NCBI GenBank assembly: GCA_903905655.1
Contig: CAIVHG010000071.1
Coordinates: forward strand, 1 to 49,292
Reading direction: 5' to 3'
Source: an uncultured beta proteobacterium
GTDB taxonomy: Bacteria > Pseudomonadota > Gammaproteobacteria > Burkholderiales > SG8-41
Length of the DNA: 49,292 bases
Within the stretch, counting starts at the first letter, position 1. Each line of letters begins with the position of its first letter. The notes under the pieces are model-generated. The model did no database searches. It was given only the letters and a program-made list of their open reading frames with translations, and was not told the origin of the DNA. Positions 1-49,292 of the stretch are shown here, in pieces. A program made the translations under genes and the position numbers.

Positions 1-154
1 GAGTTGCACGCGACCGCACGCAACAAACTCAAGAGCGCGCAAAAGCGCCCTTCGATCATTGCCGCTTGCTGGATGCAGGCTACGCTCTGGTGATGTCATG
101 AATTATGGAAAGATCAATAGAAGACGCGGCTGCAAATCGCCGCGCCGCTTGCGT

Positions 155-973
155 TCAGCGGGTACTGCGCGAGGCTTGTTCGTAAAGCGGGATTACGACC
201 GGGAGTAATGCTTGTATCTCCTGGATGCGGGTGGTTTCCGCAGGGTGGGTGCTTAGGAATTCGGGCGGCCGGCTGCCCTTGCTGGCGTTGATCATCTTTT
301 GCCACAGGCTTACGCCCGCGCGGGGATCGTATCCGGCGCGGGCGGAGAGTTCCAGGCCCAGACGATCGGCTTCGGCTTCGTCGGTGCGGCTGAACTGTGT
401 TGCAACCAAGGCGTCGTAGATGCTGCCCGCGATGTCGCTTGAGCCCGCGCCCAGGCCAAGCAGAGCGGCGCCCACGCCGATCACGGTTTGCGCGGCGAGC
501 GCCTGCGAAACTTGCTCGCGGGAATGCTCGCGCAGCGCGTGCGCAATTTCATGCCCCATGACGATGGCGATTTCGGCATCGCTTAGATTGAGCTGTTTCA
601 CGATTCCCGAGTAGAAGATGATCTTGCCGCCGGGCATGCAAAAGGCATTTAACTCAGTGCTCTCGATAACGTTGACTTCCCATTTCCATCCCGGGGCATC
701 GCGCCGGAACACACTGGTTTGAGGCTCGATACGAGTTGCAATATTGCGCACGCGCTGCAAAAGCGCAGCGTCGGTATTAAGCGTGCGCTTGGACTGGGCG
801 GCGGAACTAAGGCTCGCGTAGCTTTTGGCGGCCATTTGCTCGAGTTGCTCTGAGGATACGAGCAGCAGTTGCTTGCGATTGGCGCCTACGGCGCCGCTTT
901 CGGTGGTGCTGGCGCAGCCGATGAAACACAGCGTCGCTAGTGCAATGGCGCAAAACAGGGTGGATTTCAGCAT
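155..973 (-). CDS. M48-family metalloprotease lipoprotein (LoiP/YcaL-like)
   Basis: A 272-residue protein with an N-terminal hydrophobic segment ending in FIGC at residue 20, which looks like a lipobox, so it is probably an envelope-anchored lipoprotein. The zinc motif HEIAH is visible near the middle, followed by a downstream EAEAD segment that supplies the third ligand in M48 peptidases. Length and architecture fit the short LoiP/YcaL type rather than BepA, because no TPR repeats follow the protease domain. The family degrades misfolded outer-membrane or periplasmic proteins. The start is the ATG before MLKSTLF; the Shine-Dalgarno is weak. It lies downstream of, and on the same strand as, the sigma-54 activator, with 218 bp between them. 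Family assignment is firm; the substrate is unknown. Confidence 0.88.
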   Translation of the reverse strand: MLKSTLFCAIALATLCFIGCASTTESGAVGANRKQLLLVSSEQLEQMAAKSYASLSSAAQSKRTLNTDAALLQRVRNIATRIEPQTSVFRRDAPGWKWEVNVIESTELNAFCMPGGKIIFYSGIVKQLNLSDAEIAIVMGHEIAHALREHSREQVSQALAAQTVIGVGAALLGLGAGSSDIAGSIYDALVATQFSRTDEAEADRLGLELSARAGYDPRAGVSLWQKMINASKGSRPPEFLSTHPAETTRIQEIQALLPVVIPLYEQASRSTR

Positions 974-1191
974 GTATCGTGAAAAAGCATTTGTGTGAAT
1001 TGCGTAAATTATACGCCTGCGTCCGCGCGCGGTGGGCAGGCGTGCGCAGCCGCGGACAGTATGCAGTGCAGCGGCGCCGCAGAGTTCTGGACTGGATCGG
1101 GTCTGCTGCAGGAGTTCGCCAGCGCATGCGCCGACGCAGCCGCGTTCTTCGCTGCTACGCCGGACGAATGCTGGTGGGGGAATGCGCGGGG

Positions 1192-2289
1192 TTAGGCTGC
1201 GCCGGCGCCGCTCTCGGCGCGGTATTCGTTGAGACGGTTGTAAAGGGTCTTGAGGCTGACCCCCAGAAGCTCCGCCGTCTCGCGCTTGCGTCCGCGGCAG
1301 TGCTCGAGCGTGGCGAAGATGACTTCGCGTTCGATGTTTTCAAGACGCATGCCAACGGCAAAATGCAGCATCGATGAGGCGCCGGCTGGCCGTGGTTGCG
1401 CGGAGCGTGGAATTCCGTGCGCAGCAGGGTCGAAGGTCACTTGCTCTGCGGCGAGGATGAATGCGCGCTGCACCGCATTTTTGAGTTCGCGTACGTTGCC
1501 TGGCCAGGGATGCTGAACCATGTAATCATAGGCCGCGTCGCTGAACACCTTGTTGCTTCCGGCTGCCGCGTTGAGCTGTGCCAAAAACTCTTCCGCAAGC
1601 AATCGGATGTCACCTTCGCGCGAGCGCAATGCGGGCAATGGCAACGGGAAAACCGCGAGGCGATAGAGCAAATCCTCCCGCAATAATCCTTGAGTCACCG
1701 CCTGATTGGGATCGCGATTGGTGGCTGCGATGATGCGGACGTTGACAGCGAGTTCCTGCTCGCCGCCTACGCGATAGAAACAGCCGGTCTCGAGGGCCCT
1801 CAACAATTTGATTTGCAGTTCGACAGGCATTTCCGCGATTTCGTCGAGGAACAGAGTCCCGCCGCTTGCGCGTTCGAAGCATCCGCGGTGCGAACGCACG
1901 GCGCCGGTGAACGCGCCGCGTTCATAGCCGAAGAGCTCGGCTTCGATCAGGTTGTCTGAAAATGCTCCGCAGTTGATCGCAATGAACGGACCGGTGCGGC
2001 AGGCACTGCCGTCATGAATTGCCTTGGCGGCCAGTTCCTTCCCTGTGCCGCTCTCGCCGATCAGCAGCACGCTGGCATCGGTGGGCGCAACCTTCTCGAT
2101 CATTTTGTAGACCGCGAGCATCGCAGGCGAATTACCATACATGCTTCCTAACTGCGCGCTTTCAGGTGTATGTGATGCAGATGCTGGAGTGCGGTCTGCA
2201 TTGGGAGCATCAACCGTGAATAGCCGCGCTTTGACAAAGGCGTCTTCGCAGCGTGCGTTAACGTTCAAGACTTGTGCTTCGGTATTCAT
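1192..2289 (-). CDS. Sigma-54-dependent transcriptional activator without a receiver domain
   Basis: A 365-residue NtrC-like enhancer-binding protein. About 50 non-conserved residues precede a complete AAA+ domain with Walker A GESGTGKE, the sigma-54 contact loop GAFTGA and Walker B LFLDEIAEMP. A Fis-type helix-turn-helix (RETAELLGVSLKTLYNRL) closes the protein. It lacks a receiver, PAS or GAF sensor domain, so control probably comes from a partner protein, from expression level, or from the short N-terminus. The start at 2289 is preferred because GAGG lies seven bases upstream; an in-frame ATG at 2301 has no such site. A single-domain receiver gene lies just upstream on the same strand and is a candidate partner. 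Targets are unknown. Confidence 0.9.
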   Translation of the reverse strand: MNTEAQVLNVNARCEDAFVKARLFTVDAPNADRTPASASHTPESAQLGSMYGNSPAMLAVYKMIEKVAPTDASVLLIGESGTGKELAAKAIHDGSACRTGPFIAINCGAFSDNLIEAELFGYERGAFTGAVRSHRGCFERASGGTLFLDEIAEMPVELQIKLLRALETGCFYRVGGEQELAVNVRIIAATNRDPNQAVTQGLLREDLLYRLAVFPLPLPALRSREGDIRLLAEEFLAQLNAAAGSNKVFSDAAYDYMVQHPWPGNVRELKNAVQRAFILAAEQVTFDPAAHGIPRSAQPRPAGASSMLHFAVGMRLENIEREVIFATLEHCRGRKRETAELLGVSLKTLYNRLNEYRAESGAGAA

Positions 2290-2618
2290 TGTTGACCTCA
2301 CGAGAAAATGCGGTAACCTTTCTAAAAGCCATGTGTAAAAGCCACACGGCTTCCAAGGTGATGACCATCCTACTTAGGTTTAGTGATGGGAAAAATCAGT
2401 GAATTGCGCACTCGTGCGTAGGCGAACTCCTACATTGGCGACATATTGAGCAGGAATTGGCAGTCTTGGCGAACTAGCCCCGGGTTTGCGGGGGTAGACG
2501 GTATGCGTGCGCGGTGGTGGTACGGGGCCGCAGGACTTCAGTAGCTCAGTGCAAAGTCAGTGAAATGTTCAAGTCAGCTGAGGGCGTCTCACGTGGTGGA
2601 CATGCCTAGCGTGCTGCA
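2290..2618. other. 329-bp intergenic region with one inverted repeat
   Basis: The stretch between the receiver gene stop and the activator start has no convincing coding sequence. It is the likely promoter region of the activator. It holds a GTAGG-N6-CCTAC inverted repeat, listed separately. I looked for a -24/-12 sigma-54 promoter; the TGGC elements present do not have the right spacing to a GC doublet. Confidence 0.6.
2418..2433. promoter_or_regulatory. Inverted repeat GTAGG-N6-CCTAC, possible operator
   Basis: Perfect 5-bp arms GTAGG and CCTAC flank the spacer CGAACT, upstream of the sigma-54 activator. The geometry suits a dimeric helix-turn-helix regulator. No second copy was noticed in the window, and which protein binds is unknown. 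Confidence 0.35.
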
Positions 2619-3020
2619 TCACGCGGTTGCCGCGCCCTGCTTTCTTTCCAGGAGATCGCTCAGGACATCCTTAATGCGACCGAACTCCTGAGCCTTGTCG
2701 AAGAAATGATCCGCGCCGAGCTGCATGCTGCGTGTGCGATACAGCGGGATTGCATAGTTGGTATATACGATCACCACGGTATTCGGTTTCCGATGGCGGA
2801 TGAGATTGCGCAGCACGCCGAGTCCCGTGCCCTGCAGCAATTGCAGATCCAGAATCAGGACGTCCCATGCATTTTCCTGCAACGCAATATCTGCGGCAGC
2901 TTCTGTTTCGGCGTGGCCTGCAATCTCGATGTCATCCCATGCGACGAGCATCTCTGATAAACGCTCCCGCAGGATGGGGGAGTCCTCTACTAGAAAAATT
3001 CGAAGTGGTGCGCTAGTCAT
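2619..3020 (-). CDS. Stand-alone response-regulator receiver protein
   Basis: About 133 residues forming a single CheY-like receiver. The acidic pair is in VEDSP (residues 12-13), the phospho-acceptor Asp is residue 58 in LILDLQL, the conserved Thr is residue 87, and Lys109 in FFDKAQ completes the site. No output domain follows. The ATG at 3020 is chosen because GGGG lies upstream at a suitable distance and it begins just before the conserved beta-1 strand; upstream in-frame ATGs at 3035 and 3068 are possible. Its nearest same-strand neighbour is the sensorless sigma-54 activator, so a partnership with an unlinked kinase and that activator is plausible but not shown. Confidence 0.85.
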   Translation of the reverse strand: MTSAPLRIFLVEDSPILRERLSEMLVAWDDIEIAGHAETEAAADIALQENAWDVLILDLQLLQGTGLGVLRNLIRHRKPNTVVIVYTNYAIPLYRTRSMQLGADHFFDKAQEFGRIKDVLSDLLERKQGAATA

Positions 3021-3404
3021 ATGAGTTCGCCCCATGCGGTCTGCGGCATTGTCCAATATGGTTTCCATGCCGTGCAGCCGAAAGCAGAAATCGCGCCATC
3101 CCGGTCAAGCCAGACGGAGATTGCAGTCCATGAGGTTATCGGCAATTTTGCGGGAAAATATTGCGGCAATAACGTGGCGATTCCAATTCCGACAATATCT
3201 GCAATTCCAAGTATCCGCGAACTTCTTACATCTGCGCGGGAAAGCTTACATCAATCTCAGAGCCTTGGAAATCGGGATTGATCTCTTAAAATCAGGTCGA
3301 TTTTCATCGGCAGTTCTGGATTTTGTATGGGGCGGGCGTTGCAGGTGATCTTTGCAATGATGTTCAAGTGCCCGATGGGGGCGTCTCGGGCAGCGCAGGA
3401 AGTC
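3021..3404. other. 384-bp non-coding stretch between receiver gene and sensor kinase
   Basis: This contains no supported gene. It lies downstream of the sensor kinase and upstream of the receiver gene, both on the minus strand, so it should carry the receiver promoter and the kinase transcript end. It is more AT-rich than its surroundings near 3150-3320. I see no strong hairpin followed by a T-run. Confidence 0.5.
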
Positions 3405-4859
3405 TTACGCCTGTGGGGGGCTATGCGCTGACGACGTCGAGCTAACGGTAGCGCATTTTGGAAATGTGATTACCACGAGCGTGCCGGTGCCGTTCGTACC
3501 CGGTCCTAAGGAGATTTCAGCATTATGGCTCTGTGCAATCTCGCGCACGATGGCGAGTCCCAATCCGCAGCCATCAGCGCCGCTGCCGAGGACGCGATGG
3601 AAGCGCTCGAATACGCGTTCGCGTTCCGCGATTGGTATGCCTGGCCCATTGTCGACCACACTCAACAGCACTTTATCGCCCTCGACGCTGACGCGCGTGG
3701 TGACGATTCCGCCGAGTTGGGTGTAGCGAATCGAGTTGTCGAGCAGATTGCGCAGCATTTCCTTGATGAATACGGAATCGCCTTCGATCTCCGCTGCCTG
3801 TTCTGCGGCGTCGAAGCCCAGATCGATGCTGCGTTCCAGAGCACGTGGCACCCACTCCATAGTGGTTTCGCGTGCAAGCTGAGTGAGGTCCACAGACTGC
3901 AGAGCAAGTGGACGGGCGGCATCCGGTTCGGCGCGCGCGAGAGACAACAGCTGATTGACGAGGTGAGTGGTTTGTCCGGTCGCGGTATTGAGTTGCTGCA
4001 AGGTAAGACGCACCTCCGTGAACTCCTTTTGCCGTAGCGCAAGTTCGGTCTGAGTCTTGAGGCCAGCGAGCGGAGTGCGCAATTGATGCGCCGCATCTGC
4101 GATAAACCGCTGGCGAGCTTCAAGCGCCCCGCTCAGGCGCGCCAGCAGTTCATTCATCGCGTGTATGAGTGAGCGTACCTCATCGGGTGCATTTTGCTCG
4201 GGAAGCGCGCTCAAATCACGGTGCGAGCGGCGGCTGATTTCCTGTTCCAGGACGGCGAGCGGCCGCAAGCCGCGTTCGATTCCATACCAAACGAGCAGGC
4301 CGACCAGCAGCAGCAGCAGCAGTTCCGGCAGCAGCATGGTCACCAAAATCTCGGTTGCCAGCCCGCGGCGCTTATTCAGCGTTTCACCGACCTCGACGAG
4401 GATCGGCTCCATCTTTGGATCGCCCTTTACGGTAGTGTACATTGCCGCAATCCGTACCGGACTGCCCAGGTAATGGCCGTCATAGTAGATCGGCTTGCCG
4501 AGCGTGCCCCGTTCAGGTGGAGGGGGCAGACCCTGGTGTCCAGCCACATGCTGGCCGCGCGAGTCGCTGACCAGATAGTAGACGCGGTCGTTCTTGTCCG
4601 ATTCCAGCATATCGAGCGCGGCGGGCGGCAGGTTGACCTGCAGCTGACCGTTGGCTACGTCGATTTGCCGGCTGATGTCGAGGGCGGAATCGTAGAGCGA
4701 GTAATCGTAGGCAAGGGTTGCAAAATTAAACGCGTAATAATAGGCGACGATCGAACTCACGAGCATTAGCAGGACGATTGGCGCAAGCAGCGACATCATC
4801 AACTGGTAGCGCAGGCCCTTCTTGCGCGCCGTAGCCCCTGCCAGGGCATGGAGATTCAT
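3405..4859 (-). CDS. Sensor histidine kinase, TctE/QseC-like, of the metal-efflux two-component system
   Basis: A 484-residue membrane kinase. Residues 21-42 form TM1, residues about 43-165 a periplasmic sensor (2CSK_N-like), and residues about 170-192 TM2, followed by HAMP. The H-box AAHQLRTPLAGLK has phospho-acceptor His258. The ATP-binding domain shows the N-box LLDNSIRYT, G1 VVDNGPGIP and G2 GLGLAIVREIA. The start is the ATG before MNLHALAG, whose ATGA overlaps the stop of the upstream response regulator, as expected for coupled translation. The frame is open for another ~190 codons upstream, but that stretch is antisense-frame noise inside the regulator gene. Divergence from a czcCBA-type operon suggests it senses periplasmic metal; the ligand is unknown. 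Confidence 0.92.
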   Translation of the reverse strand: MNLHALAGATARKKGLRYQLMMSLLAPIVLLMLVSSIVAYYYAFNFATLAYDYSLYDSALDISRQIDVANGQLQVNLPPAALDMLESDKNDRVYYLVSDSRGQHVAGHQGLPPPPERGTLGKPIYYDGHYLGSPVRIAAMYTTVKGDPKMEPILVEVGETLNKRRGLATEILVTMLLPELLLLLLVGLLVWYGIERGLRPLAVLEQEISRRSHRDLSALPEQNAPDEVRSLIHAMNELLARLSGALEARQRFIADAAHQLRTPLAGLKTQTELALRQKEFTEVRLTLQQLNTATGQTTHLVNQLLSLARAEPDAARPLALQSVDLTQLARETTMEWVPRALERSIDLGFDAAEQAAEIEGDSVFIKEMLRNLLDNSIRYTQLGGIVTTRVSVEGDKVLLSVVDNGPGIPIAERERVFERFHRVLGSGADGCGLGLAIVREIAQSHNAEISLGPGTNGTGTLVVITFPKCATVSSTSSAHSPPQA

Positions 4860-5551
4860 GCGTCCTTTTCCAGCAGGTAGCCCAGGCCGCGGATGGTGCG
4901 TATGACGACACCTGCGGTTTCCAGCTTCTTGCGCAGGCGATGAACATAGACTTCGATTGCGTTGCTGCCCACTTCCCCTTCCCAACCGTAGAGCTGTTCT
5001 GCGAGCTGCTCCTTGTTGACCACGCGCCCGCTCCGCAACATCAGTACCTCCAGGACCCCCAGCTCGCGTGCTGACAACTCGAGGGGTTCGCCGGCGAGCA
5101 TTGCACGCCGGCCTGCCATGTCTAGCGTAAGCGGGCCGTGGTTTAGCACCGATGCGCCACCAGACTGGCCGCGTCGTATCAACGATCGCACTCGCGCTTC
5201 GAGTTCGGGCAGGTCGAAAGGCTTGGTAAGATAATCGTCGCCGCCCAGATCCAGTCCTCTGACGCGATCTGCCAATGCATCGCGCGCGCTGAGGATTAGT
5301 ACCGGGACCGTGCCGCCCCGGCGGCGCAGCCGCCGCAAGACCTCGAACCCTTCCAGCTTGGGCAGGCCCAGGTCCAGGATCAGCAGGTCGTAGTGCTGCG
5401 CGCTTAGCATATGGTCGGCCTGTTCGCCGTCGTATGCGCAATCGACCGCATAATCTGCCTGCCGCAGGGATCGCGTGAGCCCGTCTGCGAGTACTGGATC
5501 ATCTTCTGCAATTAGGATGCGCATGATTAAAGTTGCCGGTGGGATGTTCAA
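4856..5551 (-). CDS. OmpR-family response regulator, partner of the adjacent kinase
   Basis: A 231-residue regulator with an N-terminal receiver (acidic pair in IAEDDP, phospho-acceptor in LLILDLGLP, Lys in YLTKPFDLPEL) and a C-terminal winged helix (YVHRLRKKLE, IRTIRGLGYLLE). It overlaps the kinase start by four bases and is first in the pair. It faces the metal-efflux operon across about 226 bp that carry repeats of the kind such regulators bind, so activation of that operon is the natural inference. It resembles the CzcR/CopR/QseB type, but sequence alone does not say which metal triggers it. Confidence 0.93.
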   Translation of the reverse strand: MNIPPATLIMRILIAEDDPVLADGLTRSLRQADYAVDCAYDGEQADHMLSAQHYDLLILDLGLPKLEGFEVLRRLRRRGGTVPVLILSARDALADRVRGLDLGGDDYLTKPFDLPELEARVRSLIRRGQSGGASVLNHGPLTLDMAGRRAMLAGEPLELSARELGVLEVLMLRSGRVVNKEQLAEQLYGWEGEVGSNAIEVYVHRLRKKLETAGVVIRTIRGLGYLLEKDA

Positions 5552-5649
5552 ATCCTAGATGCTTGCTGCGCAGCGCGCAACCTAAAATGCGCAGCATTTG
5601 GCAGGCGCCGCATGCAGCCCGAGGTGCGCCCGGACGCAGATCGCGTGGA

Positions 5650-5681
5650 CTGTAAGATTTGAGTAAGCAATCAACTGTAAG
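5650..5681 (+). promoter_or_regulatory. Direct repeats CTGTAAG / GAGTAAG / CTGTAAG
   Basis: CTGTAAG (5650), GAGTAAG (5661) and CTGTAAG (5675) lie in the divergent region. The first two are 11 bp apart, about one helical turn, as in tandem half-sites for OmpR-family regulators; the third is 14 bp further on. They may be the binding site of the adjacent response regulator. This is inference from spacing and context. Confidence 0.4.
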
Positions 5682-5690
5682 CTAGTAGGT

Positions 5691-5723
5691 GAGCAATTAT
5701 TGCTCTAAGGTGGCAATCGTTGC
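5691..5723 (+). promoter_or_regulatory. Paired GCAA-N3-TTGC palindromes upstream of the efflux operon
   Basis: Two palindromes of the same type stand exactly 20 bp apart. GCAA-TTA-TTGC at 5693-5703 is extended to GAGCAA/TTGCTC by flanking bases, and GCAA-TCG-TTGC lies at 5713-5723. They are between the response-regulator gene and czcC. Two helical turns between copies suggests cooperative binding by a dimeric regulator. No such regulator gene is adjacent apart from the two-component pair. Confidence 0.4.
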
Positions 5724-5777
5724 TATTCTGTCACCCGCGCCGCTGGCGTGTCACGGTTCCAGACGATTATTTCGAAC

Positions 5778-7094
5778 ATGTCCCTACGTACATACACTCT
5801 AGCCTGTGCACTGTTTGTGGCTGGCCTATCTCCGCTATGCACCGTCGCCCAGCCGGCGCCGGCCACTGCACCCGCGCGTTTGGAGCAGCTTACGCTTCAT
5901 CAGGCGGAGTTGCTGTTTGCGGCGCGAAATCGCGAGGTCCTGTTTGCACAGCGCGGCGTTGAGAGCGCCGAAGCGGCGCTGCTTGGGGCGGCGGCGCGCC
6001 CCAATCCCAATCTTTATGTGAACGCAACCCAAATCGGCAACCAGTATCCCCAGGGCTACGATTCCGGACGTCTGGACCGCCGTGCCGATACCACGATCGG
6101 CATTAGCCAAATGTTTGAGCGTGGCGGCAAGCGCGAGTTGCGCATGGCGGCTGCCGATCGTAATCTCGCGGCGAGTCGCGGCGATTATGCCGATACGCGT
6201 CGTTTGCAGAAGGTGGCGCTGCATGCGGCTTATTACGATTTGTTGGCCGCGCAGGAGCGGGTGCGCACAGCGAGCGAGACCGCCGGACTGTTCCAAAAGA
6301 CGGTGGATGCTGCCCAGCTCAGGCTCAAGGCAGGCGACATCGCTAGCGCCGACGTAGCGCGCATTCAGGTTGACGCGCTGCGCGCGCAAAACGACGCGCG
6401 CCTAGCGCAGGCAGACCAGCAAAGAGCACAAACCGCGCTCGCATATATCATGGGCGCGGAACGCGATGCTGCTCGCATTCATGTCAGCGAAGGTTGGCCC
6501 GATGTCTCGGCCATTGCCTCAGGTTTTGACATTGATGCCGGGTTAAGCGGACGCGGCGACGTCCAGGCGGCGCAGGCGCGGGTCGAGGCGGCCGAGAAGA
6601 GTCTGGAGCTTGCACGCGCACTGCGCACCCGCGACGTGACTGCTATGGTCCAGTTCGACCGCACGCCCTGGAATCCGCTGGCCAACCCGACCTCTGCTAA
6701 CACTGTGGGCGTCGGCATTAGCATCCCGCTGTTCACGAATTATTATTTTGCAGGGGAGATTCGCGGCGCCGAAGTTGATCTGCAGGCGGCACGCGAAAAT
6801 CTGGAACGGGTGCGTGCGCTTGCACGTGGCGAGATTGCATCTGCTCGCGCTGCTCTCGATGGTTCAGCGGAACGCGTGCGGCGATTCCGGGAATCGCTGC
6901 TAGGACAGGCACAGAAGGCGGCGGATGCCGCCGAGTATGCATATAGCCACGGCGCACTCGGCGTCATGGATCTCCTGGATGCACGGCGCCAACTCTATGC
7001 AACACAACTCGAGGCGTCCAGCACCCAAGCGGATTACGCGAAAGCGCTGGCTGCCTGGCAGGCCGCTATCGCGCCTGCAGAATTGAATCCGTAG
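5778..7094 (+). CDS. czcC: Outer-membrane efflux protein, CzcC-like (TolC family)
   Basis: A 438-residue TolC-family protein with a signal peptide (SLRTYTLACALFVAGL). Two duplicated long helical halves follow, rich in A/E/R/Q heptads. It is the outer-membrane channel of the tripartite RND pump encoded next to it. The ATG at 5778 starts the signal peptide directly; an in-frame ATG ten codons earlier would add a non-hydrophobic leader. It is first in a three-gene operon, 76 bp before the adaptor. The family symbol reflects operon type, not proven metal specificity. Confidence 0.9.
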   Translation: MSLRTYTLACALFVAGLSPLCTVAQPAPATAPARLEQLTLHQAELLFAARNREVLFAQRGVESAEAALLGAAARPNPNLYVNATQIGNQYPQGYDSGRLDRRADTTIGISQMFERGGKRELRMAAADRNLAASRGDYADTRRLQKVALHAAYYDLLAAQERVRTASETAGLFQKTVDAAQLRLKAGDIASADVARIQVDALRAQNDARLAQADQQRAQTALAYIMGAERDAARIHVSEGWPDVSAIASGFDIDAGLSGRGDVQAAQARVEAAEKSLELARALRTRDVTAMVQFDRTPWNPLANPTSANTVGVGISIPLFTNYYFAGEIRGAEVDLQAARENLERVRALARGEIASARAALDGSAERVRRFRESLLGQAQKAADAAEYAYSHGALGVMDLLDARRQLYATQLEASSTQADYAKALAAWQAAIAPAELNP

Positions 7095-7170
7095 AGCTGA
7101 TTCTGCGGCGGATTAACAGAACGGTCAGATGTAGATTGCTGACCCGTATCAGCTAAGGGAAAAGACTCGC

Positions 7171-8304
7171 ATGCGATACCGCTCATACGCCGTAGCATTG
7201 GCAATCTTAGTGCTCGCTGGGTGCGGCGAGCGCGCCAAGGACAACCCTGTGGCACAGCCCAAGGTCGAGGGCGAGGCAGTGATATTTCAGCCAGGCAGCC
7301 CGCAGCTTGCGGCCCTGGTTTCGGAGCCTGTGACCGAACGTGCCGCTGCACCCAGCATCCTGAATGGCAGGCTGAGCTGGGACGAAGACCGCACGGTGCG
7401 CGTGTATACGCCGCTTACGGGGCGCGTAAACCGCATACTGGCACAGGCGGGAGAACGCGTGAAGCAAGGCCAGACGCTGGCCGTCGTCGCCTCGCCGGAT
7501 CTGGGGCAGGCGCAGGCTGACGCCCGCCGCGCCGCTGGCGATTACGCGCTCGCCAAGCAAACCCTTGCGCGGGTCAAAGATCTTCAGGAGCACGGCGTGG
7601 TGGCGGCCAAAGAGGTCGACAGCGCGGCCGCGGATCACGCGCGCGCTGAATCGGAACTCAAGCGCACGCAGGAACGGCTCAAGCTCTATAGCGGTGGGGC
7701 AGAGATCGATCAGACGTACGCGCTCAAGAGCCCTTTGGGCGGAGTCATCGTCGAAAAGAATATCAACCCTGGCCAGGAACTGCGGCCGGACCAGATGGGC
7801 GCCGGCGTTCCGGCCCTGTTCGTGATCACCGATCCCGCGTACCTATGGGCCCTGCTCGATGCTAGCGAGAAGGACCTGCCCCGTCTAAAGGTGGGCAAGC
7901 TGATCAAAGTCCGCGTCGCGGCGTATCCCGAGCGGACTTTCGACGCGCGGGTGACCGCAATTGCCGATTTTTTTGATCCCACGACGCGCACGATCAAGGT
8001 GCGCGCCACGCTCAGCAATGCCGAACGCATGCTCAAGGGCGAAATGTTCGTAACCGCGACCATCGGCGCTGAAAGCGGTCCCGTGAAACAGGTGTCGACG
8101 CGCGCGGTATTCTTTCAGGGGGGCAGCAATTTCGTGTTCGTCGATGCCGGCAATGGACGCTTCGTGCGCCGCCGAGTGCAGATCGGCGAATCCGGCGATG
8201 GCGCTACCACTGTCCTCGACGGGCTCGCAATGGGGGACAAGGTCGTGAGCGATGGCGCACTGCTGCTTCAGCAATTGCTGCAGCCGCGGCGCGTGGTCAA
8301 TTAG
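7171..8304 (+). CDS. czcB: Periplasmic adaptor (membrane-fusion) lipoprotein, CzcB-like
   Basis: A 377-residue adaptor with a lipoprotein signal (AILVLAGC, Cys at about residue 18). A split lipoyl/barrel-sandwich domain (GRVNRILAQAGERVKQGQ and later SPLGGVIVEKNINPGQ) brackets an alpha-hairpin. Beta-barrel and membrane-proximal domains follow, ending GDKVVSDGALLLQQLL. It links the inner-membrane RND pump to the outer-membrane channel. A good Shine-Dalgarno (AAGGGAAAA) precedes the ATG. No His-rich or Met-rich metal-binding extension is visible at either end. It ends 26 bp before the pump gene. Confidence 0.92.
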   Translation: MRYRSYAVALAILVLAGCGERAKDNPVAQPKVEGEAVIFQPGSPQLAALVSEPVTERAAAPSILNGRLSWDEDRTVRVYTPLTGRVNRILAQAGERVKQGQTLAVVASPDLGQAQADARRAAGDYALAKQTLARVKDLQEHGVVAAKEVDSAAADHARAESELKRTQERLKLYSGGAEIDQTYALKSPLGGVIVEKNINPGQELRPDQMGAGVPALFVITDPAYLWALLDASEKDLPRLKVGKLIKVRVAAYPERTFDARVTAIADFFDPTTRTIKVRATLSNAERMLKGEMFVTATIGAESGPVKQVSTRAVFFQGGSNFVFVDAGNGRFVRRRVQIGESGDGATTVLDGLAMGDKVVSDGALLLQQLLQPRRVVN

Positions 8305-8330
8305 TTCTTGTATAGCTGGCGGCCACGCTC

Positions 8331-11300
8331 ATGATCAAAAAGATCGTCTCCTTCGTTTTACACCAGCCGCTGTTTGCGATATTGGGCACCGTGCTGTTTA
8401 TCGGCATCGGCGTGATCGCGTTCAAGCAGTTGCCGGTGGAAGCATTTCCCGATGTGACAGACACGCAGGTCACCGTGATTTCGCTCTTTCCGGGGCGCGC
8501 CGCCGAGGAGGTCGAGCGCCAGGTCACATTCCCGCTGGAAGTGGCGCTCGCCGGCCTGCCGAATTCGATACGCATGTTTTCACACACGCAGTTCGGACTG
8601 TCGTTCGTTATCATCACGTTCAACGACGCGGCGAACGCTTATTTTGCCCGCCAGCAGGTGGAGGAGCGCCTGCGCGAAGCGGATCTGCCGGATGGCGTGC
8701 AACCCCAGCTGGCCCCGCTTTCGACTCCGATAGGAGAGATTTATCGCTATCGCGTGAAGTCGCAGCAACTGAACTCGCGCGATCTGCGTACGCTGCAGGA
8801 CTGGACCGTGAGCCGCCAGCTGCGCCTGATACCGGGTGTGGCCGATGTGGTGAGCTTTGGCGGCTTCATCAAGCAATACGAGGTGAATCCAGATCTCGCC
8901 AAGATGAAGTATTACAAGGTCACGTTGCAGCAGCTGTTCAGTGCGCTGCAAAGGGCTAATTCCAATGCCGGCGGCGGCTATATCGAGCAGGGCCATCAGC
9001 AGTTCCTGATACGCGGCATTGGCCTGCTGCGCTCGGCTGGCGAGGTGCTGAATGTCATGGTGGCAGAGCGCAACGGGGTGCCGGTGCTGGTAAGGGACAT
9101 TGCGACGCTGGCCACCGGATCGGTACCCCGGCAGGGCGTGATCGGGCAGGATGACGACACCGATGTCGTCACCGGCATCGTGCTCATGCGCAAAGGAGAA
9201 AATCCGTCCACCGTGCTGGCCTTGGTCAACGAAAAGGTTGAGTTGCTCAACAGCTCCGTATTGCCCAAGGGCGTCGAAGTCGTTCCATACTACGACCGCA
9301 CCTGGCTCATCGGCAAGACGCTGAAGACCGTGTTCACGAACCTGGTCGAGGGCGCGATGCTGGTGACGCTCGTGTTATTGTTGTTTCTGGGCAACTTGCG
9401 CGCGGCTGCGATCGTCGCATCCATCATCCCGCTGTCGCTGCTCGGTACCTTTCTCGGATTGACGTGGATCGGCATCCCCGCGAACCTGCTGTCGCTCGGC
9501 GCCATGGACTTCGGCATCATCGTCGACGGGGCGGTGATCATGGTCGAGAACATCTTTCGCAAGCTCTCCGAGCACCGCGGCGAGATGAATGCAGGCGAGC
9601 GCATGCACAATATCATCGAGGCGGCGGTCGAGGTCGGACGCCCGACGCTGTTCTCCATGCTCATCATCATCGCTGCGCATATACCGATTTTCACGCTGCA
9701 GCGTCATGAAGGCCGCATTTTTGCGCCGATGGCCTATTCGGTCACTTCGGCATTAATTGCTTCTCTGATCTTTTCCCTCACCCTGGTGCCGCTGCTTTGT
9801 TATGCACTGCTGCGCCGCAAGCTGCCGCATCACGACAATGCGCTCGTCGAACGCTGTAAGAAGATTTACCAGCCGGTGCTGGTGTGGGCGCTCAATCACA
9901 AAAAGATCGTGCTTGGCAGCGCGCTTGCCGCACTGGTGGCGACAATTGCAGTGACGCCGCGCCTGGGCACGGAATTTCTGCCGGAGCTGAACGAAGGCTC
10001 GATCTGGCTCAATGTCCAGCTGCAGCCCAGCATATCGGTGACTGAGGCACAGCTCGAGATGAGCCGCATGCAGCAGGTGCTCAAGAAGATACCGGAAGTA
10101 AATACCATCGTCTACAAGGCGGGACGGCCGGAGGACGGCACCGACCCCAAGCTGATCAGCATGGCTGAGATACTGGTCGATCTCAAGCCGGAATCGGATT
10201 GGAAGCGCGCCGTGACCAAGCGCGACATCATGCTCGAGATGCGGCGCGACCTTTCCATGATACCCGGCGTGCAGCCCGCTTTCTCCCAACCGATTCGCGA
10301 CAATATTCTGGAGAGCATATCGCAGATCGACGGTCAGATTGTGGTCAAGGTTTTCGGCGAGGATCTTGAAGTGCTGCGCAGCACGGCGGCCAAGGTGCTG
10401 TCGGAGATCTCTGATGTGCCCGGCGTGGCGCAGGCGATGATAGACCGCCAGGGCGAACTGCCGCAGACGCTGATCGAAATCGATCGCGCGCAGGCAGCGC
10501 GTTACGGGCTCAATGTCGCCGACATCGAGGACACGATTGAAACCGTCCTCGGCGGCAAGGTGGCAACCAGCGTTTGGGAGGGGGAAAAGCGCTTTGCCAT
10601 GGTCGTGCGCCTCAAGGAAGAGGAGCGTGCCCTGGATGATTTGCCGAACATACTGCTGAGCACGCCCAACGGCGTCTATCTGCCGCTGTCGCAACTGGCG
10701 CAGATACGCACTATAGGCGGGAGTATGAATATTAGCCGCGAGGACGGGCGGCGCGTCATGGCGATTGGCGTTTTCATCCGCGACCGGGATATGGGAAGCG
10801 TGGTTGCCGACATGAAGGCGCGGGTAGCCAAGGCGGTGCGTCTGCCCGAGGGCTATAACATGAGCTGGTCGGGCGAGTTCGAGAACCAGGAACGCGCCAT
10901 GAAGCGGCTCGCCATCGTAGTGCCAGTGTCGGTGCTGCTGATCTTCATCCTTCTGTTCGACGCGTTCCATTCGTTCAGGAGCGCGCTGCTCATCATACTC
11001 AACATCCCGTTTGCCATGATCGGCGGCATATTCGCGCTGCTCCTGACCGGCATTCCGCTGTCGGTTTCGGCGGCCATTGGATTCATCGCGCTGTTCGGTC
11101 AGGCGGTGCTCAATGGCGTGGTGATGGTGACGTATTTCAACCAATTGAAAGCTGCGGGCTCGGCGCCCGCCGAAGCCGTGATCGCCGGCTCGCTGGTGAG
11201 GCTGCGGACCGTGCTCATGACTACCCTGCTGGCGATGATGGGGCTGATGCCGATGGCACTATCCCATGACATAGGCTCGGAGACGCAGCGGCCGCTGGCG

Positions 11301-11423
11301 GTCGTCGTGATCGGCGGACTCATATCGGCCACGCTGCTGACGCTGTTGGTCCTGCCCACCCTGTACGTGCTGTTCGAGCGCCGCTACCAACACGGGCCGC
11401 ATCATGGGCGTACGCACCGGTGA
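8331..11423 (+). CDS. czcA: Heavy-metal efflux RND pump, CzcA-like
   Basis: A 1030-residue inner-membrane RND transporter with twelve expected TM segments and two large periplasmic loops. The TM4 signature near residue 393 is DFGIIVDGAVIMVEN, matching the DFG-X3-DGA-X3-EN pattern of HME-RND pumps for divalent cations (Co/Zn/Cd class). It differs from the Cu/Ag class. The N-terminus (FVLHQPLFAILGTVL, then LPVEAFPDVTDTQV) and GELPQTLIEIDRAQAARYGL are typical of the family. It uses the proton gradient to drive export. It is last in the operon; no czcD or metal chaperone follows. Family is certain; exact metal is inferred. Confidence 0.95.
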   Translation: MIKKIVSFVLHQPLFAILGTVLFIGIGVIAFKQLPVEAFPDVTDTQVTVISLFPGRAAEEVERQVTFPLEVALAGLPNSIRMFSHTQFGLSFVIITFNDAANAYFARQQVEERLREADLPDGVQPQLAPLSTPIGEIYRYRVKSQQLNSRDLRTLQDWTVSRQLRLIPGVADVVSFGGFIKQYEVNPDLAKMKYYKVTLQQLFSALQRANSNAGGGYIEQGHQQFLIRGIGLLRSAGEVLNVMVAERNGVPVLVRDIATLATGSVPRQGVIGQDDDTDVVTGIVLMRKGENPSTVLALVNEKVELLNSSVLPKGVEVVPYYDRTWLIGKTLKTVFTNLVEGAMLVTLVLLLFLGNLRAAAIVASIIPLSLLGTFLGLTWIGIPANLLSLGAMDFGIIVDGAVIMVENIFRKLSEHRGEMNAGERMHNIIEAAVEVGRPTLFSMLIIIAAHIPIFTLQRHEGRIFAPMAYSVTSALIASLIFSLTLVPLLCYALLRRKLPHHDNALVERCKKIYQPVLVWALNHKKIVLGSALAALVATIAVTPRLGTEFLPELNEGSIWLNVQLQPSISVTEAQLEMSRMQQVLKKIPEVNTIVYKAGRPEDGTDPKLISMAEILVDLKPESDWKRAVTKRDIMLEMRRDLSMIPGVQPAFSQPIRDNILESISQIDGQIVVKVFGEDLEVLRSTAAKVLSEISDVPGVAQAMIDRQGELPQTLIEIDRAQAARYGLNVADIEDTIETVLGGKVATSVWEGEKRFAMVVRLKEEERALDDLPNILLSTPNGVYLPLSQLAQIRTIGGSMNISREDGRRVMAIGVFIRDRDMGSVVADMKARVAKAVRLPEGYNMSWSGEFENQERAMKRLAIVVPVSVLLIFILLFDAFHSFRSALLIILNIPFAMIGGIFALLLTGIPLSVSAAIGFIALFGQAVLNGVVMVTYFNQLKAAGSAPAEAVIAGSLVRLRTVLMTTLLAMMGLMPMALSHDIGSETQRPLAVVVIGGLISATLLTLLVLPTLYVLFERRYQHGPHHGRTHR

Positions 11424-11453
11424 GGCCCTGCAGCCCGAAAATGTTAAAAATTA

Positions 11454-11474
11454 GCTTAAGTACTTTCCTTAAGC
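11454..11474 (+). terminator. Hairpin after czcA, possible operon terminator
   Basis: GCTTAAG and CTTAAGC form a perfect 7-bp stem around a 7-base loop, 31 bp after the pump stop codon. Only a short TTTT occurs some bases later, so an intrinsic terminator is possible but weak. It precedes pbpG on the same strand. Confidence 0.35.
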
Positions 11475-11521
11475 CCCGAATTTTGTTATCTTATAACCCG
11501 TCACGGCAGGCGAACGGGGTA

Positions 11522-12478
11522 ATGCTGATGCTAAGAATGCTGTACTCTCTGCTATGCGGGTTAAGCGTGGTCGCCCTGCTTGCGTCTCCTCTATCGCAGG
11601 CCGCACCGGCGAAGCACAAGCGGGTACAGGTCCAATATACCTCCGGAAGAATGGCGAAAAAGCCTGTTCCGGCGCGAAAATTCCGACCAGTCAAGCGTGA
11701 GAGCATCGACTTTTCGGGGACCCCCGATCTGAAATCGGCAGCCGCGCTGGTCGTCGATTTTACGGATGGACACACGATATACCGCAAGAATCCGCAAACC
11801 GTCACTCCCATCGCATCGATCACCAAGCTGATGACGGCGATGGTGACGCTCGATGCCGATCCGCAGCTCGATGAAGCGATCCGCATCGATACCACCGATC
11901 TCGATATGCTAAAGCACACCAGTTCCAGGCTGTCGGTTGGCACGACCCTGCCGCGGCGCGAGATGCTGCGGCTTGCCCTCATGTCCTCTGAAAACCGGGC
12001 GGCGTCAGCGCTTGCGCGCGCCTATCCGGGCGGACGTGAAGCGTTTATCTCCGCCATGAACCACAAGGCGGACTCGCTCGAAATGTCGAGCACCCAATTC
12101 TTCGATTCCACTGGGCTTACCAGCAAGAACGTGTCGACTGCGGAAGACCTGGTCAAGATGGTGAAAGCCGCCTACCAGTATCCGTTGATCCGGCAATTTA
12201 CGACCACGTCTGCGCACGAGGTCGAGACGGCGACCGGACGCAGTTTGCAATTCCGAAATTCGAACGGCTTGGTGCGCAGCTCATCCTGGGAAATCGGCCT
12301 GTCCAAGACGGGTTATATCAGTGAGGCTGGCCGCTGTCTGGTGATGCAGGCGAAGATCGGAGCACACGAGGTGGTGATCGTGCTGCTCGATTCCCTGGGC
12401 CGATATACGCGGACAGCAGACGCCAACCGCATCAAGAAATGGCTGGAGAGCGGAGCTTGGCGTAAACCCTACGCCTGA
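11522..12478 (+). CDS. pbpG: D-alanyl-D-alanine endopeptidase, penicillin-binding protein 7 type
   Basis: A 318-residue S11-family serine peptidase exported by a signal peptide (LLCGLSVVALLASPLSQA). All three catalytic motifs are present in this numbering: Ser99-x-x-Lys102 (SITK), Ser156-Glu-Asn158 (SEN) and Lys262-Thr-Gly (KTG). The protein cleaves D-Ala-meso-DAP cross-links in peptidoglycan; its short length, without the C-terminal membrane anchor of PBP5/6, suits PBP7. A basic linker rich in Lys/Arg/Pro separates the signal from the catalytic domain. The start could be 11522, 11528 or 11537; an upstream ATG overlapping czcA would add an unlikely leader. It is probably transcribed on its own, as an AT-rich stretch (TTATAA near 11490) precedes it. 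Confidence 0.9.
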   Translation: MLMLRMLYSLLCGLSVVALLASPLSQAAPAKHKRVQVQYTSGRMAKKPVPARKFRPVKRESIDFSGTPDLKSAAALVVDFTDGHTIYRKNPQTVTPIASITKLMTAMVTLDADPQLDEAIRIDTTDLDMLKHTSSRLSVGTTLPRREMLRLALMSSENRAASALARAYPGGREAFISAMNHKADSLEMSSTQFFDSTGLTSKNVSTAEDLVKMVKAAYQYPLIRQFTTTSAHEVETATGRSLQFRNSNGLVRSSSWEIGLSKTGYISEAGRCLVMQAKIGAHEVVIVLLDSLGRYTRTADANRIKKWLESGAWRKPYA

Positions 12479-12562
12479 CGCTCCGCAACGCTAGCCTAGC
12501 CCGCGGACGCACGACGGCGCGGCGGCGGATTTCCTGCCGATTCGCGGCTTGCGACGCTACGC

Positions 12563-13546
12563 ATGTCTCCCAAACTAGCCTACCAGATGCGCGACCTGCT
12601 GCCGCCGTCCGGCGCCATGCTGGACGAGGTGCTGCGCGGCCTCGCCATGAGGCGCAAGCAGATTTCCCCGAAGTATTTCTACGATGCGCGCGGGTGCGAG
12701 CTGTTCGATCTGATCTGCAAGCTGCCGGAGTATTATCCGACTCGTACCGAGCTGGGCATCATGGGAGTCCACGCGGGGGCGATGGCCGACGCCTTGGGTT
12801 CCGATTGCGCGGTGATCGAACTGGGGTGCGGCAACAGCGCAAAGACCCGTTATCTGCTCGAGGCGCTGTGTCCGTCAGTATTCGTCGCGATCGATATCGC
12901 GCGCGAGCAGTTGGAAGCTTCGTGCACCACGCTGGCGCGCGAATTTCCAGATACCAGGATCATCGCATTGCGCGCCGATTTTGCGCATCCTGTGGCGCTG
13001 CCGCTGCCCATGCTTGGGGCGGTGCGGCGCCGCATCCTTTGTTGGCCAGGATCGACCATCGGCAATTTCACCCCTGCGCAGGCGCGTTTGTTGTTGAGAC
13101 GCTGGAGGCACGCGCTGGGCGCGCACGGCGGCCTATTGATCGGAGTTGATCTCAAGAAGGACCAGGCTAGGCTCAATGCGGCTTACAACGACGCTCAGGG
13201 GGTCACTGCTGCCTTCAATTTGAACGTGCTCACGCGCCTGAACAAGGAGCTCGCGGCCAATTTCGATGTGGCGGCGTTTCAGCACCGCGCCGTCTATAGC
13301 GCCGCGCGCAGCCGGGTCGAGATGCACTTGGTGTCCACGTGCGCGCAACAGGTCACGGTGGGCGGCTCCAGCTTCGCGTTTCGCGCTGGTGAGGCTATAC
13401 ATACCGAGAATTCGTACAAGTATACGATCGAGGATTTCGCGGCCTTGGGGCGAACCGCAGGTTACCTGCACCGCCAATGCTGGACCGATGACGAGCGGTT
13501 GTTTGCCGTGCATTACCTGACCGCAGGTGGCTCAACTACAGTGTAA
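12563..13546 (+). CDS. egtD: L-histidine N-alpha-methyltransferase (ergothioneine biosynthesis)
   Basis: A 327-residue SAM-dependent methyltransferase of the EgtD family. The signature YFYDARGCELFDLIC and the following YYPTRTE are characteristic, as are the SAM-binding ELGCGNSAKTR and CWPGSTIGNFTP segments. EgtD converts histidine to hercynine by three methylations, the first step of ergothioneine synthesis. The usual partner egtB (sulfoxide synthase) is not next to it; pbpG lies upstream and bTHX downstream. EgtB may be encoded elsewhere, or hercynine may be the end product. The ATG at 12563 has a weak ribosome site; the next in-frame ATG is seven codons later. Confidence 0.9.
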   Translation: MSPKLAYQMRDLLPPSGAMLDEVLRGLAMRRKQISPKYFYDARGCELFDLICKLPEYYPTRTELGIMGVHAGAMADALGSDCAVIELGCGNSAKTRYLLEALCPSVFVAIDIAREQLEASCTTLAREFPDTRIIALRADFAHPVALPLPMLGAVRRRILCWPGSTIGNFTPAQARLLLRRWRHALGAHGGLLIGVDLKKDQARLNAAYNDAQGVTAAFNLNVLTRLNKELAANFDVAAFQHRAVYSAARSRVEMHLVSTCAQQVTVGGSSFAFRAGEAIHTENSYKYTIEDFAALGRTAGYLHRQCWTDDERLFAVHYLTAGGSTTV

Positions 13547-13593
13547 GTGCCGTGCCAGCCGGCACAGGAATCGCCTGCAAGGGTAAATGTTTG

Positions 13594-13599
13594 TATAAT
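13594..13599 (+). promoter_or_regulatory. TATAAT -10 element before the bTHX gene
   Basis: A perfect TATAAT, preceded directly by TTTG, lies about 60 bp upstream of the bTHX start and just after egtD. The -35 region is poor. It suggests the ribosomal protein gene has its own promoter. Confidence 0.45.
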
Positions 13600-13658
13600 T
13601 GCGCGCCGTCGCACCTGCGAGGCGCTACGGACTATCAACCAACGGAGAGTGATTTATC

Positions 13659-13781
13659 ATGGGAAAAGGCGACAAGAGAACCCAACGTGGCAAGATCTTC
13701 AAGGGCTCTTACGGAAAGACGCGGCCGCATCACCCTAAAAAGGAGCCGGTGGTGGCCAAACGCGCTGGCAAGAAGAGCTAA
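13659..13781 (+). CDS. 30S ribosomal protein bTHX
   Basis: A 40-residue, strongly basic protein beginning MGKGDKRTQRGKIFKGSYGK and ending AKRAGKKS. The MGKGDK-T-RGKI-GSYGK pattern is the hallmark of bTHX, a small protein that binds in the 16S rRNA head region of the 30S subunit. The C-terminal basic tail is longer than that of the shortest homologues. GGAGAG lies ten bases before the ATG. It has its own TATAAT upstream and a hairpin downstream, between convergent genes. It is easily missed because of its length. Confidence 0.9.
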   Translation: MGKGDKRTQRGKIFKGSYGKTRPHHPKKEPVVAKRAGKKS

Positions 13782-13808
13782 AGAACTAAGGCTGCTGCAG
13801 TACGGCGG

Positions 13809-13827
13809 CGTCCGCTAAGCGCGGACG
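13809..13827. terminator. Hairpin between convergent genes (bTHX and spermidine-synthase-like)
   Basis: CGTCCGC and GCGGACG form a perfect 7-bp stem around TAAGC. It sits in the 69-bp gap between two genes that end towards each other, so it could end transcripts from both sides. It lacks a clear T-run. Confidence 0.4.
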
Positions 13828-13850
13828 GGGCCGGTCCAAAGCCTGCGTAG

Positions 13851-15872
13851 CTAGCGCAGAATATCAAACAGATTGTTGTAATCGTCCGTCCAGAGCTTGA
13901 GCCCTGGGATTTCGGTGATGGGATGCGTTGCCTTCGCGATGGCGCTGCTTTCGAGGGCCGCGCGATCGCGTGCAACGAGCACCCAATCGGTCCGCGAGTA
14001 GTCTGTGTCTTCCGCATCGTCGGTGACCAACGCCGTATAGAGCTGATAGCTGTCCGCGATTTGCTTTACCACCGGGGCCAGGTTCAGGAAACGGTTGGTC
14101 ACGTGAAAAGCGATCACGCCGGTGGAGCTCATATGGCGCAGGTAGACCGCCATCGCCTCACGCGTCATCAGATGCACGGGAATCGAGTCGCTCGAGAAGG
14201 CGTCGATCGCGAGCACGTCAAACTGATGCGGCGCTTCGCGCTCCAGGCTCAGGCGCGCGTCGCCGAGGCTGATTTCAATTTCGGCCTTGCTGTCCTTGAG
14301 ATAGCTGAATTCTGAGCGCGCAAGTGCGATCACCTGTGGATTGATCTCATAGAAGTGATAGCTGTCGCCGGGTTTGCCCCATGCGGCGAGCGTGCCTGTC
14401 CCTAATCCGATGACGCCGACGCGCTGGTCCTGCGGATGCACGTATTTCAGCGCGAGTCCTGCTCCCGAATCCGGCCCGTAGTAGGTGGTGGGCTCGGTGC
14501 GGCGTTTGGGCGCCAGGTATTGCTCCCCGTGCAATATCACGCCATGGATCAGCCGGCGCACCGCATCTGGCGTATCGGCGGTACCGGTGTCTTTGGTGCG
14601 CAGCATGCCGTAGAAATTGCGCACCATCACCCGCGTATCCTCCTTGAGATCCTTGATCTGCTCGTTCCAGTAATAGCCGCTTACACCCGCCAATACGAGC
14701 GCCCAGATCCACACCAGCAACGGCAGCCTGCGCAGAGTGATGGCGGCGACGATCGCCGTCAACACAAAGCCCAGGCCGATCTCGTAGTAAGCGTTAAAGA
14801 CGTGGGGCGCTATGACCCCCACGAACAGGCCACCCAGTGCGCCGCCCAGTGAAATCATCAGATAGTAAGACGTGAGCTGGCGCGGCGGCGGTCGTAGTTT
14901 CGCGAGTTCGCCATGAAAGAACATGCAGCAGGCGAAGAGTCCGCTTAGATACAGCGGTACCGCGAGGTGGATGTTGAGCGTGAGATCGCTGTCTTGGAGG
15001 CCCCACGCGCATAGGCCCACGGCGGCGGCGGTAAGCGGCAGGAACAGCGCGCGCCGGTACCAGCGGTCGCTGTCAAAACACAGGATAAACGATAGCAGAT
15101 AAAGCGTAAGCGGGGCGAGCCACAGAAACGGAATCGACGCGATGTTCTGAGTGATGTGATTGGTAATCGCGAGCAACAGCCATGAGCCCAGCGCCGGCAG
15201 CACGAGCCACAACACCATGTCGAGACGGCCCGGCGGCAGCGCCGGCGTGCTCGCAACGTCCTCGGCGGAAGCTGCCAGGCCCAGCGCGGCCGTCCTGCGC
15301 AGGCTATAGAGCGCTGTCGCTGCGCACAGCAGCGCGAATACCGCATAAGCGATCGACCAGTAATTTGCTTGCGCCGCCGTGCTGATCCGGGGTTCCATGG
15401 CAAAAGGATAGGAAACCAACGCCAGCAACGAGCCGACATTCGACAAGGCATAGAGCCGGTAGACGGTGCCGCGCGGGAAGGCGCGTGCAAACCAGGCCTG
15501 CACCAGCGGCCCGGTCGTGGCGAGCAGAAAATATGGCAGCCCGATCGTCGCAACCAAAAGCCCGAGGATGCGTATGCCCGGATCTTCGCTGCCGGCCGGT
15601 TTCCAGTTCGCGGCAGCGACGATCGGCAGCGCGGCGAGACTCAACAGCAGCAGACAGACATGTACGATCACCTGAGTGCGCGGCGCAAGTCGGCGCGTAG
15701 TCAGGTCTGAGTAGGCGTAACCGGCAAGCAATGCGACCTGGAAAAATACGAGGCAGGTGGTCCATACCGCTGCCGAGCCGCCAAACCATGGCAATACCTG
15801 CTTCGCGATGATGGGTTGAACCAGAAACAGCAGAAAAGCGCTGGTGAATATGGTGCAAGCGTAGAGCAGCAT
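13851..15872 (-). CDS. Fused MFS-type membrane domain / spermidine synthase-like protein
   Basis: A 673-residue fusion. The N-terminal ~420 residues are a polytopic membrane domain starting MLLYACTIFTSAFLLFLVQP. The C-terminal ~240 residues are a SpeE-like Rossmann domain with GVIGLGTGTLAAWG, a YEINPQVIALA acidic strand end and DVLAIDAFSSDSIPVHL. The family occurs widely in proteobacteria; whether it makes a polyamine or transports one is not established. The start at 15872 matches the family N-terminus and has GGGCGCGAG before it; the frame stays open 66 codons further upstream, but that part is not family-like. It converges on bTHX. Confidence 0.85.
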   Translation of the reverse strand: MLLYACTIFTSAFLLFLVQPIIAKQVLPWFGGSAAVWTTCLVFFQVALLAGYAYSDLTTRRLAPRTQVIVHVCLLLLSLAALPIVAAANWKPAGSEDPGIRILGLLVATIGLPYFLLATTGPLVQAWFARAFPRGTVYRLYALSNVGSLLALVSYPFAMEPRISTAAQANYWSIAYAVFALLCAATALYSLRRTAALGLAASAEDVASTPALPPGRLDMVLWLVLPALGSWLLLAITNHITQNIASIPFLWLAPLTLYLLSFILCFDSDRWYRRALFLPLTAAAVGLCAWGLQDSDLTLNIHLAVPLYLSGLFACCMFFHGELAKLRPPPRQLTSYYLMISLGGALGGLFVGVIAPHVFNAYYEIGLGFVLTAIVAAITLRRLPLLVWIWALVLAGVSGYYWNEQIKDLKEDTRVMVRNFYGMLRTKDTGTADTPDAVRRLIHGVILHGEQYLAPKRRTEPTTYYGPDSGAGLALKYVHPQDQRVGVIGLGTGTLAAWGKPGDSYHFYEINPQVIALARSEFSYLKDSKAEIEISLGDARLSLEREAPHQFDVLAIDAFSSDSIPVHLMTREAMAVYLRHMSSTGVIAFHVTNRFLNLAPVVKQIADSYQLYTALVTDDAEDTDYSRTDWVLVARDRAALESSAIAKATHPITEIPGLKLWTDDYNNLFDILR

Positions 15873-16155
15873 CTCGCGCCCTTGGTGTTTGTTATTAGGA
15901 AGCGCGATTATACCGGCGAGGCGCCAGCGCAGTGCATCGACCTGCTGGTGCTGAAACAGTACAGAGCTTGCCGCCTGAGCGGCGTGAGGTGGGATGTGCC
16001 CTGCGCAATGCGCTGCCGCTGGCGTGACTGGCGACGTGGTCTGGAAACTTATTTGTCGATGGTTTATCAACGGTTTAGCGCGGGCGGATCGCAGGCGCTG
16101 TCGAATGCCGGGAAACGTGTATCAACCGAAACGCGCTTCAGCCGTTAATGAAGAC

Positions 16156-16389
16156 ATGAACATCGTCTATAACAGCGACAATTACTATGTGGTCGAGTAC
16201 CCGCAGCATCGCGGCTACGAGGTCGTGGACAAGCAGGCCGGACGCGGTACCTTTTTTCAGGGTGACGTTGCCGATAAGTTTCGCGAATCCATGATCGGAG
16301 CGCTCGGGGAAGATCCGTCGCCGGAGCACTTGGATGAGTTTCTGTTCGATTTTGGCGGTCTCATCAACTTCTCCACGACCATTCAGTAA
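16156..16389 (+). CDS. DUF3567 family protein
   Basis: A 77-residue acidic cytoplasmic protein starting MNIVYNSDNYYVVEYPQH, with GYEVVDKQAGRGTFFQGDVA and FRESM. It matches the DUF3567 pattern I know from betaproteobacteria; no function is established. No signal peptide or membrane segment is visible. The ATG at 16156 begins the conserved region; the frame is open further upstream, but those residues look like non-coding translation. It is divergent from the spermidine-synthase-like fusion and converges on the IclR regulator. Confidence 0.82.
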   Translation: MNIVYNSDNYYVVEYPQHRGYEVVDKQAGRGTFFQGDVADKFRESMIGALGEDPSPEHLDEFLFDFGGLINFSTTIQ

Positions 16390-16429
16390 CGCTGCGCCCG
16401 TGCAGACACGCAGGGCTGTTGCTCCCGGT

Positions 16430-17206
16430 TCAGCGCGCGGCATCCATTGGGTTGCCGATTGCACGCGATATCCGTTCGGCAGCCTGTTTTACCGCAGATG
16501 CCCACATCTGGTTGTAGCGCTCGAGTGGCGCCGAGACGCATAGAGCGGCAATCATGGCTCCGGACTCATCGTTGATTCCTGCGGCCACGGCAGCCGCGGC
16601 TGTTCCCAACTCTGCGCCATCGTAGGCATAGCCTAGTTCGCGCACTGCCGCGATTTCCCTCAGTAGTCCAGACGCATCCATGCTGGCTTCTTCGGCAGTA
16701 CTGGGCAGGCCGATGTGTTTTGCGTACTCCGCGCAGTAATCTGCGCTCTCAGAGGCGAGGAACAGCTTGCCGGCCGCCGTAAGGTGCAGCGGCGCGGTGG
16801 CGCCGATGGACTGCAGATTGCAATCGATCTGGTTGCCAGAATGCGCGTGCTCAACGTAAACTAAACGCTCGTCGAGGCGTATCGACAGCCTCACAGTTTC
16901 GCCCAGTTGCTGATGGAGTTGCTGCATATACGGCAATGCCACATTGCGGATGCCGATGCGCGTATGCACGAGACCGCCGAGTTCGAAAAGCCGTATGCCC
17001 AGGCGATAACTTCCATGGGCTATGCGGTCGACATATCGGTTGCGGGTCATGGCGTTTAGGATGCGATGCGCGGTCGACGGATGCAGGCTGGTTTCTGCCG
17101 CAAGCTGCTTGAGGTTCATCGGCGCGTCATTGCGCGCCAGCGCATCGAGCAGGGACATCATCCGTTCGATCACCTGGACGGGCGATGCGACTGTTTTCTG
17201 CTTCAT
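16430..17206 (-). CDS. IclR-family transcriptional regulator
   Basis: A 258-residue regulator with an N-terminal winged helix (LKQLAAETSLHPSTAHRILNAMTRNRYV) and a C-terminal IclR effector domain (GETVRLSIRLDERLVYVEH, then LHLTAAGKLFLAS and ELGYAYDGAELGTAAAAVAAGI). Such proteins bind small metabolites and repress or activate a neighbouring catabolic operon. It is divergent from the antiporter-like and dehydrogenase genes, with only about 18 bp between possible start codons, so its promoter must overlap the other gene. The start at 17206 (MKQKTVAS) is chosen; 17218 is an alternative. Effector unknown; a 2-hydroxyacid would suit the linked dehydrogenase. Confidence 0.88.
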   Translation of the reverse strand: MKQKTVASPVQVIERMMSLLDALARNDAPMNLKQLAAETSLHPSTAHRILNAMTRNRYVDRIAHGSYRLGIRLFELGGLVHTRIGIRNVALPYMQQLHQQLGETVRLSIRLDERLVYVEHAHSGNQIDCNLQSIGATAPLHLTAAGKLFLASESADYCAEYAKHIGLPSTAEEASMDASGLLREIAAVRELGYAYDGAELGTAAAAVAAGINDESGAMIAALCVSAPLERYNQMWASAVKQAAERISRAIGNPMDAAR

Positions 17207-17224
17207 GAGAATGGACAACCCTGA

Positions 17225-18733
17225 GTGACAGCTTTGCGTGCGATCTTACAGGACGGCCTGCAGGCGGGCAACGCGGCGACCCCGTGCGCTACTTCACTGA
17301 ACGGGCGCATCTCGCGCCACGGACGTGCGCTGAGATGTCATGGCGGGAAGGCCGCACTCCATGCGGCGCGACTGTCGCTGGCGCTGTGGAGCGTAATCCT
17401 GGCGCACAGCGCGCATGCCGCTGCCGCGCTGCCAGCTGCTTTCGGCGTCCCGATCGAATTCATCCTGTTTGGGGCCACTTTGCTGGGCGTGGCAATCTTT
17501 CACCATCACACATTACGAGTTGCGCTGACCGGGCTTGCGGGCATCACTGCCTATAAGTGGTTAGTCACGGGTTTTCACTCGGGGAGCGGCTGGGAGGGTT
17601 TCAGTGCTCACCTGCAGGGCGAGTGGGTCATACTCTGCAATCTGTTTCTGCTGCTGGTGGGATTCGCGCTGCTCGCGCGTCATTTCGAGAAGAGCCGTAT
17701 TCCAGCCGCCCTGCCGCGAATCCTGCCGCACGACTGGAAGGGCGCGCTGTGGCTGCTGGTCATCGTTTTTGTGCTTTCCGGCTTCTTGGACAATATTGCG
17801 GCCGCCATGATAGGCGCGGCGATGGCGCACACGCTGTTTCGCGCAAAGGTGCGCGTGGGCTATCTGGCGGCCATCGTCGCCGCATCCAATGCCGGCGGGT
17901 CGGGCAGCGTCGTGGGCGATACCACCACGACCATGATGTGGATCGACGGCGTGAGCCCGCTCGATGTGTTGCATGCCTACGTGCCCGCGCTCGTCGCCCT
18001 GGCGATCTTCGGGGTACCGGCGGCCATCGCCCAGCAGCGCTACTCGCCCATGCTCAGGCATGAGCATGAGCACCTGCACATCGATTGGCCGCGCGTGGGC
18101 ATCGTCGCGCTCATGCTGGGTTCGGCGATCATCACCAATGTCGTCGTCAATCTTGAATATTCTCAACTCGCTGACCGCTTCCCATTCATCGGCGTCGCGG
18201 TACTGCTGGCGCTCGCGATTAGCATTCCGTGGCGGCGCCCGGATTGGGAACTGGTGCCGGAGGCGGCCAAGGGAAGTGTGTTTCTGCTTTCTCTCGTGCT
18301 GTGCGCGACCCTGATGCCGGTAGAGCAGCTGCCGTCGGCGTCCTGGCACACGGCGCTTGGACTCGGATTCGTTTCTGCGGTGTTCGACAATATTCCCCTG
18401 ACGGCGCTTGCGCTGAAGCAGGGCGGTTACGACTGGGGCTTTCTTGCTTACGCCGTGGGATTCGGTGGTTCCATGCTGTGGTTCGGTTCCTCCGCGGGTG
18501 TCGCGGTGTCGAACTTGTATCCCGAAGCAAAATCGGCCGCGCTGTGGCTCAAGGAAGGCTGGTATATCGTCGTCGCATACGTCGCTGCGTTTCTGGTGAT
18601 GCTGCTCGTGCTCGGATGGCAGCCACATGCGCCGCACAAGGCAGCTGCCGGGCACTTTAGTGCGCCGTTGCTTGAGGCGCAGGACTCGCGGTCCGCATAC
18701 CTTGCAGCCTCGCGCAAAGCGGAGCATGCATGA
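17225..18733 (+). CDS. Ion antiporter/citrate-transporter-like membrane protein (NhaD/ArsB type)
   Basis: A polytopic membrane protein of up to 502 residues with about eleven hydrophobic segments. The two re-entrant-type signatures are visible: SGFLDNIAAAMIGAAMAH followed by SNAGGSGSVVGDTTTTMMW in the first half, and SAVFDNIPLTALALKQGG followed by GGSMLWFGSSAGVAVSN in the second. This inverted duplication is typical of the ion-transporter superfamily that includes NhaD and ArsB. Substrate is not deducible. The 5' end is uncertain: the frame opens with GTG at 17225, only a few bases from the IclR start, and a downstream TTG (17234) or later non-ATG codon may be used, because a signal-like segment starts near residue 48. 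Its ATGA overlaps the next gene. Confidence 0.75.
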   Translation: MTALRAILQDGLQAGNAATPCATSLNGRISRHGRALRCHGGKAALHAARLSLALWSVILAHSAHAAAALPAAFGVPIEFILFGATLLGVAIFHHHTLRVALTGLAGITAYKWLVTGFHSGSGWEGFSAHLQGEWVILCNLFLLLVGFALLARHFEKSRIPAALPRILPHDWKGALWLLVIVFVLSGFLDNIAAAMIGAAMAHTLFRAKVRVGYLAAIVAASNAGGSGSVVGDTTTTMMWIDGVSPLDVLHAYVPALVALAIFGVPAAIAQQRYSPMLRHEHEHLHIDWPRVGIVALMLGSAIITNVVVNLEYSQLADRFPFIGVAVLLALAISIPWRRPDWELVPEAAKGSVFLLSLVLCATLMPVEQLPSASWHTALGLGFVSAVFDNIPLTALALKQGGYDWGFLAYAVGFGGSMLWFGSSAGVAVSNLYPEAKSAALWLKEGWYIVVAYVAAFLVMLLVLGWQPHAPHKAAAGHFSAPLLEAQDSRSAYLAASRKAEHA

Positions 18734-19704
18734 AACCCAAGGTGCTCGTCACACGCGAAGTGTTCTCCGAGACACTGGCCTACCTGAACAGTCATTTCGA
18801 CATTGAGTCGAATCAGGAGGATTACATACTGGAGCCGGACGCGTTGATCGAGCGCGCGCGGGACAAAGACGGCATCATCTGCTGCCTGACCGATCTCATA
18901 GATAAACGATTACTTGCGCATTGCCCACGTTTGAAGATCGTCGCGAATATCGCCGTCGGCTATAACAATATCGATCTTGCCGCCTGCAGCGCCCGCTCGG
19001 TGATGGTCACTAATACTCCGGGTGTGCTTGACGAGAGCACAGCTGATCTTGCATGGGCACTCATGCTTTCGGCCGCGCGTCGCGTGACGGAAGCGCAGAG
19101 CTATGTGGACGCCGGTTTATGGAAAGGTTGGCACATGAGGCAGCTGCTCGGCGTCGACATCCACCACGCGACGCTGGGTATATTCGGCATGGGGCGCATC
19201 GGGCAGGCGATAGCGCGCCGCGCCCTGGGCTTCTCGATGCGCGTCATCTATCACAACCGTACGCGAGTTGATGCCGAGATCGAACGCCGTCTGAATGCGG
19301 CATATGCCAGCAAGGACGAGCTGCTGGCGCAGGCGGATTTCGTGGTGCTGCAGTTGCCGTACACCCCGCAGACGCATCATTTTATCGGGGCGATGGAACT
19401 GGATAAGATGAAAGCGAGTGCGATCCTCGTCAATTCGACGCGCGGTGGCGTGGTGGACGACGCCGCGCTGATCGCCGCCCTGAAAGCAGGCACCATTCGC
19501 GCCGCGGGACTCGACGTGTTCGAAAATGAACCGCAAATCAATACGGGGTTTCTGGAACTCAAAAACGTGGTCCTGCTGCCGCATATCGGCAGTTCGACCG
19601 AGGTCACGCGGCGCGCCATGGCGATGCTGGCGGCGCGTAATGCCGTCGCAGGGCTGAGCGGGGCTATTCCGCCCAACTTATTGAACCCTAATCTGTTTGG
19701 CTAG
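18730..19704 (+). CDS. D-2-hydroxyacid dehydrogenase (glyoxylate/hydroxypyruvate reductase B-like)
   Basis: A 324-residue NAD(P)-dependent dehydrogenase. The cofactor motif is GMGRIGQAIARRA (residue 153 on), and the catalytic Arg238 (NSTRGG), Glu267 (FENEP) and His285 (LPHIGSST) are all present with family spacing. It would interconvert glyoxylate/glycolate or hydroxypyruvate/D-glycerate. It overlaps the transporter gene by four bases, so the two are translationally coupled and probably controlled by the divergent IclR regulator. This suggests uptake or pH coupling for a 2-hydroxyacid, but that link is inference. The stop codon lies inside a 16-nt palindrome. Confidence 0.88.
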   Translation: MKPKVLVTREVFSETLAYLNSHFDIESNQEDYILEPDALIERARDKDGIICCLTDLIDKRLLAHCPRLKIVANIAVGYNNIDLAACSARSVMVTNTPGVLDESTADLAWALMLSAARRVTEAQSYVDAGLWKGWHMRQLLGVDIHHATLGIFGMGRIGQAIARRALGFSMRVIYHNRTRVDAEIERRLNAAYASKDELLAQADFVVLQLPYTPQTHHFIGAMELDKMKASAILVNSTRGGVVDDAALIAALKAGTIRAAGLDVFENEPQINTGFLELKNVVLLPHIGSSTEVTRRAMAMLAARNAVAGLSGAIPPNLLNPNLFG

Positions 19705-19733
19705 CCAAACTGCGGCAGTGTCTGCCGTTTGGC
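19695..19733 (+). terminator. Palindrome and alternative hairpin at the dehydrogenase 3' end
   Basis: GTTTGGCTAGCCAAAC (19695-19710) is a perfect 16-nt palindrome that includes the TAG stop codon. Its right arm can instead pair with TTTGGC at 19728-19733, with an inner CGGCA/TGCCG stem (19712-19726 region, loop GTGTC). The two folds exclude each other. There is no T-run, so factor-assisted termination or 3'-end protection is more likely than intrinsic termination. Confidence 0.45.
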
Positions 19734-19849
19734 GACATGGGGTGCGTACCGTTTTCAATGGCGGAACATGCGTGCGCTTTGCCTTTGACTGGTAATGGGC
19801 TAGACTTTGACCGGATGCAGGATCGCGTGTAAACGACGGGAGAATGCTA

Positions 19850-20278
19850 ATGAAAACGCTCAAGCAGCTGTTGCAGGCCAAGCATTACGGCATTTTATCA
19901 GTCACGTCCGACACCAAGGTGTTCGAAGCCCTCGAGCTGATGGCGAAGAATAACGTCGGCGCGCTGCTGGTGATCGATGCCGGAAAACTCGTCGGCATCA
20001 TCAGCGAGCGCGACTATGCGCGGAAGGTGATTCTCAAGGGCAAGAGTTCGCTGGATACCCCCGTGCGCGACATCATGACGGATAAGCCTACATGCGTGGC
20101 GCCCTCGCGCAGCGTCGAGGAATGCATGGCGCTGATGACCGAAAAGCGCGTCCGCCACCTGCCAGTTATGGAGGGTGACAAGCTGATCGGAGTGGTGTCG
20201 ATCGGCGACCTGGTAAAGGAAACAATCTCGGCGCAGGAGTTCACCATCAAGCAGTTGGAATCCTACATACACCTCTAA
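19850..20278 (+). CDS. Two-CBS-domain protein
   Basis: A 142-residue protein made of a CBS pair and nothing else: first repeat around VFEALELMAKNNVGALLVID and GIISERDYARKV, second around SVEECMALMTEKRVRHLPVM and GVVSIGDLVKE, ending QLESYIHL. Such stand-alone proteins bind adenine nucleotides and are thought to act as energy-state sensors for a partner. GGGAG lies seven bases before the ATG at 19850, which favours it over the ATG at 19844. It is preceded by about 145 bp of non-coding DNA. No obvious partner is adjacent. Confidence 0.88.
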   Translation: MKTLKQLLQAKHYGILSVTSDTKVFEALELMAKNNVGALLVIDAGKLVGIISERDYARKVILKGKSSLDTPVRDIMTDKPTCVAPSRSVEECMALMTEKRVRHLPVMEGDKLIGVVSIGDLVKETISAQEFTIKQLESYIHL

Positions 20279-20401
20279 CGTTCTGCGGCGCTACTTCGCC
20301 CCGCCGGAGATTATGCGGGCGCGGCAAAACGCAGGCGGCTATCTGCAACCGGCAGTAGGGTTTTAACTCTGTGCGGGATGCGCATTTTCTTGGGACTCGC
20401 A

Positions 20402-21154
20402 ATGGGATTCGGTGCGATCGTCATCGGCGATGAAATCATGTCTGGCAAACGCCAAGACAAGCATATGGCGCGGGCGATCGCGTTGTTGGGAGAGCGCGGA
20501 CTGGAACTCTCGTGGTGCCTGCATTTGGCCGATGAGCCGGGGCTCATCACGGCAACCTTAGAGCGCACGCTCGCAGGTTCAGACATGGTATTCAGTTTTG
20601 GCGGCATCGGCGCGACCCCCGACGACCATACGCGCAAGTGCGCGGCGGATGCCGCCGGTGTCGATCTGGCGCTGCATCCTGACGCTGAAGTGGAGATCCG
20701 GGCGCGCTTCGGTGCCGAGATCAACGCGCAGCGTTTGCGCATGGGGGAATTCCCGCGCGGCAGCCGCATCATTCCCAGTCCATACAATCGCATTCCCGGG
20801 TTCAGCCTGGGCGATCATCATTTCCTGCCTGGATTTCCGCAAATGGCTTGGCCGATGATGGAGTGGGTGCTCGATTTTCACTACCGTGAGCTGCAGGCGG
20901 CCGGGCGCATTGCAGAGCGCGCGCTCATCGTGCGCGGCGCCGGCGAAAGCCAGCTGATCGGCGTGATGAACGCCTGCCTCGAACGCTTTCCCGGGCTCAA
21001 GGTGTTCAGCCTGCCGCACATGAGCGAGACGGATCGTTATGTGGAACTCGGCGTGCGCGGCGATGCGTCGCGCGTCCCTGCGGCAATCGCCGCTTTACGC
21101 GAGAGCGTTTCCGCACTGGGTTTCGACTGGACAGACCTTAACCCGGAGGGCTGA
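20402..21154 (+). CDS. Molybdopterin-binding / CinA N-terminal-like protein
   Basis: A 250-residue protein of the MoCF_biosynth (MogA/MoaB-like) fold, with GFGAIVIGDEIMSGKRQDKH at the N-terminus and FSFGGIGATPDDHTRKCAA as the ligand-binding loop. It lacks the C-terminal amidase domain of full CinA, so NMN deamidase activity is not expected. The family is common in beta- and gammaproteobacteria with no settled role. The start at 20402 matches the family N-terminus; an in-frame ATG at 20378 would add eight unlikely residues. It is on the plus strand, converging on the phasin gene. Confidence 0.85.
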   Translation: MGFGAIVIGDEIMSGKRQDKHMARAIALLGERGLELSWCLHLADEPGLITATLERTLAGSDMVFSFGGIGATPDDHTRKCAADAAGVDLALHPDAEVEIRARFGAEINAQRLRMGEFPRGSRIIPSPYNRIPGFSLGDHHFLPGFPQMAWPMMEWVLDFHYRELQAAGRIAERALIVRGAGESQLIGVMNACLERFPGLKVFSLPHMSETDRYVELGVRGDASRVPAAIAALRESVSALGFDWTDLNPEG

Positions 21155-21225
21155 AAGGTTCCGCCGTCCCCAACGCAACCTGCTTCCCTGCAAAGATTCG
21201 AGGCCGGGTGCCGCCGTGCGATCGA

Positions 21226-21765
21226 TCAAGCCGCTTTTTTGCGGCCCGCCTGCGTAGGCTCAGCGGCCGCAGCATCTATATTCGCCTTGGCCATGTCTGA
21301 AAATTGCTGCGCCGATTTCGAAAGATTGCCGTAGGCGGAATTGACAGCCGAGACGGCGGACTTTATGGCGGCTACAGCGAGCTCAGATCCGGCTGGCGCA
21401 GATTCTGCGTATTTGTCCAGTGTGGTTGCGACGGACTTGTTGTATTCTGAGATCTGTTCGTGGACCAGCAGGTTGATTTCCGATTGGGTAGTGGTAGCGA
21501 CGTCATATAGCTTCTTCGCATATGCGGTTGCTTGTTCCAGGCTCGGCGGCGCGTAGGTATTTTTTAGCGTGGCGTAGTCCTTGGCGTCTTTGAGATCGGC
21601 CAGGCCTTTGGCACGCTCTACACTCTCAGCAAGCGCGTTCTTCGCGGTGCTGAGCTGAAGTTCCAGTATGCGCTCGGTGCCCTGCAGGGCGATGCTGGTG
21701 AAGCGCACGGCAGCTGCTAGGCCCGCTTTGTTCCATGCGATCAGGTGTTCCGGGACTTCGTGCAT
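21226..21765 (-). CDS. Phasin family protein
   Basis: A 179-residue, almost wholly helical protein beginning MHEVPEHLIAWNKAGLAAAVRFTSIALQGTERILELQL, with AKGLADLKDAKDYATLKNTY and ending AGRKKAA. This is the phasin_2-type pattern of proteins that coat polyhydroxybutyrate granules and control their number and size. The Ala- and Lys-rich C-terminal tail is usual. A clear Shine-Dalgarno (AAAGGAA) lies before the ATG, and a strong sigma-70-like promoter with a nearby palindrome is found upstream. No phaC or phaZ gene is in the window. Confidence 0.88.
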   Translation of the reverse strand: MHEVPEHLIAWNKAGLAAAVRFTSIALQGTERILELQLSTAKNALAESVERAKGLADLKDAKDYATLKNTYAPPSLEQATAYAKKLYDVATTTQSEINLLVHEQISEYNKSVATTLDKYAESAPAGSELAVAAIKSAVSAVNSAYGNLSKSAQQFSDMAKANIDAAAAEPTQAGRKKAA

Positions 21766-21842
21766 TTGGAGTTCCTTTCAAAAGTGGCGTATTCGACATG
21801 TGCACTGGGCGGCAAACCAAATTGGTGCATAGCAACAATTTC

Positions 21843-21872
21843 ATTGTCCTCGGAGTGACGGGGCGATGTCAA
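21843..21872 (-). promoter_or_regulatory. Sigma-70-like promoter of the phasin gene
   Basis: On the minus strand a perfect TTGACA (21872-21867) is followed after 18 bp by GACAAT (21848-21843), 78 bp before the phasin ATG. The -35 is consensus and the -10 matches four of six positions. Phasins are highly expressed, which fits. Confidence 0.6.
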
Positions 21873-21879
21873 GAGAATT

Positions 21880-21892
21880 ATTGCAATGCAAT
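21880..21892. promoter_or_regulatory. ATTGCA-A-TGCAAT palindrome upstream of the phasin promoter
   Basis: A perfect palindrome with 6-bp arms and one central base lies 7 bp upstream of the phasin -35 box. PhaR-type PHA regulators are described as binding TGC-containing sites near phasin promoters. A PhaR operator is thus a reasonable guess; no phaR gene is in the window. Confidence 0.4.
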
Positions 21893-22200
21893 AAAATAAC
21901 GTGGTAGATCACGTATGAAGGCGGCGGCGGGATCGGCTGGGATTTGTAAAAAGTAATATTTTCAATATGTTAAAAAATTGTGAGCAACCACATACAGATT
22001 TACTTAGTGGGTTCCCCGGCATCCTCTAGATAGAGAAAATGAGCTCGATGGATGTTGACGTGGGCACAAGGTATCGTTGATGCCTGCGCACATTTTCCAG
22101 GGGCGCCGGTCGTCTTCGTTGCGCAATCATCGCTTACACGCAGCTCGCGAAAGCCAGTCGCGTGGGGCGTGCCGATTTATCAATGGCAAGGAGCAGATCG

Positions 22201-22542
22201 ATGGCCGAGACCCTTTTCACCAAGATACTCAACAAACAGATTCCCGCAAGCTTCGTATACGAAGACGAGCTGTGTTTTGCGATCAACGATGTCAATCCGC
22301 AGGCGCCGGTACACGTGCTGGTGATCCCCAAAAGGCCGCTGGATCGCTTGTCCAACGCGCAGATTGAAGATCAGGCGCTGCTCGGCCATCTGTTGCTTGC
22401 GGTGGGCAAGATCACGCGACTACTCAAGATCGAGGACGCGTTTCGCCTGGTCGTCAATAACGGTGCCGAAGCCGGGCAGTCAGTCTTTCACCTGCACCTG
22501 CACGTACTCGCTGGCCGCGCATTCCATTGGCCTCCGGGCTAA
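22201..22542 (+). CDS. hinT: HIT-family nucleotide hydrolase (HinT-like)
   Basis: A 113-residue protein with the full histidine triad HLHLHVLAG at its C-terminal part and the family N-terminus TLFTKILNKQIPASFVYEDE. HinT proteins hydrolyse purine nucleoside phosphoramidates and related adducts. The length is that of bacterial HinT. The start at 22201 is set by AAGGAG nine bases upstream; the frame is open further upstream without family similarity. It is monocistronic and divergent from the phasin gene. Confidence 0.93.
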   Translation: MAETLFTKILNKQIPASFVYEDELCFAINDVNPQAPVHVLVIPKRPLDRLSNAQIEDQALLGHLLLAVGKITRLLKIEDAFRLVVNNGAEAGQSVFHLHLHVLAGRAFHWPPG

Positions 22543-22679
22543 GCGCGGGTAATCGGCACCCTGCAACTACACGTGCGAGAGACGGGGCCGATATTCGGAA
22601 CAGAAGCTGCCATCTGCAGGCGTGCGACGCATGCGCAAGGCCAGCTAGGAGCTGCGGGTTTTAGGAGGATGAAACGACA

Positions 22680-22748
22680 CGCGGCCCTGGATGGGCCGCG
22701 CGTGAGGAAATCAAACAATCCATGCGCCGGCATTTGGGCGGCGCATGG
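22680..22748. repeat. Two strong hairpins between HIT and the small membrane protein gene
   Basis: CGCGGCCC-TGGAT-GGGCCGCG (22680-22700) has an 8-bp stem. CCATGCGCCG...CGGCGCATGG (22720-22748) has a perfect 10-bp stem with a 9-base loop. They lie between two genes that end towards each other. Neither has a T-run. They could be bidirectional transcript ends or REP-like elements. Confidence 0.5.
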
Positions 22749-22799
22749 ACATGCCCGCTACCGTTGCATGCGAGCGGAGCGGTGGCGAATGTGTCGCCG

Positions 22800-22994
22800 T
22801 TATTTCTTGTCGTAAAGTTTGCCTTCGGTCCTGGCTTGGAGCGCCGTCAGGTCCATGCCTTCGATCGAGGCTTTCGGGAAAATGTAACCGAAGCTCACAA
22901 AGAAGAGTAAGAGCCGGCAGATACGGCCGATCGTCATGGGCGCGCCCTTGCCTGGATTGGCTGGGTCTGCTACCGGATATTTAGGTTGTGCCAT
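22800..22994 (-). CDS. Small single-pass membrane protein, function unknown
   Basis: A 64-residue protein, MAQPKYPVADPANPGKGAPM followed by one hydrophobic segment (TIGRICRLLLFFVSFGYIF) and a charged tail ending GKLYDKK. I do not recognise a family. A strong GGGGGA lies eight bases before the ATG at 22994, and codon use is like that of its neighbours, so it is likely real. The Pro-rich N-terminus ahead of the membrane segment and the Lys-rich C-terminus are its only notable features. It is separate from the MFS gene upstream (about 240 bp). Confidence 0.65.
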   Translation of the reverse strand: MAQPKYPVADPANPGKGAPMTIGRICRLLLFFVSFGYIFPKASIEGMDLTALQARTEGKLYDKK

Positions 22995-23203
22995 GCTGTT
23001 TCCCCCGTTCATTGGTCTAAAAGTTTAGCAAACGGATGGGGTATGCATCCCCTTTTCCGCTTGCACTGAATCTGCGCCATTTAACCTGAACCTGCGCTCC
23101 TGCAAGGCGCGGGGGGCAGTGTAACCTGCTTGAATGCGGCTGGCAAGGACAGGGGGCTAGCGGCTCGGGGCGCGGTATGAACGCGCTCCTGTGGCTGCGC
23201 CGG

Positions 23204-23218
23204 GGCCGGCTTCCGGCC
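23204..23218. terminator. GGCCGG-CTT-CCGGCC hairpin after the MFS gene
   Basis: A perfect 6-bp inverted repeat with a 3-base loop lies 18 bp past the stop codon of the minus-strand MFS gene. There is no T-run on that strand, so it is at most a weak terminator or a 3'-end stabiliser. Confidence 0.3.
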
Positions 23219-23235
23219 TGCTTTGCCGTGGTGCC

Positions 23236-24396
23236 TTAGCGCGTGCCGGGTGATCCGCTCGCGTCGCCGGGGCGGCTCAAGACGGCTCCGGCGCCCAGCA
23301 TGAGCGCATTGATCCAGAACATTGGAAATAGCCCGAGCGCCGACCCGATCGCGCCGAATACCACCGGGCTGACCATCTTGGTGAGATGGTTTACCATCAC
23401 CTTGAGTCCCAGTGCTTCACCGGACCGGCCGTCGCGGGAACTGCTGAACATTAGCATGGTGACGATCGGTCCGCCGCAGCCCATGCCGAGCCCAAAAACG
23501 AATGAGATCATTGCTAGTATCACCGCGTTTTGAAACAACGGAACCAGCAGCAGGGACGCTGCGCCCACATAAAATGCGTAAGCCAGCAGCTTTTCCTCTT
23601 TGAACCGCGCGACGAGGCGCGGCAGGGCCATGCGCACGACGAACGCCGCCGTGGAGTTCATGGCGAGTATCAGCCCGATGGTGGAGGCCGCCATGCCTAA
23701 GGAGTGGGCGTACACTGGCATGTAGAACTGGTAGAGGTCCTGGCCGGTATTGAGCAGACTGCTCGTGGCAAGCACTTTCTTTACGCCGGGTACTGCAAGC
23801 ATCGCGCCCAAGCCGCCGGAGCGATGCGCGGCTCGGGAGGCGCCTGCGCGAAGAGGATCTTTGCGGAGGGCGAGTATCGCCACTGGCATTAAGGTCATGA
23901 GCGCGACGTAAAGGCAGGCCATGCCATATCCGGAATGCTCGATGGAAAATCCGGCGATCAAAGGACCCAGGAAGTCAGAGGTAGACTTGCATAGGCTGTA
24001 ATTGCTGAAATTCTGCGCGCGTAGCTGCGGCTCGCTGAGCAGCCCTACGAGGTTTTGCAGAGTGACATTGAAAATTGCAGTTGTCAGCCCCATCGCTGCG
24101 GCCGCCGTAAAGATCGCGGGGAAGCCCGACACCGCGTACGCGCACAACATGCCGAGGCAACCGACTGCTGAACCCACGAGGAGCGGCACGCGCGCGCCGA
24201 AGCGGTCCGCAAGGCGACCCACGGGCATCGCGAACAGCATCGTGCAAACCGAGAAAGTCGCGGCGAGCACACCGACGGTGAAGGCGTGCGCGCCGAGTTC
24301 GAGCGCGTACAGCGGAAGCAGCATCCGGGCGGCTGCCATGCTGCTTCCGTTGATTAGCGCCAAGGCCAGGATAATATGTATACGTGTGAACTTCAT
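23236..24396 (-). CDS. MFS transporter
   Basis: A 386-residue major facilitator with about twelve membrane segments. The loop 2-3 motif appears as GRLADRFGARVPLLVGS, and a second-half equivalent is less conserved. N-terminal half FTRIHIILALALINGSSMAAARMLLPLYAL is typical of drug/sugar-type efflux members. Substrate cannot be deduced. It has no linked regulator. It is divergent from the patatin-like lipoprotein across about 250 bp, so both promoters are probably there. Confidence 0.85.
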   Translation of the reverse strand: MKFTRIHIILALALINGSSMAAARMLLPLYALELGAHAFTVGVLAATFSVCTMLFAMPVGRLADRFGARVPLLVGSAVGCLGMLCAYAVSGFPAIFTAAAAMGLTTAIFNVTLQNLVGLLSEPQLRAQNFSNYSLCKSTSDFLGPLIAGFSIEHSGYGMACLYVALMTLMPVAILALRKDPLRAGASRAAHRSGGLGAMLAVPGVKKVLATSSLLNTGQDLYQFYMPVYAHSLGMAASTIGLILAMNSTAAFVVRMALPRLVARFKEEKLLAYAFYVGAASLLLVPLFQNAVILAMISFVFGLGMGCGGPIVTMLMFSSSRDGRSGEALGLKVMVNHLTKMVSPVVFGAIGSALGLFPMFWINALMLGAGAVLSRPGDASGSPGTR

Positions 24397-24644
24397 GCGG
24401 TCTGTAGGGTAACATAGGCTTTGCGAGGCGCCAGTTCCTGTCAGTCAGTCGCGCACGATCGCCGTGCGAATGGGAGCTCGCTCCTTTGAGTATGGGGCGT
24501 CGACTGCCGGTTGAGCGCATTTGAAAAAGGTAATTCGCTGCGCCGTCGATCATGTGTGCGCGATTTGCACCGGCCAACATCGGGGCGGGAACTTAACGCG
24601 CAGCACGGATATCTGTTACACACATCGACTCTGAGGATATCGGG

Positions 24645-25523
24645 ATGAAATCACGTCTGGTTTACGTTGTGCCGCTGCTAGCCCTGCTCGCAGGCTGCGC
24701 GCTTACGCCGCGTGAATATCCGGAGCTGGCCCCGCCGCGCAGCGCGGATTTCAATCCTCTGCGCAGCGATCGCACGGTGGTCGGGCTGGTTCTGGGCGCC
24801 GGCGGGTCGCGCGGCTTTGCGCACGTGGGCGTGATCAAGGTGCTGGAAGCGGCAGGCATACGGCCGGCAGTAGTGGTGGGTAGCAGCTCAGGTTCGGTCG
24901 TGGCTGCGCTCTACGCCGGCGGTTACAGCGGTGCGGCGCTGGAGACCATGGCGCTCGAGGCGCAGGACTCTGACCTGATCGATTTCACCCTGTTCGGCCC
25001 CGGGAGAGTGCAGGGCGAGGCCCTGCAGCACTACGTCAATCGGGCGCTCGGCAACCGTTCCATTGAGGCACTGGATCGCGCATTCGCGGTGGTCGCGACC
25101 GAGCGCGCAAACCAACAAATGGTGATATTCAATCGGGGTAATACCGGCCTTGCGGTGCGCGCGTCCAGCAGCATCCCGAAGGTGTTTTGGCCGGTGCTGA
25201 TCGAAGGTAGGGAATATGAAGATGGCGGTGTAAGCAGCCGCGTGCCGGTTCCGGTGGCGCGCCGGATGGGAGCGCAGCTCGTTATCGCGGTCGATGTTTC
25301 ATGGCGCGGCTCGTCGGAGGTTGACGCCGCGGATATCGTCATACGGCCGGATACACCGCGTACACGGGTGCTCGATTTTTCGGCCAAGATCGAGAGCATG
25401 AGAGCCGGAGAAGCGGCGGCCCGCGCCGCGCTACCCGCGATCCGCGAGCGCATTGCGCAAGCAGAGCTGCAGCGGCAAACTCCCCGGCCAAGGGTAGTCA
25501 GGCTTGCAGAGGTCGATCGCTAG
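24645..25523 (+). CDS. Patatin-like phospholipase lipoprotein (RssA-like)
   Basis: A 292-residue protein with a lipoprotein signal (LLALLAGC, Cys18) and a patatin domain. The oxyanion-hole motif GAGGSRGFAH (51-60), nucleophile elbow GSSSG with Ser81, and catalytic-dyad DGG with Asp193 are all visible. Family members hydrolyse acyl esters of phospholipids. The lipobox indicates envelope anchoring, which sets it apart from cytoplasmic RssA. The ribosome site GAGGATATCGGG precedes the ATG. It converges on gluQ and its stop overlaps that gene's stop by a few bases. Confidence 0.9.
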   Translation: MKSRLVYVVPLLALLAGCALTPREYPELAPPRSADFNPLRSDRTVVGLVLGAGGSRGFAHVGVIKVLEAAGIRPAVVVGSSSGSVVAALYAGGYSGAALETMALEAQDSDLIDFTLFGPGRVQGEALQHYVNRALGNRSIEALDRAFAVVATERANQQMVIFNRGNTGLAVRASSSIPKVFWPVLIEGREYEDGGVSSRVPVPVARRMGAQLVIAVDVSWRGSSEVDAADIVIRPDTPRTRVLDFSAKIESMRAGEAAARAALPAIRERIAQAELQRQTPRPRVVRLAEVDR

Positions 25524-26425
25524 GCCGGCAGCGGCTGCAGGCGCTGCCGTGGCACGCGATTTTCGCGCCAATGCGGGATCGCCCATTCCCAGAGCGCGCG
25601 CGTATTCCCAAGGCCGAGTTCGCGCGGCGGTTGTTGGCCCAGGAACGAAAGTGCAGCGATCAACTGCGGCAGCGGCGCTTGTGCGTTCACCGGGGCGGCG
25701 CGCGTTTGCTTGCTCAACTTTTCGCCCGCCGCATCCACCGCGACCGGCACGTGCATATAGCGCGGCGTGGGCAATCCGAGCAGCTGCTGCAGGTAGATCT
25801 GGCGCGGCGTGGAGTCGAGCAGGTCGGCGCCCCGCACCACTTCGGTGATGCCCTGCTCCGCATCATCGACCACTACCGCAAGCTGGTAGGCATAGGTTTG
25901 ATCGGCGCGGTAGACGACGAAATCGCCGATGTCCGTGTCCAGGTCCTGATGCAGGGTCCCCTGCACCGCATCGTTGAAGCAGTGCGTCGCTCCGCGCGTA
26001 TCGATCCGCCAGGCGCGTGCCGCTTTGCCGGCAGCGATACCGCCGCGGCAGCGGCCCGCATACACTGTGCCCTCGATCCCGTGGATGCCGGAATCGGCGA
26101 TCTCGCGCCGGCTGCAGGCGCATGGATATGCTTTTGCGCGCGCACGCAAACGATGCAGGGCGGCGTGATAGGCATCGCGCCGCGTGCTTTGATGCGTGGG
26201 CGTCTCGTCCCATTGCATGCCGCAGGCGAGCAGGGTGCGCAGGATATCCTCGGCTGCGCCCGGCACGACGCGCGGCCGGTCCAGGTCTTCGATGCGCACC
26301 AGCCATGCGCCGCCGAGCGTGCGCGCCTGTAGATAGCTTGCCACGGCAGCCACCAGCGAGCCGAAGTGCAGCGGCCCGCTGGGCGAGGGCGCAAAGCGGC
26401 CACGATAGGTCAGCTGTGCGATCAC
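25520..26425 (-). CDS. gluQ: Glutamyl-Q tRNA(Asp) synthetase
   Basis: A 301-residue paralogue of the GluRS catalytic core without an anticodon-binding domain. The HIGH-like motif is in FAPSPSGPLHFGSLVAA and the KMSKS-like motif is KLSKQT. The zinc ligands CACSR and YAGRC are present. GluQRS attaches glutamate to queuosine at position 34 of tRNA-Asp. The start is taken as GTG at 26425 because MIAQLTYRGRFAPSPSG then matches the family N-terminus; the frame is open for ~69 more codons upstream with no similarity. It is divergent from pabB across about 190 bp. Confidence 0.9.
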   Translation of the reverse strand: MIAQLTYRGRFAPSPSGPLHFGSLVAAVASYLQARTLGGAWLVRIEDLDRPRVVPGAAEDILRTLLACGMQWDETPTHQSTRRDAYHAALHRLRARAKAYPCACSRREIADSGIHGIEGTVYAGRCRGGIAAGKAARAWRIDTRGATHCFNDAVQGTLHQDLDTDIGDFVVYRADQTYAYQLAVVVDDAEQGITEVVRGADLLDSTPRQIYLQQLLGLPTPRYMHVPVAVDAAGEKLSKQTRAAPVNAQAPLPQLIAALSFLGQQPPRELGLGNTRALWEWAIPHWRENRVPRQRLQPLPA

Positions 26426-26612
26426 GGTGATATGAGTTTCAGCATGGGCGTCTTTGATAGTATAGCGGTCAGTTCGTTGCAGGAGATGGAGCAGGTGAGT
26501 CAGGTGAAAGCAGTGGTCGCACACCGGGACGGCGCACGGCGCGCGCGGCCAGGGAAGGCCGGTTGCCCGCGTGCCGGTAACCCGTTGCGTGACGCCGCAT
26601 TGCACTGAGATC

Positions 26613-28001
26613 ATGGCCAGTATGCTACGCACCGAACTGCCGTATCAGGAGGACAGCGCTGCGATCTTCGAAGCGGTCGCGGATCTGCCATGGGCGGCGC
26701 TACTCGACAGCGGCGCGCATCATCTCGATCAATCGCGCTACGACATCATCGTGGCCGAGCCGTACGCGACCCTGGTTACCCGCGGCAAGCTGACCGAAGT
26801 GCGCGGCACGACGACTGAGCTTTCGCGTGCAGATCCGCTCGAGCTGTTGCGGCGCGAACTCGCAACTGAATCTGAACTGCAGTGCGATCTGCCGTTTACA
26901 GGCGGGGCCATCGGCTATTTTTCCTATGATCTCGCGCGCCGTTACATGTCGTTGCCCTCGCACGCGCTCGACAGCGAGGGCATGCCGGAGATGTGCATCG
27001 GCATCTACGATTGGGCGGTCGTCGTCGATCACCTGGAGCGGCGCAGTTGGATCGCGGGGCAGGGGCGCGATCCGCGCACCCGCCGCGACTGGGGGCAGTG
27101 GGTTGCGCGCTTTTCGCGGCCGGCGTCCGAGCGCGCGCGCATCCCGTTGCGGGTGACCGCACCGCTCGCCTCAAATCTTTCGCGCGCCGAATATGCAGCG
27201 CGATTCCACCGCGTGCTCGACTACATCCACGCCGGCGACTGCTATCAGGTGAACATGGCGCAGCGTTTTGCCGCGCCAGCCACAGGCGATCCGTGGCTCG
27301 CTTACCAGGCGCTGCGCATCATGCACCCGGCGCCGTATGCGGCGTACCTGAACACGCCGCACGGGACGGTGATGTCGGCCTCACCCGAGCGTTTTCTGCA
27401 GGTCGTCTCCGGATGCGTGGAAACCAAGCCCATCAAGGGCACTGTGGCGCGCGCTGGCCATCCGCGGCTGGATGCAGAACGCATTGCACAACTGCAGGCG
27501 AGCGCCAAGGATCGCGCGGAAAACGTCATGATCGTCGATCTGTTGCGCAACGATCTTTCCAAGAGCTGTGCGCTTGGATCCGTGAATGTATTGCGGCTCT
27601 TCGAAGTTGAAACCTATGCCACGGTGCATCACCTGGTCAGCACGGTGCGCGGCAAACTGCGGACAGGATGCGACGCCATCGATCTGCTGCGCGGTTGTTT
27701 CCCTGGAGGCTCAGTGACCGGGGCGCCCAAGCTGCGCGCCATGCAGATAATCGAGGAACTCGAGCCGCACCGCCGCGGCGTCTATTGCGGCGCGATCGGC
27801 TACATCGGGCGCGACGGCAACATGGATCTCAATATCGCAATACGCACCCTGGTCTATGCGGGCGGCGTGGTACGCGTATGTGCAGGCGGCGGCATCGTCG
27901 CCGACTCGCAGCTTGAAGGCGAATACCAGGAAACCTTCGACAAGGTCGCTGCGATGCTAAAGCTCCTGCAGCAGCGGCCGGCGGGAAATGCTGCTGGCTG
28001 A
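26613..28001 (+). CDS. pabB: Aminodeoxychorismate synthase component I
   Basis: A 462-residue chorismate-utilising enzyme. The PIKGT motif, in which Lys replaces the Ala/Thr of anthranilate synthase, identifies PabB rather than TrpE. KDRAENVMIVDLLRNDLSK and FPGGSVTGAPKLRAMQIIEELE complete the active site. With a glutaminase (PabA) it makes 4-amino-4-deoxychorismate for folate. No pabA or pabC is adjacent, and no PabC domain is fused to the C-terminus. The ATG at 26613 precedes MASMLRTELPYQ; 26622 is an alternative. It converges on the DUF4197 gene. Confidence 0.93.
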   Translation: MASMLRTELPYQEDSAAIFEAVADLPWAALLDSGAHHLDQSRYDIIVAEPYATLVTRGKLTEVRGTTTELSRADPLELLRRELATESELQCDLPFTGGAIGYFSYDLARRYMSLPSHALDSEGMPEMCIGIYDWAVVVDHLERRSWIAGQGRDPRTRRDWGQWVARFSRPASERARIPLRVTAPLASNLSRAEYAARFHRVLDYIHAGDCYQVNMAQRFAAPATGDPWLAYQALRIMHPAPYAAYLNTPHGTVMSASPERFLQVVSGCVETKPIKGTVARAGHPRLDAERIAQLQASAKDRAENVMIVDLLRNDLSKSCALGSVNVLRLFEVETYATVHHLVSTVRGKLRTGCDAIDLLRGCFPGGSVTGAPKLRAMQIIEELEPHRRGVYCGAIGYIGRDGNMDLNIAIRTLVYAGGVVRVCAGGGIVADSQLEGEYQETFDKVAAMLKLLQQRPAGNAAG

Positions 28002-28103
28002 TTAGAAGGTCGTCAGCGGGGTCGGCATGTCAACGCGGCGGTTTTGAACGCGTCCCGCCTCGTCCGAGTTGTCGGCGATCGACATTGCAGAGGTATCTGC
28101 TGC

Positions 28104-28784
28104 CTACCTTAGGGCGCCGAAAACCTTGCGCACCATGTCACTTGCAGCACCCAGCGGGTTTTGCCGGAAATTCTTTTCCTGCTCTGCGATCATCAGATAC
28201 AAGCCGTCGAGCGCCTTGCCCGTGACGTAGCCTTCTACCGTCGATTGATCTTTGCCAATGAGCCCGAACTGGCCCGCCTGCCCGGCGAGCCCGTTGTATT
28301 TCGCCGCCAGGCCGACGCGATCGGTGGCCTTCTTCACGATCGGAAGAAAGCGTTGAGTAAGTTCCGCCTGGGTGGTGCGGCGGAAATAATCGGTGGCTGC
28401 CGTATCACCGCCGCTCAGGATCGATTTTGCATCCTGCACGCTCATCTTGCGCACGGATTCCACGAGCAGCGCCTTTGCCTCAGGCACTGCGGCTTCCGCT
28501 GCGCGGTTCATCGTCAGCACGAGCTCGTCGGCCTGCTTGCTCATCCCGGTGAGCCGCAACATGCCTTCTATGTTCTGCAGCGCTGGGGGCAGCGGAATCT
28601 TGACTTTTGCGTTGCCGAAAAAGCCGTTTTCGACGCCGAGCTGTGAGACTGCGGCAGCGGCCCCGTCGCTCAGGGCCTGCCGCAATCCGCTGGACGCGTC
28701 GGCATTGCTGATGCTTTCCAGCCCTGCGGCGAGGGTCGAGGCATTGAAGATCATCAGTGCGAGCCAAAGCAAAAGTTTTGACAT
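28104..28784 (-). CDS. DUF4197 family exported protein
   Basis: A 226-residue protein with a signal peptide (SKLLLWLALMIFNASTLAAG) and the DUF4197 pattern: GLRQALSDGAAAAVSQLG, NAKVKIPLPPALQNIEGMLR, then TDYFRRTTQAELTQRFLPIV and YVTGKALDGLYLMIAEQEKNF. It is predicted to be periplasmic and helical. No activity is established for the family. The start at 28784 fits the signal peptide; an ATG four codons earlier is possible. It is divergent from the DedA-rhodanese gene. Confidence 0.88.
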   Translation of the reverse strand: MSKLLLWLALMIFNASTLAAGLESISNADASSGLRQALSDGAAAAVSQLGVENGFFGNAKVKIPLPPALQNIEGMLRLTGMSKQADELVLTMNRAAEAAVPEAKALLVESVRKMSVQDAKSILSGGDTAATDYFRRTTQAELTQRFLPIVKKATDRVGLAAKYNGLAGQAGQFGLIGKDQSTVEGYVTGKALDGLYLMIAEQEKNFRQNPLGAASDMVRKVFGALR

Positions 28785-29136
28785 GAAGCGCTCCATATAC
28801 AGAGTGAGAGGGCGCGGATAGCCCGATTTCCAATCAGATCATAAATGAATATTACCCGCGAGCCTATCGTCAGCGCATCGAGTTGTATCAACGTGACGGA
28901 AAGCCGGCAGAGGTCTGCACCTTGATTGTTATGAGGTAATTCTGAGGGGCCCAGGCACGGCATGCATAGGGGCGCGTCCTGTAATCGGTATTCAGGCATA
29001 CTTGCGAACTCACTTTGTGAAACTTCGGGATATGGAATGAATGCGAAAGCATTGCGCTGGGTGCATATGAAAGCGGGTTGTGTAGAGTGGATGGCAGCGG
29101 GCCAGCGACGGCAATCAGCCTACCGGGGCATGCACG
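28785..29136. other. 352-bp divergent non-coding region
   Basis: This region lies between the DUF4197 and DedA-rhodanese genes, which point away from each other, so it carries both promoters. It is relatively AT-rich near 28820-28960. Several short open frames exist on both strands but none has a ribosome site or recognisable product. I could not assign a -35/-10 pair with confidence. Confidence 0.5.
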
Positions 29137-30069
29137 ATGCATGAGATGACCGGCCTGCTCGAAGCCTATGGGCTGGCCTTTGTCTTTGTAAACGTATTCC
29201 TGGTGCAGGCCGGAGCGCCGGTGCCCGCAGTGCCGGCCCTGATGGTGGCGGGCGCCCTCAGCAAGGGCGGCGCGATCTCCATGCCCGCCATCATTGCAGT
29301 CGCTGTCATCGCTTCGCTGTTGGCGGACTCGCTCTGGTATGAATTAGGTCGCAGGTACGGCACGCGTGTGCTGCGGCTGCTTTGCCGCATGTCGATAGCG
29401 CCGGACACATGCGCGCGCCAGACCGAAGACCGGTTCCTGCGCTGGGGTGCACCATCGCTGGTATTCGCCAAGTTCATCCCGGGCTTCGCTCTCGTGGCGC
29501 CGCCGCTTGCGGGCGCGCTGAGGGTGGGGTTTGCATCGTTTCTCTTTTATAGCGCGATCAGCGCAGCGCTATGGGCATTGCTCGCCGTCGGCGCGGGCAT
29601 GCTGTTCGCGCGGCAGGTCGACTGGGCGCTGGCAACTCTCGAGCAGATGGGCATGGATTCCCTGCTGGTGCTTGCCGTTGGGCTGACGCTATTCATCGCC
29701 TATAAATTGTGGGCGCGCAACCGGCTGATCAGGCACCTGCGCATGACGCGTATATCGGCCGCTGAACTTAATCGTATGACGGAGCAGGGGCTGGCGCCGG
29801 TCGTCGTCGACGTGCGGTCGAAGGGTGCGCGCGCCTTCGATCCGCGCCGCATCCCAGGCGCGCTGCTCGCCGACATCGAAAGCATGGACCAGGTGCTGGC
29901 GCAGCTGCCGCGGAATCGCGACATCATTTTGTACTGTACGTGACCCAACGAAGCCAGCGCGGCGCGTGTCGCCCGCCTGTTGATGGACCGCGGTGTGCAG
30001 AAGGTGCGCCCGCTCGAGGGTGGGCTGGATGCGTGGGTGGCCGCCGGCTATCAGACCGAGCCGTCCTGA
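29137..30069 (+). CDS. DedA-family membrane protein fused to a rhodanese domain, with in-frame TGA at 29941
   Basis: Residues 1-190 form a DedA-type membrane domain (FVFVNVFLVQAGAPVPAVPA, then FAKFIPGFALVAPPLAGAL). Residues ~205-310 form a rhodanese domain (VVVDVRSKGA, then IILYCT). Codon 269 is TGA, two codons after the canonical Cys267 in the active-site loop. The frame continues with PNEASAARVARLLMDRGVQK and LEGGLDAWVAAGYQTEPS to a TGA stop at 30067. In homologues as I know them the loop reads YCTCPNEAS, so TGA replaces the second Cys. This could be a selenocysteine codon, a nonsense mutation or a sequence error. If TGA stops translation, the product keeps the membrane domain but loses the loop and last helices. 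The following hydrolase gene is 81 bp away. Confidence 0.72.
29959..29976 (+). promoter_or_regulatory. SECIS-like hairpin after the in-frame TGA
   Basis: GCGGCG and CGCC(C)GC pair around loop CGTGT, with one bulged C on the 3' side. The stem begins 15 bases after the TGA and the loop lies 22-26 bases after it, within the range for bacterial SECIS elements. A G is at loop position 2. In GC-rich coding DNA such hairpins arise easily by chance, so this is weak support on its own. Confidence 0.25.
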
Positions 30070-30150
30070 GCGGACTGGCATGGGAACACGTGTAACGAGT
30101 GCGATACGTGTGACGCTGCACCAGCGTGCATCGTCGTGCGGGCTTGCACT

Positions 30151-30804
30151 GTGAACAGCGTGCGGCCAACCGTGGTACTGGTGCACGGCCTGTGGCTGCC
30201 CGCGGCGGCCATGGAACTGCAGCGCCATTACCTGGCTCAAATGGGATTCAATGCGCTCGCTTACCCTTACCCGTCGATGCGCCTGACATTGACGGACAAT
30301 GCCGACCGCATGGCGCACTACGCGCGCGCGCTCACCGCACCGCGCATCCATTGGGTCGGCCACAGCATGGGCGGCCTGGTAATACTGCAGATGCTCGCGC
30401 GCGCGCCTGATCTGGCTCCCGGTCGCGTCGTATTGCTCGGCTCGCCCTATCGCGGCAGTTACGCTGCGCGCGAGTTCGCGGAAAACAGGCTCGGGGCCTA
30501 TGCGCTCGGCCACAGCATGCAGGAATGGCTGAGCTGCGAAAAGCCGTCGGATTTTCCCGGCCGCGAAATCGGCGTCCTCGCTGGGTCCCGCAGCGTAGGG
30601 TTGGGACGCGTCGTTGCGCGGGAGTTGCCTGTGCCCAACGATGGTGTGGTAAGCGTCGCCGAAACCGAGCTCGCAGCCGCGTGCGACCGAATCGTGCTGC
30701 CGGTGAGTCATACCGGGATGCTGGTGTCGCGAAGTGTTGCGCAGCAGGCCGCCGCCTTTCTGCGTGACGGCAGATTCGACCACTGCACCGTGACAGAGGT
30801 GTGA
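30151..30804 (+). CDS. Alpha/beta-fold hydrolase (esterase/lipase-like)
   Basis: A 217-residue single-domain hydrolase. The oxyanion-hole segment VVLVHGLWLPAAAM, nucleophile elbow GHSMGGL and the late VSHTGML with catalytic His are visible. There is no signal peptide, so it should be cytoplasmic or exported by another route. The GTG at 30151 (MNSVRPTVVLVHG) is preferred over GTG at 30136. Its stop overlaps the start region of the following aminopeptidase, pointing to an operon. The short size resembles the PGAP1/LipB-like group. Substrate unknown. Confidence 0.8.
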   Translation: MNSVRPTVVLVHGLWLPAAAMELQRHYLAQMGFNALAYPYPSMRLTLTDNADRMAHYARALTAPRIHWVGHSMGGLVILQMLARAPDLAPGRVVLLGSPYRGSYAAREFAENRLGAYALGHSMQEWLSCEKPSDFPGREIGVLAGSRSVGLGRVVARELPVPNDGVVSVAETELAAACDRIVLPVSHTGMLVSRSVAQQAAAFLRDGRFDHCTVTEV

Positions 30805-30806
30805 GC

Positions 30807-31847
30807 ATGATCCGTTGGCGGCTGCTCGCTGTGTTTGCGGTATGTGGTCTCGCGGGTTGTGCGAGTCTACGTTACTACTGGCAGTCGATAGACGGGCAGG
30901 TACAGCTCTTGGCGGAGCGTCAATCCATTGCGGTGGTGATTGCAAATCCCAATACTGATCCCGCGCTCAAGGCCAAGCTTGCGCGCGTCCTGGAGATTCG
31001 GGATTTCGCGAGTAGTGAGCTGAAGCTTCCGGACAATCCGAGTTACCGCGGTTACGCAGACCTGAGGCGCACGTACGTGGTCTGGAACGTATACGCGACG
31101 CCGGAATTTTCCATCGCGCCCGAGCAGTGGTGCTTTCCGATCGCCGGCTGCGTCAACTACCGCGGTTACTTCGCGCTGGCCGATGCCGGCGAATTTGCGG
31201 ACGGCCTGCGCGAGCAGGCATTCGACGTGTTTATCTCCGGCGTGCCTGCCTACTCCACGCTCGGGTGGTTCGATGATCCGGTGCTCAACACGTTCATAAG
31301 CTATCAGGATTATGAAGTTTCGCGCCTCATTTTTCACGAGCTTGCGCATCAGATGGTCTACGTGGGCGGCGACAGCGAGTTCAACGAGTCGTTCGCGGCG
31401 ACGGTGGAAACCGAAGGCGTGCGGCGCTGGATCGTGCGCCATGGCGACGCCAGGATGCAGGCCGCCTTTGAAAGCGCGCAGCAAAGGCGCACGGATTTTC
31501 GCGCACTGATCGTGAAGTACCGCGCGGCCCTGGCCGACATCTACCGCCTGCCGATCACGAGCGCGCAGATGCGCAGCCGCAAATCGCAGGCCTACTCGGA
31601 CCTCGAGCGCGACTACCAGCAACTTAAAACGAGCTGGGGCGGCTACGCGGGTTATGACCGTTTCATGGAACATCTTAATAACGCGACGCTTGCTTCGTTT
31701 GCGCTCTACAGCGCTCTGGTGCCGGAATTCCAGCGCATTCTCGAGCGCAATCGCGGGGATCTGGCGGCGTTCTATGCCGACGTCAAGGCGCTAGCCGCGC
31801 TCGGAAAAGAGCAGCGCAAAACGCAGTTCGCGGCGCTGGAGCCTTAG
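30807..31847 (+). CDS. Putative aminopeptidase lipoprotein (PF10023 type)
   Basis: A 346-residue protein with a lipoprotein signal (FAVCGLAGC) and the conserved start of the family, YYWQSIDGQVQLL. The metallopeptidase motif HELAHQ is followed by FNESFAATVETEG, supplying the third ligand, as in predicted aminopeptidases of the COG4324 group. The C-terminal part is helical and Arg-rich. The ATG at 30807 is favoured because AGAGGTG lies just upstream; GTG at 30801 is possible and would overlap the hydrolase stop. It likely shares a transcript with the hydrolase. Activity has not been shown for most of this family. Confidence 0.85.
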   Translation: MIRWRLLAVFAVCGLAGCASLRYYWQSIDGQVQLLAERQSIAVVIANPNTDPALKAKLARVLEIRDFASSELKLPDNPSYRGYADLRRTYVVWNVYATPEFSIAPEQWCFPIAGCVNYRGYFALADAGEFADGLREQAFDVFISGVPAYSTLGWFDDPVLNTFISYQDYEVSRLIFHELAHQMVYVGGDSEFNESFAATVETEGVRRWIVRHGDARMQAAFESAQQRRTDFRALIVKYRAALADIYRLPITSAQMRSRKSQAYSDLERDYQQLKTSWGGYAGYDRFMEHLNNATLASFALYSALVPEFQRILERNRGDLAAFYADVKALAALGKEQRKTQFAALEP

Positions 31848-31859
31848 CGCCGAGTGCTT

Positions 31860-31868
31860 TGCTATAAT
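31860..31868 (+). promoter_or_regulatory. Extended -10 promoter of the PEBP-family gene
   Basis: TGCTATAAT is a perfect extended -10 element, 24 bases before the ATG at 31893. The predicted transcript start would be near 31875, which rules against the ATG at 31878 and supports 31893. No good -35 is seen, as is usual for this promoter class. Confidence 0.55.
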
Positions 31869-31892
31869 TTTGTGAACATGAGGAGTGCAGCC

Positions 31893-32522
31893 ATGAGACT
31901 CACGAGTTCCAGCTTTCAGAACAATGGACCGATCGCCGCAGAATTCGCATTTTGCGCAGCGGACCCGAAGACCCACGTGACTCTGTCGCTCAATCGCAGC
32001 CCCGCGTTCGCGTGGACGGATGCACCGGCGGGCACGAGGTCGTACGCGTTCATCTGCCACGATTGCGATGTGCCGAGCAAGCCCGATGATGTGAACCAGG
32101 ACGGCCGCGTCATACCGGCGACGCTGCCGCGGGTGGATTTCTATCATTGGGTGCTCGTCGATTTGCCGGCATCCGCGAATACTATTGCTGCCGGTGAATT
32201 CTCGGATGGCGTCAACGCGCGCGGCAAGGCTGGCCCCAACGGCCCGCGCGGCACGCGCCAGGGGATCAACGATTACACGCTGTGGTTCGCGGCGGACGCG
32301 ACCATGAGCGGCAACTACTTTGGCTATGACGGCCCGTGTCCACCATGGAACGACAGCATTCTGCATCATTATGTATTTACGCTCTACGCCCTCGATGTCG
32401 CAAGCTGTCCGGTTCACGGCACGTTCAAGGGGTCCGATGTGCTGGCCGCCATCAAGGGGCATGTGCTCGCGCAGGCATCCGTCACCGGCGTCTATAGCCT
32501 GAATCCGCAGATCAAGCTGTAA
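31893..32522 (+). CDS. YbhB/YbcL family Raf-kinase-inhibitor-like protein (PEBP fold)
   Basis: A 209-residue PEBP-family protein. The ligand-pocket signatures are FHWVLVDLPA-like (YHWVLVDLPA), YFGYDGPCPPWND and HHYVFTLYALD. Bacterial members have no settled function. There is no signal peptide. AGGAG lies nine bases before the ATG at 31893, and an extended -10 promoter sits just upstream. Compared with E. coli YbhB (about 160 residues) it has a longer insert around the first third (HDCDVPSKPDDVNQDGR), a variant common in betaproteobacteria. Confidence 0.88.
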   Translation: MRLTSSSFQNNGPIAAEFAFCAADPKTHVTLSLNRSPAFAWTDAPAGTRSYAFICHDCDVPSKPDDVNQDGRVIPATLPRVDFYHWVLVDLPASANTIAAGEFSDGVNARGKAGPNGPRGTRQGINDYTLWFAADATMSGNYFGYDGPCPPWNDSILHHYVFTLYALDVASCPVHGTFKGSDVLAAIKGHVLAQASVTGVYSLNPQIKL

Positions 32523-32681
32523 TCAACGTAACTTATTGAAGGGGCCTTCTGAGCGCAGCGCCTGCAGCGCGAGCGCTGGTGCATTTGCGTTATTATCTTG
32601 CACTACCTCCCTTTAAGACGGCTCGATGATTCGCTTGTTGCGAGCATCGTGCCAGCAACCAGTGTTCGGTCAGGAATTTCA

Positions 32682-33866
32682 ATGAAGGAACTCATAGCTG
32701 CGTTGACGCTGACGCTGTTGGCGCAGGCAGCGGTCGCACTTACCCTGTATACGCCGGCGGTGCTGGCGCCGGCTGCGCAAGCCGACATCGGGATTGCCGC
32801 GAGCACCATCGGCCTGTTTACCGCGATCGTGTTCGCGATGGCGACCTGGTGCGCGCCGTTCGGCAGCACCTTTGTTGCCCGCCTGGGCCCGATGCGAGTG
32901 AGCCAGTGGTGCCTGGTGTCGTGCGGCTGCGGGCTTGCACTGTGCGCGCTCGCGAGCCCGGCAGCGGTCGTCGTGGGTGCGGCACTGATCGGCGCCGGGA
33001 TCGGACCGCTCACGCCGGCGAGCACCGAGATACTGGCGTCTCAGGCACCGCCCCGGGTGCGCAACCTGGTCATGTCGATACGGCAGAGTGGCGTGACCCT
33101 GGGCGGTGCATTGGCGGGAGCGGTGGCGCCGCTATTACTCATCGCTGTAGGATGGAAGGGGGCAGTGCTTGCCATCGGCGCATTCTGCCTGTGCTTCGCG
33201 GTCGCTTTGCAGGCAGTGCGCCACCGTTATGACGGGGCGCGCGAGATCTCGGTATCCACTCAACGGCCCTCGCCCGTGCGGCTGTTCCGGATGGTGTACT
33301 CGCACCTGGAGCTGCGGCAAAATGCGCTCGCATCATTTACCTATGCCGGCATGCAGTACTGCCTGTCCACCTTTCTGGTGGTCTTTCTCGTCGAGCGCGC
33401 TGCTTTGAGCCTGCCGCACGCCGGGTGGGCTCTGGCATGCGCCATGACCGCGGGCCTCGTGGGCCGCATCTTCTGGGGACTCGTCGCCGACTGGATCGGC
33501 AATACGCGCAAGGTACTCGGTGCGCTTGGGCTGGTGATGACGATCTCGGCATTCACCCTGAGTCAGGTCACTCCCGGCTGGCCGCTGGCCGCGATACTCG
33601 CGCTGAGCACCGTATTCGGGGCGACCGCAATCGGCTGGAACGGCATCTGCGTCGCGGAGATCGCGCGCGTTGCGCCGCCAGGGCAGGTGGCGATCGCGAC
33701 CGGCGGATCGCTCATCTTTACCTACTCCGGCATCACCATCGCGCCGTCGCTCTTCTGGATCGTGATCACCGTGACCGGTAGCTATGCATGGGCCTTCGCA
33801 CTGCTGGGGGTCGCGGCGTTGTCAGTCGCGCTGCCTTATTTTCGCAGTCCCGCTGCTGTTGCCTGA
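32682..33866 (+). CDS. MFS transporter (CynX/NimT-like)
   Basis: A 394-residue major facilitator with about twelve membrane segments, starting MKELIAALTLTLLAQAAVAL. The first-half signature is degenerate (APFGSTFVARLGPMRVSQW). The segment IGAGIGPLTPASTEILASQA and IRQSGVTLGGALAGAV resemble the cyanate/nitrate-analogue-type and sialate-type subgroups, but substrate is not clear. The ATG at 32682 is preceded by CAGGAA; the frame is open ~28 codons upstream with no membrane-like character. It converges on the rubredoxin-reductase gene with 11 bp between stops. Confidence 0.82.
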   Translation: MKELIAALTLTLLAQAAVALTLYTPAVLAPAAQADIGIAASTIGLFTAIVFAMATWCAPFGSTFVARLGPMRVSQWCLVSCGCGLALCALASPAAVVVGAALIGAGIGPLTPASTEILASQAPPRVRNLVMSIRQSGVTLGGALAGAVAPLLLIAVGWKGAVLAIGAFCLCFAVALQAVRHRYDGAREISVSTQRPSPVRLFRMVYSHLELRQNALASFTYAGMQYCLSTFLVVFLVERAALSLPHAGWALACAMTAGLVGRIFWGLVADWIGNTRKVLGALGLVMTISAFTLSQVTPGWPLAAILALSTVFGATAIGWNGICVAEIARVAPPGQVAIATGGSLIFTYSGITIAPSLFWIVITVTGSYAWAFALLGVAALSVALPYFRSPAAVA

Positions 33867-33877
33867 GCGTGCCCGCG

Positions 33878-35023
33878 TCAGGCGAGGACGGGCGGTAGCT
33901 GCTTGGTCAGCGCGGCGCGCTCCGCAGTGGCCTTGCCGTTCAATGCGAAACCCACGAGCTTGCCCTGCGCATCGTGATATAGCGATTTCACGCTTTCTTC
34001 ATCCGCGGTGACAGTCCATGCGCCGGCGACGCCGGCGGGCGGAGGCGAGACGATGGTGGGGCACGCCGGCGTCTTCACCAGGACGGGCATCGCGGGATAC
34101 GAGACCGCTGTGGGTTTACCGGCGAGCGTGGCCGCGAGCGCGCGGCTCGCATGCATGAGCGGCATCACGTAGGGCAGCACCAGCCCCTCGATCTCAGCGC
34201 AGTCGCCGAGCGCATGGATGTCCGGTGCGCTCGTGCAAAGATTGCGGTCGACGACGATGCCGCGGTTCACTTTGAGGTTCGCCGCCTGCGCGAGCACGGT
34301 GCGGGGCCTGAGCCCGACCGCGGACAATACGATGTCGGCGTCAAAGGTTTCGCCGTTGGCTAGCGTGACGCGGATGTGCCCGCCTTCGAGGTCGAGCGCT
34401 GCCACGCTGGTATTCAGATGCCAGCTAACGCCGAGCGCGGCGAGCCTGCGCTGCAGCAGTGCGCCGCCTTCCGGCGGCAGCAGACGCGGCAGCGGTTGCG
34501 GCGACAGGTCGATGATGTCGACCTGGTGGCCCGCGACCATCAGATCATTCGCAAACTCGCAGCCGATCAGCCCGGCCCCAATGATGGCAACGCGATGCTC
34601 ATCCTTGAGCGCTTCACTGAAGCGCGCGTAATCGTCCAGATCGTTGACTGTGATCACGCGCCCTGCGGCGCTGCCGGCCAATGGCAAACGCATCTGGTCT
34701 GCGCCGAGTGCCAGCACCAGCTTGGAGTACTTGAGAGTTTCCGCGCCGATGGCGATCGTATGCGCAGCCGGGTCGATCGCGGTGACCAGGGTGTGCGCAC
34801 GGATCTCTGCCTTGAGCTGCTGCTGCATGTCTGCCGCTTTGCCCATGGGCAGCGTGTCCGGACTCTTTTTCAGGGCAAGTGCGTTCGACAGCATGGGCTT
34901 GGAGTAGTAATGACCGCTGTCAGCGGCAACGATCATTAGCGGCATCTCCGCGTCCAGCTTGCGCAACTCGCGCGCGACGTTATAGCCGGCAAGGCCGCTG
35001 CCGATGATGACGATCGGGTCCAT
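33878..35023 (-). CDS. FAD-dependent rubredoxin-NAD(+) reductase-like oxidoreductase
   Basis: A 381-residue pyridine-nucleotide disulfide-oxidoreductase-fold enzyme. The FAD motif is VIIGSGLAGYNVARELR, the NAD motif is AIIGAGLIGCEFANDL, and the second FAD contact is IHALGDCAE. There is no redox-active CxxxxC pair, so it belongs with rubredoxin/ferredoxin reductases. A conserved YYSKPMLSNALA segment is typical of the AlkT/RubB group. No rubredoxin gene is adjacent. It lies 141 bp downstream of oxyR on the same strand, suggesting a role under oxidative stress. The start at 35023 follows the family N-terminus; 35035 is possible. Confidence 0.88.
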   Translation of the reverse strand: MDPIVIIGSGLAGYNVARELRKLDAEMPLMIVAADSGHYYSKPMLSNALALKKSPDTLPMGKAADMQQQLKAEIRAHTLVTAIDPAAHTIAIGAETLKYSKLVLALGADQMRLPLAGSAAGRVITVNDLDDYARFSEALKDEHRVAIIGAGLIGCEFANDLMVAGHQVDIIDLSPQPLPRLLPPEGGALLQRRLAALGVSWHLNTSVAALDLEGGHIRVTLANGETFDADIVLSAVGLRPRTVLAQAANLKVNRGIVVDRNLCTSAPDIHALGDCAEIEGLVLPYVMPLMHASRALAATLAGKPTAVSYPAMPVLVKTPACPTIVSPPPAGVAGAWTVTADEESVKSLYHDAQGKLVGFALNGKATAERAALTKQLPPVLA

Positions 35024-35176
35024 GAGGAGATTCATCCATTTCCGGGTTAATGAAGCAGCAGCGTCGCGGGCGGCGCTGGGCTAGGGCGTTATTCTACGCG
35101 CACTGCCAGTCCAATCGGATTTTGCCTGGTGATTGACTACCCGCTGCATGCGATCGCTGTTAGCAGAGGCCGTTCG

Positions 35177-36127
35177 CTATGTGGTTTCAGTATTCACGAC
35201 CGTCGCGTTTGGCAGCAGCCGCACCCCGGGGAGCTTGCACGCGAGCACCGCCGCGCGCAGCGACTGCACCGCCTGCGGACGCGGAAAGCTCGCGCGCCAT
35301 GCCAGCACCACGCGCCGGCTCGGTTGCGGGGGCGCGAACGGTTTGACGGCAATCAGCGCATTGGTCGGAGCCTGCGCATCCGCAGCAGTCGACGGCAGCA
35401 CGGTGATACCGACGCCGGAGGCCACCATCTGGCGGATGGTTTCGAGCGAGCTGCCCTCGAGCGCCTGCTGCAGGCCACTCGCCGTCCTGCGGTGCGCGCG
35501 TGGACAGGTTTGAAGCACCTGGTCGCGAAAACAATTTCCTGCCCCGAGGAGCAGCAGTGTCTCATTGCACAGGTCCGCGCCCGCGATCTTCGCTTTTCTG
35601 CTCCATGCGTGTGCAAAGGGCACGACGACGCGAAACGGTTCGTCATAAAGCGGCTGGGTCTCGATGCCGGCTTCGGCGAACGGCAGGGACAGGATAACTA
35701 CGTCGACCTCCCCGCGCTTCAGGCTGAGCGCAAGCTGGTCGGTATAGTTCTCCTGCAGCAGCAGCGGCATGTGCGGCGCGCGCTTGTGCAGCGCTGCGAT
35801 CAGTTGCGGGAACAGGTACGGTCCGATGGTGTAAATGGCGCCGACCCTGAGCGGTGACGCCAGCTGGTCCTTGCCGTGGGCAGCGATGTCCTTGATCGCC
35901 GCTGCTTGTTCCAGGACGCGCTGGGCCTGTTCGACGATCCGCGCACCGACCGCAGTGACCGTCACCTCGGTGGCCGCGCGTTCGAACAGTGCGACCCCGA
36001 GTTCATCCTCGAGCTTCCGGATGGCGACCGACAGCGTGGGCTGGCTCACGTGGCATTTTTCGGCGGCGCGCCCAAAGTTGTGCGCCTGCGCGAGCGCGAC
36101 GATATAGCGAAGTTCGGTGAGCGTCAT
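35177..36127 (-). CDS. oxyR: Hydrogen-peroxide-sensing LysR-type regulator
   Basis: A 316-residue LysR-family protein with winged helix FGRAAEKCHVSQPTLSVAIRKLEDELG. In this numbering the peroxide-reactive cysteines fall at 199 and 208 (GNCFRDQVLQTCP), with Thr100 also present, matching the classical OxyR positions. The residue before the peroxidatic Cys is Asn rather than His. The start at 36127 (MTLTELRYIVALAQ) is that of OxyR; an open frame further upstream lacks similarity. It is divergent from hemD and upstream of the rubredoxin reductase. No katG or ahpC is linked. I regard the identity as strong because of the two cysteines. Confidence 0.93.
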   Translation of the reverse strand: MTLTELRYIVALAQAHNFGRAAEKCHVSQPTLSVAIRKLEDELGVALFERAATEVTVTAVGARIVEQAQRVLEQAAAIKDIAAHGKDQLASPLRVGAIYTIGPYLFPQLIAALHKRAPHMPLLLQENYTDQLALSLKRGEVDVVILSLPFAEAGIETQPLYDEPFRVVVPFAHAWSRKAKIAGADLCNETLLLLGAGNCFRDQVLQTCPRAHRRTASGLQQALEGSSLETIRQMVASGVGITVLPSTAADAQAPTNALIAVKPFAPPQPSRRVVLAWRASFPRPQAVQSLRAAVLACKLPGVRLLPNATVVNTETT

Positions 36128-36268
36128 GCGCGGGTATCCCGGGTCGGCGCGATATTCATGATGGTAGTGTAGCGTGACCGTGGACCGTCCGCGACAGCTT
36201 ATGGTGAGTGGCATGCACCCTGCATGGCCTTATAATCATCGCTTCTACTCAGGCGCCAGCATCCAGCC

Positions 36269-37075
36269 ATGGACGGACAACGCATCGCAATCCTCGAGAG
36301 CAGGCTCGGCAAGCAGCTCGCGGAACTCGTCGCCAAGCGCGGCGGCACGCCGGTGTGGGCGCCGGCGCTCGCGGAAGTGCCGGATCTGGCTGAGGGACAA
36401 ATCGCGCAGCTGTTGAGCGACTGGCAGAGCCGGCCGGTCAAAGCGGCGATCTTTCAGACCGCGGTGGGCACCAATGCCCTGTTCAATGCGACAGATGCGC
36501 TGGGCCTCACCGCACAGCTGCTGCAGTTGCTGGCTGCGACGCTCGTGGTGGTGCGCGGACCCAAGCCGACTGCAGCGCTGCGCTCGCGCGGCGTGCGCAT
36601 CGATCTCGCCGCCCAGGATCCATTTACCAGCGCCGAAGTCCTGCGTGAGCTGGAGCCGGTCGCGCTCGACGGCGAACGCGTCATCGTGCAGCGCTACGGT
36701 GCGACCAACACGGCGCTCGAGCTGCAGTTGCGGTCGCGGGGCGCCACGGTGATCGAAATCCCGACGTATCGCTGGTCCCTGCCGCAGGACACGCAGCCGC
36801 TCGCGGACCTCATCGCGGCACTGGAGCGCCGCGCAATCGACGCCGTGCTCGTTACCAGCGCTTCTCAGGTTCTCAATCTCTTTGATTACGCAAAAACGCT
36901 GGGCCGCGCTGGCGGCCTCGCGGCTCACCTCAACGCGGCGCTCGTCGTATCGATCGGCCCGGTGGCGAGCGCAGCGCTCGCAAGCTATGGCGTTAAAGTG
37001 GGAGTGGAGGCACGGCCGCCGAAGCTGGGGCCGCTGTTGTCGGTGCTCGAAGAGCACCTGTCGCAGGCGCGTTGA
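36269..37075 (+). CDS. hemD: Uroporphyrinogen-III synthase
   Basis: A 268-residue HemD-family protein with a bilobed fold suggested by its duplicated alpha/beta pattern. Recognisable parts are IAILESRLGKQLAELVAKRG, IFQTAVGTNALF, VVRGPKPTAALRSRGVRID and AVLVTSASQVLNLFDY, ending SIGPVASAALASYGVKVGVE and PPKLGPLLSVLEEHL. It cyclises hydroxymethylbilane to uroporphyrinogen III for haem, sirohaem and cobalamin. hemC is not adjacent, and no HemX-like domain is fused. It is divergent from oxyR, and TATAAT at 36231-36236 may be its -10. HemD diverges greatly in sequence, so assignment is a little less firm than for its neighbours. Confidence 0.82.
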   Translation: MDGQRIAILESRLGKQLAELVAKRGGTPVWAPALAEVPDLAEGQIAQLLSDWQSRPVKAAIFQTAVGTNALFNATDALGLTAQLLQLLAATLVVVRGPKPTAALRSRGVRIDLAAQDPFTSAEVLRELEPVALDGERVIVQRYGATNTALELQLRSRGATVIEIPTYRWSLPQDTQPLADLIAALERRAIDAVLVTSASQVLNLFDYAKTLGRAGGLAAHLNAALVVSIGPVASAALASYGVKVGVEARPPKLGPLLSVLEEHLSQAR

Positions 37076-37130
37076 CTGCAGTGGTGCTGCCGTTGCGGAA
37101 GAGCGCTAACAAAAGCGCTCAAATACACGG

Positions 37131-37580
37131 TTAGCGCTCGAATACTGCTTCCGGGCGCTGATCGAGTGCTGCTTCCAGCGTCATCCAGGGCAGCATGGCG
37201 CAGCGCGTGCGCGCGGGAAATTCCAGTGCGGTCCGGAACAGCGCGAGCTGGGACGCAGGCGCGTTGCCGGATACTGCGTCAGCTGCGGCTGCGACGCCGG
37301 ACAGCACGTTCTTGAGCTGCTGGCGCGCCTCACCGACGTTGGCACCCGACACGCTCTCGGTCATGATCGAAGCAGAAGCCATGCAGATGCCGCAGCACGC
37401 GCACTGGTAGGCCGTTTCCACGACCCGATCGTCGGCAATCCTCAGATAGACGGTGATCTCGTCACCGCACAGCGGATTGGTGCCTTTGGCGCTGTGGGTA
37501 GGCTGCGCGAGTTCGTGGTAGCCGCGCGCATTCTTGATGTGATCCATGATGAGATCATCGTATGCCTTCGCAATCGCCAT
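37131..37580 (-). CDS. sufU: Fe-S cluster assembly scaffold, SufU/NifU-N type
   Basis: A 149-residue IscU-like protein. The three cluster-ligand cysteines are in NPLCGD, CACCGICMASASIM and PARTRCAMLPW, and the insert between the second and third Cys is that of SufU rather than IscU. It begins AKAYDDLIMDHIKNARGYHE. SufU either holds a nascent cluster or takes sulfur from SufS. No sufS, sufB, sufC or sufD is adjacent. It lies 45 bp downstream of typA on the same strand, so may be expressed with it. The extra cysteine pair in CACC is slightly unusual. Confidence 0.85.
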   Translation of the reverse strand: MAIAKAYDDLIMDHIKNARGYHELAQPTHSAKGTNPLCGDEITVYLRIADDRVVETAYQCACCGICMASASIMTESVSGANVGEARQQLKNVLSGVAAAADAVSGNAPASQLALFRTALEFPARTRCAMLPWMTLEAALDQRPEAVFER

Positions 37581-37625
37581 CAGCTGTCCCCGTTGCCTTA
37601 ACGGTTAGTCGCGAGCGCCGCGGAT

Positions 37626-39527
37626 TTAAGCCGCCCGCGAAGCGCGCTTGCGGTCTAGCTCCTGCAAATGACGCTTGCGGATGCGTATCGATTTCGGAGT
37701 GATCTCGACCAGTTCGTCGTCGGCGATGAATTCGATTGCTGATTCGAGCGTCAGCTGCATCGGCGGCACCAGCCGCACCGCTTCGTCCGTGCCGGAGGCG
37801 CGGATATTGGTGAGCTGCTTGCCCTTGATCGGATTCACCACCAGATCGTTGTCGCGGCTGTGGATGCCGATGATGATGCCTTCGTAGAGCGGGTCGCCCG
37901 GGCTCACGAACATTTTGCCGCGCTCCTGCAGCTTCCACAGCGCATAGGCGACTGCAGTGCCGTCTTCGCCGGAGATCAACACGCCATTGCGGCGTTCCGC
38001 GATATCGGGTTTCATCGGGCCGTAGTCGTCAAACACGTGGCTCATGAGGCCGGTGCCGCGCGTCATGGTCAGAAAATCGGACTGAAAGCCGATCAGTCCG
38101 CGCGCCGGGATGCGGTAATCCAGACGCACGCGGCCGCGGCTGTCAGATGCCATGTCCTGCAGATCGCCGCGGCGCGCGCCCAGCGCTTCCATGACGGCGC
38201 CCTGGTTTACTTCCTCGACGTCCACCGTGAGCATCTCGTAGGGCTCGCATTTCTCGCCGTTGATTTCCTTGATCACGACGCGCGGGCGCGAAACCGCGAG
38301 CTCGTAGCCTTCGCGGCGCATGCTCTCGAGTAATATGGTGAGGTGCAGCTCGCCGCGCCCCGACACTTCGAAGATATCGGCATCGGCGGTTTCGTTCATG
38401 CGCATGGCGACGTTGCTCATCAGTTCGCGTTCCAGGCGCTCGCGCAGCTGGCGGCTGGTGACGAACTTGCCTTCGCGGCCGGCGAGCGGCGAGGTGTTGA
38501 CCTGAAAGTTCATGGTGAGCGTAGGCTCGTCGACCTTCAGTAGTTGCAGCGCCTCCGGATGCTCCGGATCGGTGATCGTTACGCCGATGCCGACTTCATC
38601 GATGCCGTTGATGAGCACGATGTCGCCGGCAATCGCCTCATCGACCACCACGCGCTCCAAGCCCCTGAACACCAGGATCTGGTTTACTTTGGCGTTGATC
38701 GGCGGAATTTTCCCGTCCGGACCGTGCAGCACGGTGACCAGTTGTCCGGAGCGAATGCGGCCGCGGATGACGCGGCCGATGCCTATGCGGCCGACGTAGC
38801 TCGAATAGTCGAGCGAGCAGATCTGCAGTTGCAGCGGCGCATCGGGATCATCGTCCCGCGCCGGCACGTGCGTGACGATGGCCTCGAAGAGATCCTTCAA
38901 ATTGTCGGTCTTCCTGCTGAGGTCGTTGGTCGCCCAGCCTTCGAGCGCTGATGCGTAGACGATCGGGAAATCGAGTTGTTCTTCGGTGGCGCCCAGCTTG
39001 TCGAACAGATCGAAGGTGTGATTGACGACCCAGTCGGGGCGCGCCCCCGGGCGGTCCACCTTGTTGACGACGACGATCGGTTTCAGTCCCAGTGCCAGCG
39101 CCTTGCGCGTAACGAACCGCGTCTGCGGCATCGGGCCTTCCACCGCGTCGACCAGCAGCAATACGCCGTCGACCATGGACAGCACGCGCTCGACTTCACC
39201 GCCAAAGTCGGCGTGTCCCGGCGTGTCCACGATGTTGATATGAGTGCCCTGATAGTTCACCGCGCAGTTCTTGGCGGTGATGGTGATGCCGCGCTCGCGC
39301 TCCAGGTCGTTGGAATCCATGACGCGCTCGACGATGTGCTGGTGCGCGGCGAAGGTGCCCGACTGCCGCAGCAGCTTGTCCACCAGCGTAGTCTTGCCAT
39401 GATCGACGTGCGCGATGATTGCGATATTGCGGATCGCGCGACGCTCCGTCCGCGGCGCGGCCGCGAGCGTGGCGCCAGAAGAAGCGGGCGCGTCGGCAGG
39501 CGCGTTGACAGTGAGCGGTTGATTCAT
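37626..39527 (-). CDS. typA: Ribosome-associated GTPase BipA/TypA
   Basis: A 633-residue translational GTPase. G1 is [17 protein letters not shown]2 is [13 protein letters not shown]3 is [14 protein letters not shown] and G4 is [16 protein letters not shown]-like domains and the TypA-specific C-terminal domain ([17 protein letters not shown]) follow. It aids 50S assembly and growth under cold or stress. About 30 low-complexity residues (rich in Ala, Pro and Thr) precede the usual start near RRAIRNIAI. This extension is probably real, because AAGGGTATGCC lies before the ATG and no internal ATG is available. TATACT is found 38-45 bp upstream of the gene on its strand. Confidence 0.95.
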
Positions 39528-39922
39528 GGCATACCCTTAATGACGAACTAAAGTAAAGCCCGCTAGTATAGCATAGCGATGCGCTATTTCATTGATTTCT
39601 ACGCGAAAAGTATCCAGGGCGGCCATCCACAGATGTGCCTGAAAAGCCGCTCTGCGCGTGCGTCTGCCACTGCCGCGAATCACGTAGGTCCGTAGATTTA
39701 TTCGCTATTTTGACAACTCATGCGTATACTGCGCGCACCTCGAAGTCGTATCTCGAGCTGCATCTGTCCCTGACCCCTTCGATTTCAGCTCCCTTCTACT
39801 AGGAAAAGCTGCTTCCGCCACGGTTAGCGACGATACCCGTGCGCTGCAGCGTTTGCCTGCCTATTGCGGTAGTACTCGCGCCTGCGCTTTTGTCGTACTA
39901 CACCTTTAAGAAAGCATCATTG
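39528..39922. other. 395-bp divergent region between typA and the DEAD-box helicase
   Basis: This holds the typA promoter (TATACT on the minus strand, 39570-39565) and an ATAGCG-ATG-CGCTAT palindrome just behind it (39573-39587). On the helicase side, TATACT at 39725-39730 could be a -10, giving a leader of about 190 bases before the ATG at 39923. A nearby TTGACA is only 9 bp from it and so cannot be its -35. No supported gene is present. Confidence 0.5.
39573..39587. promoter_or_regulatory. ATAGCG-ATG-CGCTAT palindrome in the typA promoter
   Basis: A perfect palindrome with 6-bp arms and a 3-bp spacer lies immediately upstream of the TATACT -10 element of typA, so a bound protein would cover the -35 region. 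The regulator is unknown. Confidence 0.35.
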
Positions 39923-41224
<1,302 letters not shown>

Positions 41225-41394
41225 AGCCTGCTGCGGTGCAACCGGATTTTGACTAAAGCAGAATCCGGCGGTGGCGTGATCGGGGGGTTGTCAGGGAAAG
41301 CGGGCGCCCGTTGGCGCTCGCTCGCCTGCGCGCAGTGCGCCGACCGCGACGCAATCAATGCATGGAACGCCCTATTGTGCTAGGGGCATTCGTG

Positions 41395-41400
41395 TATAAT
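41395..41400 (+). promoter_or_regulatory. TATAAT -10 of the cold-shock gene
   Basis: A perfect TATAAT preceded by GTG. A TTGTGC at 41375 is only 14 bp away, so the -35 is uncertain. It would give a 5' leader of about 138 bases. Confidence 0.5.
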
Positions 41401-41478
41401 GCATTTCGCAGGATCGTCAAGCAGTGATAATTGCCAGTCCGTCAGATGCCGCGCAAGCGGTACCTTCTCAGATCATCG

Positions 41479-41542
41479 TTATTCTCCTTCTTGAAGTTCT
41501 CGCACCCGGGCATATGCCCATTTTTAATTTTTCAGGAATAAG
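41479..41542 (+). promoter_or_regulatory. Terminator-like hairpin and possible anti-Shine-Dalgarno in the cold-shock leader
   Basis: GGGCATATGCCC (41508-41519) is a perfect palindrome followed at once by ATTTTTAATTTTT, resembling an intrinsic terminator only 25 bases before the start codon. Upstream, TTATTCTCCT (41479-41488) can pair with the ribosome site AGGAATAA (41534-41541), with a two-base bulge. Both suggest post-transcriptional control by temperature. No folding was calculated. Confidence 0.4.
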
Positions 41543-41544
41543 AC

Positions 41545-41751
41545 ATGAGTAACGGTACTGTTAAGTGGTTCAACGACGCCAAGGGTTTTGGATTCATCAC
41601 TCCCGATGACGGCGGCAAAGATCTGTTCGCGCATTTCTCGGCGATTCAGGGCAACGGCTTCAAAAGCCTGCGCGAAAACCAAAAAGTTTCTTACGACGTG
41701 ACCGCCGGTCCCAAGGGCGATCAGGCCACCAACATCCGGCCGATTGACTAA
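41545..41751 (+). CDS. Cold-shock protein, CspA family
   Basis: A 68-residue single cold-shock domain: [20 protein letters not shown] carries RNP1 (KGFGFI), and DLFAHFSAI carries RNP2 (LFAHF). It binds single-stranded RNA or DNA and melts secondary structure at low temperature. The ribosome site AGGAATAA precedes the ATG. A strong intrinsic terminator follows, so it is monocistronic. Which paralogue (CspA, C, D or E) cannot be told from sequence alone. Confidence 0.95.
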
Positions 41752-41768
41752 GATCAGCTGGAATTAAG

Positions 41769-41796
41769 AAAAGCCCGGGCGACCGGGCTTTTTTTT
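41769..41796 (+). terminator. Intrinsic terminator of the cold-shock gene
   Basis: AAGCCCGG-GCGA-CCGGGCTT forms a perfect 8-bp stem with a 4-base loop, followed by a run of T. It starts about 20 bp after the stop codon. This is the clearest intrinsic terminator in the window. Confidence 0.92.
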
Positions 41797-41879
41797 CGCC
41801 CGCAGCGCGCGCGGCGCCGCAGGCGGGATTTGATACACTCTGCATAGAGATCTGTAGCGCGGTTTTAAGGGGATAAGTG

Positions 41880-43061
41880 ATGGCTGCGGTAGCGACAGAG
41901 AGCGTGCGCGCGAGCATCGCGATGCTGGAAAAGCTCGTCGCGTTTCCGACAGTGAGCCGCGACTCCAACCTCGCGCTGATCGAGTTCGTGCGCGCTCATC
42001 TCGAAGGCCTGGGCGCCGAGACCCGCCTGACTTACGACGACGAGCGGCGCAAGGCCAACCTGTATGCCACGCTCGGCCCCAAAGGGATAGGTGGCGTCGC
42101 GCTGTCCGGTCATACCGATGTGGTGCCGGTTTCGAATCAGCTGTGGAGTACGGAGCCGTTCCGCGTCCATGAGCAGGACGGCAAGCTCTACGGCCGCGGG
42201 ACCGCCGACATGAAGGGCTTCATCGCAGTTGCGCTGGTGCTCGCTCCCGAATTCGCGCGCGCGCCGCTCAAGATGCCGCTGCATATCGCGCTCTCGTACG
42301 ACGAAGAGGTGGGCTGCAAAGGCGTCGGCCGCATGATCGCAGACCTGCTCAAGGCGAGCGTAAAGCCGCAGTCGTGCATCGTCGGCGAGCCGACCTTGAT
42401 GCGGCCGGTGATCGCGCACAAAGGCAAGGCGGCGTTCCGCTGCACGGTGCGCGGGATGGCCTGCCATTCGGCATATGCGCCGCGCGGCGTCAATGCCATA
42501 GAGGCAGCCGCCGAAGCGATCGCGTATCTGAAGAGCATGGCGCGCCGGCACCGCGATCGCGGGCCGTACGATCAGAGCTTCGATATCGCGCACACCACGA
42601 TCCACACCGGCCTCATCCAGGGCGGCATTGCGCTCAACGTGGTACCCGCCGAATGCGTGTTCGAGTTCGAGCTGCGCTATCTGCCGGGCGACGATCCCGC
42701 GGCGCTGCTCGCCGAATTTAAGCATCATGTCACAACGCTCATTGAGCCCGAGATGCACGCGGTCGATGCGAACGCAGGCTTCAGCATCGAAGCGCTCAGC
42801 GAGCTGCCGGCGCTCCACAACAGCGCAGAAGCGCCGGTCACGCTGCTGGCGCAGGAACTCTCGGGCAATCACGACAGCAGCAAGGTGTCGTTCGGCACCG
42901 ACGGTTCGCAGTTTCACGCAGCCGGCATCCCGACGGTGATCTGCGGACCGGGTTCGATCGACCAGGCGCACAAGCCCAACGAGTTCATCACCATCGAGCA
43001 ACTGCAGCAATGCGAACGCTTCATGCGGCGGCTGCTGGAGCGCATGCAGTTCCGTTCCTGA
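41880..43061 (+). CDS. argE: Acetylornithine deacetylase (M20 family)
   Basis: A 393-residue M20 metallopeptidase-fold enzyme. The metal-site motifs are [21 protein letters not shown] and [20 protein letters not shown] supplies further binding residues, and a late [14 protein letters not shown] contains the last metal ligand. It removes the acetyl group of N-acetylornithine in arginine synthesis. Overall pattern and length match ArgE rather than DapE. The ATG at 41880 has GGGG about nine bases upstream; a GTG one codon earlier is possible. No other arg gene is adjacent. Confidence 0.88.
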
Positions 43062-43128
43062 TCGTGCTCGCGTAAAATTGCAGCGCTGCGCGTGCGCCGC
43101 GATCTTCCAAACTTTAAAGACGACCCAG

Positions 43129-43557
43129 ATGCCTACAAAACGCCGGGTGATACCCATAGTCGAAAAACCTGCCGAGAAACCTGCCGAAAAGCAGACGCGC
43201 GTGTTTTACGACTGCGCCAAATGCCCGGGCTACTGCTGCACCTACGCCTTGATCGAGGTCGGCAAGCGTGACATCGCCCGGCTGGCGCGCCATTTCGGCG
43301 TGAGCCCCGAGGAGGTCGAGCGGCGTTTCACCAAGTACGACAGCGGCGCCAAGGTGCGCACGCTGCGCCACCGCAAAGACGAGCATTTCGGACAGGCCTG
43401 TCGTTTCCTGGATGCAGAGAAACGGCGCTGCACGGTCTACGAAGCGCGCCCGGGCGTGTGCCGCGCTTATCCGGAAGGCAAGCGCTGCGGCTATTATGAT
43501 TTTCTCAAGTTCGAGCGCGAGCACCAGGGCGACGAGAAATACGTCGCCACCACCTGA
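43129..43557 (+). CDS. YkgJ-family cysteine-cluster protein
   Basis: A 142-residue protein with the Cys pattern [10 protein letters not shown], then [23 protein letters not shown] and RCGYYD, which define the YkgJ/UPF0153 zinc- or iron-binding fold. A Pro/Glu/Lys-rich N-terminus ([12 protein letters not shown]) is a short low-complexity addition. Function in this family is not settled; some members bind Fe-S or zinc. The start at 43129 (MPTKRRVIP) has no strong ribosome site. It is 67 bp after argE on the same strand and converges on gltL with nine bases between stops. Confidence 0.85.
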
Positions 43558-43566
43558 AGACAGCTT

Positions 43567-44295
43567 TTAGTGCCTGAGGATCTTCGACAAGAACTGCACC
43601 GCGCGTTCTGAGCGCGGCTTGCCGAAGAAGTCTTCGGTCGGCGCGTCCTCGATGATCTCGCCGCCGTCCATGAAGATGACGCGGTTCGCGACCTTGCGTG
43701 CAAAGCCCATCTCGTGGGTGACCACCATCATGGTCATGCCCTCTTTGGCGAGCCTGACCATCACGTCCAGCACTTCGTTGATCATCTCCGGATCGAGCGC
43801 CGAGGTCGGTTCGTCGAACAGCATTGCGATCGGGTCCATTGCCAGCGCGCGTGCGATTGCAACGCGCTGCTGCTGGCCGCCGGACAACTGCGCCGGGTAC
43901 TTGGCCGCCTGCTCCTTGAGGCCCACGCGCTCGAGCAGTTTCAGACCTTTGTCACGGGCCTCGGCCGGCGCGCGGCCGAGGACCTTGACCTGGGCCAGCG
44001 TCAGGTTTTCCATGACTGAGAGATGCGGAAAGAGCTCGAAGTTCTGGAACACCATACCCAGCCGCGAGCGCAGCTTTGGCAGGTCGGTGCCTATGGCTCC
44101 CACCGAAATGCCTTCCACCACGATGCCTCCCTGCTGATACGGCTCCAGGCCGTTTACGCACTTGATGAGCGTGGACTTGCCGGATCCTGACGGGCCGCAC
44201 ACGACGAGGACTTCGCCTTTTTCGATGCGCGTCGTGCAGTCGTGGAGCACGCGGAAGCTGCCATACCATTTGCTCACGTTGCTGATTTCTATCAT
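43567..44295 (-). CDS. gltL: Amino-acid ABC transporter ATP-binding protein
   Basis: A 242-residue ABC ATPase of the polar-amino-acid group. Walker A is [10 protein letters not shown], the signature is [15 protein letters not shown], Walker B is [12 protein letters not shown], and the switch His is in VVTHEMGFA. It energises import of glutamate/aspartate or a similar amino acid. It is last in a gltI-gltJ-gltK-gltL order on the minus strand, 38 bp after gltK. The symbol follows operon layout and close resemblance to GltL; exact substrate is inferred. Confidence 0.92.
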
Positions 44296-44333
44296 AGGGG
44301 TTTTTTCCGATGGCGTTGTAGTGATGGAATCGG

Positions 44334-45002
44334 CTAGCGCACGACCGCGATCCGGGTATGCAATCTCTTGACCGAATAGGACAGCGCGTAGCAGATCACG
44401 AAATACAGCAGCGCGGCCGCGAGATAGGCTTCAACCGGCCGGTTGAAGTTCTTGCCCGCGGTCTCAAATCCTTTGAGCAGATCGTAGGCGCCGATCGCGT
44501 ACACCAGGGACGTGTCCTGGACCAGCACGATGGTCTGGGTCAGCAGCACCGGCAGCATGTTGCGGAACGCCTGCGGCAGCACGATGAGCCGCATCGTCTG
44601 CCCATAGGTGAGGCCGAGGGCGGAGCCGGCCGCCGCCTGTCCGAGCGCAACCGATTGTATGCCGGCGCGCATGATTTCAGAGTAGAACGCACACTCGAAG
44701 GCGGTGAAGGTGATGACGGCCGACCACTCGGCGCCGAGCGGCCGTCCGATCACGAACGGAATCAGCAGGAAGAACCACAGGATCACCATGACCAGCGGAA
44801 TGGAGCGCATGGTGTTCACATAGCCCGCCGCGGGATACACGAGCCAGCGGCGCCCCGACAAGCGCATCAACGCGAGCACCGTGCCGAACAGGATGCCGCC
44901 GCTCATCGCGATCAGCGTGAGATAAATGCTGAAGACGAAGCCCTTCAGCAGGTAGCCCGTGACCAGGTCCCAGGTGAAAAACGACAGGTCGAGGGCGCCC
45001 AT
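44334..45002 (-). CDS. gltK: Amino-acid ABC transporter permease (GltK-like)
   Basis: A 222-residue inner-membrane permease with about five membrane segments and the EAA-type loop ([25 protein letters not shown]) that docks on the ATPase. It starts [21 protein letters not shown]. The start at 45002 shares one base with the gltJ stop, so translation is probably coupled. The frame stays open far upstream through gltJ, but that translation is Arg/Pro-rich noise. It pairs with GltJ to form the channel. Confidence 0.92.
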
Positions 45003-45712
45003 CAGCGCGCACCTCCGGCATAGCCCGGCACACGCAGCCGCCGGTCGATCAGCGCCATGGCGCGGTTGACGGCCAGCGCGGTGATCACGTAGAGCCCGGT
45101 CACGGCGAGGTAGATTTCGATGCCGCGCGAAGTTTCCTCCTGCGCCAGCAGCGCGAACATGGTCAGTTCGGCGACGCTCACGGCGAATGCCACTGCCGAA
45201 TTCTTGACGACGTTCATCGCTTCCGATGTGAGCGGCGGGATGATGATGCGAAACGCCAGCGGCAGCAGGATGTAGCGGTAGGTTTGCGGCAGCGTGAAAC
45301 CGACGGCGAGGCCGGCTTGAGTCTGGCCGCGGCCGAGCGACTGTATGCCGGCGCGTACCTGCTCGGCGACGCGTGCCGAAGTGAAGAAACCGAGGGCGAA
45401 GATCACCAGCACGATACTGGGCAGGCTCTTCAACGGCGGGATCAGTGCTGGCACCACGTGGTACCAGAGAAAGAGCTGGACCAGCAGAGGGATGTTGCGG
45501 AACAACTCCACCCATCCGGCGGCCACGCGGGCGAGGCCGCGCTGTGGAACGGTGCGCAGCGTGCCGATTACCGAGCCGAAGACAATCGCCACCAGCCAGC
45601 CGCCGCCGGCCACGGTGAGCGTCCATCCCCATGCCGAGAATAGCCAGTCGAGATAGGTTTGTCCGCCCCCGGTATCGCGCAGGAAGACGTCCCATTCCCA
45701 GCGGAAGTTCAT
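45002..45712 (-). CDS. gltJ: Amino-acid ABC transporter permease (GltJ-like)
   Basis: A 236-residue permease of the same family, starting MNFRWEWDVFLRD and containing WVELFRNIPLLVQLFLWYHV and the docking loop SLGRGQTQAGLAVGFTLPQTYRYILLPLA. GGAGAG precedes the ATG. The NIPLL(V) segment and N-terminal tryptophan-rich segment are typical of GltJ. It is followed directly by gltK. A hairpin in the 124-bp gap before it separates its expression from that of the binding protein. Confidence 0.92.
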   Translation of the reverse strand: MNFRWEWDVFLRDTGGGQTYLDWLFSAWGWTLTVAGGGWLVAIVFGSVIGTLRTVPQRGLARVAAGWVELFRNIPLLVQLFLWYHVVPALIPPLKSLPSIVLVIFALGFFTSARVAEQVRAGIQSLGRGQTQAGLAVGFTLPQTYRYILLPLAFRIIIPPLTSEAMNVVKNSAVAFAVSVAELTMFALLAQEETSRGIEIYLAVTGLYVITALAVNRAMALIDRRLRVPGYAGGAR

Positions 45713-45765
45713 GGCTCTAACTCTCCGGCCGCGATCACAGCTACGTCTGCGGTAGTGGTTTGCTG

Positions 45766-45791
45766 CCTGGCAGCGGCTATGCGCTGCCGGG
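45766..45791 (-). promoter_or_regulatory. Intercistronic hairpin between gltI and gltJ
   Basis: CCTGGCAGCG pairs with CGCTGCCGGG (10 bp, one G-T wobble) around GCTATG. It lies in the 124-bp gap after the binding-protein gene. Such hairpins protect the upstream mRNA from 3' decay, so the binding protein is made in excess over the permeases. There is no T-run, so it is not a simple terminator. Confidence 0.55.
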
Positions 45792-45836
45792 CACTCTCAT
45801 CAATGTACGGTCAGCTGCCGCGTCAAAACGGGGAGG

Positions 45837-46748
45837 CTACTTGTTGTAGTCTTCCATCGGCTTGTCGTTGGGGTTGGCGACGAGCTGCTTGAGCGTCGTG
45901 CCCATCGCCAGGTTGACGCTGGTGTTCTTGGGCGGGATCGGCCCCATGAACCACTTGGCATAAAGTTTATCCAGCGCGCCCGAGCGCATCATCGCGCGTA
46001 TCGTGTCGTCCACCGCTTTCTTCATGGCCGGATCGTCCTTGCGGATCATGACAGCGATCGGTTCCACTGACAGCACTTCGCCCACGATCCTGAAGTCGGC
46101 AGGGTTCTTGGCGGTGGCGATGAGGCCGGCAAGGATGTTGTCATCCATAACAAAGGCATCGGCGCGCCCGGTTTCGAGCAGCAGGAACGAGTCGGAGTGG
46201 TCTTTGCCGTAGATCTCGTTGAAGTTGATCTTGTCGGCGCGTTCATGTTTGCGCAGCGTCTGCACTGACGTGGTTCCGGTGGTGGTTGCGACGTTTTTGC
46301 CGTTGAGCTGCGAGATCGAAGTGATGCCGGAGTTCGCCTTGACCGCGGTGCGCACTTCCGTGACGTAAGTCGTCAGGCCGAAGGCCACGTCCTTTTGCCG
46401 CGCCGCGTTGTTGGTCGTCGATCCGCATTCGAGATCGACGGTCCCGTTCTGCACCAGCGGGATGCGGTTCTGGGAAGTGACCGGCGTGTACTCGACCTTG
46501 AGGTTGGGCGCGGCGATCTGCCTCTTGATGTTGTCGATGATCGCCTGGCACAACTCGACGTGATAACCGGTGAACTGGCCGGCGCCGGTGGTGAGCGAGA
46601 GCGGCGACGAAGATTCACGCACGCCCATGACGATCGTATTGGTATCCTTCGCTTTTTTCAGTGTGCCGGTGAGCGGCTGTGCAGTGACGCTCGGGACAAT
46701 CAGCGCGCAAGCCGCGGCAGCCATCAGTAGTTGCGAAATCCGTTTCAT
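45837..46748 (-). CDS. gltI: Glutamate/aspartate-type ABC transporter substrate-binding protein
   Basis: A 303-residue periplasmic binding protein with a signal peptide (ISQLLMAAAACALIVPSVTA). The family pattern GVRESSSPLSLTTGAGQFTGYHVELC, then IPLVQNGTVDLECGSTTN and VATTTGTTSVQTLR, is that of GltI/DEBP. The conserved Arg-containing MGVRESS and Asp-containing MDDNILAG segments form the amino-acid site. GGAGAG lies before the ATG at 46748. It heads the transporter operon; a Bug-type binding protein lies just upstream on the same strand. Confidence 0.93.
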   Translation of the reverse strand: MKRISQLLMAAAACALIVPSVTAQPLTGTLKKAKDTNTIVMGVRESSSPLSLTTGAGQFTGYHVELCQAIIDNIKRQIAAPNLKVEYTPVTSQNRIPLVQNGTVDLECGSTTNNAARQKDVAFGLTTYVTEVRTAVKANSGITSISQLNGKNVATTTGTTSVQTLRKHERADKINFNEIYGKDHSDSFLLLETGRADAFVMDDNILAGLIATAKNPADFRIVGEVLSVEPIAVMIRKDDPAMKKAVDDTIRAMMRSGALDKLYAKWFMGPIPPKNTSVNLAMGTTLKQLVANPNDKPMEDYNK

Positions 46749-46823
46749 AGTTCTCTCCATAAGTGTGAATACGAGCCGATGTCTAGTAATTTAATCTGGC
46801 AATTTAATAATACAGCGCCACAC

Positions 46824-47798
46824 TCAGTCTGCGTGCACGCCTGCCTTCTTGAAGATCGGGTCCCATTTCTTGATCTCAGCCTGCAGTTGCGTGCGCAGCG
46901 ATTCCGGATTGGCTTTGGAAAGCGGCACCGGCTCTGCACCCAGCTCTTCGAGCCGCGCCTTGAAGGTCGGATTTTGAACTGCACCCTGCAGCGCAGCGAT
47001 CAGCTTGTCGAGCACCGGCTTGGGCGTGCCCTTGGGCGCGTAGAGGCCATGCCATACCACCACCTCGAAATCCTTCAGCCCCTGCTCGGCGAGCGTCGGG
47101 ATGTCCTTGAGTGACGGAATGCGCTGTCTGGAGGTCACGCCGTAAACTTTGACGGTGCCGGCTTTGATCTGCTGCGTGGTGTTGGTCGTCTGATCGCACA
47201 GCAGATCGACCTGGCCCCCGATGAGGTTGGTCATCGCCGGCGCCGTGCCACTGTATGAGACCACTAATAGCTTGGTCTGGATCGCCGACATGAACAGCAG
47301 CCCGCAAAGTTGCGACGCTGCGCCGAGCCCCGCGTCCGCGGCAGTGAGTTTGTCCTGATTGGCCTTAAGGTATGGCAGCAGCTCTTTGAAATTGTTGGGC
47401 GGCAGCGCCTTCTTGCCGATCAGGGTCATCGGCACATCAGCGACCTGGCCGATGTATTCAAAGTCGTTCAGCGTGTCATAGGGCAGCGAGCTGTACATCG
47501 CGGGCGCGGTCGACATGCCGACGTGCATCAGGAGCAGCGTATAGCCGTCGTTGCGCGCCTTGGCCACCTTGTTGATGCCGATCGTTCCGCCAGCCCCGCC
47601 GGCGTTGTCGACGATGACTTGCTGCTTCAACGTGGTGGTGAGGATGGCGCCTAGATTGCGCGCCAGCGTGTCGGTGGGGCCGCCAGCGGCAAAGGGCACG
47701 ATCATCGTGATGCTGCGCGCAGGGTAGTCCTGCGCCCAGGCCAACGTGCATATCGATAGCACCAGCACGAACAGCGCTTGCAGTGAGTTCTTCAGCAT
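46824..47798 (-). CDS. Bug-family (TctC-like) solute-binding protein
   Basis: A 324-residue exported protein with a signal peptide (LQALFVLVLSICTLAWA) followed by DYPARSITMIVPFAAGGPTD, the standard Bug N-terminus. IVDNAGGAGGTIGINKVAKA and the segment QVDLLCDQTTNT are typical. Bug proteins bind carboxylates and similar molecules, often for TctAB-type tripartite transporters, whose genes are absent here. GGGAGAAG precedes the ATG at 47798. It is 75 bp upstream of gltI on the same strand, so it may be co-transcribed. Ligand unknown. Confidence 0.9.
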   Translation of the reverse strand: MLKNSLQALFVLVLSICTLAWAQDYPARSITMIVPFAAGGPTDTLARNLGAILTTTLKQQVIVDNAGGAGGTIGINKVAKARNDGYTLLLMHVGMSTAPAMYSSLPYDTLNDFEYIGQVADVPMTLIGKKALPPNNFKELLPYLKANQDKLTAADAGLGAASQLCGLLFMSAIQTKLLVVSYSGTAPAMTNLIGGQVDLLCDQTTNTTQQIKAGTVKVYGVTSRQRIPSLKDIPTLAEQGLKDFEVVVWHGLYAPKGTPKPVLDKLIAALQGAVQNPTFKARLEELGAEPVPLSKANPESLRTQLQAEIKKWDPIFKKAGVHAD

Positions 47799-48012
47799 GA
47801 GTCTTCTCCCTAGAGGTCCAGAATCAAACGGCACAGGAACTGCGCCGCTGCATATCCAAACTTAGAATCCACTTCACATGTCTGATGCCGGAGCCGCTGG
47901 AACACCGGGTCGTGAAATCATTGTATTGCCGGTATGCCCTGCCCGTTTGAAAATTCTACTCCAATTCGATTGCCGTCTGCCAAGTAACGGCGCGCGGCAT
48001 AGTGCGAATCAG

Positions 48013-48879
48013 CTAGCGCCGCAAAAACCCTTCGATGATCTCGGCCAGGCGCTGCGGCTGGTCGTGGTGCATCATGTGGCCGCACTCGTCCAGGGTGTGG
48101 AAACGAAAATCCGGAAATGCCGCCTTGCGCTCGGCGAATTGCTCGGGGCTGTCGGTGCGCGAGGGCAAGCGCTTGGCTTCGGCGCTCGCGACCCACAGCA
48201 CCGGTGCGGTCACCCGCCGCCAGCACGCGATCAGTTCCTCGATGCGGTTCAGCACCGGATTCACGGTCTTGTGCCGGGGGTCGCTGTTGAGCACCACCTC
48301 GGCCGGCCCCGCCCGTCGCGCCCAATGCTGCGCGAGGAAGCGCGCCTGCTCATCGGTCATGCGCGGATTGCGCTTCATCAGCCGCGCAGCGACCGCGTCG
48401 AAGGAAGCGTAGGGCGTGAACCGCGGCGGCGCCTTGAGCTCGTCGAGCCAGCGCGCATAGCGTCCCGGCGCGGCGTCGGGGGCCACACGCGCGAGCCCGA
48501 AGCCTTCCAGAGAAACCAGGTGCGCGACGCGCTGCGGACGGATGCCGGCGTAGGTGCACGCGATGTTGCCGCCCATGCTGTGGCCCACCAGTTCTGCCGG
48601 CGCGTCCGGAGTATATATATCCAGCAACTGATCCAGGTCGGCGTAGTAGTCGGGGAACCAGTAGCCCTCACGCGCCCATTCGCTCAATCCGAAACCGCGC
48701 CAATCGGGTGCGATTACGAACCATTCGCGGCGCAGCGCGTCGACCAGAAACTGAAATGACGCCGAAACATCCATCCAGCCATGCAGCAGAAAGAGTTTGG
48801 GCGCATGCGCTTCGCCCCAGGTGCGCACGTGGTAGCGCAGCCCGCGTATGGTGTGGATGTGGGATTGGCTGGCTTTCAT
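48013..48879 (-). CDS. Alpha/beta-fold hydrolase
   Basis: A 288-residue hydrolase. Oxyanion-hole HGWMDVSASFQFL, strand-6 segment APDWRGFGLSEW, nucleophile elbow VGHSMGGNIACTYA and catalytic His in DECGHMMHHDQP are visible; the acid is expected near LWVASAEA. It has no signal peptide. It resembles epoxide-hydrolase/esterase-type members annotated as AB-hydrolase_1; substrate is not known. The region upstream carries the tandem hairpin repeats; about 210 bp follow before the Bug gene. Confidence 0.88.
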   Translation of the reverse strand: MKASQSHIHTIRGLRYHVRTWGEAHAPKLFLLHGWMDVSASFQFLVDALRREWFVIAPDWRGFGLSEWAREGYWFPDYYADLDQLLDIYTPDAPAELVGHSMGGNIACTYAGIRPQRVAHLVSLEGFGLARVAPDAAPGRYARWLDELKAPPRFTPYASFDAVAARLMKRNPRMTDEQARFLAQHWARRAGPAEVVLNSDPRHKTVNPVLNRIEELIACWRRVTAPVLWVASAEAKRLPSRTDSPEQFAERKAAFPDFRFHTLDECGHMMHHDQPQRLAEIIEGFLRR

Positions 48880-48896
48880 CTGTCTTTATTGTTTAA

Positions 48897-49072
48897 GGCG
48901 CCGGGTCTAGCGCCAAAGCAATCTCGAATGCGCGGGACTTGGCGCCGCGGCGGCGCAACAGCCTGTATTGTATATATATGTAAGGCGCGTGGGTCTAGCG
49001 CCCAGGGTTGCATGCACGGCGCGCGGGTCTGGCGCCTGGAGTTGCATGTATGGTGCGCGCAGGTCAGCGCAC
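48897..49072. repeat. Degenerate 34-bp tandem hairpin repeats
   Basis: Five copies of a hairpin unit, roughly GGCGC-GCGGGTCTA-GCGCC, start at 48897, 48930, 48984, 49018 and 49052. Spacing is 33, 54, 34 and 34 bp. The linker between hairpins is about 15 bp and shares GTTGCATG in two copies. Copies at 48897, 48984 and 49018 have 5-bp perfect stems; the last has GTGCGC/GCGCAC and overlaps the stop codon of the flanking gene; the one at 48930 is degenerate. Confidence 0.65.
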
Positions 49073-49292
49073 GGAATTGCGCTGCGCGTTGGCCTGGTCC
49101 AGCTTCTTCTGCGCGGCCGCGACCCTGTCTTCCTGCGACTTGATGCGCTCATAGTACTGATCGTTGAGGCGCGACTTGCCGCCGGCGGTGCCGATGCGCT
49201 CGCCCTCGCGCGGTTCGCTCGCCGCCTCGAGCGCGGCCCGCGCCGCGTCCAGCTCGCGCTGTGCGGCGCGCACGTCGTCAGCGGCGGCATCC
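49064..49292 (-). CDS. C-terminal part of a gene cut by the window edge; coiled-coil protein
   Basis: The last 75 residues of a protein that runs in from beyond the window; the frame is open to the edge. The visible part is helical and Ala/Glu/Arg-rich (VRAAQRELDAARAALEAA), with the loop GERIGTAGGKSRLNDQYYER and a second helix EDRVAAAQKKLDQANAQRN. The GERxGTAGG-x-SRLN loop flanked by helices is familiar to me from C-termini of DUF4124-containing betaproteobacterial proteins, but the N-terminal domain is not visible so this is tentative. A GTG at 49273 is probably internal, not the start. Confidence 0.6.
   Translation of the reverse strand, partial: DAAADDVRAAQRELDAARAALEAASEPREGERIGTAGGKSRLNDQYYERIKSQEDRVAAAQKKLDQANAQRNSVR

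Follow-up and report, generated by a model that had tools for sequence, protein, structure and literature searches.

A predicted selenoprotein joining a DedA/VTT membrane domain to a CxU rhodanese in uncultured Burkholderiales

The window analysed here, a stretch of 49,292 nucleotides from an uncultured beta proteobacterium, contains a gene on its forward strand (29137-30069) that, with a probability we put at roughly 95% on comparative sequence evidence, encodes a selenoprotein in which the UGA codon at 29941-29943 is read as selenocysteine (Sec) at position 269. The predicted product is a membrane protein of 310 residues, in which the N-terminal half is a DedA/VTT domain and the C-terminal half is a rhodanese with the active-site loop C267-x-U269-P. 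It is very probably made at full length where standard annotation would cut it at a stop after residue 268, and it is apparently a conserved and so far unreported membrane-anchored variant of the CxU rhodanese-type selenoproteins. What appears to be new is the DedA-fused architecture, the CxU rhodanese loop being already known. The gene brings selenium into the DedA/VTT family, in which no role has been assigned to the fusions with rhodanese.

The Gene, Its Reading Frame and Its Domains

Translated from the ATG at 29137, the frame is interrupted once, by the TGA of codon 269 in the loop context LYC-T-U-PNEAS; 41 more codons follow, and then a terminating TGA (codon 311, 30067-30069). An earlier note, made from the letters of the DNA, had described a TGA inside an otherwise intact DedA-rhodanese frame and rhodanese-like sequence up to the second TGA, and the domain searches bear out both statements. 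The VTT domain (Pfam PF09335) spans residues 29-155 (29221-29601) at 46.8 bits against a cut-off of 33.9, and the rhodanese domain (PF00581) spans residues 207-302 (29755-30042) at 46.7 bits against a gathering cut-off of 22.2, so that the match runs straight across the TGA; this domain is shared by 66/66 homologues, as is the invariant Cys267 (29935-29937) that opens the active-site loop. An AlphaFold model of the 310-residue product, built with the alignment of the 66 homologues, reached a pLDDT of 87.9 and a pTM of 0.81, and in it the chain beyond the TGA contributes two helices with a strand between them to the rhodanese fold. Among the matches listed in a Foldseek comparison with the PDB, all were rhodaneses and none covered the DedA half.

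A competing explanation is that the TGA is an ordinary nonsense mutation, so that the protein would stop behind its DedA domain and the remainder would be a decaying pseudogene. TGA is indeed a normal stop in this host, where it ends 7 of the 20 large window ORFs sampled, and true remnants of the gene do exist in relatives, as described below. However, the frame downstream of the TGA is open, completes the rhodanese fold and is under purifying selection like that on the upstream rhodanese part: from codon +12 to the end, pN is 0.25 and pS 0.58, compared with 0.34 and 0.58 upstream, and the excess of third-position changes seen in the upstream rhodanese part is present downstream as well. Across the host's family the frames continue for 39-57 codons after the Sec position, one of them cut by a contig end, and close with TGA, TAA or TAG. 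The decay in relatives that the earlier note had named as a sign against its reading is therefore not seen, and since the TGA also recurs in every family copy and in two further families, we regard a pseudogene as very improbable. An altered genetic code, which was also considered, is unnecessary, since TGA ends other genes of the window and a Sec system is present.

Recurrence of the UGA Codon among Relatives

The host's GTDB family was sampled as 74 genomes, 49 of which carry an orthologue of the DedA-rhodanese gene, and the in-frame TGA is present in all 49, including one (G037) in which a frameshift splits the gene into two pieces and the TGA lies in the second. A search at the level of the order found the TGA form outside the family in four genomes of a second family (f6) and in one genome of a third (f13); the remaining matches run through the site without a stop, with TGC or TGT in those that were read. 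In a scan of named genomes, TGA forms were found in groundwater Betaproteobacteria MAGs, and Cys forms were numerous, among them those of Dyella, Acidobacteria, Nitrospira and other taxa. Taken over non-redundant genes from the three families, codon 269 is TGA in 36, as against TGC or TGT in 78 homologues. The earlier note had proposed that the TGA stands in for a Cys of homologues, and the alignment places the exchange at precisely this codon, which is the UGA-at-Cys pattern of a bacterial selenoprotein. The collected Cys homologues are about 35-55% identical and have CxC where the Sec forms have CxU.

A misreading of TGC or TGT as TGA during sequencing or assembly would produce the same interruption in a single genome, but the codon is found in dozens of separate assemblies from several families, always with the same 20-nucleotide SECIS sequence alongside, and this recurrence in independent assemblies makes the probability of an error negligible.

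In a protein tree calculated with the Sec column masked, the Sec forms cluster by family; the distribution of Sec and Cys on this tree would call for two or three changes, a single origin also being compatible with it. The absence of a stop from the Cys forms bears on a further alternative, in which incomplete decoding of the UGA yields two functional products, the complete selenoprotein and a short protein consisting of the DedA part. Sec insertion is generally less than fully efficient, and the short form would hold a complete VTT domain. Nevertheless, in the Cys forms the fusion alone suffices, and the truncation point falls within the rhodanese fold, so we consider a functional dual product distinctly unlikely.

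Several irregular copies were also encountered. One relative that lacks an intact gene (G025) retains a remnant of the rhodanese half (L242, G025:C35:33000-35500, reverse strand) in which the TGA is kept, the DedA half is missing and the hairpin sequence has drifted. Another (G042) has a second copy of the C-terminal fragment (L243, around position 1469, G042:C294) with the exact SECIS 20-mer and no TGA, which is a duplicated fragment. In G064 and the related G069 the gene has an extra in-frame TAG, a pseudogene or an error; in G064 it falls at codon 67 (L114), which otherwise encodes the invariant Trp67. One genome (G187) at first taken for a TGA form without sel genes was rejected, its TGA being the terminal stop and its site having Cys.

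The SECIS Hairpin

Decoding of the UGA would depend on SelB binding an mRNA hairpin at 29957-29976 and delivering Sec-tRNA(Sec) to the codon at 29941, a mechanism supported by comparative evidence. The evidence for the hairpin lies in the codons that form it. Genes with TGA spell codons +5 to +11 as AGC GCG GCG CGT GTC GCC CGC and hardly ever use a synonymous alternative, whereas the Cys forms use many different codons for the same residues, so that the freeze is restricted to the TGA forms. Over codons +4 to +11 the synonymous entropy averages 0.21 bits, compared with 1.37 bits for the remaining 61 conserved residues that have at least four codons (p=5e-6 by the Mann-Whitney test). The 20-mer AGCGCGGCGCGTGTCGCCCG (29956-29975) occurs free of mismatches in 49/49 gene-bearing family genomes and in one further genome (G038), on a contig-edge fragment, and in no other genome of the family; its reversed sequence, used as a control, gave zero matches in the family genomes.

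The hairpin has the shape GCG-(bulged C)-GGCG-[CGUGU]-CGCC-CGC, that is, four base pairs, a bulge and three base pairs beneath an apical loop at 29965-29969, with a folding energy of -9.2 kcal/mol and the loop 21 nt downstream of the UGA. The bacterial SECIS model calls for a G within the first two bases of the loop with G or U coming next, a spacing of 16-37 nt and a minimum free energy of at most -7.5 (PMC13188914), and the hairpin agrees with it throughout, its loop CGUGU having G in second place and then U. Among the stem variants, L112 keeps two lower pairs as G-U, and L023 and L107 lose the outermost pair only. It is important to stress that the folding energy is ordinary for a sequence so rich in GC (z about -0.6 to -0.8) and that an alternative fold is equally stable (-9.3 versus -9.2), so the case for the hairpin rests on conservation and not on energy. 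The earlier note had placed a SECIS-compatible hairpin at 29959-29976, which was correct as to its existence and its compatibility, the extent being slightly larger. Searched with Rfam at the gathering threshold, the window yielded no SECIS. Formate dehydrogenase and SelD selenoprotein genes from the same lineages have hairpins at a similar distance, with loops (AGUCU and CGUUG) that, judged by eye, are comparable in being small and containing GU.

The Sec Machinery of the Host and Its Relatives

The genome search that the earlier note had proposed as a check found the full set of Sec genes. In the host genome, which is 70% complete, contig C16 carries in a row selA (595.8 bits), selB (423 bits), a thioredoxin-reductase-like gene and a tRNA-Sec with the anticodon TCA (72.4 bits against a cut-off of 47), and selD is found on another contig (L175, G000:C74:21552-22481, reverse strand). 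The host selD itself has an in-frame TGA, in the motif HGGGUGCK, and a SECIS-like hairpin with the loop CGUUG, so SelD is predicted to be a selenoprotein in its own right. The note's remark that the window lacks sel genes holds in that neither tRNA-Sec nor any further RNA element for Sec insertion was found there; the genes lie elsewhere in the genome.

All gene-bearing family genomes have selB or tRNA-Sec, with the single exception of G052, a TGA genome 72% complete in which neither a clear selB nor tRNA-Sec was found, probably because the sequence is missing. Outside the family, tRNA-Sec is present in 5/5 TGA genomes, as compared with selB in 12/42 Cys-form genomes, a contrast (Fisher p=0.004) that is indicative only, since related genomes are not independent. 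One genome (G171) has two copies each of selB and tRNA-Sec, on contigs C103 and C331.

The thioredoxin-reductase-like flavoprotein gene that selB and tRNA-Sec flank in the host (L009:8232-9149, G000 contig C16) scores 244.7 bits to TIGR01292, below the cut-off of 343. Of the f1 and f6 genomes that were read, 11 with the selenoprotein gene and 5 gene-less ones have a selB-linked gene of this kind, as against 0/12 Cys-form genomes with selB; the G214 contig, which is short, did not show it. Because it occurs in gene-less genomes too, it tracks the lineage as much as the selenoprotein, and its product can be put forward as a candidate reductase for Sec proteins.

A classical formate dehydrogenase selenoprotein gene with TGA was detected in only about a dozen of the 74 family genomes and was not found in the incomplete genome of the host. 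The present gene may therefore account in part for the retention of the Sec machinery in these genomes.

Relation to Known Selenoproteins and Fusions

The earlier note knew of no DedA form with a C-x-U loop. As regards the loop, this has to be qualified: NF041203 (rhodanese_LYCAU), described as "rhodanese-like domain-containing protein form 3", is a CxU selenoprotein (PMC13188914) and has in common with the window protein a rhodanese with a UGA-encoded Cys-x-Sec active-site loop. The DedA-fused form, on the other hand, is apparently unreported. The NF041203 model covers a rhodanese alone, over 126 positions, whereas the window protein has an N-terminal DedA membrane domain besides. It could be argued that the window protein is merely a member of NF041203 that has become fused to DedA, given that this is its best NCBIfam match and that the two share the L-Y-C-x-U loop. 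Yet the score is 76.5 bits where the curated cut-off is 115, that cut-off is reached in 0/74 family genomes, the host included, and the nearest relatives in sequence searches are Cys DedA-rhodanese fusions, which fall in the same tree as the Sec forms. We therefore give this alternative little probability.

Such fusions are known, namely Pseudomonas aeruginosa PA1209 (PMC12893004) and fusions of COG0586 (PMC10127716), neither paper mentioning Sec in them. They have the domain architecture of the window protein; the Sec forms, which come from three families within a single order, differ in having a SECIS and Sec for the second Cys. A looser likeness is to E. coli YgaP, in which a membrane segment accompanies a rhodanese domain that was among the Foldseek matches listed, and which at full length is not known to have a DedA domain or Sec. 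TsoB (NF045694) is listed as a rhodanese/DsbD fusion-like selenoprotein (PMC13188914), with two Sec residues in UxxxxU and a DsbD-type partner in contrast to the DedA/VTT partner seen here. The 2026 review of these proteins does not mention DedA or VTT (PMC13188914), and our literature search found no paper joining selenoprotein, rhodanese and DedA, so that within the papers covered the family appears to be unlisted.

Possible Function of the Protein

Functional proposals are based on motif, conservation and neighbouring genes. Cys267, Cys or Sec at 269, Pro270, Asp225, Cys83 and Cys92 are invariant in the homologue alignment, the last two (29383-29385 and 29410-29412; 66/66 homologues) lying inside the VTT domain. 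A run of positive charges behind the final membrane helix of the prediction would place the rhodanese in the cytosol. There, Cys267 and Sec269 may form a selenenylsulfide/selenol pair for persulfide or thiol-redox chemistry, in which Sec would be more reactive than the Cys that homologues have in its place; a redox or sulfur-transfer role of the rhodanese site is, on these grounds, the reading that we moderately favour.

As for the DedA half, four residues are reported to be essential for undecaprenyl-phosphate flipping, namely Glu39 and Asp51 at the tip of the first re-entrant helix and Arg130 and Arg136 at that of the second (PMC10127716); their equivalents were located by aligning the homologues with an ordinary DedA protein that the host also encodes. 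The Glu39 equivalent (column 23) is acidic in 3/24 Sec forms versus 32/42 Cys forms and the Asp51 equivalent (column 32) is non-acidic in 64/66, these two assignments being less sure because the alignment is gapped around the first re-entrant helix. The first Arg position is Lys (K112) in 65/66 and the second (column 118) is Arg in 0/66. The acidic and Arg residues of a COG0586-type DedA flippase are accordingly not retained as a set, and the DedA half has probably ceased to flip undecaprenyl-phosphate in the standard, proton-driven way. It may instead hold the site at the membrane, where it would supply a membrane-associated substrate, or it may exchange electrons via the C83/C92 pair; any such role for the DedA part is put forward tentatively. 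A fuller scheme, a selenium-dependent relay at the membrane in which the cytosolic Cys267/Sec269 would swap electrons or sulfane sulfur with a C83/C92 dithiol, is speculative and on balance unlikely. In it the DedA part would have lost its proton-driven flipping of lipids and the VTT-fold protein would work as a redox enzyme, with reduction possibly by the thioredoxin-reductase-like protein of the sel operon. The natural split into Sec and Cys forms, together with the nearly invariant SECIS, makes both recoding and function open to experiment.

Genes next to the relatives' copies resemble, as named by eye, pirin, YceI, DoxX, a nitroreductase, an aromatic-dioxygenase-like protein, an RND efflux system and LysR, which suggests a connection with redox or electrophile stress. 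The neighbours in the host window are different, comprising an alpha/beta hydrolase, a putative aminopeptidase and a DUF4197 protein. Elsewhere in the window, positions 41400-41797 match the cspA thermoregulator RNA family at 78.5 bits, just above its cut-off of 78.
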